A DNA stretch of 46,808 nt from Phycisphaerae bacterium (GTDB lineage Bacteria > Planctomycetota > Phycisphaerae > Phycisphaerales > Phycisphaeraceae), in the NCBI GenBank assembly GCA_030432595.1, contig JAUIGU010000032.1:1-46808 (forward strand), read 5' to 3'. A program made the position numbers and the translations under genes. The notes beneath the pieces are model-generated. The model worked only from the letters and a program-made list of their open reading frames with translations, ran no database searches and was not told the origin of the DNA. Below, in pieces: positions 1 through 46,808 of this stretch. How positions within the stretch are numbered: the first letter of the stretch is position 1; each line of letters begins with the position of its first letter.

Positions 1-250
1 TTAACGGACCTTCCGGTGCCGTGTTCCGAGGCGGCGGGCGGGCGATCTGGACGGTTTTCCCACCGGTTTCGACGGTTGGCGGGGTTGGCGTGAGCGCCGC
101 GACCGGCCGGGGTTTCTACCGGCAGTCCGATCACTTGGCCGATAGTCAGACCGGACAGGTCGGGTTTGCCCGCAGGACCTATGATGCGTGTGGGCGGCGG
201 CCGGTTGCGGTCGGCCGCGGGTCCCTCCCTCCATTCACGGACGACCTCCC
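1..250. other. Leading intergenic stretch, no supported gene
   Basis: GC-rich sequence upstream of the desaturase. The open frames here translate to arginine/proline-rich strings with no recognisable domain, so no gene is called. It should hold the desaturase promoter, but I see no convincing -35/-10 pair. Confidence 0.5.
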
Positions 251-1333
251 TTGAAAAGCACCCCCCCAACGTCGCGCGGCGGCCTGTCGGTCGATTCCCC
301 GGTGGTCGTCGAGGTCTCGGCGGTCCCCAGCCCTTCGGCCTCGCCCGAGCAGGCCGTGCACGGCGTCGCGGTCGACCCGCACGAGGCCGACGAACTCCAC
401 GGCGACCCGCACGAGCACGTCACCAACACCGAGCGCGCCATCACGCTCACCTTCGTCGTTGTGCCCTTCGTCGGCGTCGTCCTCGCGATCGCGCTGCTCT
501 GGGGCGTCGGCGTCGACTGGTTCCACGTCGCCCAGCTCGGCGTGATGTACCTGCTCACCGCGCTGGGCATCAGCGTCGGCTACCACCGGCTGTTCTCGCA
601 CAAGGCGTTCAAGACCCACGCGTTCATGCGCGTCTTCTTCGCGATCATCGGCGCGATGGCCGCCGAGGGCACCGTCCGCCGCTTCGTCGCCAACCACCGC
701 CGGCACCACGGCCACAGCGACCGCGACGGCGACCCGCACTCGCCCCACCACCACGACGGCGGCGTGTGGAACACCGTCAAGGGCTTCGTCTACGCCCACG
801 TCGGCTGGTTCCTGCTCAAGCGCCCGCACCCCGACGAGAAGAAGTACGCCCCCGAGTTCTGCAAAGACAACGGCAAGAACGGCGTGACGTTTGTGGACTC
901 CACGAACTGGCTTTGGGTCACCGCGGGACTCGCGATCCCCACCGTGCTCGGCGGCGTCTGGGGCGCGCTCACCGACGGCACCTGGATCAGCTCCGCGTTC
1001 CTCGGGCTTCTGTGGGGCGGGATCGTCCGCATCTTCATCGTCCACCACGTCACCTGGTCGGTGAACTCGGTCTGCCACCTCTGGGGCACCCGGCCGTTCA
1101 AGTCCGGCGACCACTCGCGCAACAACGCCATCTTCGGGTTCCTGGGCGTGGGCGAGGGCTGGCACAACAACCACCACGCGTTCCCCTCGTCCGCGCGGCA
1201 CGGCCTGCGGTGGTGGGAGTTCGACGCGGGCTACGTCCTCGTAAAAATGCTCTCGTGGGTCGGCCTGGCGTGGGACGTGCGGACGCCGGCCAAGACGCAA
1301 CTGCAACGGGCGCAGGCGAAAGCGGAAGGCTGA
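251..1333 (+). CDS. Membrane fatty acid (acyl-CoA delta-9 type) desaturase
   Basis: Integral-membrane di-iron desaturase that puts a cis double bond into an acyl chain, tuning membrane fluidity. The three histidine boxes are visible in order: HRLFSH, then HRRHH followed by GHSD, and near the C-terminus HNNHHAFP. HHVTWSVNS with CHLWGTRPF, between boxes two and three, is typical of bacterial acyl-CoA desaturases. Hydrophobic segments lie before box one and between boxes two and three. The frame is open from 188, but the extra 21 residues look like translated leader, so a TTG start at 251 is preferred; an ATG at 188 cannot be excluded. About 360 residues is usual for the family. The acidic/His-rich N-terminal stretch before the first helix is unusual but not diagnostic. 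The stop codon touches the first base of the downstream inverted repeat. Confidence 0.9.
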   Translation: MKSTPPTSRGGLSVDSPVVVEVSAVPSPSASPEQAVHGVAVDPHEADELHGDPHEHVTNTERAITLTFVVVPFVGVVLAIALLWGVGVDWFHVAQLGVMYLLTALGISVGYHRLFSHKAFKTHAFMRVFFAIIGAMAAEGTVRRFVANHRRHHGHSDRDGDPHSPHHHDGGVWNTVKGFVYAHVGWFLLKRPHPDEKKYAPEFCKDNGKNGVTFVDSTNWLWVTAGLAIPTVLGGVWGALTDGTWISSAFLGLLWGGIVRIFIVHHVTWSVNSVCHLWGTRPFKSGDHSRNNAIFGFLGVGEGWHNNHHAFPSSARHGLRWWEFDAGYVLVKMLSWVGLAWDVRTPAKTQLQRAQAKAEG

Positions 1334-1609
1334 ACCGCCAAGTCGCCAAGGTGGTTTCACTCTTTTCGAGGATCACGTAGATACCGAGAAGAGAACGGGA
1401 TTGGAACCACAGATTTCGCAGATCACGCAGATTGAAACACGCGATTCGGAACTGGATGGGCAACCCCAGCTCTGGTTTTGTGTGCTTTGTACCTTTTGTG
1501 GTCAAACCTGAATCTGCGTCATCTGCGACATCTGTGGTTAAAAACTCTGTGTCTCTGTGAACTCTGTGAGTTGACTCGTTCTCTTGGCGATCTTGACGTC
1601 TTGGCGGTT
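1333..1609. repeat. Composite long inverted repeat between convergent genes (copy A)
   Basis: Outer arms begin ACCGCCAAGTCGCCAAGG and end CTTGACGTCTTGGCGGTT. Nested inner arms at 1405-1433 and 1511-1539 (AACCACAGATTTCGCAG... and ...CATCTGTGGTT) match 27 of 29 as reverse complements. A third motif family (ACTCTGTGTCTCTGTGAACT) lies inside the right half. The element fills the whole gap between the desaturase stop (1331-1333) and the coaC stop (complement of 1609-1611). It could fold as a bidirectional terminator. Related copies lie at 25601-25822 and 26923-27040. Confidence 0.85.
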
Positions 1610-2196
1610 CAAAACCGTTCCGCGATGGCGTCGAGGATCACCTCCGGCTCCGCCATCCTTCCGCCGCCCTCGGTTCGGCACGCCTGCCAGCCTTCGTCCG
1701 GGCCGACCTCGTGCAGGTTGGGCAGCAGGTCGCGCAGCGTCTGTAGGTTGCGTTGCACGACCGGATTGCTCCACATGTCCGCGTTCATCGCCGGGGCGAG
1801 CAGCAGCGGTGTTCCCCCGGAAGCAGAAGCCTTCGGCAACGCGCACGCGGTCAACGACACCAGGTCCGGCGTCAGGCCCGCGGCGAGTTTGGCGAGCATG
1901 TCGGCCGAGCACGGCGCGATCACCATCAGCTCGCACCACCGCGCCAGCCCGACGTGCTGCGAGTCCGGGCGGTCGTCGTGGTCCCACAGGCTGGTGAGCA
2001 CCGGGTGCCCCGACAGCGACTGCAGCGTCAGCGGCGTGATGAATTTCGTCGCCGCGTCGGTCATGATCACGCGGACGTCGGCCCCGGCCTGCACGAGGCG
2101 CGACACAAGCGTCGCCACCTTGTACGCGGCGATCCCGCCCGACAGCGCGACCAGCACGCGGCGTTGGGACAGGTTGCGTTCGGGGGCCTTCGTCAT
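1609..2196 (-). CDS. coaC: Phosphopantothenoylcysteine decarboxylase (stand-alone CoaC flavoprotein)
   Basis: HFCD-family flavoprotein decarboxylating 4'-phosphopantothenoyl-cysteine to 4'-phosphopantetheine in coenzyme A synthesis. Visible features: N-terminal ALSGGIAAYK flavin-binding loop, the active-site histidine region QHVGLARW, the PAMNADMW motif, and the C-terminal substrate clamp ACRTEGGGRMAEP with its cysteine. At 195 residues it equals only the CoaC half of the usual bacterial CoaBC fusion; no CoaB domain follows, so the synthetase must be encoded elsewhere. It lies downstream of rpoZ on the same strand, the common rpoZ-coaBC neighbourhood, but with a repeat element in the gap. Its stop codon is supplied by the end of the downstream inverted repeat. 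Confidence 0.92.
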   Translation of the reverse strand: MTKAPERNLSQRRVLVALSGGIAAYKVATLVSRLVQAGADVRVIMTDAATKFITPLTLQSLSGHPVLTSLWDHDDRPDSQHVGLARWCELMVIAPCSADMLAKLAAGLTPDLVSLTACALPKASASGGTPLLLAPAMNADMWSNPVVQRNLQTLRDLLPNLHEVGPDEGWQACRTEGGGRMAEPEVILDAIAERF

Positions 2197-2230
2197 GGGC
2201 GGTCACGGCGTGACAAAACGCGTCGGGCGT

Positions 2231-2325
2231 GGGTGCCACGGTCGCTTGCGACCGTGCGGATCGACCACGGCGATCATTGGGGAGTTGACTCAAGACAGCA
2301 CGGTTGCAAGCAACCGTAGCACCCA
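2231..2325. repeat. REPIN-like double hairpin, family 1 copy 1
   Basis: Two hairpins in inverted orientation: CACGGTCG-CTTG-CGACCGTG (2238-2257 area) and CACGGTTG-CAAG-CAACCGT (2299-2317 area), bounded by GGGTGC and GCACCC. The two loops are reverse complements of each other, so the unit is a long palindrome made of two smaller ones. It sits in the 171-bp gap between rpoZ and coaC. Further copies are at 7687-7777 and 13960-14048. Confidence 0.85.
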
Positions 2326-2367
2326 CACCTGTTTAGGAAACGCCTGTGGCGGCTGCGATCGGTCAGT

Positions 2368-2601
2368 TTACGCGTCTTCTTCGGGCCCGTCCTCGGGGCT
2401 GGAGACGCCCTCGAGGTCGATGGTGATCTTGCCCTCGACGACCTCGGCGACGGCGACCTCGAAGTCGGTGCGGCCGGCACGTTCGACCAGCGGGCGGGCG
2501 CCGTCCATGAGCTCACGCACGCGGTGCTGGACCAGCGAGGTGAACTTGAACCGGCCGCCCAGGGCGTTGATCACGGTGTCGTCTTTGAGGGCTTCGATCA
2601 T
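2368..2601 (-). CDS. rpoZ: DNA-directed RNA polymerase omega subunit
   Basis: Small (77 aa) omega subunit, which chaperones beta' during RNA polymerase assembly. Signature segments are the early 'GGRFKFTSLVQHRVREL' helix (matching the family's N-R-F-x-L-V-x-x-x-x-R pattern) and the following 'EVAVAEVVEGKI' helix, equivalent to the conserved A-x-x-E-I-x-x-G-K-I segment. The C-terminus is acidic (SPEDGPEEDA). Same strand as comF-like, the lipoprotein and coaC; the rpoZ-coaC order is conserved in many bacteria, although gmk, the usual upstream partner, is not present here. ATG start at 2601 gives the expected length. Confidence 0.88.
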   Translation of the reverse strand: MIEALKDDTVINALGGRFKFTSLVQHRVRELMDGARPLVERAGRTDFEVAVAEVVEGKITIDLEGVSSPEDGPEEDA

Positions 2602-2718
2602 GGCGGGGCTTTCGGGCGAGGGGCTGCGGGTCGGGACGCAGGGGGTGGTCCCGGGGGAGGCGGGGCCGCGGGGTGCGTTTCGCGGAGCCCCGTAGTTTAC
2701 CCGGGTCGGCGTGGGGGA

Positions 2719-3363
2719 TCAATAGGGGTTCGGAGGCGGCTCGACCGGGGTGGCGGGGGCGGCGGCGGGGTCGCCGCGCAGGCCGGCCAAGGCGTCCAGC
2801 AGCGGGCCGGCGGCGGGGCGTTCGGCGAGGGTGAACGATTGGCGGGTGGTGCGGCCGTAGCCAGTGAGGGCGGTGGTGAGTCGGGCGTCGTGCGGCGGGC
2901 TTGACGTGTTGAGCGGGGTGTCTTGGGCTTCCTCTTCGGGTTCGAGTGACGCGTCCGGCCGGTCGAGCCCGGCGGCGACCACGAGCGGCCAGAGTTGCCG
3001 GCGCTGGGCGGGGGTCAGGCGGGCGGTCGGCGCGGGCAGGAGGTCGTGGGTCGCGCCCGGGCCGACCGCGGCGCGGAGGACGCCGTCGGCGGTGAGGACG
3101 TACTGGGCGGGGCGCAGCGCAGCGGGACGCTCGGCTCGCGCACCGCGCTCGGCGACGGTCAGCACCAAGGCGAAGTCCGGCGGCGGCCGGTCCGGGTCTT
3201 CGGTGGTCGGCGATGACGCGCAGGCGGCCACGCAGACGCAGAGTACGGCCACGAGCACCGCCCGTAACCTTTGTCGAGGCGCAACCCTATTTGTCGCTCT
3301 GTCCGCTCGCGTGTTCATTCCGAAACTCTGGGCGTCGTGTCCGCTGGCGTTCACTTTATTCAA
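2719..3363 (-). CDS. Predicted lipoprotein of unknown function
   Basis: A 214-residue protein with a basic N-terminus, one hydrophobic segment and a lipobox (VCVAAC, acceptor cysteine about residue 48), so probably an exported, lipid-anchored protein. The mature part begins with a Pro/Asp/Thr-rich linker and contains no domain I recognise. The ATG at 3363 overlaps the end of the comF-like gene by 8 bases, which supports this start and translational coupling, although it leaves a long pre-lipobox region; an internal ATG 15 codons later is an alternative start. Confidence 0.65.
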   Translation of the reverse strand: MNKVNASGHDAQSFGMNTRADRATNRVAPRQRLRAVLVAVLCVCVAACASSPTTEDPDRPPPDFALVLTVAERGARAERPAALRPAQYVLTADGVLRAAVGPGATHDLLPAPTARLTPAQRRQLWPLVVAAGLDRPDASLEPEEEAQDTPLNTSSPPHDARLTTALTGYGRTTRQSFTLAERPAAGPLLDALAGLRGDPAAAPATPVEPPPNPY

Positions 3364-4105
3364 ACCCGCTCGGGTCTTTCGGCTCGGCGACGGCGGCGAC
3401 CGCGATGTCGATCTGACGTGCCCCGCGCGAACGCAGCGCCCGGGCGCAGTTGCGCAGTGTCGAGCCGGTGGTGAGGATGTCGTCGACCAGCACGATGCGC
3501 TGGCCTTCGAGGTTCACCGGGTGGGCGGCGATGCTGCGGCTGACGTTTTGAGCACGCTGTGAAGGCGCGACCGCGGTCTGCGGCGGGGTGTGCCGGGTGC
3601 GGTGCAGGAGTTCGACGCAGCGCCAGCCGCGCTGTTCCGCGAGCGCCTCGGCGATCAGTTTCGACTGGTTGTACCCGCGCCGCCAGCGCCGACGCCAGGG
3701 CATGGGCACGGGCGTGACCCAGACCGGCGTGTTTTCAGATTCGTCTCCGTCTGAAGAATCCGTCATCGGCACGGCTTCGGCCAACCGCTGCCCCAGCCAC
3801 GGCCCCCACGCCCACTGACGGTGGAACTTCATCGCCTTGAGCCACCGGCTCAGCGGCTCGCGGTACGGGCCCAGCCGGGTGACGCGTTGCCACGGAAGGC
3901 GTTGGCCGTCGCAGTGTTCGCACGGTGTGTCATCCGGTGCCGGGGTGCCGGCAGTCAGCGATACGCCGCAGCGCGGGCAGAAAACGCCCGGCCGATCGAC
4001 GTCCCACGTCTCGGCGTCGGCCAGCCCGGTCACGACGATGCGCGGCGCGACGGTGTCGAGCCATGTACCCACTCCCCTTCCCAGCTTGCGCGTCAGGCCG
4101 GTCAT
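3356..4105 (-). CDS. comF: ComF family phosphoribosyltransferase-like protein
   Basis: ComF/GntX-type protein with an N-terminal zinc ribbon (CPRCG near residue 43, then CEHC about 20 residues later) and a C-terminal type I phosphoribosyltransferase fold. The PRPP loop VLVDDILTTGSTL is intact, as is the RGYNQSKLIAEALA segment typical of ComF. In naturally competent bacteria ComF acts in DNA uptake or single-strand DNA processing; elsewhere its role is unclear, so competence is only an inference. 249 residues is normal. It diverges from the dihydroorotate dehydrogenase-like gene and leads a same-strand series (lipoprotein, rpoZ, coaC). Confidence 0.88.
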   Translation of the reverse strand: MTGLTRKLGRGVGTWLDTVAPRIVVTGLADAETWDVDRPGVFCPRCGVSLTAGTPAPDDTPCEHCDGQRLPWQRVTRLGPYREPLSRWLKAMKFHRQWAWGPWLGQRLAEAVPMTDSSDGDESENTPVWVTPVPMPWRRRWRRGYNQSKLIAEALAEQRGWRCVELLHRTRHTPPQTAVAPSQRAQNVSRSIAAHPVNLEGQRIVLVDDILTTGSTLRNCARALRSRGARQIDIAVAAVAEPKDPSGFE

Positions 4106-4221
4106 GGCGTCTTTATACTCGCCCGAGCGGTGGAAGTAGACAGTCGTCAGGAACCAGTAGTCGGTAGGTAGGCAGGCACCGGTCGTTGGACTACGTCAGC
4201 GGGTTGCCGTCGGAAACTTGT

Positions 4222-5109
4222 ATGCCCGAAAGTCAGGAATCAATCTACTCCACACGCACTGAACCCGGCGACGCCCGGACTGTGCCCTGGCGGCCGCTCG
4301 TGATCTCCGCGCCGTTCGGCAACTACATCCAGCCGGCCGGGTGCACGGCGACGCTGGGCACGTTTACCGCGATGCCACGCGGCGGGCGCGTCCCGCAGAT
4401 CCTCAAAACCGTCCGCTACTACCCGCGGATCAAGGCGTGGGTCAACAAGATCGGCCTGCGCAACCCGGGCATCGCGTGGCTGCAACAGAAAGTCGAGCAG
4501 GGCAAGATCGATGTGTCTGACAAACTTGTCAGCGTCCACGGCTTCGACGAAACGCAGTGGATCGAACTGATCGACAAAGCCGCGGCGCTCGAGCCGCTGG
4601 GCATTGAACTGAACATGAGCTGCCCGAACGTCGGCGAGGTGAGTTGGCCCGTGTCGTTGTTTGCTCGGGCGGCCGAGCTGCAAAGCGAAGCGCAGGGACA
4701 ACTTCCGGGGGCGGGCCCCGCATTGACATGCGGGGCTTCGATGGCGGTCATCGTCAAGCTGCCGCCGGTGAACTTCCGGGCGATGGCGGACGCGGCGGTG
4801 GCGGCGGGGTTGACGCGGTTTCATTGCTGCAACACGCTGCCCGTGCCGGCGGGGGGCGTGTCCGGCGGGCCGCTCAAGCCGGTGGCGATGCAGTGCATCG
4901 CACAACTGCGGGCCGCGCCGTACGGCGACGCGATCCACATCCTCGCCGGCGGTGGCATCCGCACGCCCGACGATATTGATGACTACCGCGGCGTCGGGGC
5001 GGACACGTTCGCGGTGGGCACGAAGGTGATGAACCCGTGGTACCTAATGAGTCACGGCGGGTTGGCACCTTTGCGGGAACGGGCCACCGGAGTATCATTA
5101 AGGGGCTGA
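4222..5109 (+). CDS. Dihydroorotate dehydrogenase-like FMN protein with altered C-terminus
   Basis: TIM-barrel flavoprotein of the class 1 dihydroorotate dehydrogenase family (dihydroorotate to orotate in pyrimidine synthesis, or a relative). Visible motifs: SAPFGNY near the N-terminus, ELNMSCPNVG, IVKLPPVNF, HCCNTLPVPAGG, and the phosphate-binding ILAGGGIRTPDDIDDY with ADTFAVGTK. ATG at 4222 with upstream GGAA is preferred over TTG at 4186. Two oddities. First, residues about 161-175 (QLPGAGPALTCGAS) look like an in-frame insertion and coincide with a perfect 9-bp hairpin at 4715-4736. Second, the last 188 bp before the end of the conserved region recur at 6363-6550, and this copy ends in APLRERATGVSLRG whereas the downstream copy ends in AGLIERAGKD. 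The tail here therefore appears to be replaced. Confidence 0.85.
   Translation: MPESQESIYSTRTEPGDARTVPWRPLVISAPFGNYIQPAGCTATLGTFTAMPRGGRVPQILKTVRYYPRIKAWVNKIGLRNPGIAWLQQKVEQGKIDVSDKLVSVHGFDETQWIELIDKAAALEPLGIELNMSCPNVGEVSWPVSLFARAAELQSEAQGQLPGAGPALTCGASMAVIVKLPPVNFRAMADAAVAAGLTRFHCCNTLPVPAGGVSGGPLKPVAMQCIAQLRAAPYGDAIHILAGGGIRTPDDIDDYRGVGADTFAVGTKVMNPWYLMSHGGLAPLRERATGVSLRG
4715..4736. repeat. In-gene hairpin within the dihydroorotate dehydrogenase-like CDS
   Basis: GCCCCGCAT-TGAC-ATGCGGGGC, a perfect 9-bp stem with a 4-nt loop. It encodes part of an apparent extra segment (PALTCGAS) absent from what I expect between the SCPNVG and VKLPP motifs. The hairpin at 14739-14766 is built from a similar GCCCCGCA...TGCGGGGC stem. 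Confidence 0.7.
4879..5066 (+). repeat. 188-bp direct repeat, left copy (in intact gene)
   Basis: Matches 6363-6550 base for base except at 4953 (t versus c) and 5061 (g versus t). It encodes the C-terminal third of the barrel. After 5066 the copies diverge but still share GAACGGGC at the same offset, so similarity fades rather than stopping abruptly. Confidence 0.95.
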
Positions 5110-5126
5110 TTATTGATTCCTGGCTC

Positions 5127-5134
5127 GGGGAGAA
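5127..5134 (+). promoter_or_regulatory. Ribosome binding site of the inserted FG-GAP gene
   Basis: GGGGAGAA lies 6 bases before the TTG at 5141 and decides that start. Confidence 0.7.
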
Positions 5135-5140
5135 ACGCAC

Positions 5141-6463
5141 TTGTTGAGAATCCGCTTGCCAAAATCGTATGTTTTCTTGCTTCTCCTTTGCCTGATTCTT
5201 CTGCCCAACTTTGTAGATGCGTCACCAACCTTTCGACACCAATTGATCTCAGATGACCCAGGAATAGTATGGCTTCAACGTTCAGTGAGCTTGGATGGTG
5301 GACTGGTTCTTGCGGGTGATAAGGATTATGGACAAACTGAGCGGTCAAGAATTGGCGCGGCTGCTCTATTCGACGCCAATACGGGCGAAGAATTGCGCGT
5401 TTTTCATGCAAGCGACCCCCAAGTTTTTTCGGAGTTTGGTTTTTCCGTCGATTTGTCGAATGGGATTGCTGCGATAGGAGCATACGATGCCATCACGGCT
5501 GGCGCGGGCACAGACACCACTGATGCTGGCGCTGTTTACATTTTTGATGCGTTGACTGGCAACCAATTGCAGAGAGTGATCGCTGGTGATCCGCAAAGGC
5601 ACGGTAACTTTGGATGGGCGGTGGATATTGAAGGTGACCGTCTGCTAGTCGGCGCGCCTTTCCACGATGACGATGACGGTGCCGCCTATGTTTTTGACGC
5701 TCTGACAGGCACTCAACTACACAAGCTCAGTTTTTCAGGCGCGTCAACTTCGGCTCGCGAATGGTTTGGTATTTCGCTCGATGTTTACGGCGATTATGCT
5801 GTTATTGGGGCACCCGGAGGATTCACGTCCTCTAAAGGTCGGGCGTTTCTGTTTAATCTTCGTACCGGTGAACAACTCTTTGAACTCACGCCCCCTGATC
5901 TTGAAGTTGGGGACCGGTTCGGAACTCGTGTCGCGATTTCCGATAGTTTGGTGGCGGTGAGTGCGGTCGAGACATACGTAGATGAAGGCTCGGTGTACCT
6001 GTTTGATTTTGAGACCGGAGAACTAATTCGTCGATTAGGGCCGAACGCTGGTCAGGCGCAAGGATCTTTCGGTATCGGATTGGACATCGACGGCAATATC
6101 GTGGCAGTTGGCGCAAATGCTCACGATGAAGTTCAAGGTGCTGGAATGGTTCATGTATTTGACAGCCTCACCGGCCTTGAGTTCGCCAGTTTCGATGCGC
6201 CATCTCCCATCGAACGCGTTTCGTTTGGTTGGGATATTGATCTTGAAGGCGACGTCATGGCCGTGGCGACTAGTCAACGCGGCAACGCTTACGTTTTTGA
6301 CGGTATTGTTCCCGAGCCTGGAGTTGGTGGGGCGATGGGAGTACTTTTCCTTACGATGCTCTCCGGTGGCGATGCAGTGCATCGCACAACTGCGGGCCGC
6401 GCCGTACGGCGACGCGATCCACATCCTCGCCGGCGGCGGCATCCGCACGCCCGACGATATTGA
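5141..6463 (+). CDS. Exported FG-GAP/beta-propeller protein with PEP-CTERM motif, 3' end fused to a repeat
   Basis: A 440-residue secreted protein. TTG start with good ribosome binding site, then a signal peptide (VFLLLLCLILLPNFVDA). Residues about 30-390 carry six to seven FG-GAP-like repeats of the type FGWAVDIEGDRLLVGAP...YVFDALTG, predicting an integrin-alpha-like beta-propeller. Near residue 394 comes VPEPG and the beginning of a hydrophobic helix (GVGGAMGVLFLTML), a PEP-CTERM exosortase sorting tail. At 6363 the gene runs into the right copy of the 188-bp repeat and is read there in a different frame for about 34 codons (DAVHRTTAGRAVRRRDPHP, then more arginines). The native C-terminus is thus lost, though the read-through tail happens to be arginine-rich like real PEP-CTERM tails. 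Base composition is clearly more AT-rich than its neighbours, suggesting transfer. Confidence 0.85.
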   Translation: MLRIRLPKSYVFLLLLCLILLPNFVDASPTFRHQLISDDPGIVWLQRSVSLDGGLVLAGDKDYGQTERSRIGAAALFDANTGEELRVFHASDPQVFSEFGFSVDLSNGIAAIGAYDAITAGAGTDTTDAGAVYIFDALTGNQLQRVIAGDPQRHGNFGWAVDIEGDRLLVGAPFHDDDDGAAYVFDALTGTQLHKLSFSGASTSAREWFGISLDVYGDYAVIGAPGGFTSSKGRAFLFNLRTGEQLFELTPPDLEVGDRFGTRVAISDSLVAVSAVETYVDEGSVYLFDFETGELIRRLGPNAGQAQGSFGIGLDIDGNIVAVGANAHDEVQGAGMVHVFDSLTGLEFASFDAPSPIERVSFGWDIDLEGDVMAVATSQRGNAYVFDGIVPEPGVGGAMGVLFLTMLSGGDAVHRTTAGRAVRRRDPHPRRRRHPHARRY

Positions 6464-6550
6464 TGACTACCGCGGCGTCGGGGCGGACACGTTCGCGGTG
6501 GGCACGAAGGTGATGAACCCGTGGTACCTAATGAGTCACGGCGGTTTGGC
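6363..6550 (+). repeat. 188-bp direct repeat, right copy
   Basis: Partner of 4879-5066; the offset between copies is 1484 bp. It forms the boundary between the AT-rich inserted gene and the GC-rich chromosome. Confidence 0.95.
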
Positions 6551-6581
6551 GGGGTTGATCGAACGGGCGGGAAAAGACTGA
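6363..6581 (+). pseudogene. 3' remnant of the dihydroorotate dehydrogenase-like gene
   Basis: Second copy of the C-terminal coding region, starting abruptly at 6363 with no start codon of its own. In frame it reads PVAMQCIAQLRAAPYGD, then AGGGIRTPDDIDDY, and ends SHGGLAGLIERAGKD followed by a stop. This terminus looks more like a normal family C-terminus than that of the intact gene, so it is probably the original gene end displaced by the insertion. Confidence 0.9.
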
Positions 6582-6600
6582 AACGAGTTTTCTTTCGCTT

Positions 6601-6662
6601 AGCCGCACCGCAACGCGGTGCGCGCACACCGCGGAGGGCGCGCACCGCGTTGCGGTGCGGCT
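6601..6662. repeat. REPIN-like double hairpin, family 2
   Basis: Perfect 25-bp inverted arms (6601-6625 and 6638-6662) around a 12-nt spacer. Each arm is itself a hairpin: CGCACCGC-AAC-GCGGTGCG on the left and CGCACCGC-GTT-GCGGTGCG on the right, again with complementary loops. It follows the 3' remnant and may end that transcript. Confidence 0.9.
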
Positions 6663-6741
6663 AACCCGAAAACGCGAACGTTTGAAAAGTGATACAGGTT
6701 TGGCGGTTGGTGTCGGGCGGTTCGCGTGGCATGATGACGCG

Positions 6742-7239
6742 GTGAGCGACGCCGACCCGGAAATCCTGCTCGACCCCGCGCCCGCGCACGGGCGCTACAC
6801 CCTTCGGCCCGTGACGGACGCGGACGAGGCGTGGATGTGGCCCGCGGGGTGCGAGATGCTGCGGCCGTACGTCGAGCCGATCTACGGCTGGCGTGAGAAA
6901 GATGCCCGCTACTTCTTCGACCGCGAGTGGAAGGCCCGGCAGGCCGTGCAGGTCGCCGGCGAGAACGCCGGCTGGCTCGAACTCGCCCGCCGCGACGACT
7001 TTTTGTTTCTCCACGAGATCGGGTTGCTGCCGGCGTTTCAGAAGCAGGGGCTGGGCACGCAGATCCTCGAAGACATCATCGCCCACGCCGAGGCGAACGG
7101 CTGGAGCGTCGAGCTGCAGGTGCTGGTCACCAACCCCGCCCGACGTTTGTACGAACGCTGCGGGTTCCGCCAGACGCACGCGAAGATGTCGAGGCCGCCG
7201 GGCGGGTGGAAGTGCGATCCCCCTACGCTTCAAGCATGA
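6742..7239 (+). CDS. GNAT family N-acetyltransferase
   Basis: About 165 residues with the acetyl-CoA binding motif A of GNAT enzymes (IGLLPAFQKQGLGTQILED, containing Q-K-Q-G-L-G) and the following motif B helix and strand (VLVTNPARRLYERCGF). The substrate cannot be told. The frame is open from 6655, but that GTG lies inside the inverted repeat, so GTG at 6742 (SDADPEILLDPAP) is preferred. The stop overlaps the ATG of the next gene (ATGA at 7236-7239), so the two are probably translationally coupled. Confidence 0.85.
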   Translation: MSDADPEILLDPAPAHGRYTLRPVTDADEAWMWPAGCEMLRPYVEPIYGWREKDARYFFDREWKARQAVQVAGENAGWLELARRDDFLFLHEIGLLPAFQKQGLGTQILEDIIAHAEANGWSVELQVLVTNPARRLYERCGFRQTHAKMSRPPGGWKCDPPTLQA

Positions 7240-7592
7240 CTACGTGTTTCGGCCTGCTTGCCTGGGTTGGGTGGCAGTGGGTTCCATTCCTGGTGACCAT
7301 TATCGTCGGGCCGATTGCGGCTTTCTTTTCCCTTTTGGTTGCGGCAGTTGGTGGTCCAAGATCTGTGTTGATCGTTTGCATTGTGACATCAATCGTATGT
7401 TCAGTTTCTTCGATCCCTGTGTACTGGCGAATGGCTCTTCGCGATTCGAGCGCAACGCCGAATGTTGCAGGGTGGGCGTTGTGGCTGATCTTGACTCATG
7501 TGCCAATACTTGCAGGCTTGATGGCATTGGTTTGGTGGCGAAGCGCTTCGCATCGAAAAACAATGAATGAAATGGGGACTCGGGAAGGTTAA
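7236..7592 (+). CDS. Small integral membrane protein, function unknown
   Basis: 118 residues with three strongly hydrophobic segments (FLVTIIVGPIAAFFSLLVAA; VLIVCIVTSIVCSVSSIPVY; WALWLILTHVPILAGLMALV), a short basic tail and no known motif. It starts in ATGA overlap with the acetyltransferase stop. Lower GC than its neighbours. Confidence 0.6.
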   Translation: MTTCFGLLAWVGWQWVPFLVTIIVGPIAAFFSLLVAAVGGPRSVLIVCIVTSIVCSVSSIPVYWRMALRDSSATPNVAGWALWLILTHVPILAGLMALVWWRSASHRKTMNEMGTREG

Positions 7593-7611
7593 TTGGATAG
7601 GACGTTGTAAA

Positions 7612-7678
7612 ACCGGTCGCTCACGCTCCCGGCTCTGCGGGGCGATGTATGAAAGAGCCGGGAGCGTGAGCGACCGGT
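7612..7678. repeat. 25-bp perfect inverted repeat
   Basis: Arms at 7612-7636 (ACCGGTCGCTCACGCTCCCG...) and 7654-7678 are exact reverse complements, with a 17-nt spacer. Each arm can also pair partly with itself. It sits between convergent genes and directly abuts family 1 copy 2. Confidence 0.9.
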
Positions 7679-7686
7679 CGAGTGCC

Positions 7687-7777
7687 GGGTGCCACGGTCG
7701 CTTGCGACCGTGCGATTGGCAGAAACCTCGCGCGACATCACACACCGAAGACACGGTTGCAAGCAACCGTGGCACCC
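7687..7777. repeat. REPIN-like double hairpin, family 1 copy 2
   Basis: Same organisation as 2231-2325: GGGTGCCACGGTCGCTTGCG... then ...ACACGGTTGCAAGCAACCG... ending GGCACCC. Lies between the small membrane protein and fliM, which converge. Confidence 0.88.
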
Positions 7778-7837
7778 CCGGTTCGCTGCGATTTGTTTCT
7801 TCTTCCTGAACCCCAAACCCCATCCCCCAGACCCCAC

Positions 7838-8866
7838 TCATACCCGGTCCTTCGGCGTGATCGGTCGTCTTACCTTGAACGCGCGTTTGCCCTTGTATTG
7901 GCCGAGGTTGCCGATGAATTTGCGTTTGCCTTCGACGTCGAGGGACAGCGGGGCGCTGGCGGGTTTGTTGGTGAGGATGACGTCGCCGACTTCGAGGTTC
8001 GCCAGGTCGCTGACGCGGATCTTGGTTTCGGCGAGGATGGCGGAGACGTCGAGCGTGGCGGCGTCGAGGTGGCCGGCGAGGCGGCGCTTGATCTCTGCGT
8101 CCTTGGCCTTCTTGCGGTAGGCGGCCCAGGTCTGGTTGCTGAGTTTTTCGATGACCGGCTCGATGACGGCGTAGGGGATGCACAGGCTCATCGTGCCGGC
8201 GCGGTTGCCCATCTTCATCTCGAAGCCGACCACGACCACGACCTCGTTGGGCGCGACGATCTGGACCAGGGCGGGGTTGCTCTCGGTTTCTTCGAGGGTG
8301 AAGTCGGCGTCGACGATGCTCTCCCACGACTCGTGCATGCAGGTCATGGCGCGGTTGATAATCTTTCCGACCAGCCGGCCCTCGATGGCGGTGAGCGGGC
8401 GCTGGGGGATGAACAGGTCGGCGTTGGAGCCGCCGAGCAGGCGGTCGATGACGGGGTAGATGATCAGCGGGCTGATCTCGAGGCACAGCTTGCCTTCGAG
8501 CGGGGCGCAGGAGACCAGGTTGAAGCAGGTGGGGTTGGGGAGTGAGTGGGTGAACTCGCTGAAGGTCATCTGCTCGATGTTGGCGACCTTGACCTCGATG
8601 ATGGTGCGGAGGAAGCCGGAGAGCGACGCGCCGAAGTTGCGGGAGAAGGACTCGTGGAGGTGTTCGAGCGCCCGCATCTGGTCTTTGGAGACGCGTTCGG
8701 GGCGTTTGAAGTCGTAGTGGCGGATTTCGAGTTCGGACTCGACCATGCCGCCGAGGCGTCGGGAGAAGATGACCTGGCGTTCGTCGGCGTTGCCGACGGG
8801 GGATTCGTCGGAATCGACGGCGGAGAGCAGGGCGTCGACTTCGTTTTGGTCGAGGACTTCGGCCAT
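7838..8866 (-). CDS. fliM: Flagellar motor switch protein FliM
   Basis: Component of the flagellar C-ring that binds CheY-P and sets rotation direction. The N-terminus MAEVLDQNEVDALLSAV is the conserved CheY-binding/EIDALL peptide of FliM. The middle CheC-like domain (LLGGSNAD) and the C-terminal SpoA domain (LANLEVGDVILTNKP) follow. ATG at 8866 is chosen because it begins exactly at this peptide; the upstream 37 residues of the open frame are not protein-like. 342 residues is normal. No other flagellar gene is in the window, so it is an isolated locus or the edge of a scattered regulon. Confidence 0.93.
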   Translation of the reverse strand: MAEVLDQNEVDALLSAVDSDESPVGNADERQVIFSRRLGGMVESELEIRHYDFKRPERVSKDQMRALEHLHESFSRNFGASLSGFLRTIIEVKVANIEQMTFSEFTHSLPNPTCFNLVSCAPLEGKLCLEISPLIIYPVIDRLLGGSNADLFIPQRPLTAIEGRLVGKIINRAMTCMHESWESIVDADFTLEETESNPALVQIVAPNEVVVVVGFEMKMGNRAGTMSLCIPYAVIEPVIEKLSNQTWAAYRKKAKDAEIKRRLAGHLDAATLDVSAILAETKIRVSDLANLEVGDVILTNKPASAPLSLDVEGKRKFIGNLGQYKGKRAFKVRRPITPKDRV

Positions 8867-9093
8867 GGGGTAGCGCAGGGGCGGGCGTAGGGGGGTTATC
8901 GGGCAGACGGGGCTTGCGGGTGAAAATCGCGGGCGTGCGGTGCTTCCCTCCCGGGCAGAGCGGCCGTGGCAGGGCACCGGGGAAGAGGTTTGCGGAGGGG
9001 GTTGGGCGCAGGGCTCGGGGCGGCCGGGGGGTCTGACTTGGTCGGTTTGCGGTCTACACGGGTGTGAAGTGTGTCGGGCAGCCTCCCTCTCAT

Positions 9094-9110
9094 CCCTCCC
9101 GGGGGGAGGG
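9094..9110. repeat. Solo GGGAGGG hairpin (REP-like)
   Basis: CCCTCCC-GGG-GGGAGGG. The reverse-complement form, with loop CCC and similar flanks, is at 20153-20171, so these are opposite-orientation copies of one short palindromic repeat. Confidence 0.7.
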
Positions 9111-9153
9111 GAACCGGATGATCGACCGGCGAAAGGCGGTTCGGCGCGTTATT

Positions 9154-9181
9154 ATTCGGATGCCTGTATCCGAATTTTTTT
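9154..9181 (+). terminator. Intrinsic terminator-like hairpin in the leader of the transporter gene
   Basis: ATTCGGAT-GCCTGT-ATCCGAAT followed by seven T residues, ending 13 bases before the GTG start at 9195. No plus-strand gene lies upstream, so a transcript reaching it would be the transporter's own leader; attenuation is one reading. Confidence 0.6.
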
Positions 9182-9194
9182 GGGAGTGCCCCCC

Positions 9195-10706
9195 GTGACC
9201 GCCGCCCGACGCTGGACCCTCATCGCCGTGGCCGCGGTGGCGGCGGTGTTGACGTACGTGTTGCTGCCCGCAGAGTTGCCGGGCGCGGACGGCCCGGTGC
9301 CGGTGCCCGAGCCGGCGCGGCGGGCGTGCGCGGTGTTTGCGGTGGCGGTCGTGTTCTGGGCGACGGAGGTGATCCCGCTCTACGCGACGTCGCTGTGCGT
9401 GATCGGCATGGAGGTGCTGTTCCTGTCGGGCAAGGGCGGCATGGGCACGAAGCTGCCGACGCGCTTCGGCGAGCCGATCGGCGAGCTTCCGGGGGCGGCG
9501 ACGTACTTCGCGCCCTTCGCGTCGGGCATCATCATCCTGTTCATGGGCGGGTTCCTGCTCTCGGCCGCGGTCACCAAGCACGGCCTGGACCGCAAGATCG
9601 CGGCGCGCACGCTCAAGCCCTTCGTCAAGCGCCCGGTCACGCTCGTGTTCGCGGTCATGCTTATCACCGCGTTCTTTTCGATGTGGATGAGCAACACGGC
9701 CACGGCGGTGATGATGCTCGCCATCATCGCGCCGCTGCTGCGGGCAATGCCCGAAGACGACAAGTTCCACCGCGCGGTGATCCTCGCCGTGCCCTTCGGC
9801 GCGAACATCGGCGGCATCGGCACGCCGATCGGCACGCCGCCCAACGCGGTCGCGCTCGCGGCGCTGCGCGAGCAGTTCCCCAACCTGAACCTGGGGTTCC
9901 TGGACTGGATGGTGATGGCGGTGCCGCTGGCGCTGCTGCTGATCGCGGTGGCGGGGGTGTTGCTGCTGATGATGTTCCGGCCCAAGCCGGGACTGGCGAT
10001 GCCGACCATCGAGAACCCGCCCGAGCCGATCAGCGCCCGCGGCTGGGCGACGCTGGCCGTGCTCGGCAGCGCGATCGCGCTGTGGGTGCTCGGCGGGTTG
10101 GACCTGGAGATCGGGTCAGTGCGGATCAATTTGCGTCAGTACGTCGGGTTGTCCTCGGCGGCGGTCGCGCTGCTGGCGGCGGCGGCGCTCACGGCGTTGG
10201 GCGTGCTGGACAAACGCGACGTCGATTCGATCGACTGGAACGTGCTGATCCTCATGTGGGGCGGGCTGTCGCTGGGCACGGCGATGGAGCAGGCCGGGCT
10301 CATCGACATCATCGCGCAGATGCCGTTCGCGCAGTTCACGGGGTTCGGATTGGTCGCAGTGATCGTCGTGCTGTCGGTGGGCATGTCCACGTTCATGAGC
10401 AACACGGCGACGGCGAACGTGCTGGTGCCCATGGTGATCGCGATCGGTCTTGCCGCCCCCGGAAGTGAACAGGAAGGCATCGGCCAGGCGGTGCAGCTCG
10501 CGGTGCTGACCGCGCTGGGCTGCTCGTTCGCGATGGCCATGCCCGTGAGCACGCCGCCCAACGCGATCGCCTTCGCGACCGGCAAGATCCCCGCCCGCGC
10601 GATGATCGAGTCCGGCGGGCTCGTGTCCATCATCTGCGTCGTCGTGATGATGCTCGGCTACCAGTTCGTCCTGCCGTGGTTCGTCACGATGATCATGCCC
10701 GGCTAA
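9195..10706 (+). CDS. DASS/SLC13-family anion (dicarboxylate/sulfate) sodium symporter
   Basis: Polytopic membrane transporter of about 503 residues with the internal two-fold repeat of the divalent anion:Na+ symporter family. The paired signature motifs are visible: SNTATAVMM in the first half and SNTATANVL in the second, each followed by a Pro/Asn loop (TPIGTPPNAVAL and VSTPPNAIAF). Around eleven to twelve hydrophobic segments. Substrate (C4-dicarboxylate, sulfate or phosphate) cannot be assigned. GTG at 9195 is preferred, with GGGAG 8 bases upstream; GTG at 9186 is also possible. The leader carries a terminator-like hairpin, so expression may be attenuated. Confidence 0.9.
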   Translation: MTAARRWTLIAVAAVAAVLTYVLLPAELPGADGPVPVPEPARRACAVFAVAVVFWATEVIPLYATSLCVIGMEVLFLSGKGGMGTKLPTRFGEPIGELPGAATYFAPFASGIIILFMGGFLLSAAVTKHGLDRKIAARTLKPFVKRPVTLVFAVMLITAFFSMWMSNTATAVMMLAIIAPLLRAMPEDDKFHRAVILAVPFGANIGGIGTPIGTPPNAVALAALREQFPNLNLGFLDWMVMAVPLALLLIAVAGVLLLMMFRPKPGLAMPTIENPPEPISARGWATLAVLGSAIALWVLGGLDLEIGSVRINLRQYVGLSSAAVALLAAAALTALGVLDKRDVDSIDWNVLILMWGGLSLGTAMEQAGLIDIIAQMPFAQFTGFGLVAVIVVLSVGMSTFMSNTATANVLVPMVIAIGLAAPGSEQEGIGQAVQLAVLTALGCSFAMAMPVSTPPNAIAFATGKIPARAMIESGGLVSIICVVVMMLGYQFVLPWFVTMIMPG

Positions 10707-10733
10707 ACCCGGACAACGTAAACAAAGCGCGAA

Positions 10734-10756
10734 GCCCACGCTCTCCGAGCGTGGGC
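10734..10756. terminator. Hairpin after the transporter gene
   Basis: GCCCACGCTC-TCC-GAGCGTGGGC, a 10-bp stem 28 bases after the transporter stop and just before the helicase start. A similar stem (GAAGCCCACGCC...) follows the PQQ-propeller gene at 46632. Confidence 0.65.
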
Positions 10757-10760
10757 CCGC

Positions 10761-12962
10761 TTGACCACGATTCACACGTTTCGCCGTGGGGCCCGGCTTT
10801 CCTCTGCGGATATCATCGCCCCCTTGTCCTTCACCCCCGCCGACATCCTCGCCCCCGACGGCCCGGTCGCGCGACGCCTCGGCGACGACTTCGAGCGCCG
10901 CCCGCAGCAGATGGCCATGATCGAGGCCGTCGATGATGCGCTCCGCCGCAAGCACCACGTCCTCGTCGAAGCCGGCACCGGCGTGGGCAAGTCTTTCGCG
11001 TACCTGCTGCCCGCGCTGAGCATGATCCTCGGCGATGAAGCCTCCGGTTCCGGGGGCGGGGGGCCGGACAAGAAGCGTCGCGTCGTCGTCTCCACGCACA
11101 CGATCGCGCTCCAGGAGCAGATCATCGAGAAGGACGTGCCGCTTTTGCAGGCCGTGCTGCCCGGCGAGTTCAGCGCCGTGCTCGCGAAAGGCCGGGGCAA
11201 CTACGTCTCCATCCGCCGCGCCGAGCGCGCGTGGGAGCGCGCCGCGAACCTGTTCGAGCGCTCGGAAGAGCACGCCTCTGTCGAGACCGTGCTCGACTGG
11301 ACCAAGACCACCGCCGACGGCTCGCTCGCCACGCTGCCGCAGCTCGCCGCGCCGTCGGTGTGGAGCGACGTGCAGTCCGACCGGGAGGACTGCAAAGGCA
11401 AGCGCTGCCAGTACTTCAACCAATGCTTCTACCAAGCCGCGCGCCGGCGGATGCACAACGCCGACCTGCTCGTGGTCAACCACGCGCTGTTCTTCGCCGA
11501 CCTCGCCCTCCGCGCCGGCGGCGCGGGCGTGCTGCCGCCGTACGACGCGGTCATCCTCGACGAGGCCCACACCGTCGAGGACGTCGCCTCCGACCACTTC
11601 GGCAGCAGCGTCACGCGCTACCAGATCGCCTACCTGCTCGGCCGGCTCCTGCGCCCGCGCAAAGGCCAGGGCATCTTGATGGGCCTTCAAGGCAAGGTCG
11701 ACGCGACGCTCTGGAACAAGGCCGCCGAGACAATCGGCGACGCCCGCCACGCCGCCGACCAGTTCTTCGACGAACTCACCTACTGGCACCAGCAACGCGG
11801 CGACCGCTTCAACGGCCGGCTCCGCGAACCGCTCGGGCTCGACGACACGCTCAGCCCCGTGCTCGCCAACCTCGCGCTGCGCCTCAAACGCATCGCCGAC
11901 GAACTCAAGGAAGAAGACGACCGCCTCGAAATCAATTCCTACGCCGACCGCGCCGCCGGCCTCGCCAACACGCTCGACGGCTTGCTCAAGCACAACCTCG
12001 ACGACCACGTCTACTGGCTCGAAGTCTCCACGCACGGCCGGTTCCCCCGCGTCAAACTCGCCGCCTCACCCATCGAAGTCGGCGGCCTCCTCCGCGAGCG
12101 CCTCTTCAACGCCATGAGCGCGCACCAGGAGAAACTCCCCGTCATCCTCACCAGCGCCACGCTGGCGACCGGACGCCACAGCCCCGCAAACGCTGCCGAG
12201 GCTTCCGCGACAGAAACCGAAAACACCTACACCAATTCCGCGGGCGCCTTTACCCACATCATCTCCCGCCTCGGCTGCGACGGCGCCAAAACCCTCCAGC
12301 TCGGCTCGCCCTTCGACTACGCCACCCAGGCCGAGCTCGTCATCGAGCGCAGCATCCCCGAGCCCGGGCACCCGCGCTACATGGAGGCCGCCGGCCCCGT
12401 CCTGCTGCAACACCTCGACGACACCGACGGCGGCGCGTTCGTGCTCTTCACCAGCTACGCCATGCTCCGCCGCGCCGCCGACTGGCTCCGCCCGCACCTT
12501 TCGCAGCGCGGCATGCCCCTGCTCGTCCACGGCGAAAACAACGTCCAACGCCGCGAGCTGCTCGCCCGCTTCCGCCACGACCGCCGCTCCGTCCTGCTCG
12601 GGGCCGACTCGTTCTGGCAGGGCGTCGACGTCCGCGGCGATGCGCTCCGCCTGGTCGTCATCGTCCGCCTGCCCTTCGCCGTCCCCGACCGCCCGATGGT
12701 GCAGGCCCGCTGCGAACGCATCCAGCAGCGCGGCGGCAACCCCTTCGCCGACTACACCCTCCCCGAGGCCGTCCTCAAATTCAAACAAGGCTTCGGCCGA
12801 CTCATCCGCTCCAAAACCGACACCGGCCGCGTCCTCGTCCTCGACCCCCGCCTCTTCACCAAGCCCTACGGCCGACGCTTCCTCGACGCCCTGCCCGATG
12901 TCGCGCTCACCGAAAACTCACGGTCCGTCACCGACGCGGAATTCGTTCCGCCGTCAAGATGA
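10761..12962 (+). CDS. DinG/XPD-family ATP-dependent helicase with incomplete Fe-S ligand set
   Basis: Superfamily 2 helicase of about 733 residues. Walker A is AGTGVGKS (71-78), motif II is DEAH (267-270), then VNHALFF, a TSATLATG motif III and the C-terminal motifs VLFTSY, GADSFWQGVDVRG and QGFGRLIRS. Three cysteines at 211, 216 and 222 have the 5- and 6-residue spacing of the DinG 4Fe-4S ligands, but the first ligand, normally in KGRxNYxC, is serine (KGRGNYVS, Ser150). The enzyme may bind a cluster poorly or with another ligand. Proteins of this family unwind 5'-3' in repair and R-loop removal. Start uncertain: TTG at 10761 lies almost on the hairpin, and TTG at 10824 (SFTPADIL) is a good alternative. 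Confidence 0.88.
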   Translation: MTTIHTFRRGARLSSADIIAPLSFTPADILAPDGPVARRLGDDFERRPQQMAMIEAVDDALRRKHHVLVEAGTGVGKSFAYLLPALSMILGDEASGSGGGGPDKKRRVVVSTHTIALQEQIIEKDVPLLQAVLPGEFSAVLAKGRGNYVSIRRAERAWERAANLFERSEEHASVETVLDWTKTTADGSLATLPQLAAPSVWSDVQSDREDCKGKRCQYFNQCFYQAARRRMHNADLLVVNHALFFADLALRAGGAGVLPPYDAVILDEAHTVEDVASDHFGSSVTRYQIAYLLGRLLRPRKGQGILMGLQGKVDATLWNKAAETIGDARHAADQFFDELTYWHQQRGDRFNGRLREPLGLDDTLSPVLANLALRLKRIADELKEEDDRLEINSYADRAAGLANTLDGLLKHNLDDHVYWLEVSTHGRFPRVKLAASPIEVGGLLRERLFNAMSAHQEKLPVILTSATLATGRHSPANAAEASATETENTYTNSAGAFTHIISRLGCDGAKTLQLGSPFDYATQAELVIERSIPEPGHPRYMEAAGPVLLQHLDDTDGGAFVLFTSYAMLRRAADWLRPHLSQRGMPLLVHGENNVQRRELLARFRHDRRSVLLGADSFWQGVDVRGDALRLVVIVRLPFAVPDRPMVQARCERIQQRGGNPFADYTLPEAVLKFKQGFGRLIRSKTDTGRVLVLDPRLFTKPYGRRFLDALPDVALTENSRSVTDAEFVPPSR

Positions 12963-13023
12963 TCACACGCTCCCGCTTCGTGGGATCGAATTAACGCCGC
13001 CCGTCAACCGTCGAACTTTCGCG

Positions 13024-13485
13024 ATGAACACGACCACCCCCAAGCGCTACCTCGTCCTATGCACCGGCAACCGCTGCCGATCGCAGATGGCGCACGGATG
13101 GCTGAACCACCTCGCCCTCGAACTGCTCGGCCACGCCGCCGAAGTGCGTTCCGCCGGCACGCAACCCCACGGTGTCCACCCGCTCTCGGTCCGCGTGATG
13201 AACGAAGCCGGCATCGACATCGCTGACCACACCTCCGACCACGTCGATCAATACACCGGCCAGGACTTCGACGCCGTCATCACCGTCTGCGACAGCGCCA
13301 AAGAAGCCTGCCCCGTCTTCCCCGGCGCCAAGCGCACCATCCACCACGCCTTCGATGACCCCGACGACAAGACCGGCACCAAGACCGATGACGAGCTGCT
13401 CCCGACCTTCCGCCGCGTGCGCGACGAGATCGAAACGTGGGCCCGCGCGTTCCTCGCCGAGGAATCCACGGCCGTGAGCGCCTGA
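13024..13485 (+). CDS. arsC: Arsenate reductase, low-molecular-weight phosphatase type
   Basis: 153-residue ArsC of the thioredoxin-linked family, reducing arsenate to arsenite. The phosphatase-like P-loop CTGNRCRSQ (C-x5-R) is near residue 12, and the redox pair C-x6-C (CDSAKEAC) is present, so the three catalytic cysteines are all in place. The C-terminal half has the FPGAKRTIHHAFDDP segment typical of the family. No ArsR, ArsB or Acr3 gene is nearby, so it is not in an ars operon. ATG at 13024 begins the conserved domain; it starts 61 bases after the helicase stop on the same strand. Confidence 0.9.
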   Translation: MNTTTPKRYLVLCTGNRCRSQMAHGWLNHLALELLGHAAEVRSAGTQPHGVHPLSVRVMNEAGIDIADHTSDHVDQYTGQDFDAVITVCDSAKEACPVFPGAKRTIHHAFDDPDDKTGTKTDDELLPTFRRVRDEIETWARAFLAEESTAVSA

Positions 13486-14103
13486 TCCTGCGCACGCTTG
13501 GCCCGAGAGTTTGTCGCGGCACCTTGACCCGCGGATAGAATGTAGGTGCAGGTGAAGGGCGTGGCCTCCGCGTGGGTGCCAGGTGGGTGAGGGCTTGAGT
13601 TCCTTAATCGTGAATTGACACGTGGCCTTGGACGCGGGTGAGTTGGGACGGAACCCAACTGCACGCCGCCTCCCGCCGGAACCCCCCGAGTGAGTCCCAT
13701 CCGAAGCGCGGTGACGGCGGGCTGAAAAGCCGACGCCGGCCGGGGGTCTGTGGATCGTGACGGCGGTCCCGCCCCGGAGTCTCTAACCCATTGTGCGTCG
13801 CGCCATCGCGTGCGAAGGGTGGGTGGGGGTCACGGCGTTCTTTCACAAGTGAATCCGAGGGGCGTTGTCGTCCCCACACTCGTCCGTGTCGAGTGCACGG
13901 ATAGCCGGAACCGGGCCGGTTCCGGACCGGGAGCCGCCGGCTCCCGGCTGAAGACACGCGGGCACCACGGTTGTTTGCGACCGTGCGCGTCACAAACGCT
14001 CACGTATTCCGTTTTCCGAAGACACGGTCGCGAGCGACCGCGGCACCCCTCGATCAAACCTTGGGTGCGTCCATTTGTAGTTTTGGTTTTCAGTCCGCCG
14101 TCT
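13486..14103. other. 618-bp intergenic stretch rich in palindromes
   Basis: Lies between convergent genes. Contains a 7-bp stem hairpin near 13640-13662 (AGTTGGG...CCCAACT), a 9-bp stem CCGGGAGCC-GCC-GGCTCCCGG at 13927-13947, and a REPIN-like element at 13960-14048. I recognise no tRNA, RNase P, tmRNA, SRP or 6S RNA. The 13490-13920 part shows no supported gene; a decayed gene or an uncharacterised RNA cannot be excluded. Confidence 0.6.
13960..14048. repeat. REPIN-like double hairpin, family 1 copy 3
   Basis: GGGCACCACGGTTGTTTGCG... in the left half and ...CCGAAGACACGGTCGCGAGC... ending CGGCACCCC in the right half. The right half shares CCGAAGACACGGT with copy 2. Left hairpin has decayed slightly. 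Between convergent genes. Confidence 0.85.
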
Positions 14104-14730
14104 TCACCCTGTGAACAGTTTCGACGCCTCGCCGAACGTGCCGTCGAAGACGAAGTCGCCGAACGGCTTGCGCTCGCGTGGCGCGGTTTCCGCATCGCGT
14201 TGCCAGCCTTCGTCGAGTTGCCCCGGGTCGCCCTCGTAACCGAGCGCGACGCCCGTGAAGGCCTTGAACCCGCCGGGGATGTTGAGGTCGTTCTTGGCCT
14301 TGTCCGCGTCGATGCCGGCCATCTGGTGCACGACCAGCCCCAGCGCGGTGGCCTGGGCGCTGAGGTTGCCCATCGCCAGCCCCAGGTCGTGCTCGGCACA
14401 GGTGTTGTCCTTGCCGTTCTTGGCGTACAGCTCGGAGACGCAGTTGATCATGAGCACGGGCGCGTGCTTGGCCCAGGACTGGTTGGCTTCGACGAGGCAG
14501 CCGAGCACGCGGGCGTAGTCGTCGGGCCGGTCTTTGGTGGCGAGGACGAAGCGCCACGGCTGCTCGTTGAACGCCGACGCCGCCCAGCGCGCCGCTTCGA
14601 AGAGCTGCTTGAGTTTGTCGGGTTCCACGGCCTTGTCCGCAAACGCCCGCGGGCTCCAGCGGTGGGCGAGGCAGTCGAGGATGGGGAACTCGGTGTCGGC
14701 GGGTTTGGTCGAGGCGGTGTTTATGGTCAT
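14104..14730 (-). CDS. Nitroreductase family FMN oxidoreductase
   Basis: 208 residues of the nitroreductase/NfsA-NfsB superfamily, which uses FMN and NAD(P)H to reduce nitro groups, quinones or similar. Visible elements are the N-terminal RWSPRAFADKAV (FMN phosphate-binding arginine/serine), AARWAASAFNEQPWRFV (the A-x-S-x-N-x-Q-P-W FMN-binding loop), and DLGLAMGNLSAQATALGL in the dimer core. ATG at 14730 begins just before the conserved domain; a longer frame to 14814 would cross the hairpin. Physiological substrate not predictable. Confidence 0.9.
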   Translation of the reverse strand: MTINTASTKPADTEFPILDCLAHRWSPRAFADKAVEPDKLKQLFEAARWAASAFNEQPWRFVLATKDRPDDYARVLGCLVEANQSWAKHAPVLMINCVSELYAKNGKDNTCAEHDLGLAMGNLSAQATALGLVVHQMAGIDADKAKNDLNIPGGFKAFTGVALGYEGDPGQLDEGWQRDAETAPRERKPFGDFVFDGTFGEASKLFTG

Positions 14731-14738
14731 GCCGGAGC

Positions 14739-14766
14739 ATAGCCCCGCAAGCGCTTGCGGGGCTAT
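14739..14766. terminator. Perfect palindrome between two minus-strand genes
   Basis: ATAGCCCCGCAAGC-GCTTGCGGGGCTAT, a 28-base perfect palindrome in the 68-bp gap between the unknown anchored-protein gene and the nitroreductase gene. Probably a transcription terminator or a REP-like unit. Confidence 0.65.
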
Positions 14767-14798
14767 TTCGGGAAGCGCCGGCGGGGTCCGTCGTTTGT

Positions 14799-16430
14799 TC
14801 AGCCGTGCGTCCACCGCGCCCGGTTCCGCGCGTACCAGACGCGCAGCGTGGCGATCGCTTCGAGTTGGGTGTCACGTTCGACCCACAGCGGGAACCGCGG
14901 CGCGTCGGCCGGCATGAGCGCGTCGAGCACCCAGGCGAAGCGGTGGTGGTCGAGCAGGGTGATGAGCTCGTCGTCGGAGAGGCCGAAGGGCCCGAGCACG
15001 TGGTCCCAGCCGGCGCGGTGTTTCATTGCGAGCAGGGCGGTCAGGATCTGCGGGTGGGGCAGGCCGTCTCGCTGAAGCATGGTGGCGAAGTCGGTGGGCC
15101 GATCGGGATCGACGCCGTGCCAGAGGCGGATCAGCGCCGCGACGCCGGGGTCGGGGTCGGGGTGCGGGTCTTCCAGCCGGGTCCAGGCGTCGGGGTGTGG
15201 GCGCAGCCACGCCGCGGGCGTGGCCATCGGGTCGGCGCCGCGGGCCAGCAGCACCAGCAGCACGCCGGCCCGGCGGTTTACCGGGTCGATGTCGGTGATC
15301 AGCGTGGCCGCGCGGTCGATCAGGGCCGGGGGTGCTTCGCGCTCGAGCGACATCACCGCGGCCAGGGCCGCGAGCCACGGGTCATCGACGGCGAGCAATT
15401 CCGCCATGGCTTCGTCGGTCGTCGGAAAGCCGATCGGTAACGCGAGGATGCGCTGCAGGATCGGCCAAGACGCCGACGGCAAATCGTCGGAGTGGTACGC
15501 GTCCGGATGCGACCGCTGGGATTCGATCCGGTAGAGCAGGGCAAGGCTTGGTTCCTCGGGCAAGTCTGTGTTCGGAGCGTGATCGATTCGATCCGGCACC
15601 ACGGTGTTGAACGGGGTTGGTTTCGAGGCCGCGCCTTCGTCTTCCGCAAGGTGTGCTTCCCAGGCTTGGGAGACCAACAGTGCGGCGCGCCGGATGTGCG
15701 GGTCGTTCGACTCCGTGAGGCCGGACACGAGCGACAGCGCTTCGCCGGTGGTGTCGGAGTGGTCCCAGCGTATGTCCCATCCGCCGATCTGAGTCTGCAA
15801 AACCGGCTCCGCCGCGTCGAGCAGCCGCATCAGCGCGAACCGCTGGAGCGCGGGGTCGGGGTCGTGGGCGTAGAGGCCGATCCAACGCAGCCAAAGGTCG
15901 GGGGCGACGTTTCCCCGCCGCCACAGGCCGACCTCGTCCGCAACGGCGACCAGGTCGAGAAACGTCGGATCACTGACGGGGACGGTAAAGCGTGCCGCGA
16001 GCGCTTCGGAGAACGGCCGGGACCAGCGGTCGTGTTCGATGACCACCGTCGCGAGATCGAGAAACGCCTCGTCTGGCGCGCCGGCGTACGCTTGGCAGAG
16101 CGCGACGTCGAAGTCATCGCCTGCCCACGGCAGGTCGGTTCGGCTCAGGGCCATGTACGTCTGCCCGGCCGACTCGAAAGGCAGGCCGGCGAGGCGGTCG
16201 ACGATCCGTTCGTAGACCTCGGGGTCCTCACGGGCGTGGTGGATCACCCAGTTAAGCGACGCCTCGCGACGTTGAATGTCCTGGCTGCTCAAGCCGGCAA
16301 TCTGCCAGCGGACGTAGACCGAAGGCAGCAGCCAGGCCGAGGCCAACAGCGCGGCGGTGAACGCGACGGTCAGCGTGATCGGCCAGCGGAACCAGCGCGA
16401 CGCGGGACGGGGGCGAGGCGGCGAAGACAT
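14799..16430 (-). CDS. Membrane-anchored protein of unknown function, possibly HEAT-like
   Basis: 543 residues with one N-terminal transmembrane segment (WPITLTVAFTAALLASAWLL) after a short basic, proline-rich cytoplasmic end; the remainder should be extracytoplasmic. The body is a series of amphipathic, alanine/leucine-rich helical units with repeated phrases such as DPALQRFALMRLLDAAEP and NDPHIRRAALLVSQAW, which suggests a HEAT/ARM-like solenoid. No catalytic motif seen. ATG at 16430 places the membrane anchor at the usual distance from the start. Lies 62 bp downstream of the oxidoreductase fusion, same strand. Confidence 0.65.
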   Translation of the reverse strand: MSSPPRPRPASRWFRWPITLTVAFTAALLASAWLLPSVYVRWQIAGLSSQDIQRREASLNWVIHHAREDPEVYERIVDRLAGLPFESAGQTYMALSRTDLPWAGDDFDVALCQAYAGAPDEAFLDLATVVIEHDRWSRPFSEALAARFTVPVSDPTFLDLVAVADEVGLWRRGNVAPDLWLRWIGLYAHDPDPALQRFALMRLLDAAEPVLQTQIGGWDIRWDHSDTTGEALSLVSGLTESNDPHIRRAALLVSQAWEAHLAEDEGAASKPTPFNTVVPDRIDHAPNTDLPEEPSLALLYRIESQRSHPDAYHSDDLPSASWPILQRILALPIGFPTTDEAMAELLAVDDPWLAALAAVMSLEREAPPALIDRAATLITDIDPVNRRAGVLLVLLARGADPMATPAAWLRPHPDAWTRLEDPHPDPDPGVAALIRLWHGVDPDRPTDFATMLQRDGLPHPQILTALLAMKHRAGWDHVLGPFGLSDDELITLLDHHRFAWVLDALMPADAPRFPLWVERDTQLEAIATLRVWYARNRARWTHG

Positions 16431-16492
16431 GGGCCCGCGTCTATACGCCAGACCCGGCGTGAAGTTCAAACGGCTCCGGCCACGCGGCCGGC

Positions 16493-18520
16493 TCAACCCG
16501 TCGGCGACCCCGCCCGCAAATCCAGGTACGCCAACTCCGCGTCGGACAGTTCAACCCCCAGCGCCGGCATCGAGGTCGCGGTTTCGTGGACCTTGCGGGG
16601 GCCGATCAGGGCGAAGGACGGGAACGGTTGGGCGAGCACGTAGGCGGCGGCGATGTTGATTGCGGTGACGCCCTTGGCGTCGGCCAGTTCGAAGGCGCGT
16701 TCGCGGCGTTGCCGGTTGTCGTCGTCGTCGAAGGGGGCTTCGGCGTCCCAGGGGCCGGCCTGGCCGGTCGCGGCGTGGGACAGGAAGTAGCCGCGGGCCT
16801 GGCTGGACCACGCGAAGTTCGCCAGGCCGCGCTCGGTCAGGAACGCGACGCTCTCGGGGTCGGACGCGGCGATGCAGCCGGACCAGACCGGCCGGACCAT
16901 CCGCGCGAGCGAGAAGTTGTTGCTCACGACGGTCATCTTCCGCTTGCCGTTCTTCTCGGCGTAGTCGTTGGCCTCGGCGACGCGCTGCATGGACCAGTTG
17001 CTCCCGCCGAACGCGCCGATCAGGCCTTTCTCGGCTTGTTCATGCATCACGTCGATGAACTCGCCGGCGGGGACGTCCGCGTTGTCGCGGTGCAGCAGGT
17101 ACACCTCGGCACGGTCGGTCTGCAGACGGTCGAGCGACTCGGCGAGCTGCTTGGGCATGAACTCAGGCGTGTTCCACGGCGTGTGGCAGCCTTTGCAGAT
17201 GATCGCGGCCTGGTCGCGCACGCCGCGCGACTTGATCCACTGGCCGAGCAGGCGTTCCATCGTGCCGCCGAAGTAGAGGTGCGCGGTGTCGAACGCGTTG
17301 CCGCCGCGCTGCCAGAAGTCGTCGAACATGACCGCGGCGTGCGGGAAGGTGGTCTGGTTGTCGCAGCCCATGACGAGCTTGGAGATGTCCTTATCGCAGC
17401 CGGCGACCCGGCCGTAGGTCATCGGCGCGTCGTCCAGGCGTTGGAGCGGGTCGCCCGACACCGGGACCCGGAAGCCTTCCGGGGTTTCGCAGGGGTATTG
17501 CAGCTTGATCTCGTGTCGCCAGGCGTCGAGCGCGGCGAGTTGCCCCAGCGAGTCGTCCCACGACATGCGCGGCGACTCTTTCAAGCCTTGCGCGATGCAC
17601 TCGGCAGCGTGCAGCGCTTCGTAGCCGAACGCGGTAAAGGCGGAGGGGCAATCGATGGTTTCGGTCTTGCCCTGGGCCGAGACTTCGATCTTGCCGTCCT
17701 GCGGGTGGGTGCGGTCGTTGAGCCAAGGGTCGGGCACGACGATGCGTCCCGCCGAGCCGACGATCACCGCGCGGTTGTCGAGCGTCGCGCGGACCGCGGT
17801 GGACACCTCGGCGACGACGCCGTTCTCGAACTTCAGCGTCGCGGCGGTCCACTCGTCGACGCCGGTTTCGCCGAGTTGGCCGACGGCCTTGACCTGCTGC
17901 GGGTTTTCAAACGCCTTGCCCATCGAGGCCCCGACGACACGCCGGACCCACTGCATCGGGTAGCACCCGACGTCGAGGATGCCGCCGCCGCCCAGCTCGG
18001 CCGCGAAGTTCCGGCTGTCGGGGTTGATCGTGTCGCCGCCGCCGTAACCGAAGGAACAGGTGATGAACCGCACGCCGCCGATCACGCCGCGCTCGATCAG
18101 TTCACAAACCTTGTCGGTCTGCGGGAAGCAGCGGTCCTTGAAGGCCTCCATGAAGAACACGTCGTGCTCGCGGGCGGCCTCGACCATGGCCATGACCTCG
18201 GCGTGGTTCATGCCGGCAGGTTTTTCGACGAAAATGTGCTTGCCCGCGCGGGCGGCGCGGACGGCCCACTTGGCGTGCATCGGGTGCGGGTTGGCGATGT
18301 AGACCGCGTCGACGTTGCCGTCGGCGAGCAGGGCGTCGTAGCCGGTGTGGATCGTCACGTCGCCAAGCTTCATCTCGTCGGCGAAGGCTTTGGCGCGGTC
18401 GGCCGAGCGGCTGCCCAGCGCGACGATCTTCCCCGCGTTGGCTTGTTGCACGCCCAGCGCGAAGGCCTTGGCGATGTTCCCGGGGGCAAGGATGCCCCAT
18501 TTCACGTCGGATGCTTGCAT
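16493..18520 (-). CDS. Two-domain oxidoreductase: Gfo/Idh/MocA fused to aldo/keto reductase
   Basis: 675 residues. Residues about 5-360 are a Gfo/Idh/MocA NAD(P)-dependent dehydrogenase: Rossmann start KWGILAPGNIAKAF, the conserved EKPAGMN lysine-proline motif near residue 97, and GGGGILDVGCYPMQW with the catalytic-domain GxxxDxGxY/H signature. Residues about 370-675 are an aldo/keto reductase barrel: NAFDTAHLYFGGTMERLLG (Asp and Tyr), IICKGCH (Lys) and VYLLHRDN (His) supply the catalytic tetrad, and IGPRKVHET is the NADP-binding end. Both halves look complete, so two linked redox steps on a sugar or polyol derivative are plausible. ATG at 18520 starts exactly at the Rossmann strand. Confidence 0.88.
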   Translation of the reverse strand: MQASDVKWGILAPGNIAKAFALGVQQANAGKIVALGSRSADRAKAFADEMKLGDVTIHTGYDALLADGNVDAVYIANPHPMHAKWAVRAARAGKHIFVEKPAGMNHAEVMAMVEAAREHDVFFMEAFKDRCFPQTDKVCELIERGVIGGVRFITCSFGYGGGDTINPDSRNFAAELGGGGILDVGCYPMQWVRRVVGASMGKAFENPQQVKAVGQLGETGVDEWTAATLKFENGVVAEVSTAVRATLDNRAVIVGSAGRIVVPDPWLNDRTHPQDGKIEVSAQGKTETIDCPSAFTAFGYEALHAAECIAQGLKESPRMSWDDSLGQLAALDAWRHEIKLQYPCETPEGFRVPVSGDPLQRLDDAPMTYGRVAGCDKDISKLVMGCDNQTTFPHAAVMFDDFWQRGGNAFDTAHLYFGGTMERLLGQWIKSRGVRDQAAIICKGCHTPWNTPEFMPKQLAESLDRLQTDRAEVYLLHRDNADVPAGEFIDVMHEQAEKGLIGAFGGSNWSMQRVAEANDYAEKNGKRKMTVVSNNFSLARMVRPVWSGCIAASDPESVAFLTERGLANFAWSSQARGYFLSHAATGQAGPWDAEAPFDDDDNRQRRERAFELADAKGVTAINIAAAYVLAQPFPSFALIGPRKVHETATSMPALGVELSDAELAYLDLRAGSPTG

Positions 18521-18685
18521 GGTTTGACTCGTGTTGAGGGGGAGAATGCCGGAAGCGAGCGCAAAGCGTAGCGAAAGAAAAAGCCCCGGTGGGGCCGGGG
18601 CTCGGAGAAAGTTGTGCAAACAGGTGTCGTGGGTTCATCGCGGTCGGGTTGTCCGCCCCGAACCCCGAACCCCAGACCCCAATGC

Positions 18686-20185
<1,500 letters not shown>

Positions 20186-20208
20186 TCATCGTTTTTCGTG
20201 CCCGAAGG

Positions 20209-21141
20209 TCAAGCCGCCGCCCGCTGGCATCGCGATAACAACCCAAGTCCCGCGAGCGCCAGCACCGCCGCACTCCCCGGCTCGGGCACCCCCGAAAGTT
20301 CCGCGAACCCGCCGTAATTTGGCGCGCCCGTGCTCCCCCAGTTCTGAAGCACGCGGTCCAGCTCGGTCTGCTCGACCTGCCCGACGTTGTCGTTGTCGTT
20401 CACCCACCAGGCCGGGAGCCCGGTCACGCCCGTGTCATCGCCCCAGTTCTGGAGCACCAGGTCCAGATCTCCCTGTTCGACCTGCCCGCTGCCGTTGTAG
20501 TCGCCGGTCACTCCGCCTGCGCCGATGAACGTCACCACCGCGTCCAGCGAGGTCGTCCCGATGGCCCCGGCGCTCAGGCCCGTGTTGCCGAACAGTGTGT
20601 AAAGGCCTGGCTCGACCACCACCGACTGGCCGAAGGGTCCCGTCGCGATGCCTGCCACATCGATCAGCGGGATGTCGTCGCCGGGTACACGTTCCAACAA
20701 CGCCACCGAGAAACCCTGGGGAACCGACCCCGACGTCACCGCCACGCCCGACCCCGCGATGGTGATGGTCGTCGGCTGGACTAGCTCGAAGTCCATATCA
20801 AACGTCGTCGTCGAGATCGAGCTGCCTTGGTTGGCCGTCGCCGTCAGGTTCAGGTCCACCTGCGTCGCGGCGACCACCGCGGTGTGCGTGGCCTCGACGC
20901 GGTCGCCCTCGTTGTTGGTGACCACCTCGGTGTTGTCGTAGGCGTGCAGCCCCGCCCGCGGATCGGTCACCCGCACGAATCCCGAGCCCGGCACGACCTG
21001 GACAAAACGATGCTGCGTGCTGGCGTTCACGATCACCGCCCCGGCCGGACGCTCCGCCAAACCCAACCCAAGCCCCATGAGCAACGCCGCACCCCGCACT
21101 CCAACCCGGCCCCCGTTCCACCAATCCGCAAGTCGTCTCAT
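20209..21141 (-). CDS. PEP-CTERM protein with dockerin-like repeats (paralog 1)
   Basis: 310-residue exported protein. Signal peptide at residues 10-35 (ALLMGLGLGLAERPAGA), then a beta-rich region of unknown fold (about 36-195). Around residue 208 begin two EF-hand-like dockerin segments: DYNGSGQVEQGDLDLVL and, about 35 residues later, DNVGQVEQTELDRVL, each followed by QNWG. The C-terminus has VPEPGSAAVLALAGLGLL and a short basic tail, a PEP-CTERM exosortase sorting signal. ATG at 21141 has GGAGAAAG upstream. Its last 110 residues are nearly identical to the next gene's. Probably a cell-surface or matrix protein. Confidence 0.82.
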   Translation of the reverse strand: MRRLADWWNGGRVGVRGAALLMGLGLGLAERPAGAVIVNASTQHRFVQVVPGSGFVRVTDPRAGLHAYDNTEVVTNNEGDRVEATHTAVVAATQVDLNLTATANQGSSISTTTFDMDFELVQPTTITIAGSGVAVTSGSVPQGFSVALLERVPGDDIPLIDVAGIATGPFGQSVVVEPGLYTLFGNTGLSAGAIGTTSLDAVVTFIGAGGVTGDYNGSGQVEQGDLDLVLQNWGDDTGVTGLPAWWVNDNDNVGQVEQTELDRVLQNWGSTGAPNYGGFAELSGVPEPGSAAVLALAGLGLLSRCQRAAA

Positions 21142-21198
21142 CGCAACTTTCTCCTGGGCCGCATCGCGGCACGAAGCATACCCGGCCACTTCGTTTCA

Positions 21199-21218
21199 CC
21201 AAGCGATTTCCCAGCTTC
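21199..21218 (-). promoter_or_regulatory. Conserved 20-bp motif upstream of PEP-CTERM paralog 1
   Basis: On the minus strand GAAGCTGGGAAATCGCTTGG, 58 bases before the start codon. It matches 18 of 20 bases of the motif at 22219-22238, which is 64 bases before the paralog. The TGG-N8-TTGG spacing loosely recalls a sigma-54 promoter, but the -12 GC is missing. Confidence 0.5.
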
Positions 21219-22155
21219 ACACACGCCACACCACGCGCCGCCGACCGAGCAAGCCCAACGCCGCCAGCACCGCGACGCCCGCCGGCTCGGGGACCCCCGG
21301 AAGTTCCGTGAACCCGCCGAAGTTTGGCGCACCCGTGCTGCCCCAGTTCTGAAGCACGCGGTCCAGCTCGGTCTGCTCGACCTGCCCGACGTTGTCCTTG
21401 TCGTTAATCCACCCGGCCGGGAGCCCGGTCACGCCGGTATCCACGCCCCAATTCTGCAGCACCAGGTCCAAGTCTCCCTGCTCCACCTGCCCGCTGCCGT
21501 TGTAGTCGCCGGTTACACCGGTCAGCGCGGTGAAGATCGCGTTGAGGTCGAACGACGCGGTGCCCTCGCGGACGATGTAGGTGTTGCCGTTGCGCTGGGT
21601 GTTCTGGTTCGCGTTGAGTACGAACGAGTACTGCCCCGGCTCGAGCTGGAACGCCCCCCCCAGGGCGCTGCTCTGGTCGTTGTTGAGCGAGACGCTGTCG
21701 AGGCTGCCGCCCGGGCCGTTGAGACCGAACGCGGCAAAGGCGAACTGCCCCGCCCCGACCGCGAGGTTGCCGGTGTAGGACACCTGGGCCGGCTGAGCGA
21801 GGGTGAACCGGAGGGTGTTCCGCGTGTTGGCCGAGGCCGTCTCGCCGTTGTTGGTGCTGAAGGAGAGCTGGCCGTCCACCAGGATCTGCGTCGGGTTGAT
21901 CGTCGTGTCGACCGACACCTCGGCCTCGCTGACGCCGATCTGCCCGACGGCGGTCAACTCCGTGACGCCGAACCCGAACGCGGTGCTGTCGAGCAGGTCG
22001 CGGTCCTGGATCGGCGGCGTGCCCGCGTTCGGCGACGGCATGATCGCGCTCGCCTCGTGGCGATACTCCAGCCGCGGCGAGACCAGCACGGCCGACGCGG
22101 GGGCAGCCGAGGTGGTCGCGAGAATCGTCAAACAGATGAAGCGTGACATGGACAT
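21217..22155 (-). CDS. PEP-CTERM protein with dockerin-like repeats (paralog 2)
   Basis: 312-residue exported protein in tandem with paralog 1. Signal peptide (FICLTILATTSAAPASA), an unrelated beta-rich N-terminal region, then the same pair of dockerin-like segments (DYNGSGQVEQGDLDLVL; DNVGQVEQTELDRVL) and the tail VPEPAGVAVLAALGLLGRRR, a PEP-CTERM signal with its arginine cluster. ATG at 22155 has GGAGAAAG upstream; ATG at 22149 is an alternative. Near-identical 3' halves with different 5' halves suggest domain shuffling or gene conversion. Confidence 0.82.
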   Translation of the reverse strand: MSMSRFICLTILATTSAAPASAVLVSPRLEYRHEASAIMPSPNAGTPPIQDRDLLDSTAFGFGVTELTAVGQIGVSEAEVSVDTTINPTQILVDGQLSFSTNNGETASANTRNTLRFTLAQPAQVSYTGNLAVGAGQFAFAAFGLNGPGGSLDSVSLNNDQSSALGGAFQLEPGQYSFVLNANQNTQRNGNTYIVREGTASFDLNAIFTALTGVTGDYNGSGQVEQGDLDLVLQNWGVDTGVTGLPAGWINDKDNVGQVEQTELDRVLQNWGSTGAPNFGGFTELPGVPEPAGVAVLAALGLLGRRRVVWRV

Positions 22156-22218
22156 CGACACGGGGCTTTCTCCGGCTGCGGCAAAGACACGCCAACCTAA
22201 CGGAGACGGGCCGGCAAA

Positions 22219-22238
22219 CCAAACGTTTTCCCAGCTTC
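22219..22238 (-). promoter_or_regulatory. Conserved 20-bp motif upstream of PEP-CTERM paralog 2
   Basis: Minus-strand GAAGCTGGGAAAACGTTTGG, partner of 21199-21218. The surrounding 250-bp gap to the GH16 gene otherwise shows nothing I can support. Confidence 0.5.
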
Positions 22239-22406
22239 CCACGCGGGCACCCGTGTCCGCGCCGATTCCTGTGCACGACGCCAAGCTCGCCGCGCAGGCG
22301 TTGTTCGGAGCGTTGGATCGCCGGCCAAGCGGATTGGGGGCGACACGCCTGGCGGCGCGAATGCTGGCGGGTTCGGTCGACGCGCAGTGAACTTGATGAT
22401 TGCGCG

Positions 22407-23465
22407 TTACGACGGTGGGTCCGAGGGTTTCTCGGCCGAGGTTTCGGTCGACGCCTGGCTTGGGCCGTGATCGTTTTGGGCGACCACGACGTACCGCGTC
22501 CCCGGCTTCGTTGAGTTTACGTCGGTAAACGTCGAGCCGAACGCGCCGGCGGCGATCTCCTCAAACGGCGCGTCCGGCCCGTCGGCGCGCTGGACCGTGT
22601 AGCGGGTCGCGGCGGGGGTGTCGGGTGGGGCGGTCCATTTGAGGACGGTGCCGTGTTCTTCGATGGTGGCGGTCAGGTCGGTGGGCGCGACGGGCTGGTC
22701 GGTTGGCGCGTGCTGGTACCAGCGGAAGTAATCGATGGTGTAGTAGTTGGGGAAGCCGGTGCCGTCGCCGTCGTCGCAGCTCGTGCCGTTGCTGAGGATG
22801 ACGTACATGGCCTGGGCCGGCACGTCGGGGTCTTCGACGTCGTGCTTGAGTTGGCCGTCGATGTAGTAGCGGACCCGACCGGGCGACCACTCGAAGCCGT
22901 AGACGTGCCAGTCGGTGAAGTCGATGGGCTCGCCGTCTTCGCCGCCGTCTTTGCGGGTGTGGGTGGTGGTCCACTGCCGGGCCTCGTCGAAGAGGGCGTG
23001 GGTCATGTAGCCCCGTGGTTCGCCGCGGTACTCGGCGATGTCGAACTCGGGCGGCCAGCCTTCGCGGAGCATCCACCACGCGGGCCAGGCGCCGCGGTGG
23101 TCGGGGTACTTCGCGCGGATCTCGAGGTAGCCGTAGGTCAGCCAGGTCCTGCTCCACGCCCAGCCGGAGGTGTACTTGAACTCTTTGCCGGAGGGCCCGA
23201 CGACCGGCCCGAGGCGCGAACGGTTCACGAGGTGCCCGTCTTGAAGGTACGTGTCCTCGGCGGGGATGAGCGTGCACGAGCTCTGCGCTTCGGAACCCCA
23301 CGGCGTCGAGCCGGAGCCCCACTTAGTGGCGTCGAGCTGCTCGCCGTCAAACTCGTCGGACCAGACGAGGACCCAGTCGGAGTCGGCGGGGGGTTCGGCG
23401 AAGGCGGGATTCAACGCCGAAATGATGACCGAACCGATCGCGGTGATAGCCAGTTTGTTCTTCAT
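22407..23465 (-). CDS. Secreted glycoside hydrolase family 16 with fibronectin type III domain
   Basis: 352 residues. Signal peptide to about residue 23 (AITAIGSVIISALNPAFA). Residues 30-260 form a GH16 jelly-roll: WVLVWSDEFDG at the start, SRTWLTYGYLEIRAKYP, and the catalytic motif EFDIAE at 140-145 (nucleophile Glu140, acid/base Glu145), then DWHVYGFEWSPG and IDYFRWYQ. Residues about 265-345 are a fibronectin type III-like domain (APTDLTATIEEHGTVLKW). GH16 enzymes cut beta-1,3/1,4-glucans, agarose, carrageenan or porphyran; the target is not clear here. ATG at 23465, with AGAGG 8 bases upstream, is preferred over GTG at 23474. No sorting tail, so likely released. Confidence 0.92.
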   Translation of the reverse strand: MKNKLAITAIGSVIISALNPAFAEPPADSDWVLVWSDEFDGEQLDATKWGSGSTPWGSEAQSSCTLIPAEDTYLQDGHLVNRSRLGPVVGPSGKEFKYTSGWAWSRTWLTYGYLEIRAKYPDHRGAWPAWWMLREGWPPEFDIAEYRGEPRGYMTHALFDEARQWTTTHTRKDGGEDGEPIDFTDWHVYGFEWSPGRVRYYIDGQLKHDVEDPDVPAQAMYVILSNGTSCDDGDGTGFPNYYTIDYFRWYQHAPTDQPVAPTDLTATIEEHGTVLKWTAPPDTPAATRYTVQRADGPDAPFEEIAAGAFGSTFTDVNSTKPGTRYVVVAQNDHGPSQASTETSAEKPSDPPS

Positions 23466-23537
23466 CAAGTTCACCTCTATGAACTTTGAGGGGTTCAGGC
23501 ACCAACGAGAGAGGAAATCTGATCTGTATTGGTTAGC

Positions 23538-24068
23538 TCATCGCCCTCGTCGTCGTGACCACCAATCCAGTAAGCGATCAATCAGACCTGGTGGCGAGAC
23601 CTGCCGAAGCCCGAGGCCTGGGTACTCTGAGTTTAGACGACGCACATCATCCGCACATTCGACCCCGATAAAACGTTGAAGTTCACGATCATTTTTCGGA
23701 GGGCGTCCGTGTTTCTCAAGAAAAAGCTCGGCCCACTGAATATCGCCACGAACATCTTCGTCCCACCAAGCGACATCGTACCAATCGGGCTTGATCCGTA
23801 TCTCCTGGTGGTAGATGTCTGCTTCGAAGTGCTGCGCGATCTCGATCCACAGGTCCGTGTTTCTTGAGTCCGGATACTCATGGAAGACTTCGCCTTCATG
23901 AAACATGAATCGACTTCCGCTAGTTTTATGTAGGGTGATCGCTTGGAGCCCATCTACAGGTTCCAATGCAACCAGATCGATGTGTGATTTGACAAAGAGA
24001 TTCCACGCATCGAGCTCTATCGGCGGTTGGCCGTCTGGTCTCTTGATTCGCACAGCATTCTCCAGCAC
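23538..24068 (-). CDS. Hypothetical protein in a lower-GC patch
   Basis: 176 residues, GTG start, acidic, tryptophan- and histidine-containing, without signal peptide or membrane segment. It shows no motif I know. Composition is more AT-rich than the flanking genes. It lies just beyond the trmL 3' remnant, so it may belong to the chromosome downstream of the original trmL or to the inserted material. Confidence 0.55.
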   Translation of the reverse strand: MLENAVRIKRPDGQPPIELDAWNLFVKSHIDLVALEPVDGLQAITLHKTSGSRFMFHEGEVFHEYPDSRNTDLWIEIAQHFEADIYHQEIRIKPDWYDVAWWDEDVRGDIQWAELFLEKHGRPPKNDRELQRFIGVECADDVRRLNSEYPGLGLRQVSPPGLIDRLLDWWSRRRGR

Positions 24069-24098
24069 TTTCGGATGTCACACATCGATTCTGGCGAC

Positions 24099-24211
24099 TC
24101 ACAAGTCGTCGAGATATTGGGCGGTGGCCGTCGCCAGCACGATCGCGACGGTGTTGGCGACGTTGAGGCTGCGGAAGTTGGGAGAGCCGTCGGCGGGGCC
24201 GGGCATGGGGA
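24099..24211 (-). pseudogene. 3' remnant of trmL
   Basis: On the minus strand this reads PMPGPADGSPNFRSLNV, then ANTVAIVLATATAQYLDDL and a stop: the C-terminal SPOUT knot region of TrmL without the rest of the gene. Bases 24139-24211 match 25055-25127 of the intact trmL at 70 of 73 positions; toward the stop codon similarity falls away. It begins 25 bases after the glycosyltransferase stop. Confidence 0.88.
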
Positions 24212-24236
24212 GGCAATGCGAACTTTCCCGTGTTGC

Positions 24237-25013
24237 TCACCCGCTGGGCTCGTAGTATGCCTTTGCCAAAACCGGATCCCGGACCGTGCTTCGGTGGAAC
24301 AAGGTCAGACGGAACGCGAGCTTGAGGTGCCACCACAGGCCCTTGTCGGCTCCCTTTCGGCCGGAGGTGTGAAACGGGTGCTGGTGGAGGATACGGAAGG
24401 TCTGGTTGCGGGTCTTCGCCAGCGCCTTGAGGCGTTGGACGAAGTCGAGTTCTTCAAAGACGTAGTGCTCGTCGGAGAACCCGCCGATCGTGTCAAACGC
24501 GTTCCGTCGGCAGAGGATGAACGCGCCCGGGCACCACTTGAAGGTTCGCATGCTGCGGTTCTTGCTGTGCCAAACAAGCTTGTACCAGCGTGGCCCGTCG
24601 ATGATCTTGATCGTGCTGCCGCAGCCGATGCATGTATGGTCCGAGAGAAGCGAGGCGACGTCCGCGATCAGTTCGGGCGGGGGCCAGGTGTCCGCGTCGA
24701 TGAAGAGCAGCCACTCCCCGGACGTGGCGGCCGCGCCAGTGTTGCGTGCCTGGGCGACGCGTCGGGTCGATTCATGTACGACGCGGCAACCGGTTTGTGC
24801 GGCGACTCGTGCGGTATCGTCCTCCGAGCCGTTGTCGCAGACCGTGATGTCGTAACCCGCAGCGAGTTCGGGGCAGGCCGCGAATGCCTGGCGGATTCTA
24901 TGGATGGTTTGCGCAATCTGAGCCGATTCGTTGAGTGCAGGGATGACGACCGAGACCGTGGGGGCATCGGTTACCGTGGAGGCCTCAGTTGCCTGGGCTT
25001 TCGTCCGTGTCAT
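24237..25013 (-). CDS. Family 2 glycosyltransferase
   Basis: 258-residue inverting GT-A glycosyltransferase. Family features: VSVVIPALNES at the start of the nucleotide-binding fold, VCDNGSEDDT, the metal-binding DADTW (D-x-D), CPGAFILCRRNAFDTIGGF and the EELDF motif that provides the catalytic acid region. No membrane segment, so cytoplasmic or peripheral. It starts 4 bases after the trmL stop, so probably co-transcribed, and is followed within 25 bases by a second copy of the trmL 3' end. This position suggests acquisition by recombination in the trmL 3' end. Confidence 0.9.
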   Translation of the reverse strand: MTRTKAQATEASTVTDAPTVSVVIPALNESAQIAQTIHRIRQAFAACPELAAGYDITVCDNGSEDDTARVAAQTGCRVVHESTRRVAQARNTGAAATSGEWLLFIDADTWPPPELIADVASLLSDHTCIGCGSTIKIIDGPRWYKLVWHSKNRSMRTFKWCPGAFILCRRNAFDTIGGFSDEHYVFEELDFVQRLKALAKTRNQTFRILHQHPFHTSGRKGADKGLWWHLKLAFRLTLFHRSTVRDPVLAKAYYEPSG

Positions 25014-25017
25014 GGCA

Positions 25018-25557
25018 TCAACCGTGGTGGGTTCGTGCGACCGCGGTGGCGAGGACGATCGCGACGGTGTTGGCGACGTTGAGGCTGCGGATGTTGGGGG
25101 CGCCGTCGGCGGGGCCGGGCATGGGGATGTTCAGACGTGATCGCGGGAAGCGGTCGTGCCAAGTCTCGGGCAGCCCCGTGTTTTCGTTGCCGAAGATGAA
25201 GACGTCTCCGTCGCGGTAGTCGGCGCGGTCGAAGCGGGTGTCGCCGAACTTGGTGATGAGCCAGACCTGAGGGCGGGAACGTTGGTGGGCGTGATCCGAG
25301 GCTTCGTCGCTTCGCTCCTCAGCCACGGCTTGGGCGCAGTGTTGGTCGAGCCATGCCAGGAACGCGTTGTCGTTTTCGTGTTGGGTGAGTTGGACGGAGG
25401 GCCAGTAGTCCAGGCCGGCGCGTTTGACGGCGTGGTCGGTGATCTCGAACTTCATCGGGTGGATGAGGTGCAGGTGCGCGCCGAAGCCGACGGTGGTGCG
25501 GGCGATGTTGCCGGTGTTCTGCGGGATGGCGGGGTGGTAGAGGGCGACGTGGAACAT
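25018..25557 (-). CDS. trmL: tRNA (cytidine/uridine-34-2'-O)-methyltransferase TrmL
   Basis: SPOUT-class methyltransferase that 2'-O-methylates the wobble base of tRNA-Leu. Typical segments: N-terminal VALYHPAIPQNTGNIART, HPMKFEITDHAVKRAGLDYW, FIFGNENTGLPE, and the knot IPMPGPADGAPNIRSLNV with ANTVAIVLA. 179 residues; slightly long because of an extra segment AQAVAEERSDEASDHAHQRS in the middle. The C-terminus (TAVARTHHG) differs from that of the duplicated remnant downstream (TATAQYLDDL), so one of the two ends is not original. Confidence 0.92.
   Translation of the reverse strand: MFHVALYHPAIPQNTGNIARTTVGFGAHLHLIHPMKFEITDHAVKRAGLDYWPSVQLTQHENDNAFLAWLDQHCAQAVAEERSDEASDHAHQRSRPQVWLITKFGDTRFDRADYRDGDVFIFGNENTGLPETWHDRFPRSRLNIPMPGPADGAPNIRSLNVANTVAIVLATAVARTHHG
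25055..25127 (-). repeat. 73-bp direct repeat within trmL (partner at 24139-24211)
   Basis: Three mismatches in 73 bases, offset 916 bp. It brackets the glycosyltransferase gene exactly as the 188-bp repeat brackets the FG-GAP gene. Confidence 0.88.
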
Positions 25558-25600
25558 GAGGCCAGGGTGCGGGGATCCGGGAACGGGGATCAGGAGAAGT

Positions 25601-25822
25601 TAACCGCAGATTCCACGGATGACGCAGATCGAGATGAACCGCCAAGACGCTAAGGACGCCAAGAAGGAGCATGAGATATCACAGCGTTCACGTAGACACA
25701 GAGGCACAGAGCAAGCAAACGCAGGGTTTTGATGGATTCACATGCAGACTCTGTGTCTCTGCGCCTCAGTGGCCTCGGTGATATTCCTGAATCTTCAACT
25801 CAGCCTTGGCGTCTTGGCGGTT
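25601..25822. repeat. Composite long inverted repeat (copy B)
   Basis: Contains AACCGCCAAGACGCTAAGG with CCAAGAA near the left and CCTTGGCGTCTTGGCGGTT at the right end, plus internal GACACAGAGGCACAGAG and ACTCTGTGTCTCTGCGCCTC arms and a CCGCAGATTCCACGGATGAC motif. It fills most of the 332-bp gap between divergent trmL and the alcohol dehydrogenase, so here it lies upstream of two genes rather than between stops. Confidence 0.85.
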
Positions 25823-25889
25823 GGTCGCCGGGTGCGGCGGTGTCCGGATCGGGCAAGTGGGGGTGGGTACGCTAAAGGTGAGGTACGCC

Positions 25890-26912
25890 ATGCAGACGAT
25901 TGTTCTTCAAGAGCCGGGCACGTTGGAACTCACCGAGACCGCGCCGCCGCCGGAGGTGTTGGGGCAAGGCGATGTCTTGGTGCGGGTGCACCGGGTGGGG
26001 ATCTGCGGGACGGACATCCATGCGTTTGCGGGGGAGCAGCCGTTCTTCAGCTACCCGCGGATCATCGGGCACGAGCTGGGCGTGGAGGTGCTCGAGGTCG
26101 GCGGGGGCGTGACCAACGTGGAGGTTGGCGACCGGTGCGCGGTCGAGCCTTATTTGTCCTGTGGCCAGTGTCACGCGTGTTCGGTGGGGCGGACCAATTG
26201 TTGCGTGGACATGAAGGTGCTGGGCGTGCAGACCGAGGGCGGGATGCGTGAGTTGATCGTGGTGCCGGCACGGTTGCTGCACAAGTCGGCGTCGTTGGGT
26301 TATGACGCGCTTGCGCTGGTGGAGATGCTGGGCATCGGGTGCCACGCGGTGTCGCGGGCGGCGGTTGCGAAAGGCGAGCGGGTGGCGGTCATCGGGTTGG
26401 GGCCGATCGGGCTGACGGCGGCGCAGTTCGCGTTGCTGGCCGGGGCGGAGGTGACGGGCATCGACGTGTCGGAGGAGCGCGCGGCGTCGGCGAAGCGTCT
26501 GCTCGGGCTGGACACGTTGGTGATCACGCCGGGCGAATCGCTGGACGAGCAGTGGCAGGCCGCGAAGGGTGGCCGCCCGGTGAAGGTGTTCGATGTCACC
26601 GGCAACCGCCACTCGATGCAGGCCGCGTTCCAACTGCCCGAGCACGGCGGCACGCTCGTCTTCGTCGGGCTGGTGCTGGGCGACGTCGCGTTCGACGACC
26701 CGAACTTCCACCGCCGGGAAATGACCGTGATGTCCAGCCGCAACGCGCTGCCTGAAGATTTCCGAGTGATCCTTGAACACATGGAAGCGGGGCGGATCGA
26801 TCCCGCATCGTGGATCACGCACCGGTGTGAGGTCGCAGAACTTCCGGGGGTGTTCGCGGACTGGATCAAGCCCGAGGCGAAGATGCTCAAGGGCGTCGTG
26901 AGTTTTTCGTGA
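25890..26912 (+). CDS. Zinc-dependent alcohol/polyol dehydrogenase (MDR superfamily)
   Basis: 340-residue medium-chain dehydrogenase. Catalytic zinc ligands are visible at GICGTDIH (Cys39) and GHE (His61-Glu62); structural zinc cysteines are in CGQCHACSVGRTNC (91, 94, 97 and 104/105). The NAD(P) site is VIGLGPIGLTAAQ, followed by GIDVSEERAASAKRLL with an Asp that favours NAD. It resembles sugar-acid or polyol dehydrogenases such as sorbitol or galactonate oxidoreductases, but substrate is not assignable. ATG at 25890 has AAGGTGAGG just upstream. Complete and flanked on both sides by composite inverted repeats. Confidence 0.9.
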   Translation: MQTIVLQEPGTLELTETAPPPEVLGQGDVLVRVHRVGICGTDIHAFAGEQPFFSYPRIIGHELGVEVLEVGGGVTNVEVGDRCAVEPYLSCGQCHACSVGRTNCCVDMKVLGVQTEGGMRELIVVPARLLHKSASLGYDALALVEMLGIGCHAVSRAAVAKGERVAVIGLGPIGLTAAQFALLAGAEVTGIDVSEERAASAKRLLGLDTLVITPGESLDEQWQAAKGGRPVKVFDVTGNRHSMQAAFQLPEHGGTLVFVGLVLGDVAFDDPNFHRREMTVMSSRNALPEDFRVILEHMEAGRIDPASWITHRCEVAELPGVFADWIKPEAKMLKGVVSFS

Positions 26913-26922
26913 CGAGTTTTTG

Positions 26923-27040
26923 ACCACAGATTGCACAGATTTCGCAGATGACGTACCGCAAGTTCGCCAAGACTGGAAATTGAGTCTTGTGTTTCCGATG
27001 TTTTAGCTTGTTTCTTGGCGTCCTTGGCGTCTTGGCGGTT
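26923..27040. repeat. Composite long inverted repeat (copy C) between convergent genes
   Basis: Left part ACCACAGATTGCACAGATTT, right end CTTGGCGTCCTTGGCGTCTT then GGCGGTT. As in copy A, the right end supplies the stop codon of the minus-strand gene (TTA at 27039-27041 reads TAA). Shortened relative to A and B. Confidence 0.85.
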
Positions 27041-27686
27041 AAACAGCTTGATCAACTGCAACCGGCACAGGCAACCCCAGGAAGTTTGCCAGCATCCGTG
27101 GGCCTTCGGGGGTCATGAAGCTTTCGGGGTGGAACTGCAAACCTTCGACCGGCGCATCGCCGAACGTCCCGGGCTTCGCACGCAGGCCCATGATGACTTT
27201 CTTTCCGTCGTCTTCGCACCACGCGCTGACCTCGAAGCGGTCGTCGTCGAACGAGTCGGCGGTGACCACCAGCGAGTGGTAGCGCATCGCGGTGAAGGGA
27301 TTCGACACACCCTCAAAAATCGTCTTGCCGTCGTGTTGGATGTCGGACGTCTTGCCGTGCATGAGTTTGAAGTGGCGGTCGACGGTCATGCCGAAGCGGT
27401 GCCCGATGGACTGGTGTCCGAGGCACACGCCCAGCAGCGGGACCTTGCCGGCAAAGGCGTCGATGATGTCGCAGCTGACGCCGGCTTCTTTGGGCGTACA
27501 CGGGCCGGGCGAGATGATGACGTGCTCGGGGTTTAGTGCGAGCGCTTCGTCGGGGGTGATCTTGTCGTTGCGCACGACGCGCATGGGCAATTCGTCGGGG
27601 TCGCGGCCGTCGGCGACAAGCAGCTCGCCGATGCGCTGCACCAGGTTGTAGGTGAAGCTGTCGTAGTTGTCGATGAGGAGGATCAC
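27039..27686 (-). CDS. pabA: Anthranilate/aminodeoxychorismate synthase glutaminase subunit
   Basis: Class I glutamine amidotransferase of 215 residues that supplies ammonia to TrpE or PabB for tryptophan or folate synthesis. N-terminus [14 protein letters not shown], oxyanion region [11 protein letters not shown], nucleophile loop [10 protein letters not shown] (Cys88), and the C-terminal catalytic His-Glu in QFHPES. The MRYHSL segment is typical of TrpG/PabA. Its synthase partner is not in the window, so TrpG versus PabA is undecided. GTG at 27686 begins exactly at the conserved strand; an ATG at 27755 would overlap the upstream gene and add 23 atypical residues. Confidence 0.9.
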
Positions 27687-27744
27687 CCCCGGAAGATACC
27701 GCCAATGGCTTGCGGCCGGAACACGAAAAAACTCCACGTCGTGG

Positions 27745-28389
27745 TCAGCCGGCATTCATCCACGCCTGCCGCACAAGCCCGGCAAGCAGGCCGAGCAGCA
27801 GACCCACGAGCATCAGAGCCGGGTGGTACCCCGCGGCGATCACTGCGCCCAGCAGGGCCCCGGCGATGAGGTACCACATGACCTCGTCCCGCAGGTGCTT
27901 CTCGAACGCGACCAGCAGCAGGTAGACACACGAGAAGTGCCAGGGCAGGAAGCCGAAGACGAACAGCCCGACCGCGACGGTGACGCCGGCGAACGCCGAG
28001 GCCGTGCCGCCGCTGCCGCCGCCGATGCCGTAGACCCAGGTGGGCATGAGCTTGCCGATCACGGCGCAGCCGAGCGGGTAGAGGACCAGCCACGCGAGCC
28101 CGGGCGCGGCCTCGGTCTGCCACCACCGCACGGGCTCGGACGGCGGATCGACCGCGAAGCTTGCCGGGTCTTTGGGGTCGAAGGGCTTGAGGCAGTGCTC
28201 GCAGCGCGGCGCTTCGCCGAGGCTGTCGGGGAGCTTGAGCGGCTCGCCACACGCCAGGCAATAGCGCGGCTGGTTGGCGAGCAGCGGGTGCATCCCGCCG
28301 GTGGTGTAGGCGGGGGTCGGGCGCTGGGCGTAGGGGGTCTCGGTCACGGGAACAAGACGAGTGTCGCCACGCTGCCTTGCGTTGTCCAA
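27745..28389 (-). CDS. Zinc-ribbon membrane protein, unknown function
   Basis: 214 residues. A zinc ribbon near residue 44 ([10 protein letters not shown] ... [13 protein letters not shown]) precedes about four hydrophobic segments. TTG at 28389 is supported by GGAG 8 bases upstream. It belongs to the series of small zinc-ribbon membrane proteins from here to leuS. Confidence 0.65.
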
Positions 28390-28417
28390 GGCGGAACTCC
28401 AGTTAATGTTTTTGCGT

Positions 28418-28753
28418 TCACTGCGCGTGAGCGCGACGGTAACCGAATGTTCCTACGTCGGTCCAAATCCGTAGCTGACCCTCCTCCAACACGAAATAGA
28501 CAGCGGTCGGTAACTCGGGGGTTTCGTCTTCCCACACGATGAGGTAAGGAGGGTGAGCGCGAAAGCGCATCGATTCATTGTCGATCACGACCTTATTGTC
28601 TTCGGTGAAGAAGATCTGCGATGGCGCGTTCTCCGTATGTCCTTCGATTGCCTCAGCGATGTTCCAGGTGCCGGTCAAATCAGTTGTTTGGTCAACAACA
28701 GATGAAGTGCGGCAACCGGCTAAGAAGATGGCGAATATGAGCAGCCAACGCAC
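28418..28753 (-). CDS. Small predicted lipoprotein, unknown function
   Basis: About 111 residues starting RWLLIFAIFLAGC (lipobox, Cys about residue 14), then TGTWNIAEAIEG...QIFFTEDNKVVID, which looks like a small lipocalin-like/'TGTW' beta-barrel start. GTG at 28753 fits the signal peptide; the frame stays open far upstream, but that part overlaps the next gene. More AT-rich than its surroundings. Confidence 0.6.
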   Translation of the reverse strand: MRWLLIFAIFLAGCRTSSVVDQTTDLTGTWNIAEAIEGHTENAPSQIFFTEDNKVVIDNESMRFRAHPPYLIVWEDETPELPTAVYFVLEEGQLRIWTDVGTFGYRRAHAQ

Positions 28754-28800
28754 GGTGGCAATGATATGGGCGACCGATGATCCTCGCGTTGCTCGCTTGA

Positions 28801-29385
28801 TTACACTCCGTGCCGCATCACAAGCCCTAGCGACATCCCTCTGGCGGTGATGGCCGCCGACGCGCCCACGATGAGGCCCACGAGCAGCGCGGTCGATCCG
28901 TGCGGCCAGGCGAGCAGCCCGCCCAGCACGATGCCCGCCGGCCAGAGCAAGATCAGCCGGTCGTAGTGCGTGTGCCGCAACGCACACAGCGTCAGCAGCG
29001 TGACCAACCAGGTGCGGAGCGACACGATCAGCAGCCCGCCGATCGGCCAGGCCTGCTGCGAGTGCCAGATCGCCGCGGCGACGTACCCGTCCACGACGTG
29101 CCACAGGGCGTAGACCGCCGCGGCCGACAACGCGAACAGCGCCGCCGTCGCGTGGCTCTGGCGCGCTTCCTCGGCCGGCTCGCGTCGGAACGACGACCAA
29201 TCCGAACGGTTGAACGTGCGGTGGCAACGCGTGCACACGCCGCGCTTCACGCGCGGCAGGGCCCGGTTGCAGCCGCGGCACCAGGCGGTGGGGAGCGGCT
29301 TGCGCGCGGTCGCCGACGTGGTCGGCTTCCGGAAGTTGCTTGCCCGATGCGGATGAGTCTTTCTTGGAGGGGTGGCCGTCTTCAC
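28801..29385 (-). CDS. Zinc-ribbon membrane protein, unknown function
   Basis: 194 residues, GTG start. A zinc ribbon AWCRGCNRALPRVKRGVCTR followed by CHRTFNRSD, then four hydrophobic segments. The ribbon matches that of the 182-residue protein at 30164-30712 closely (AWCRGCNRVLPRLERGAC), so the two are paralogs. Confidence 0.68.
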   Translation of the reverse strand: MKTATPPRKTHPHRASNFRKPTTSATARKPLPTAWCRGCNRALPRVKRGVCTRCHRTFNRSDWSSFRREPAEEARQSHATAALFALSAAAVYALWHVVDGYVAAAIWHSQQAWPIGGLLIVSLRTWLVTLLTLCALRHTHYDRLILLWPAGIVLGGLLAWPHGSTALLVGLIVGASAAITARGMSLGLVMRHGV

Positions 29386-29534
29386 GGCCCGAAATTACGT
29401 GCTCGGCGTGTCCCAGCGGTCGCGTTTGGATCGCGCAACGATCCAGAATTGGGAGTGAAATTCGTGTGGCCAACCCTGGTCGAAGCACCCTTGCGAATAG
29501 TCTTTCGCGCCTTCGCGATCTTGGGTCGCGTGGT

Positions 29535-30110
29535 TCAGATCACTTCGCGCAGACGGAACAACCCTGCGACGCCGCCGGCCCCGCCGCTGAGCAATACGGC
29601 CGACGTATCGATCCATTCGGTCCACCAACCTTCGAACGTCACGATCAGCGTCATCTGAAAGACAAAGCCCGCCACGCCGATGACGATCCCCAAAAAGATG
29701 TTGGTCATGACACCGTCCATCCATTCCGCCAGCACGCCGCGCAGGAGCAGATACGAAGCCGTCCCCATGACCAGCGGATAGATCAGGATGGTGACGCAGC
29801 ACGCCGACGACCATTCAAATTGCATACAGGTCGCCGGCATCAGAAACACCGCGAGGCCGGCGACGACAAAGCCGACCCGCTGCGACCGGTCGTTCTGCCA
29901 CCAGGGGGTCGGCCGGGGGGTTTCGCGGTAGCTGCGGATGTCCGCCGGGTCGAACGGTCGGCCGCACTCGCTGCAGACCGGCTCGACGAGCCCGCGCAGG
30001 TTGTAGCCGCATTCGTGGCAGTATCGGTCCACGCTTAGCGGCAGGCCGGGCGACACCCGTGGCTCGGCCGGGCCCGTTGCGTCGTCATGAGGCGGTGTGT
30101 CGTCTGCCAC
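29535..30110 (-). CDS. Zinc-ribbon membrane protein, unknown function
   Basis: 191 residues, GTG start. N-terminal ribbon YCHECGYNLRGL...CSECGRPFDPADI, a form very common in Planctomycetes, then four hydrophobic segments ending in a basic tail (LFRLREVI). A 149-bp gap with nothing recognisable separates it from the next gene. Confidence 0.68.
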   Translation of the reverse strand: MADDTPPHDDATGPAEPRVSPGLPLSVDRYCHECGYNLRGLVEPVCSECGRPFDPADIRSYRETPRPTPWWQNDRSQRVGFVVAGLAVFLMPATCMQFEWSSACCVTILIYPLVMGTASYLLLRGVLAEWMDGVMTNIFLGIVIGVAGFVFQMTLIVTFEGWWTEWIDTSAVLLSGGAGGVAGLFRLREVI

Positions 30111-30163
30111 GGCCTATTTGTAAATCACGGCGGCCCGGAGTGTCGCCGCGCCTCGACACAGAA

Positions 30164-30712
30164 TCACGGCGCACCGAACGCCGAGATCGTGAACCAGCGG
30201 GTCCAGATGGCCGCGCCCATCCCCGCGATCACTCCGGGCAGCATCGCGAACCAACCGAACGGCAGCGCCAGCACGCCACCCGCGAGGCCGCCGACGATCC
30301 AGTACGTCATGAAGTGGTCCCACCGCGTGAGCCGGATCGGGTACAGCAGCGCCGCGACGACCACCACCGTGCGCACCCAGATGATCGCCATCGACGCCAT
30401 CGGCCAGTTCCGCTCGCTCAGCCAGATCGCCTTGACGACCCAGCCGTCGAGCCACCACGCGCTGGTGTAGACGACCACCGCGACAACGATGGGGAACAAA
30501 AACGAAGGCAGGCTCGGACGGTCCGGCTCGCGCGGCTCACGCAGGAACGTCTTGCGGTCCGCGCGGTCGAACGGCCGGTGGCAGTGCGCGCACGCGCCGC
30601 GCTCGAGCCGCGGCAACACCCGGTTGCACCCCCGGCACCATGCCGAGATGCGCAGGTGGCACGCGACCGGGCGCGGCAGGCGGTCGGGGTTGACGTGCAG
30701 GTCGGGACGCAT
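30164..30712 (-). CDS. Zinc-ribbon membrane protein, unknown function
   Basis: 182 residues, ATG start. Ribbon AWCRGCNRVLPRLERGACAH then CHRPFDRAD, followed by about four hydrophobic segments. Clear paralog of the protein at 28801-29385, including the spacing between ribbon and first helix. Confidence 0.68.
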   Translation of the reverse strand: MRPDLHVNPDRLPRPVACHLRISAWCRGCNRVLPRLERGACAHCHRPFDRADRKTFLREPREPDRPSLPSFLFPIVVAVVVYTSAWWLDGWVVKAIWLSERNWPMASMAIIWVRTVVVVAALLYPIRLTRWDHFMTYWIVGGLAGGVLALPFGWFAMLPGVIAGMGAAIWTRWFTISAFGAP

Positions 30713-30721
30713 GGGGCGAGG

Positions 30722-31162
30722 TTAGCGGCGGCGGGCAATGTCCTCGAGGTACACAAGCCTCATAAGGCCGGCAAATAAACCACACCCGACGGTCACGACG
30801 ATGAAATGCTGCGAAAAGCCAGTTCGTTGAATCACGGGTGTGAACTCAAGTTGCCCCCACGCCGTGAGCCCGCCGATCAGAATACCCATAACGAGATTCG
30901 TCACGGGTCGCAGCTTGTTTGTTGGCAGCAAGCCTTCAAGCACGAGCCAAGCCCCACCAGTCATCAGGACTGGATAAAGTGGCAGCAGCAAGCACATCAG
31001 CGGGAATACACCGCCAAAGGTGATTGGTGTCATCGGCAATGCGCAGAGAATAAATCCACAAGCGATGAGGATCGTCCGTTGCAGGATGTCTAGTAACGCT
31101 CCGCGCGTACGCGGACTTGCGGGAGGCAAAGCTTGCGAGGCGGGGCGGCCAAGCCGATCCAT
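30722..31162 (-). CDS. Small membrane protein, unknown function
   Basis: 146 residues with four hydrophobic segments of the same arrangement as its neighbours but no zinc ribbon. ATG at 31162 abuts the leuS stop directly, so it is probably translated from the leuS transcript. It may be a ribbon-less member of the series. Composition is more AT-rich than leuS. Confidence 0.6.
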   Translation of the reverse strand: MDRLGRPASQALPPASPRTRGALLDILQRTILIACGFILCALPMTPITFGGVFPLMCLLLPLYPVLMTGGAWLVLEGLLPTNKLRPVTNLVMGILIGGLTAWGQLEFTPVIQRTGFSQHFIVVTVGCGLFAGLMRLVYLEDIARRR

Positions 31163-34108
31163 TTACCCCACCACCAGGTTCACCAGCTTCCTGGGCACCA
31201 CGATCACCTTACGGATGGTCTTGCCCTCGAGGTGCTCGGCGACGTTCTCGTTTGCCTTCGCCGCTTCCTCGATGGCGGCCTGGTCGGCGTCGGCGGGGAC
31301 GGTGACCTTGCCGCGCAGCTTGCCGTTGACCTGCACGGGCAGCGTGAGCGTGTCCTCGACCAGCAATTCGGGGCGGAACTCCGGCCACTCGACGTCCACG
31401 ACCGAGTCGCCCGGCAGGTGGTGGCCGAGGCGTTCCCAGAGTTCTTCGGCGACGTGCGGCGCCAGCGGCGCGAGCATCACGACCAACTCGTCGGCGATGG
31501 ACTGCGGCACGGCGTCCAGCGGGACCAGCGCGTTGTTCAGCTCGATCAGCGCCGCGATGGCGACGTTGAACTGCATCGCGTCCATCGCCTCGGTGACGCG
31601 CTTGATGGTCTTGTGCGTGAGGCGCAGCAACTCATCGGTCGGGTTGTCCTTGCTGACCTTGAGGGTGCCCGTGTCTTCGTCGATGAAGTTGCGCCACAGG
31701 CGATTGAGGAAGCGGTGGACGCCGACGATGTCGGCCGGGTTCCACACCTTGCTCTGCTCGAGCGGACCCATATACATCTCGTAGAGCCGGAGTGTGTCGC
31801 AGCCGTACTGCTCGCACACGTCGTCGGGCGCGATCGCGTTGCGCAGCGACTTACCCATCTTGCCGTACATGCGTTTGACCGGTCGGCCTTCGTACTCGAA
31901 CGCGCAGTCGGTGTCCTTGCGGTCCTGCACCTCGCCGGCGGGTTGGCCGGATTTGGTGTCCATGACCTTGGTCGCTTCGACGCGCACGCCTTGTTCGTCT
32001 TCGTAGTAGTACGCCTGGATGTACCCCTGCGCGAAATACCGGCCGAAGGGCTCGGGTGTGCTGACGTGGCCCAGGTCGTAGAGCACCTTGTGCCAGAACC
32101 GGGCGTAGAGGAGGTGCAGCACCGCGTGCTCGACGCCGCCGACGTAGAGGTCCACGCCGCCGGCATGCGTGCCGCCGGACTTCTTTTCACTGACCATCCA
32201 GTACTTCTCGACGTCGGCGTCGACCAGTTTTTGTTCGTTCCGGGGGTCGAGGTAGCGCAGGTAGTACCAGCACGAGCCGGCCCAGTTGGGCATGGTGTTG
32301 AGCTCGCGGGTGTAGGTCTTTCCGTCGCGAGTGACGTTGCGCCAGCTTTCGGGGGCACGCCCGAGCGGCGGACGCGGCGGTGCTTCGGGGTCGGCCGTGC
32401 CGTGCGGTTTGAAGTCGTCCATCTCCGGCAGCTCGACGGGCAGCTCGGACTCGTCGACCGCGACGATCTCGTCGTCCGGGCCGTGCAGCACCGGGAACGG
32501 TTCGCCCCAGTAACGCTGGCGGGAGAAGAGCCAATCGCGGAGTTTGTAGTTGACGGTGGCGTGGCCGTGGCCGTGGTGTTCGAGCCACTGCGCGATCTTC
32601 TGTTTGGCTTCGGGCACGTCGAGGCCGTCCAGCATGCCGGAGTTGACGAGCTTGCCGTTGCCGGTGAAGGCCTCTTTGGTGATGTCGCCGCCGGCGATGA
32701 CCTCTACGATGGGCAGGTCGAACTTTGTCGCGAACGCGTAGTCGCGTTGGTCGTGTGCCGGCACGGCCATGATCGCGCCGGTGCCGTAGCCCATCATCAC
32801 GTAGTCGGCGACCCAGACGGGGATTGGCTCGTTGTTGACCGGGTTGATCGCGTACGCGCCGGTGAAGACGCCGGTCTTTACTTTCGCGTCTTGTTGTCTT
32901 TCGACGCTGGTCTTCTCGGCGGCTTGCTTCTGGTACTGCTTTACCGCGTCGCGCTGGGCGTCGGTCGTGATGACGTCGACCAACTCGTGCTCGGGGGCGA
33001 GGACCATGTACGTCGCGCCGAAGAGTGTGTCCGGGCGCGTGGTGAAAACGGTGATGGTCTCAGCGAGCCGGCCCGTGTCGGGCCGGTCTTCCGGGGCGAC
33101 ACGCCCCGGCTCGCTGTCAGCAAGTTTGAAATGAACCTGTGCGCCGTGGCTTTTGCCGATCCAGTTGCGCTGCAGCAGCTTCACGGGTTCGGGCCAGTCC
33201 ACGAGGTCCAGGTCCTCGGCCAGACGGTCGGCGTACGCCGTGATCCGCAGCATCCACTGCTTGAGCGGGCGTTTGTAGACCGGGAAGTTGCCGCGTTCGC
33301 TGCGGCCGTCGTTGGTGACTTCCTCGTTGGCCAGCACCGTGCCCAGGCCCGGGCACCAGTTGACCTCGACGTCGGCCATGAACGCGAGGCGATACTCATC
33401 CAGCAGGCGCGACTTCTGGCCTTCGTCGAGTTCGTGCCACTTGCGGGCGCCGACGCGCCCGCCGGTGATGGATTCGAGGTCTTCGTCGATGCCCGACCAC
33501 AGCAGCTCGGCGTTAATCCCGAGCAGGTAGTCTTCGCCCTCCAGCTTTTCGACCAGCGTCGCGATCGGCATCGCCTTCTTCTCGACCGGGTCGAAGTAGC
33601 TGTGATACATCTGCAGGAAGATCCACTGCGTCCACTTGACGTAGCCGGGGTCGGTGGTGGCGAAGCTGCGGTTCCAGTCGTAGCCCATGCCGAGGCGCTT
33701 GAGCTGGGCGACCATGTTGTCGATGTTGTTCTGCGTCGTGATCCGCGGGTGGACGTTGTGCTCGACGGCGTACTGCTCGGCGGGCAGGCCGAACGCGTCG
33801 AAGCCCATGGGGTGCAGCACGTTGAACCCGCGCGCCCGCTTGTACCGTCCGACGATGTCGGTGGCGATGTACCCCAGCGGGTGCCCGACGTGCAGCCCGA
33901 CACCGGAGGGGTACGGGAACATGTCCAGGACGTAGAACTTGGGCTTGTCGGGGTCGAAGGCCTCGTCCGCCGGGTTGGGCGTGGCGAAGGTCTGTTGCTC
34001 TTCCCAGCGCTGCTGCCACTTGGCTTCGAGGGCGGCGAAGTCGTAGCGGTGGGGCTTGGGGGCGTCCGCTTCGCGGGTTGCGTCGGCGTTGGAGGCGGTC
34101 GTGTTCAT
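31163..34108 (-). CDS. leuS: Leucyl-tRNA synthetase
   Basis: 981-residue class I synthetase. The HIGH motif is HVGHPLGY (about residue 70); the KMSKS motif is KMGKS (about 748), with Gly for the first Ser. The CP1 editing domain is present (TVFTTRPDTLFGATYMVLAPEH), and the C-terminal leucine-specific region ends VPRKLVNLVVG. ATG at 34108 gives a normal N-terminus. Residues about 332-349, at the entrance to the editing domain, are an 18-residue insert encoded by a 54-bp palindrome (33062-33115). A small membrane protein gene begins at its last base. Confidence 0.96.
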   Translation of the reverse strand: MNTTASNADATREADAPKPHRYDFAALEAKWQQRWEEQQTFATPNPADEAFDPDKPKFYVLDMFPYPSGVGLHVGHPLGYIATDIVGRYKRARGFNVLHPMGFDAFGLPAEQYAVEHNVHPRITTQNNIDNMVAQLKRLGMGYDWNRSFATTDPGYVKWTQWIFLQMYHSYFDPVEKKAMPIATLVEKLEGEDYLLGINAELLWSGIDEDLESITGGRVGARKWHELDEGQKSRLLDEYRLAFMADVEVNWCPGLGTVLANEEVTNDGRSERGNFPVYKRPLKQWMLRITAYADRLAEDLDLVDWPEPVKLLQRNWIGKSHGAQVHFKLADSEPGRVAPEDRPDTGRLAETITVFTTRPDTLFGATYMVLAPEHELVDVITTDAQRDAVKQYQKQAAEKTSVERQQDAKVKTGVFTGAYAINPVNNEPIPVWVADYVMMGYGTGAIMAVPAHDQRDYAFATKFDLPIVEVIAGGDITKEAFTGNGKLVNSGMLDGLDVPEAKQKIAQWLEHHGHGHATVNYKLRDWLFSRQRYWGEPFPVLHGPDDEIVAVDESELPVELPEMDDFKPHGTADPEAPPRPPLGRAPESWRNVTRDGKTYTRELNTMPNWAGSCWYYLRYLDPRNEQKLVDADVEKYWMVSEKKSGGTHAGGVDLYVGGVEHAVLHLLYARFWHKVLYDLGHVSTPEPFGRYFAQGYIQAYYYEDEQGVRVEATKVMDTKSGQPAGEVQDRKDTDCAFEYEGRPVKRMYGKMGKSLRNAIAPDDVCEQYGCDTLRLYEMYMGPLEQSKVWNPADIVGVHRFLNRLWRNFIDEDTGTLKVSKDNPTDELLRLTHKTIKRVTEAMDAMQFNVAIAALIELNNALVPLDAVPQSIADELVVMLAPLAPHVAEELWERLGHHLPGDSVVDVEWPEFRPELLVEDTLTLPVQVNGKLRGKVTVPADADQAAIEEAAKANENVAEHLEGKTIRKVIVVPRKLVNLVVG
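33062..33115. repeat. In-frame double-hairpin palindrome inside leuS
   Basis: Outer arms AGCGAGCCGG (33062-33071) and CCGGCTCGCT (33106-33115). Inside are hairpins CCGGCCCG-TGT-CGGGCCGG and CCGGGGCG-ACA-CGCCCCGG, whose loops are complementary. Exactly 54 bases, so 18 codons are added without a frameshift. Confidence 0.9.
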
Positions 34109-34201
34109 GGGACCGCGCAGTGTATCGCGGCGCGTGGCGAAACGCGGTCTGCAGAACAGTTTCACGGAGGGTGAATCTGTGGGTTTTGTGAGATTGGTGG
34201 C

Positions 34202-35059
34202 TTACGCCGCGGCGCGGCAGCGCGTCCGCGCGACGGAAGCGGCGAGGGCGGGCAGGATGATGCCGAGCGTGCCCGGCTCGGGGTTGACGCGGACGTTGAC
34301 TTCGTCGAGGCGGGCGCGGGTGTTGCCCAGGACGCCGTGGTCGAGCATGGCGAACTGGACGTCGCTGACGTCCTGGTCGAACAGCTCGATCCCGCCGGTC
34401 CAGACGGTGACGCCGTCGCGCATTATGCGCATGCGTTCGGCACCGGTATCGACCTGCAGCGCGATCCGCATCACCTCGCCGGGCTCGAAGGTGCCGAGGA
34501 CGAACGTCGGGATCTCGCCGCCGCGTCCGATGGGCCGGAACCCGCCGAGCACGTCGGGCGCGAACCCGCCGTCCCAGAACCGGATGACGCCGCGCCCGGC
34601 CCCGTCGGACAGGAAGTCGAGCGACGCGTTGCGGTCCACGAGGACGCGGAACGTGTCGGGGAACGGGTCGGTCGCGTGAGACAGTTTGTCGAAGCGCAGC
34701 CGGAACGATGTCGTGTAGCGCTCGCCGCCGTCGCGCAGTTCGAGGCGCATTGCCTGGTTTGCGGAGGTGACCGCGTCGTTATCCGCGGCGGGGAGTTGAA
34801 ACACGAGCGATTGCGTCGGCGTGCCCGGGGCGGAACGGCCGACGATGGGGACGGCGCCGTGGGCGGTCTGCCGCGGGCCGAAGTCCGGGCCGGATACCCA
34901 GCTGACCCCGTCGCTACCGCCGAGTTTGGGTTGACGGCCGATCTGGTGGACCGGCGCTTCGAAGTCGATTTGATACTTCAGGAACGCACCGGGCGCGGGG
35001 AGCGCCACGGCGATGCACGCCGCGACACCCAGCCAACGCGTGATTCGGCGAGCGGTCAT
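34202..35059 (-). CDS. PEP-CTERM protein, unknown function
   Basis: 285-residue exported protein: signal peptide (WLGVAACIAVALPAPGAF), a beta-rich body that may be a lectin/LamG-like jelly-roll (repeated phrases such as LRLRFDKL and VMRIALQVDTG), and C-terminal NPEPGTLGIILPALAASVA with a basic tail, a PEP-CTERM sorting signal. No catalytic motif. ATG at 35059 gives the expected signal peptide. Divergent from the carboxyltransferase gene. Confidence 0.75.
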   Translation of the reverse strand: MTARRITRWLGVAACIAVALPAPGAFLKYQIDFEAPVHQIGRQPKLGGSDGVSWVSGPDFGPRQTAHGAVPIVGRSAPGTPTQSLVFQLPAADNDAVTSANQAMRLELRDGGERYTTSFRLRFDKLSHATDPFPDTFRVLVDRNASLDFLSDGAGRGVIRFWDGGFAPDVLGGFRPIGRGGEIPTFVLGTFEPGEVMRIALQVDTGAERMRIMRDGVTVWTGGIELFDQDVSDVQFAMLDHGVLGNTRARLDEVNVRVNPEPGTLGIILPALAASVARTRCRAAA

Positions 35060-35109
35060 GGAAGCGTCTCTCCCGGTGCGCCAAACGCCTAATGCTACCA
35101 TGCCCGCTT

Positions 35110-36741
35110 ATGGTGACCAAGGGGCATTCCGCCGGTTCCATCGAGTTCGTCGATACGTCCCTGCGCGACGGGCACCAGTCGTTGCTGGCGACGCGCATGG
35201 CCGGGGCGCAGTGCATGAAGGCGCTGCCGCTGCTGCGGGACGCGGGGTACCGGTGCATGGAGCTGTGGGGCGGGGCGGTGCTGGACGCGTCGCTGCGGTT
35301 CACCGGCGAGGACCCGTTTGCCCGGCTCGACGCGATCCGGCAGTGTCTGGACGACGTGCCCGAAGGCCACGAACCCGTGCAGGTCCGCACGTTGTGCCGG
35401 GGGCAGAACCTGTTCGGCTACAACCCGTACCCCGACAACGTCGTCAGCGAGTTCATGAAGGAAGCCGTGCGCTCCGGCTCGGCGCCGGCCAACCCAAAGG
35501 GCGAGTCGGCCCCGAACCGCAACAAGCTTTCGGGGCCGGGCGCTCACCGCATCCGCATCTTCGATGCGCTCAACGACGTGCGGAACCTGGTCACGGCGTT
35601 GATGGCGACCAAGACGTTCAACGGCGTCGCCGAGGCCGCGATCTCGTACACGACCTCGCCGGTGCACGACACCGCGCACTTCGTCACCTTTGCCCGCAAG
35701 GCGCTGGACTGCGGGGCCGACGCGCTGGCGATCAAGGACATGGCCGGGCTGCTGCACCCGACGGACGCGTTTGAGCTGATCGAAGCCTTGCAGCGCGACT
35801 TCCCCGACGTGGAGATCACGCTACACAGCCACTGCACGACCGGGTTGGCGTGCGCGACGTATGTCGTGGGCATGCTCACGGGCGTGGACAAGCTCGACAC
35901 CGGGCACGGCCCGCTGGCCGGCGGGACCGCGCAGCCGCCGGTGGAGTTGATGCAGTGGTTTGCCGACGCGCTCGAACTCGAAACCAACGTCGACCGCCAA
36001 CGCTTCGGCGAGATCGACGCGGTGCTGCGCGAACAACGCAAAGCCCTGGCCGACATCGACAAAACTGCTGAGCACATGGGCACCGCTTGGCCCGAAAACC
36101 CGACCGCCGAGCAGGCGCGGCAGATCACCCGGGCGATCGAGTTGCTCAAGCAGCGCGACCGGCACGCGTGCGATTTGGCGGTGGCGCTTATCGAAGAAAA
36201 GCTCATGCAGCCGCGCGGCTACCCGCCCGCCGACACCGCGCAGCTCGAGTCGCAGATTCCGGGCGGCATGATCTCGAACCTGCACAGCCAGCTCGCCGAC
36301 CAGGGCAAGCTCGACCTGCTGCCGCAGATTCTGGAAGAGGTGCCGCGTGTGCGCAAGGCCGCCGGGTACGTGCCGCTGGTCACGCCGACGAGCCAGATCA
36401 TCGGCAGCCAGGCCGCGTTCAACATCATCCTCGGGCAGCCCTACAAACAGGTCTCTATCCCGTTCCGCGACGTGGTGATGGGCAAGTACGGCAAGCTGCC
36501 CGGCCCGGTCGATTCGCGCGTGCTCGAAAAGGTCGGCAACGGCGAGCCGCCGTACCTCGGCCGACCCGCGGACCTCGTGGACGACATCGATCTGGCGAAG
36601 GTCTACCAGACCCACGGCCAGTTGATCCGCAGCCACCGCGACCTGTTGCTGCTGTTGCTGTTTCCCATGCCCGCCCGGACCTTCCTCGAGCAGCGCGCCA
36701 AGGCCGAGCAGGCGCAGCCCGAGGCGGTGGCGTCGGTGTGA
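35110..36741 (+). CDS. Pyruvate/oxaloacetate carboxyltransferase without a biotin domain
   Basis: 543-residue DRE-TIM carboxyltransferase. DTSLRDGHQSLLATRM carries the metal-binding Asp and active-site Arg/Asp/Gln; HSHCTTGLA supplies the metal-binding histidines; AIKDMAGLL holds the conserved lysine that is carbamylated in the family. The helical C-terminal PYC_OADA-like region follows (QIPGGMISNLHSQLAD). Full-length oxaloacetate decarboxylase alpha subunits end in a biotinyl domain; here the protein stops with a charged tail and no AMKM motif, so a separate biotin carrier is needed. No such partner lies nearby. ATG at 35110. Confidence 0.88.
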   Translation: MVTKGHSAGSIEFVDTSLRDGHQSLLATRMAGAQCMKALPLLRDAGYRCMELWGGAVLDASLRFTGEDPFARLDAIRQCLDDVPEGHEPVQVRTLCRGQNLFGYNPYPDNVVSEFMKEAVRSGSAPANPKGESAPNRNKLSGPGAHRIRIFDALNDVRNLVTALMATKTFNGVAEAAISYTTSPVHDTAHFVTFARKALDCGADALAIKDMAGLLHPTDAFELIEALQRDFPDVEITLHSHCTTGLACATYVVGMLTGVDKLDTGHGPLAGGTAQPPVELMQWFADALELETNVDRQRFGEIDAVLREQRKALADIDKTAEHMGTAWPENPTAEQARQITRAIELLKQRDRHACDLAVALIEEKLMQPRGYPPADTAQLESQIPGGMISNLHSQLADQGKLDLLPQILEEVPRVRKAAGYVPLVTPTSQIIGSQAAFNIILGQPYKQVSIPFRDVVMGKYGKLPGPVDSRVLEKVGNGEPPYLGRPADLVDDIDLAKVYQTHGQLIRSHRDLLLLLLFPMPARTFLEQRAKAEQAQPEAVASV

Positions 36742-36821
36742 ACGATTCATGTTTTTGCGTTTGGTGGTTCGGGCGTCCGTCCGTGGCGGTCCCGGCGTCG
36801 ATGCTTTAGGATTCCCGCCCC

Positions 36822-37889
36822 ATGCTGGAGGTTTCGCAACACGTCGCGTCGTTTGAAGAGCGTCTGTCGGCCGCGCAAAGCTCGCCGAATCCGGCCGAGG
36901 GCGTGGAGGCGCTGCGTGTCGAGTTTCTCGGAAAGAAAAGCCAACTCAAGGCGGCGATGAAGGAGCTGGGCAAGCTCGCGCCCGAAGACCGCAAGGCCCG
37001 CGCCAAAGAACTCAACGAAGCACAGGCTCTGATCCAAGACAAACTCGAAGCCGCGAAGGCCGACGCCGGCAAGGCCGAGACCGCCGCGCGGCTGGAGCGC
37101 GAACGCGTCGACGTGTTCCTGCCCGGACGCATCACGCGGCGGGGCATGATCCACCCGGTCCACGCGGTCGAGAAACGGAGCCTCGACGTGCTGCGCCGGC
37201 TCGGTTTTGTGCTCGGCGACGGGCCCGAGGTCGAGACGCCGTTCTACAACTTTGATGCGCTCAACATCCCCGAACACCACCCGGCCCGCGACATGCAGGA
37301 CACCTTCTGGGTCGACGGCGGCAACCTGCTCCGCTCGCACACCACCACCATCCAGGCCCGCACGCTCCAGCGCGGTGGCGACCTGCCGATCAAGGTTGCG
37401 TCTGCGGGCCGGGTCTACCGCAACGAGGCCGTCGACGCGACGCACCTGGCGATGTTCCACCAGCTCGAAGGCTTCTGGCTGGACAAGGGCATCACGTTCG
37501 CCCACCTCAAGGGCGTGCTCAGCTACGTCGCCCGCAACATGTACGGCGACGACGCGAAGTTCCGTTTCAAGCCCAAGTTCTATCCGTACACCGAGCCGAG
37601 CATCGGTCTGGACATCGCCTGCACCAACTGCAAGGGCGCGATGGAACTCAACGGCAAGCCCTGCCCCGCGTGCCACGGCCAGGGCTGGGTCACCATCATG
37701 GGCGCCGGCATGATCCACCCCAAGCTCCTGCGCGAGTTCGGCTTCGATCAGCCCGGCGTCCGCGGCATCGCGTTCGGCTGGGGCACCACCCGCATGACCG
37801 CGCAGTGGCTCGGCCTGGACCGCGTCAAAAGCCTCTACGAACACGACCACCGCTTCTTCACCGCCCTCAACGGAAGGGGTGCCGCGTGA
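36822..37889 (+). CDS. pheS: Phenylalanyl-tRNA synthetase alpha subunit
   Basis: 355-residue class II catalytic subunit. N-terminal coiled coil, then motif 1 region GRITRRGMIHPVHAVE, motif 2 (RSHTTTIQARTL...IKVASAGRVYRNEAVDATH), and motif 3 (IAFGWGTTRMTAQWLGL; note Thr-Thr where most have G-x-G-x-R). A CTNCKGA...CPACHGQGW segment before GAGMIHP forms a small metal-site-like loop as in other bacteria. Its stop overlaps the pheT start (GTGA), so the two subunits are made in a coupled way. Confidence 0.95.
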   Translation: MLEVSQHVASFEERLSAAQSSPNPAEGVEALRVEFLGKKSQLKAAMKELGKLAPEDRKARAKELNEAQALIQDKLEAAKADAGKAETAARLERERVDVFLPGRITRRGMIHPVHAVEKRSLDVLRRLGFVLGDGPEVETPFYNFDALNIPEHHPARDMQDTFWVDGGNLLRSHTTTIQARTLQRGGDLPIKVASAGRVYRNEAVDATHLAMFHQLEGFWLDKGITFAHLKGVLSYVARNMYGDDAKFRFKPKFYPYTEPSIGLDIACTNCKGAMELNGKPCPACHGQGWVTIMGAGMIHPKLLREFGFDQPGVRGIAFGWGTTRMTAQWLGLDRVKSLYEHDHRFFTALNGRGAA

Positions 37890-39982
37890 AGTTCGCGCTG
37901 TCGCAACTCCAACGCTTCTGCCCGGCCACGCCGAGCGACCCGCTCGAACTGCACCGGCTGCTCGACGACCTCGGGCTCGAAGTCAAACGCGTCGAGACGC
38001 TCAATGTCGGTGGCGTCGAAGACACGGTTTACACCCTCGAGCTGCTCGCCAACCGCGGCGACCACTACGCGTACTCCGGCGTGGCCCGCGAACTCGCCGT
38101 GCGGTTGAACGCGCCGCTGCAGACGCCGGCGACGCAAAGCCTCGATCAAGGTGAAGCGCCGATCCCGCTCACGATCGAGACCGACAAGTGCTTGCGGTAC
38201 GCGCTCGCGCCCTTCGCGGTGAAGGTCAACCACGCGAAGCTCGGCCCCGACGAAACCAAGCTGCTCGAAGCCGCTGACCTCGTCACCGGGCACGCGCTCA
38301 TCGATGTCACCAACCTCGTCAATTGCGAGCTCGGCCAACCGACCCACGCTTTCGACGCCGATACGATCCGGGGTGGCATTACGATCCGGGAGTCGCGTGA
38401 AGGCGAGGAGGCCCACCCGCTGTTTGCCGAAGAATCGATCAAGCTGCCGGCCGGAACGGTCGTCATCGCCGATGATGAAAAGGTGCTCGCGGTCGCCGGC
38501 GTGATCGGCTGCGAAGAATCCAAGGTTACCGACACGACAAAGCGCATGCTGCTCGAGAGCGCGGCGTTCGACCCCGTGGCCGTGCGCCTCGCGGCGCGGA
38601 AGACCCGCATCGCCACCGACTCGTCGGCGCGCTTCGAGCGCGGCTGCGATCCGACGCTGGTGCCCGTGGCGTCCGAACGCATCGCCCACGTGCTCACCCA
38701 GGCCGGCGCCGCCGAGCCGACCGGCCCGCTCGCGATGGTCGGCGACTGGGCCGACGCGCAGCACACGGTTTCGCTGGATTTTGCGGATCTTTCCGCGTTC
38801 TTCGAGCGCGACTTCGACCCCGCCGAAGTGAAACGCATCCTCGAGGGCTACGGCTTTACCGCCGTGGACGACACGACCTTCCGCGTGCCGCCGCACCGTG
38901 CGTGGGACGTGGTCGAACCCGAAGACCTCTACGAGGAACTCGCCCGCGCGGTCGGTTACAACGAGTTGCCCGAAGCCCTGCCCGCCATCGACGCCGGCGT
39001 CTCCGCCTCCCACGAGCAGGACGTCGAGGCGACGGTGGACGGTCTGCTCACCGCGCACGGGTTCTACGAGGTCTACACCGACGGCTTCTACGCCCGAAAT
39101 GTCCGCGAACAGCTCGGCCTCAAAGACGGCGACGCGCTCTGGCCCCACGTCGAGATCACCAACGCGCTCGACAAGGACTACGCGCTGCTCAAGAACAACA
39201 CGCTCGGCCCGGCGCTCCAGGCCATGGCGCTTAACCGCCGGTTCCAGAGCCCCGACGTCAAGCTCTACGAGTGGACCCGCACCTTCCACCCCGCCCCCCC
39301 CGGAAGTGACAACTCCGCTTCCGATAGTGACGGGGCCCCCGGCGTCACCGAACGCCACGTCCTCTGGGGTGTCGGCTACGGCGCGGTGCGCCCCGGCGAC
39401 TGGGGCGGCAACAACGACGCCGTCGACCTCTTCTACCTCAAGGGTGTCATTGAAGAACTCGGCAAGGCGTTGCACCTGCCGTTCACCTTCGCCGAGTTGT
39501 CCGACGACGAACCGCTGGCCGGGGCGCTGCACCCGTACCGGTCGCTGTCCGTGACCCTCGACGGCCGGCGCGTCGGCGTGGTCGGCGAGGTGCACCCCGT
39601 CACGATCAAGGCCTTCAACATCAAGGGCGCGACGCCGAGCTACTTCGAGCTTGAAACCAAGGCTTTGCAGCACGAACCGGTGCGCGAACCAATGACGGAA
39701 CTGCGGGCCGCGCCGGACGTGATCCGCATGCTCAGCTTTACGATGCCGGCGTCGGTGTCCGTGAAAGACGTGCTGCCGGTGTTGCGCAACGCCGGCCCCG
39801 AATGGTTCACCGGTGTGTCCGTCGCGGATGTGTTCGAGAAGAACGACGACCGGGCCGTGACCTTCCGTGTTGCTTTCGCCGGCCTGCCCCCGCGCACCGC
39901 CGACGAACTCAACGCCGCGTGCGATGCGATGGTGAAGGCCGTGACCGGTGCCTTCGGTGACCGCGGCGTGAAGCTGCGTTGA
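37886..39982 (+). CDS. pheT: Phenylalanyl-tRNA synthetase beta subunit lacking the tRNA-binding OB domain
   Basis: 698 residues, about 100 fewer than the usual bacterial PheT. The first 35 residues (ELHRLLDDLGLEVKRVE) connect directly to the B3/B4-type region (ELLANRGDHYAYSGVARELA), skipping the EMAP-like tRNA-binding domain normally at residues 40-150. The B3/B4 editing domain, B5 (FERDFDPAEVKRILEGYGF) and core follow, with a complete FDX-ACB domain at the C-terminus (ELRAAPDVIRMLSFTMP). A low-complexity stretch, APPGSDNSASDSDGAPG, about residue 470 looks inserted. GTG start at 37886 in a four-base overlap with pheS. Confidence 0.95.
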   Translation: MKFALSQLQRFCPATPSDPLELHRLLDDLGLEVKRVETLNVGGVEDTVYTLELLANRGDHYAYSGVARELAVRLNAPLQTPATQSLDQGEAPIPLTIETDKCLRYALAPFAVKVNHAKLGPDETKLLEAADLVTGHALIDVTNLVNCELGQPTHAFDADTIRGGITIRESREGEEAHPLFAEESIKLPAGTVVIADDEKVLAVAGVIGCEESKVTDTTKRMLLESAAFDPVAVRLAARKTRIATDSSARFERGCDPTLVPVASERIAHVLTQAGAAEPTGPLAMVGDWADAQHTVSLDFADLSAFFERDFDPAEVKRILEGYGFTAVDDTTFRVPPHRAWDVVEPEDLYEELARAVGYNELPEALPAIDAGVSASHEQDVEATVDGLLTAHGFYEVYTDGFYARNVREQLGLKDGDALWPHVEITNALDKDYALLKNNTLGPALQAMALNRRFQSPDVKLYEWTRTFHPAPPGSDNSASDSDGAPGVTERHVLWGVGYGAVRPGDWGGNNDAVDLFYLKGVIEELGKALHLPFTFAELSDDEPLAGALHPYRSLSVTLDGRRVGVVGEVHPVTIKAFNIKGATPSYFELETKALQHEPVREPMTELRAAPDVIRMLSFTMPASVSVKDVLPVLRNAGPEWFTGVSVADVFEKNDDRAVTFRVAFAGLPPRTADELNAACDAMVKAVTGAFGDRGVKLR

Positions 39983-40015
39983 GCGGTTTTACAAAGCCGC
40001 CGAAGGTGTCTGCGG

Positions 40016-40591
40016 TCACGCACCCGCGGCGTCCAGCGGCCGGCGTTGTTCGTCCACCGCCGCGAAGAGTTGGTCCAGCGTGTACGCCGCACCGCATTCA
40101 GGGCACTTGCACTCGCGCATGCCCGTGAGGTTGTAGCCGCAGTTCGGGCACGGCAGGCCGTTCATCCCCAGTGCCGCGAGCCGCGCCGCACGCTCGTCCG
40201 CCGACTCCTTCCAGACCAGCGCGGTGCCGAACAGCCAGAAGATCAGCCACACGATCGGGGCGAGGATCAGGATCGGGGTGGTGTCCTTGGAATAGGTCAG
40301 CGGGACGATCGCCGCACCGATGAGTGCGCCCGGCAGGAACGAAAGGACAAACACTCCCCAGGTCCGCCCGACGCGCTTGGGGTTCCACGTGACTTCGCCG
40401 CGCCAGATGCCCCACCAGCCCAGCCCGAAGCCGGCGGCGCCCGTGAACCCCACCACCGCGTAGGTCACTTCCTCGTGCCGGTACGCGACGTCGAGCACTT
40501 CGTGCGCCAGGATCATCGACAAGACGTAGTAGACCGGCGCGGTCACGAGGAGCGCGAACGAGAGGATCAACCGGGTGACGGTCGGGGCCAT
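40016..40591 (-). CDS. Membrane protein with C-terminal zinc ribbon, unknown function
   Basis: 191 residues: four hydrophobic segments first, then a zinc ribbon CPNCGYNLTGM...CPECGAAYTLDQL at about residues 148-178. Domain order is reversed compared with the proteins near leuS. ATG start. It converges with pheT; the 33-bp gap contains an imperfect GCGGTTT...AAAGCCGC hairpin that may terminate both. Confidence 0.68.
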   Translation of the reverse strand: MAPTVTRLILSFALLVTAPVYYVLSMILAHEVLDVAYRHEEVTYAVVGFTGAAGFGLGWWGIWRGEVTWNPKRVGRTWGVFVLSFLPGALIGAAIVPLTYSKDTTPILILAPIVWLIFWLFGTALVWKESADERAARLAALGMNGLPCPNCGYNLTGMRECKCPECGAAYTLDQLFAAVDEQRRPLDAAGA

Positions 40592-40627
40592 GGATGAAGC
40601 GTAGCCGAAGCCGGGCGGTTGGCGGCG

Positions 40628-41731
40628 TTACCGCAACAACAACTCGGCGATCTGCACGGCATTCAGCGCCGCACCCTTGCGCACCTGATCACCACAAACA
40701 AACAAATCTAGACCCGTTTCGCCCGGCTGCGAGAGGTCGCGGCGGATGCGGCCGACGTAGCAATCGTCCCGGTGGGTCGCGTCCAGCGGCATGGGGAAGC
40801 GGTTGTTGGCGCGGTCGTCGATGAGCGACACGCCCGGGGCTTGTTCCAGCAGACGCCGCGCCTCGTCTTCGGGGAGTGGGTGGGCGAAGGTGAGGTTGAT
40901 GCTCTCGGCGTGGGCGCGCATGACCGGCACGCGGATGCAGGTCGCGGTGATGGCCGTTTTCTCGTTTTCGTTTTGTGCCCAGATCTTGTGCGTCTCGTGG
41001 ACCATCTTCAGTTCTTCCTGGTTGTAGCCGTTGGGCTGCATCGGGGAGTTGTGGCTGAAGAGGTTGAAGGCGTACTGGAACGGGAAGATGGCCTGGGTTT
41101 TCACTTCGCCGACGGCGCCGGGCTCGGAGAGCGCTTCGCGGGTCTGCTGTTCGAGTTCGCGCATCGCGGCGGCGCCGGCGCCGCTCGCCGCCTGGTACGT
41201 GCTGACGACCATGCGCTTCACGGCCACCGCGCGGTGCAGCGGCGTCACCGCCATGAGCATGATGATCGTTGAACAGTTCGGGTTTGCGATGATCCCCGCC
41301 ACGTTGTCACTGCCCAGGCCGATGTTCGCGTCGGTGATCGCTTCAGGGTTGACTTCGGGCACCACCAGCGGCACGCCGTCGGTCATGCGGAAGGCGGACG
41401 AGTTGTCGACCACCACCGCGCCGGCGTCGACGGCCACGGGGCCGAACTTCTTGGAGATCGAGCCGCCGGCCGAGAACAGCGCGAGATCGACGTCCTTGAA
41501 GCTGTCTTCGGTCAGTTCTTCGCAGGTGTAATCGTCGCCGTTGAAGGCGAGCGTTTTGCCGGCCGAGCGGGCGCTGGCGAGCAGCGTGAGCTTGCCGATC
41601 GGGAAGTGGCGCTGGGCGAGGACGCGGAGGAACTCTTCGCCGACGGCCCCGGTCGCGCCGGCGATGGCGACGTGCGGGGCGCTCTGGCGGCGGACGGACG
41701 GGGCGACGGGCTGGGGCTGGGAGGAGGGCAT
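40628..41731 (-). CDS. asd: Aspartate-semialdehyde dehydrogenase
   Basis: 367-residue NADPH-dependent enzyme making aspartate semialdehyde for lysine, methionine and threonine. IAGATGAVGEEFLRVL is the NADP-binding turn, SAGGSISKKF and VDNSSAFRM follow, the catalytic cysteine is in NPNCSTI, substrate binding is at YQAASGAGAAAM, and RVPVMRAHAESI carries the catalytic histidine. The N-terminus has a 20-residue basic extension. ATG at 41731 is chosen; the upstream part of the open frame is proline/arginine-rich and non-protein-like. Confidence 0.96.
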   Translation of the reverse strand: MPSSQPQPVAPSVRRQSAPHVAIAGATGAVGEEFLRVLAQRHFPIGKLTLLASARSAGKTLAFNGDDYTCEELTEDSFKDVDLALFSAGGSISKKFGPVAVDAGAVVVDNSSAFRMTDGVPLVVPEVNPEAITDANIGLGSDNVAGIIANPNCSTIIMLMAVTPLHRAVAVKRMVVSTYQAASGAGAAAMRELEQQTREALSEPGAVGEVKTQAIFPFQYAFNLFSHNSPMQPNGYNQEELKMVHETHKIWAQNENEKTAITATCIRVPVMRAHAESINLTFAHPLPEDEARRLLEQAPGVSLIDDRANNRFPMPLDATHRDDCYVGRIRRDLSQPGETGLDLFVCGDQVRKGAALNAVQIAELLLR

Positions 41732-41931
41732 GGCGGTCCTGCGGAAACGCGGAGCGAACAGGGCTTTTCGACCGGTCGAGCGGGGCATTGTAAAGGCACG
41801 CCGCGAGGGTTCTGGAGTTTTCTCGTTGCAAGCATCTTGCGGTGGCGGGGCGGTGCAGATCTGGGGCGGCCGAGAACGCGGCGGCGGGGTTTTTCTCGGG
41901 GGTCGGGGCGGGCGCAGCCGTAACATGGGGT

Positions 41932-44900
41932 ATGCGAAACGAGCGACACCGTCGGCGGTCCTGGCGCGTTCCTTGTGCCTCCGGGGCCTCGGGGGCCGCG
42001 TGGGCCGTGCGGGTCGCGGGGTGGGTGGTGGCCGTGGTTTTTATCGGTTGGTGTGGGTCGGCCGGGGCGCAGTCGGTGTACGTCGAGGACTCGCCGGCGG
42101 CGATGGAGTTGGCCGAGCGGGCGCGGCAGTGGCGGGCGCAGGGCCGGCTGACGGACGCGGTGGCGGCGCTGGTGGACTTGGCGGAAACGTACCCGGGCAA
42201 GCTGATGCCGGTGGGGGACGAGCGGTTTGTCGACGCGGCGTGGTGGGTGCGTCGGGAGTTGGCGGGGGACGAAGAACTGCGGGCGGTCTACGAACGGGAC
42301 GCGGAGCCGGCGGCGGCGCGGGCGTTGGCCGAGGCGATGCAGGCGGGAGCGGGCGCGGACGGCGGCGCGTCGTGGTACGACGCGGAGGCGCTGGCGGAGG
42401 TGGGGCGGCGGTACTGGCTGACGGCGTCGGGGCTGGAGGCGAACTTGGCGTGGTGCGCGGTGATGCTGGAGCGCGGCGAGCCGGCCGCGGCGCTGGCGGT
42501 GCTGGAGCAGTTGGAAGAACACCCCTCGTCTACCGAGCAACGATTCGCGGCCCGGCGGTCGGGGCTGATCCGCGCCGGTGAGCGGATGCGGTCCGCGCTG
42601 GCCGCGGCCGCGCCGAGCGCGTGGGTCGGCGACGGCGGTTTGTCGACCGAGCCGGCGTCGTTGGACGGGGCGTTGTGGACGGCGTGGTGGAACGATTTGG
42701 CCGCCGGCGCGGACGGTGAGTCCGGGTCATCGGCCGACCAGATCGGGGTCGCGATCCGTCAGGGCCAGCGCATCGTGTTCCAGGGGCAGCGGGGCCGTGG
42801 CAACGCCCGTCCGGGCCTGACACGCCTGGGATTACAGCCGGGCGTGGTGCTCAGCGACGACGCGGTGTGGGCGAGCGACGGCATGTCGGTCGCGAGCGTG
42901 GACCGGGCTTCGGGCCGGACGCGCTGGGCGCGGTGGTGGCCGACGTTGTCGGGGTACGGGCAGGCGGCGGCGCTGGGGCAGTCGCTGCTGGACCACCGCG
43001 GGGTGATGTTGTCCGGTGGGCATGTGTACGCGGTGCTGGGCCCGGCGCGGGTGAGTTCGCCGCGCAACCGGCGGGCGCGGATGCAGGGCGACACGGGCGC
43101 GGGGCTTTGGTGCTTCGACCGGGAAGACGGCTCGGTGGTGTGGTCGGTGGAGCCGAGCGACCTGGACGCGTCGTTTGAGCAGGCGGGTTTCATGGGCGTG
43201 CCGGTGGACGCGGGGCCGGGGGTGGTGGCGGTGCGTCTGCGTCGGGTTCAGCCGTCGGGTTTTGTGGACACCTATGTGGCGGGGCTGGACGCGGCGACGG
43301 GGGCGATGCGTTGGTCGCGTCACCTGGCCAGCACGAGCCACCCCAACGGGATGGGCGCGATGCCGCCGGTGACGCCGATGGTTGCGGCGGGGGGGCGGCT
43401 GTTCGTGGACGAGGGGCTGGGCGTGGCGGCGGCGCTGGACCCGCGCGACGGCGGGCTGTGGTGGCTCCGTAAAACGCTGGTCGAACCCGAGCCCGCTGAG
43501 GTCGATTTCGAGCCCGACGGCGACGGGTTGGACGACGTGTTCGACGCTCGCAACGCGCGGCTGGCGGCGCGGCGGGCGCTGACCGCCGGCGTGCAGGGCC
43601 AGACCGGGCCGGCCGTGTTAAACGCCGGGGTGATGATCTCGGTGATGCAACGCCCCGACGAGGGGCGCGGCGCGCCCACGGCGCTGGGGGCGTGGCTGCT
43701 GGACCCGGCGACCGGCGAGGTCATGCGGCCGTTCAACGCCGACGCCGCGCCGTGGGTCGAGCGGGCGCGGTGGACGGCCGTGAACCAACAAGGGCTGGGT
43801 GGACCCGCCGACACCTTGTTGGTCCAGGGCGCGAACCTTTGGTGCCTCGATGCGGAGACGTTTGAGACGCGGTGGATGAAGCCGAACCTGCCGGTACAGG
43901 TCGAGGATCATCACTGCGTGCCGGTGGTGGATGGCGATCGGGTGCTGGTCGGTGCCGGGCCGTCGCTGCGGGTCTACCGTTTGGAAGACGGCGAGCTGCA
44001 ACAAACGCTGGCCTGGCCCACGGGCGCGGCGTGGGCCGCGGGGCGCGGCGAGTTGGTGTCGGCCACGCCCCAGGCGGTCAACGGGTTCGTGTCCGTCACG
44101 CAGGGCCAGCAGCGCCTGCGCCGCAGGATCGCCTCCGCCGAGCATGGCCCCGACGACCCCGAACCGGGCCTGGCGCTGGCGACCCTGGGCGTCGCGGCCG
44201 AGCGTGCTGACCTTCTTCTTGAGGGCGCGACCGCCGCGTTGCAATCCCTGCGCGACCACCACGGCACGGACTCCGCCGGCACCCTCGACGACGCCGACGT
44301 GACGGCGATGCTCAACGCGTTGTCCGAAGGGCGCGACCCGCTCGACGCGACGACGCTCGACGACGCCGAGGACCCGGAGGCCTGGTCCGACGTGGCGCTG
44401 TCCGAGGCCACGGATCGCAGCGAAACTCGGGGCCGTGGCCGCGCGGTCTCGGTGGTGCTCGAACTGATCCGCCTCGCCGCCGACGACGAGGCCTTGCCGC
44501 CCGAAGCGCGCCGCGCCGTGTTCGACAAGGTCGCCGCGTCGGTCAGCGGCCCGGACGAACTCGTCGCGTACCACCTGGCCCTGGGCCCGCTCGAGCGCGA
44601 GGCGAACCAGCCCGGCGACGCCGCGTCCCACTACCAGGCCATCCTGCGCGACCCCGTCCTGGCCGACCGCATGGTCGAGATCGACGGCCAACTCCGCCGC
44701 GCCGGGCTCGCCGCCGGGCAGCATCTCACGTCACTCGTCGCCGAGTACGGCTTCGCGATTTATGAACCGTTCGAGCAGCAGGCCCGCCGCGAACTGGCCC
44801 GCCTCACCGCCGACGCCACGACCCGGCCCGATCAACTCATCGCCTTGGCCGACCGCTACCCATTGGCGGAAGCGTCGGCGCTGGCGTTGCTCGAAGCCGC

Positions 44901-46608
44901 CGCGGCGTACGAAGACGCCGACGACCCGCGCCGCGCCGCGGCCCCGTTCCGCCGGGCGTACCGCACGGCCCGCACCCCCGACACCCGCGCCCGCGCCGTC
45001 GGCGGCCTCGCGTCGCTCTACGTCCGCCAGGGCCGGGTCGGCACCGCCCAGAGCTGGCTGCAACGCGTCGCCCGCGAGTTCCCCGCCCTGCAACCGATCC
45101 GCGACGGCCTGCCCGTCCCGCTCTCCGCGTGGGTCGCCGACCTCCAGGCCTCCGCCGACGCCGCTTCACCGCTGCCGATCTTTGATCCGTCGTCGGCACC
45201 GACGACGTGGTCCGTGCCGGGCCGGCTCATGCCGGTTGATCCCGCCGCCGAAGCCTCCCACCGCCGGGACCGCGCGGTCGTCTGGCAGACCCACAACGGC
45301 CAGCGCGTCGCCGTGATCGACCTCGAAGAGCGCCGCGCCGAGCGGACCGTGTCATTGCCGGCACGCGACGCCGTGGTCCTTCGTTTCAGCGACGACCACC
45401 TGTTGCTGTTTTCGCCCGAGCGCGGCGAGGTTTATGCGATCGACCTCGCCGAGCCGCAGGAAACCAACGCCGTCCCGCTGCGCATCAACGCCCTGCTCGA
45501 CTCGGCCGGCAAACCGCTTGCCACAACCCCCGACGGCGCGGGCCCGGACGAACTCGGCGGCGTCATCGAGGAACTCCAGATCGAAAACCTCAACGTCCGC
45601 GGCGGCCGCGTCGTGGTCAACAACGGCGGCCGCCTCGTCGTCAACGGCCAGGTCATTCAGGTCGGCCAACCCGACGCCGCCGCGCGCTTTGCCGTCGCCT
45701 CCGACGACCTGCTCATCCTCGCCGACAGCGCCGGACGCGTCGTCGCCGTCGATCGTCTCACCCACCAGACCCAGTGGACTTACCGCCTGCCCGGCGCCGT
45801 GCTCACCGGCCTCCAGGCCGACGACGACACCGCCGTCCTCACAGGCCTGGTCATGCCCAACACCAACATGCAGTCCGGCCTGGTCGTCGCGCTCGACCTG
45901 CTCACCGGCCAGCCCCGCGCCCAACCCATCCGCGAGCCCAGCCAGGCCCCGCTCGACGCCCGGCCCCTGCCCGACGGCACGCTACTGATCACCTTCCCCA
46001 CCTTCATCGCCAGCTACACCACCGACAACGGACAACTCCGCTGGCGCACCCCCAAACCCTTCGACCTCGACTCGCCCTTCGTCGCCCCGCCCATCGTCCG
46101 CGACGGCGTCGTGGCCGCCACCTTCTCCCCGGCCTTACCCCACCCCACCGTCCTGCTCATCGACCCCGCCACCGGCAACCCCCAGGCCCGCATCACCGCC
46201 GACATCCAACGCGTCGGGCCAGCGCCGCCCGGCCAGCGCCTCGCCGTCGCCGACGGCCGCCTTCACATCTTGTCTAGCCAGCCCGCGTGCTTCGCCGACA
46301 ACGGCCTAGCCCTCTGGCGCTCCGCGGTCCACGACATCGGGATGCACGGCCTGCACCACGCCCTCAGCGCAAAATACTTGCTCGTCCTCCTCCAAAGCGC
46401 TCAACCCCTGCCCGCGCCGCCCGATACCGACACCCCGGCCACCCGTTACCGGCTCGACGCCTACGAACGCGACACCGGCCGCCTCGTTGCGCAACACCCC
46501 CTGGACCTCGGCCCCGCCGCCGTCATCACCCAACTCAGCCGCCTCTACGACCACCACCTCGCCTACAGCAACAAAGACGAAACCATCTTCGTCACCGCCT
46601 CGCCGTAA
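41932..46608 (+). CDS. Giant exported PQQ-like beta-propeller repeat protein
   Basis: 1558 residues. Basic N-terminus and signal segment (WAVRVAGWVVAVVFIGWCGS, likely cleavage AGAQS), then a helical TPR-like region (ERARQWRAQGRLTDAVAALV), a first propeller with units such as LWCFDREDGSVVWSVE, AGLDAATGAMRWSRHL and WCLDAETFETRWM, a central helical stretch (about 740-1090), and a second propeller (VAVDRLTHQTQWTYRLPG, LLIDPATGNPQARI). PQQ-like propellers of this sort act in binding or scaffolding; no quinone-binding catalytic residues are evident. ATG at 41932 has ATGGGG just upstream. Diverges from asd. Probably periplasmic; no PEP-CTERM tail. Confidence 0.85.
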   Translation: MRNERHRRRSWRVPCASGASGAAWAVRVAGWVVAVVFIGWCGSAGAQSVYVEDSPAAMELAERARQWRAQGRLTDAVAALVDLAETYPGKLMPVGDERFVDAAWWVRRELAGDEELRAVYERDAEPAAARALAEAMQAGAGADGGASWYDAEALAEVGRRYWLTASGLEANLAWCAVMLERGEPAAALAVLEQLEEHPSSTEQRFAARRSGLIRAGERMRSALAAAAPSAWVGDGGLSTEPASLDGALWTAWWNDLAAGADGESGSSADQIGVAIRQGQRIVFQGQRGRGNARPGLTRLGLQPGVVLSDDAVWASDGMSVASVDRASGRTRWARWWPTLSGYGQAAALGQSLLDHRGVMLSGGHVYAVLGPARVSSPRNRRARMQGDTGAGLWCFDREDGSVVWSVEPSDLDASFEQAGFMGVPVDAGPGVVAVRLRRVQPSGFVDTYVAGLDAATGAMRWSRHLASTSHPNGMGAMPPVTPMVAAGGRLFVDEGLGVAAALDPRDGGLWWLRKTLVEPEPAEVDFEPDGDGLDDVFDARNARLAARRALTAGVQGQTGPAVLNAGVMISVMQRPDEGRGAPTALGAWLLDPATGEVMRPFNADAAPWVERARWTAVNQQGLGGPADTLLVQGANLWCLDAETFETRWMKPNLPVQVEDHHCVPVVDGDRVLVGAGPSLRVYRLEDGELQQTLAWPTGAAWAAGRGELVSATPQAVNGFVSVTQGQQRLRRRIASAEHGPDDPEPGLALATLGVAAERADLLLEGATAALQSLRDHHGTDSAGTLDDADVTAMLNALSEGRDPLDATTLDDAEDPEAWSDVALSEATDRSETRGRGRAVSVVLELIRLAADDEALPPEARRAVFDKVAASVSGPDELVAYHLALGPLEREANQPGDAASHYQAILRDPVLADRMVEIDGQLRRAGLAAGQHLTSLVAEYGFAIYEPFEQQARRELARLTADATTRPDQLIALADRYPLAEASALALLEAAAAYEDADDPRRAAAPFRRAYRTARTPDTRARAVGGLASLYVRQGRVGTAQSWLQRVAREFPALQPIRDGLPVPLSAWVADLQASADAASPLPIFDPSSAPTTWSVPGRLMPVDPAAEASHRRDRAVVWQTHNGQRVAVIDLEERRAERTVSLPARDAVVLRFSDDHLLLFSPERGEVYAIDLAEPQETNAVPLRINALLDSAGKPLATTPDGAGPDELGGVIEELQIENLNVRGGRVVVNNGGRLVVNGQVIQVGQPDAAARFAVASDDLLILADSAGRVVAVDRLTHQTQWTYRLPGAVLTGLQADDDTAVLTGLVMPNTNMQSGLVVALDLLTGQPRAQPIREPSQAPLDARPLPDGTLLITFPTFIASYTTDNGQLRWRTPKPFDLDSPFVAPPIVRDGVVAATFSPALPHPTVLLIDPATGNPQARITADIQRVGPAPPGQRLAVADGRLHILSSQPACFADNGLALWRSAVHDIGMHGLHHALSAKYLLVLLQSAQPLPAPPDTDTPATRYRLDAYERDTGRLVAQHPLDLGPAAVITQLSRLYDHHLAYSNKDETIFVTASP

Positions 46609-46631
46609 GCGCAGCATCCCCCCGTCCCCCC

Positions 46632-46660
46632 GAAGCCCACGCCGTCACGGCGTGGGCTTC
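46632..46660 (+). terminator. Terminator after the PQQ-propeller gene
   Basis: GAAGCCCACGCCG-TCA-CGGCGTGGGCTTC, a 13-bp perfect stem, 3-nt loop, followed by TCTCTTCTCTC. It begins 23 bases after the stop codon. Confidence 0.8.
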
Positions 46661-46730
46661 TCTCTTCTCTCGACGCCACGATGGAGCGACAACGCCCCTG
46701 CTTCACTTGTCAAAGAGCCGGCAGTTCTAC

Positions 46731-46806
46731 AAAGCGGCGGCCGGTGGCCGCCGTCGAGCGCTCGCAAACACACGCGCCCCGAACGGCCGACACCGTCGGC
46801 CGCTTT
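46731..46806. repeat. REPIN-like double hairpin, family 3
   Basis: Outer arms AAAGCGGC (46731-46738) and GCCGCTTT (46799-46806). Inside are CGGCGGCC-GGT-GGCCGCCG and CGGCCGAC-ACC-GTCGGCCG, again with complementary loops GGT/ACC. Confidence 0.8.
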
Positions 46807-46808
46807 AT

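Follow-up and report, generated by a model that had tools for sequence, protein, structure and literature searches.

The window analysed in this work, 46,808 nucleotides in length, is the entire contig C52 of a draft Phycisphaerae genome of 4.39 Mb (73 contigs, 99.1% complete). An intact dihydroorotate dehydrogenase (DHODH)-like gene of 295 amino acids occupies positions 4222..5109 of the plus strand; its product matches the Pfam family DHO_dh (PF01180, E 1.5e-17) and is 78% identical to the orthologue in G001, the one genome on which the comparison within the genus is based. On the same strand it is followed by a gene with a TTG start (5141..6463), identified by its translation, its GC3 and a match to FG-GAP_2 (PF14312, E 1.6e-41). 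With 140.7 bits against a family cut-off of 23 and five matching stretches, the product classifies as an FG-GAP repeat protein. The GC3 of 5141-6362 is 0.46, compared with 0.83-0.89 in the neighbouring PRT, DHODH, GNAT and FliM genes, and the composition of this DNA is thus foreign to its surroundings. A sequence-only reading of the contig had proposed a low-GC FG-GAP gene lying between two copies of a DHODH 3' end, and these values bear it out. It had also reported neither integrase nor transposase, in agreement with our searches: the 32 ORFs given to Pfam (6+9+9+8, out of 206 mechanical ORFs in the window) yielded no match to such families, and none of the seven tyrosine integrase matches (PF00589) in the genome lies on the window contig.

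The two copies form a direct repeat, in which 4879-5066 equals 6363-6550 at 186 of 188 bases, a figure already given in that reading and reproduced by our recount. Copy 1 (4879..5066, plus strand) lies within the target gene. Copy 2 and the tail behind it make up a start-less DHODH-like 3' end (6363..6581, plus strand) that is native by position. The mismatches (4953/6437 and 5061/6545) both fall on third codon positions and are silent in the DHODH-like frame; the longest exact stretch common to both copies is 107 bp, and ungapped extension to 206 nt retains 96% identity. Blastn within the window gives E = 4e-91, so the repeat is not due to chance. Past the repeat the copies end in different tails, as had been stated, namely APLRERATGVSLRG in copy 1 (tail 1) and AGLIERAGKD in copy 2 (tail 2), which are yet alike at some positions.

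The second copy had been described as lying behind the FG-GAP gene. It does adjoin that gene, but the FG-GAP frame runs into it: after 5141-6362, which is the gene's own DNA, the frame continues through 101 bases of copy 2, stop codon included, out of frame with DHODH, and the gene has no stop of its own ahead of the joint 6362/6363. This joint, placed from the sequence and the repeat boundary, connects unrelated sequences. The FG-GAP gene is cut at its own 3' end and has lost its end, which makes 6362/6363, where the cut gene meets copy 2, the illegitimate joint. The protein is therefore an example of a C-terminus now made from the DNA of another gene, out of frame: a VPEP motif and a short hydrophobic run are followed, from 6363 on, by the other-frame repeat, which gives an arginine-rich tail. 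By eye, this end resembles the three-part PEP-CTERM signal. The PEP-CTERM label given earlier depends on such reading of the letters (VPEP, hydrophobic run) and did not hold in the model search: the Pfam PEP-CTERM model gave no match to the protein at E<=10 (HMMER filters drop most matches above ~0.1), and the protein is absent from the genome's PEP-CTERM matches among the 150 scored of 212 candidates. The genome itself has two exosortase matches and many PEP-CTERM matches.

Two further features of the target gene are recorded here. An in-frame insertion of ~20 residues at 4684-4749, which G001 and many relatives lack, includes a palindrome also present at other places in the genome. Near the gene ends, a short inverted match (4225-4245 and 5110-5130, CAGGAATCAAT and its complement) was seen by eye; as a candidate pair of element ends it was dropped.

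The same locus in G001 is an empty site. Its DHODH-like gene is present in a single copy ending HGGLRPLLNRAGAA, and a GNAT gene starts 7 bp past the stop codon. In the window the GNAT gene (6742..7239, plus strand, within the ORF 6655-7239; Acetyltransf_1, E 1.1e-12) comes after copy 2. We fetched 24 relatives' loci, two of which hold only the 5' part of the DHODH-like gene, leaving 22 scored for the 3' neighbour. A GNAT gene stands behind the DHODH-like gene in 5 of these 22 loci and an FG-GAP gene in none, so the search for the same cargo behind the same target in relatives, suggested by the sequence-only reading, came back empty; two short FG-GAP matches in these loci lie inside the DHODH-like gene and stem from the overprinted tail. 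A second DHODH 3' fragment was found in 1 of the 22. Judged by the single copy in G001, the position of GNAT after copy 2 and these counts, the 1484-bp addition is derived and DHODH-GNAT is the older order. The arrangement is not common to all relatives, since G001 has one copy and no insert, and the recovery of its GNAT gene behind copy 2 of the window shows this to be an insertion that left the target whole and pushed its native 3' end aside. The gap between copy 2 and GNAT also holds a 66-bp REP-like palindrome (6599..6664) with arms 94% complementary, for which there is no room in G001 with its GNAT gene 7 bp from the stop.

Relative to G001 the two copies are nearly equivalent, with 151/188 and 153/188 identical bases (~80% each), whereas they are 99% identical to each other; from this difference the addition is recent, i.e. 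young relative to the genus. At both mismatch sites the G001 base is that of copy 2. Over 5067-5109, compared without gaps, the copies differ at 26 bases, of which G001 agrees with copy 1 at 10, with copy 2 at 10 and with neither at 6, and among relatives endings of the PLRER/PIRER type, like copy 1, occur in G019 and G010 and a GLIE ending, like copy 2, in G021. With this even split and both types of ending in relatives, the earlier claim of a more family-like end in the displaced copy is unsupported, and the ending AGLIERAGKD, which that reading proposed to look for in relatives without the insert, is not that of G001. The assignment of copy 2 as the native copy accordingly rests mainly on gene order, as does that of the last codons of the target (tail 1, 5067-5109) to the donor, from which they probably came, given that the tails side equally with G001.

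We conclude that the locus carries a real and recent gene insertion with duplication of the target 3' end, with no integrase found, and that this kind of event is already known. Its most likely route, to which we assign a probability of about 55%, is a circularised donor fragment integrated by one crossover. A donor fragment of ~1.48 kb would have entered the cell, cut on the left within a homologous DHODH-like gene and on the right within the last FG-GAP codons; its ends would have been joined at 6362/6363, and the resulting circle would have integrated by a single homologous crossover within the shared 188 bp. The target would thereby gain the donor 3' end with tail 1 and stay intact, the FG-GAP gene would come along, and the native 3' end with tail 2 would be pushed, together with GNAT, 1484 bp downstream as a start-less fragment. 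In this reconstruction the donor, the route of uptake and the circular intermediate are inferred. RecA could loop the gene out again via the direct repeats, and the insert should for this reason be polymorphic.

In a single step, this route accounts for the intact target and its divergent tail, for the cut in the FG-GAP gene and for the repeat. The lack of an own FG-GAP stop before the joint is as expected of a randomly cut fragment, and the agreement of copy 2 with G001 at both repeat mismatches also speaks for this route. Against it stands the abrupt change at 5067, where 99% identity gives way to clearly divergent tails; a conspecific donor does not explain this break, unless that donor had previously acquired a different 3' end or homogenisation has acted on the copies. 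The equal siding of the tails with G001, the basis in one congeneric genome and the outcome of the donor search count against it as well. The earlier idea that incoming DNA brought the 3' end of a homologous gene together with the gene downstream of it, and entered by recombination, remains the best fit, with G001 lacking the insert, but its argument from a family-like displaced end is not supported. A close experimental likeness is found in E. coli conjugation products (PMC3240628), with partial duplication in 56 of 60 clones, of 109-950 bp in the 14 sequenced, which the authors put down to one crossover with a molecule that had been partly degraded and then re-circularised. As here, a homologous end is partially duplicated around foreign DNA; unlike here, the DNA was a laboratory plasmid under selection, whereas our case concerns a natural chromosome for which no donor was found.

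The donor was sought in 61 genomes, 400 genomes of the order, genome contigs, viral contigs, plasmids and phages, and was found in none of these sets. FG-GAP proteins are common in the order, some match at E<=0.001 being present in 33 of the 61 genomes (own genome included); the top-scoring foreign match reaches 42% identity over residues 67-341. Among the best candidates, at most four per genome, of the 400 genomes of the order, the own genome alone matched at E<=1e-45. A pattern search of genome contigs matched 88 stretches and one of viral contigs four, none of them confirmed, and every one of the 4 plasmid and 16 phage records retrieved is below 60% identity.

The same architecture recurs elsewhere in the window, on the minus strand (24117-25557 as a whole). 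A SpoU-family methylase gene (25018..25557; SpoU_methylase, E 4.3e-26) contains one repeat copy at 25043-25127; a glycosyltransferase family 2 gene, inserted (24237..25013; Glycos_transf_2, E 1.2e-24), starts 4 nt past its stop, and 25 nt beyond that gene comes a second SpoU 3' end (24127..24211) running into its own tail TAQYLDDL. The two SpoU 3' ends are 92% identical over 85 bp, and the second is 96.5% identical to the SpoU 3' end of G001. A search of relatives' loci did not recover this glycosyltransferase gene next to SpoU. From SpoU to enolase the distance is within ~1.1 kb in G001, with one other ORF between, and ~4.9 kb in the window. At the sites where the SpoU copies differ, copy 1 agrees with G001 at three sites, then copy 2 at four, and the pattern is mixed beyond. 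Such a switch is what one crossover predicts; the three left sites could be drift in a dead fragment. SpoU also has an in-frame extra stretch of ~17 residues relative to G001 (~25260-25331) with a hairpin, of which no further copy was seen in the sampled sequence, and the DNA immediately past the second SpoU 3' end (~23540-24060) is low in GC (52%) and contains an open frame.

Downstream of the DHODH-like gene in G064 (L064:128-1945) stand two GNAT genes, and between them lies a C-terminal piece of DHODH that shares 64% identity with its parent across 42 residues. The second GNAT is 66-68% identical to the GNATs of G001 and G019, the first 44-46%. This locus could be a third, older case, or alternatively a tandem duplication of the 3' end plus GNAT followed by divergence.

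The main rival to a circle integrated by one crossover is a one-sided homologous event (homology-facilitated illegitimate recombination or template switching), which we consider possible though clearly less probable. Pairing at the target 3' end would involve either linear donor DNA or the end of a broken chromosome; 1.3 kb of donor DNA would be joined or copied, and the strand would then rejoin the sister chromosome 188 bp upstream of its exit point, using short homology or none. Copy 2 would then be wholly native, and 99% identity would call for no conspecific donor. The genome encodes ComEC and DprA homologues, yet these were also matched in 10 and 11 of 14 control genomes and so prove little. 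Transformation of Streptococcus pneumoniae can produce duplications by bridging sister chromosomes (PMC3784515); they resemble our case in resulting from incoming DNA and recombination with no transposase, and differ in their size of ~100-900 kb and their location between existing repeats. According to PMC3240628, however, one-sided events usually yield deletion, not duplication, and the left end of SpoU copy 2 differs from G001 at the three sites mentioned above, which also counts against this rival.

The remaining explanations carry little weight. Origin from an element with its own integrase (a prophage or an island) that used the 3' end as attachment site and has since been reduced to one gene would account for an architecture shared with e14 at icd, but seems unlikely: the contig holds none of the genome's integrase matches, the insert is a single gene truncated at the repeat, the copies are recent, and a full element occupies the site in 0 of 22 relatives' loci. 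An old tandem duplication of the 3' end and its neighbour, with one neighbour replaced later, could be read from the order in G064; the 99% identity of the window copies and the single copy in G001 make it very improbable here. We give just as little credence to an assembly artefact in a draft metagenome-type assembly, which 73 contigs might invite, as the copies differ at two sites and in their tails, the joint 6362/6363 is unique sequence that repeat collapse would not create, and G064 shows a similar arrangement in another genome.

Known systems share parts of this architecture. For e14 of E. coli K-12, PMC11148124 and PMC4759930 describe a native 165-bp icd 3' end (icdC) displaced with 12 differences between the copies; there as here the target is intact via a supplied 3' end and the native end moves to the far side, whereas e14, as a prophage, brings an integrase and uses a short crossover core and our insert is one cut gene with no integrase found. 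Insertion with long target duplication was described in Helicobacter pylori (Nobusato et al. 2000, as cited in PMC1643837, PMC4978471 and PMC3031569). According to these citing papers, a long direct target repeat flanks the insert (188 bp with 186 identical here) with no transposase implied, and a related genome has a single uninterrupted target, as G001 does. Those insertions, in contrast, mainly carry restriction-modification genes, as a usual association and not by definition; such cargo is absent here, being an FG-GAP gene at DHODH and a glycosyltransferase gene at SpoU. Copy 1 of our repeat also differs in its divergent tail. Among the papers listed by literature searches none dealt with such an arrangement in planctomycetes, which does not prove that none exists.

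The locus is a natural record of single-gene uptake by homologous recombination at the 3' end of a neighbour, with neither mobile-element machinery nor breakage of the neighbour gene. The cases at SpoU and in G064 hint at repetition but do not establish it, and two cases in one window may be a coincidence. We regard as unlikely the broader proposal that the 3' ends of conserved genes in this lineage repeatedly admit single genes, each supplied with a replacement target end and no recombinase of its own and each leaving an excisable direct repeat, so that recombination-only capture would have occurred twice within the 47-kb window (DHODH and SpoU) and once more, at DHODH, in a second genus of the family. 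If true, it would provide a searchable signature (an intact gene, one foreign gene, and a start-less second 3' end with another tail) marking an acquisition route that is easily overlooked.

The frequency of such events was surveyed in the window and in 36 stretches taken from six contigs, in all 766,596 bases with overlaps; the stretches amount to ~677 kb of unique sequence, or 15% of the genome, and the sample is not random because the contigs were chosen as already named in the genome overview. Direct repeats with a length of at least 55 bp, a spacing above 300 bp and up to 6 kb, and an identity of 85% or more were confined to the window, where there are three: DHODH, SpoU and the C-terminal stretch shared by a tandem gene pair. 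At the protein level 1883 mechanical ORFs were scanned, and the downstream same-strand matches numbered 13 at the C-terminus and 8 at the N-terminus; above 80% identity the 13 C-terminal ones comprise the two window cases only, and of the two matches looked at more closely, in L109 and L117, that in L117 is a dockerin-like end in common. Three weaker DNA repeats were inspected, in L117, L108 and L135. No further recent case was found in this non-random ~15% of the genome, so the event is uncommon in the part examined.

The tandem pair consists of two minus-strand genes (20209-22284) with 259 nt of C-terminal sequence in common (89%) and sub-threshold PEP-CTERM matches. REP-like hairpins were also considered as mediators of the insertion and set aside, those seen lying away from the repeat boundaries. 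Paired REP-like inverted repeats were observed at 2231-2324 and 7612-7780, and one REP-like family was counted 34 times in ~767 kb (up to three mismatches, both strands, overlapping stretches counted).
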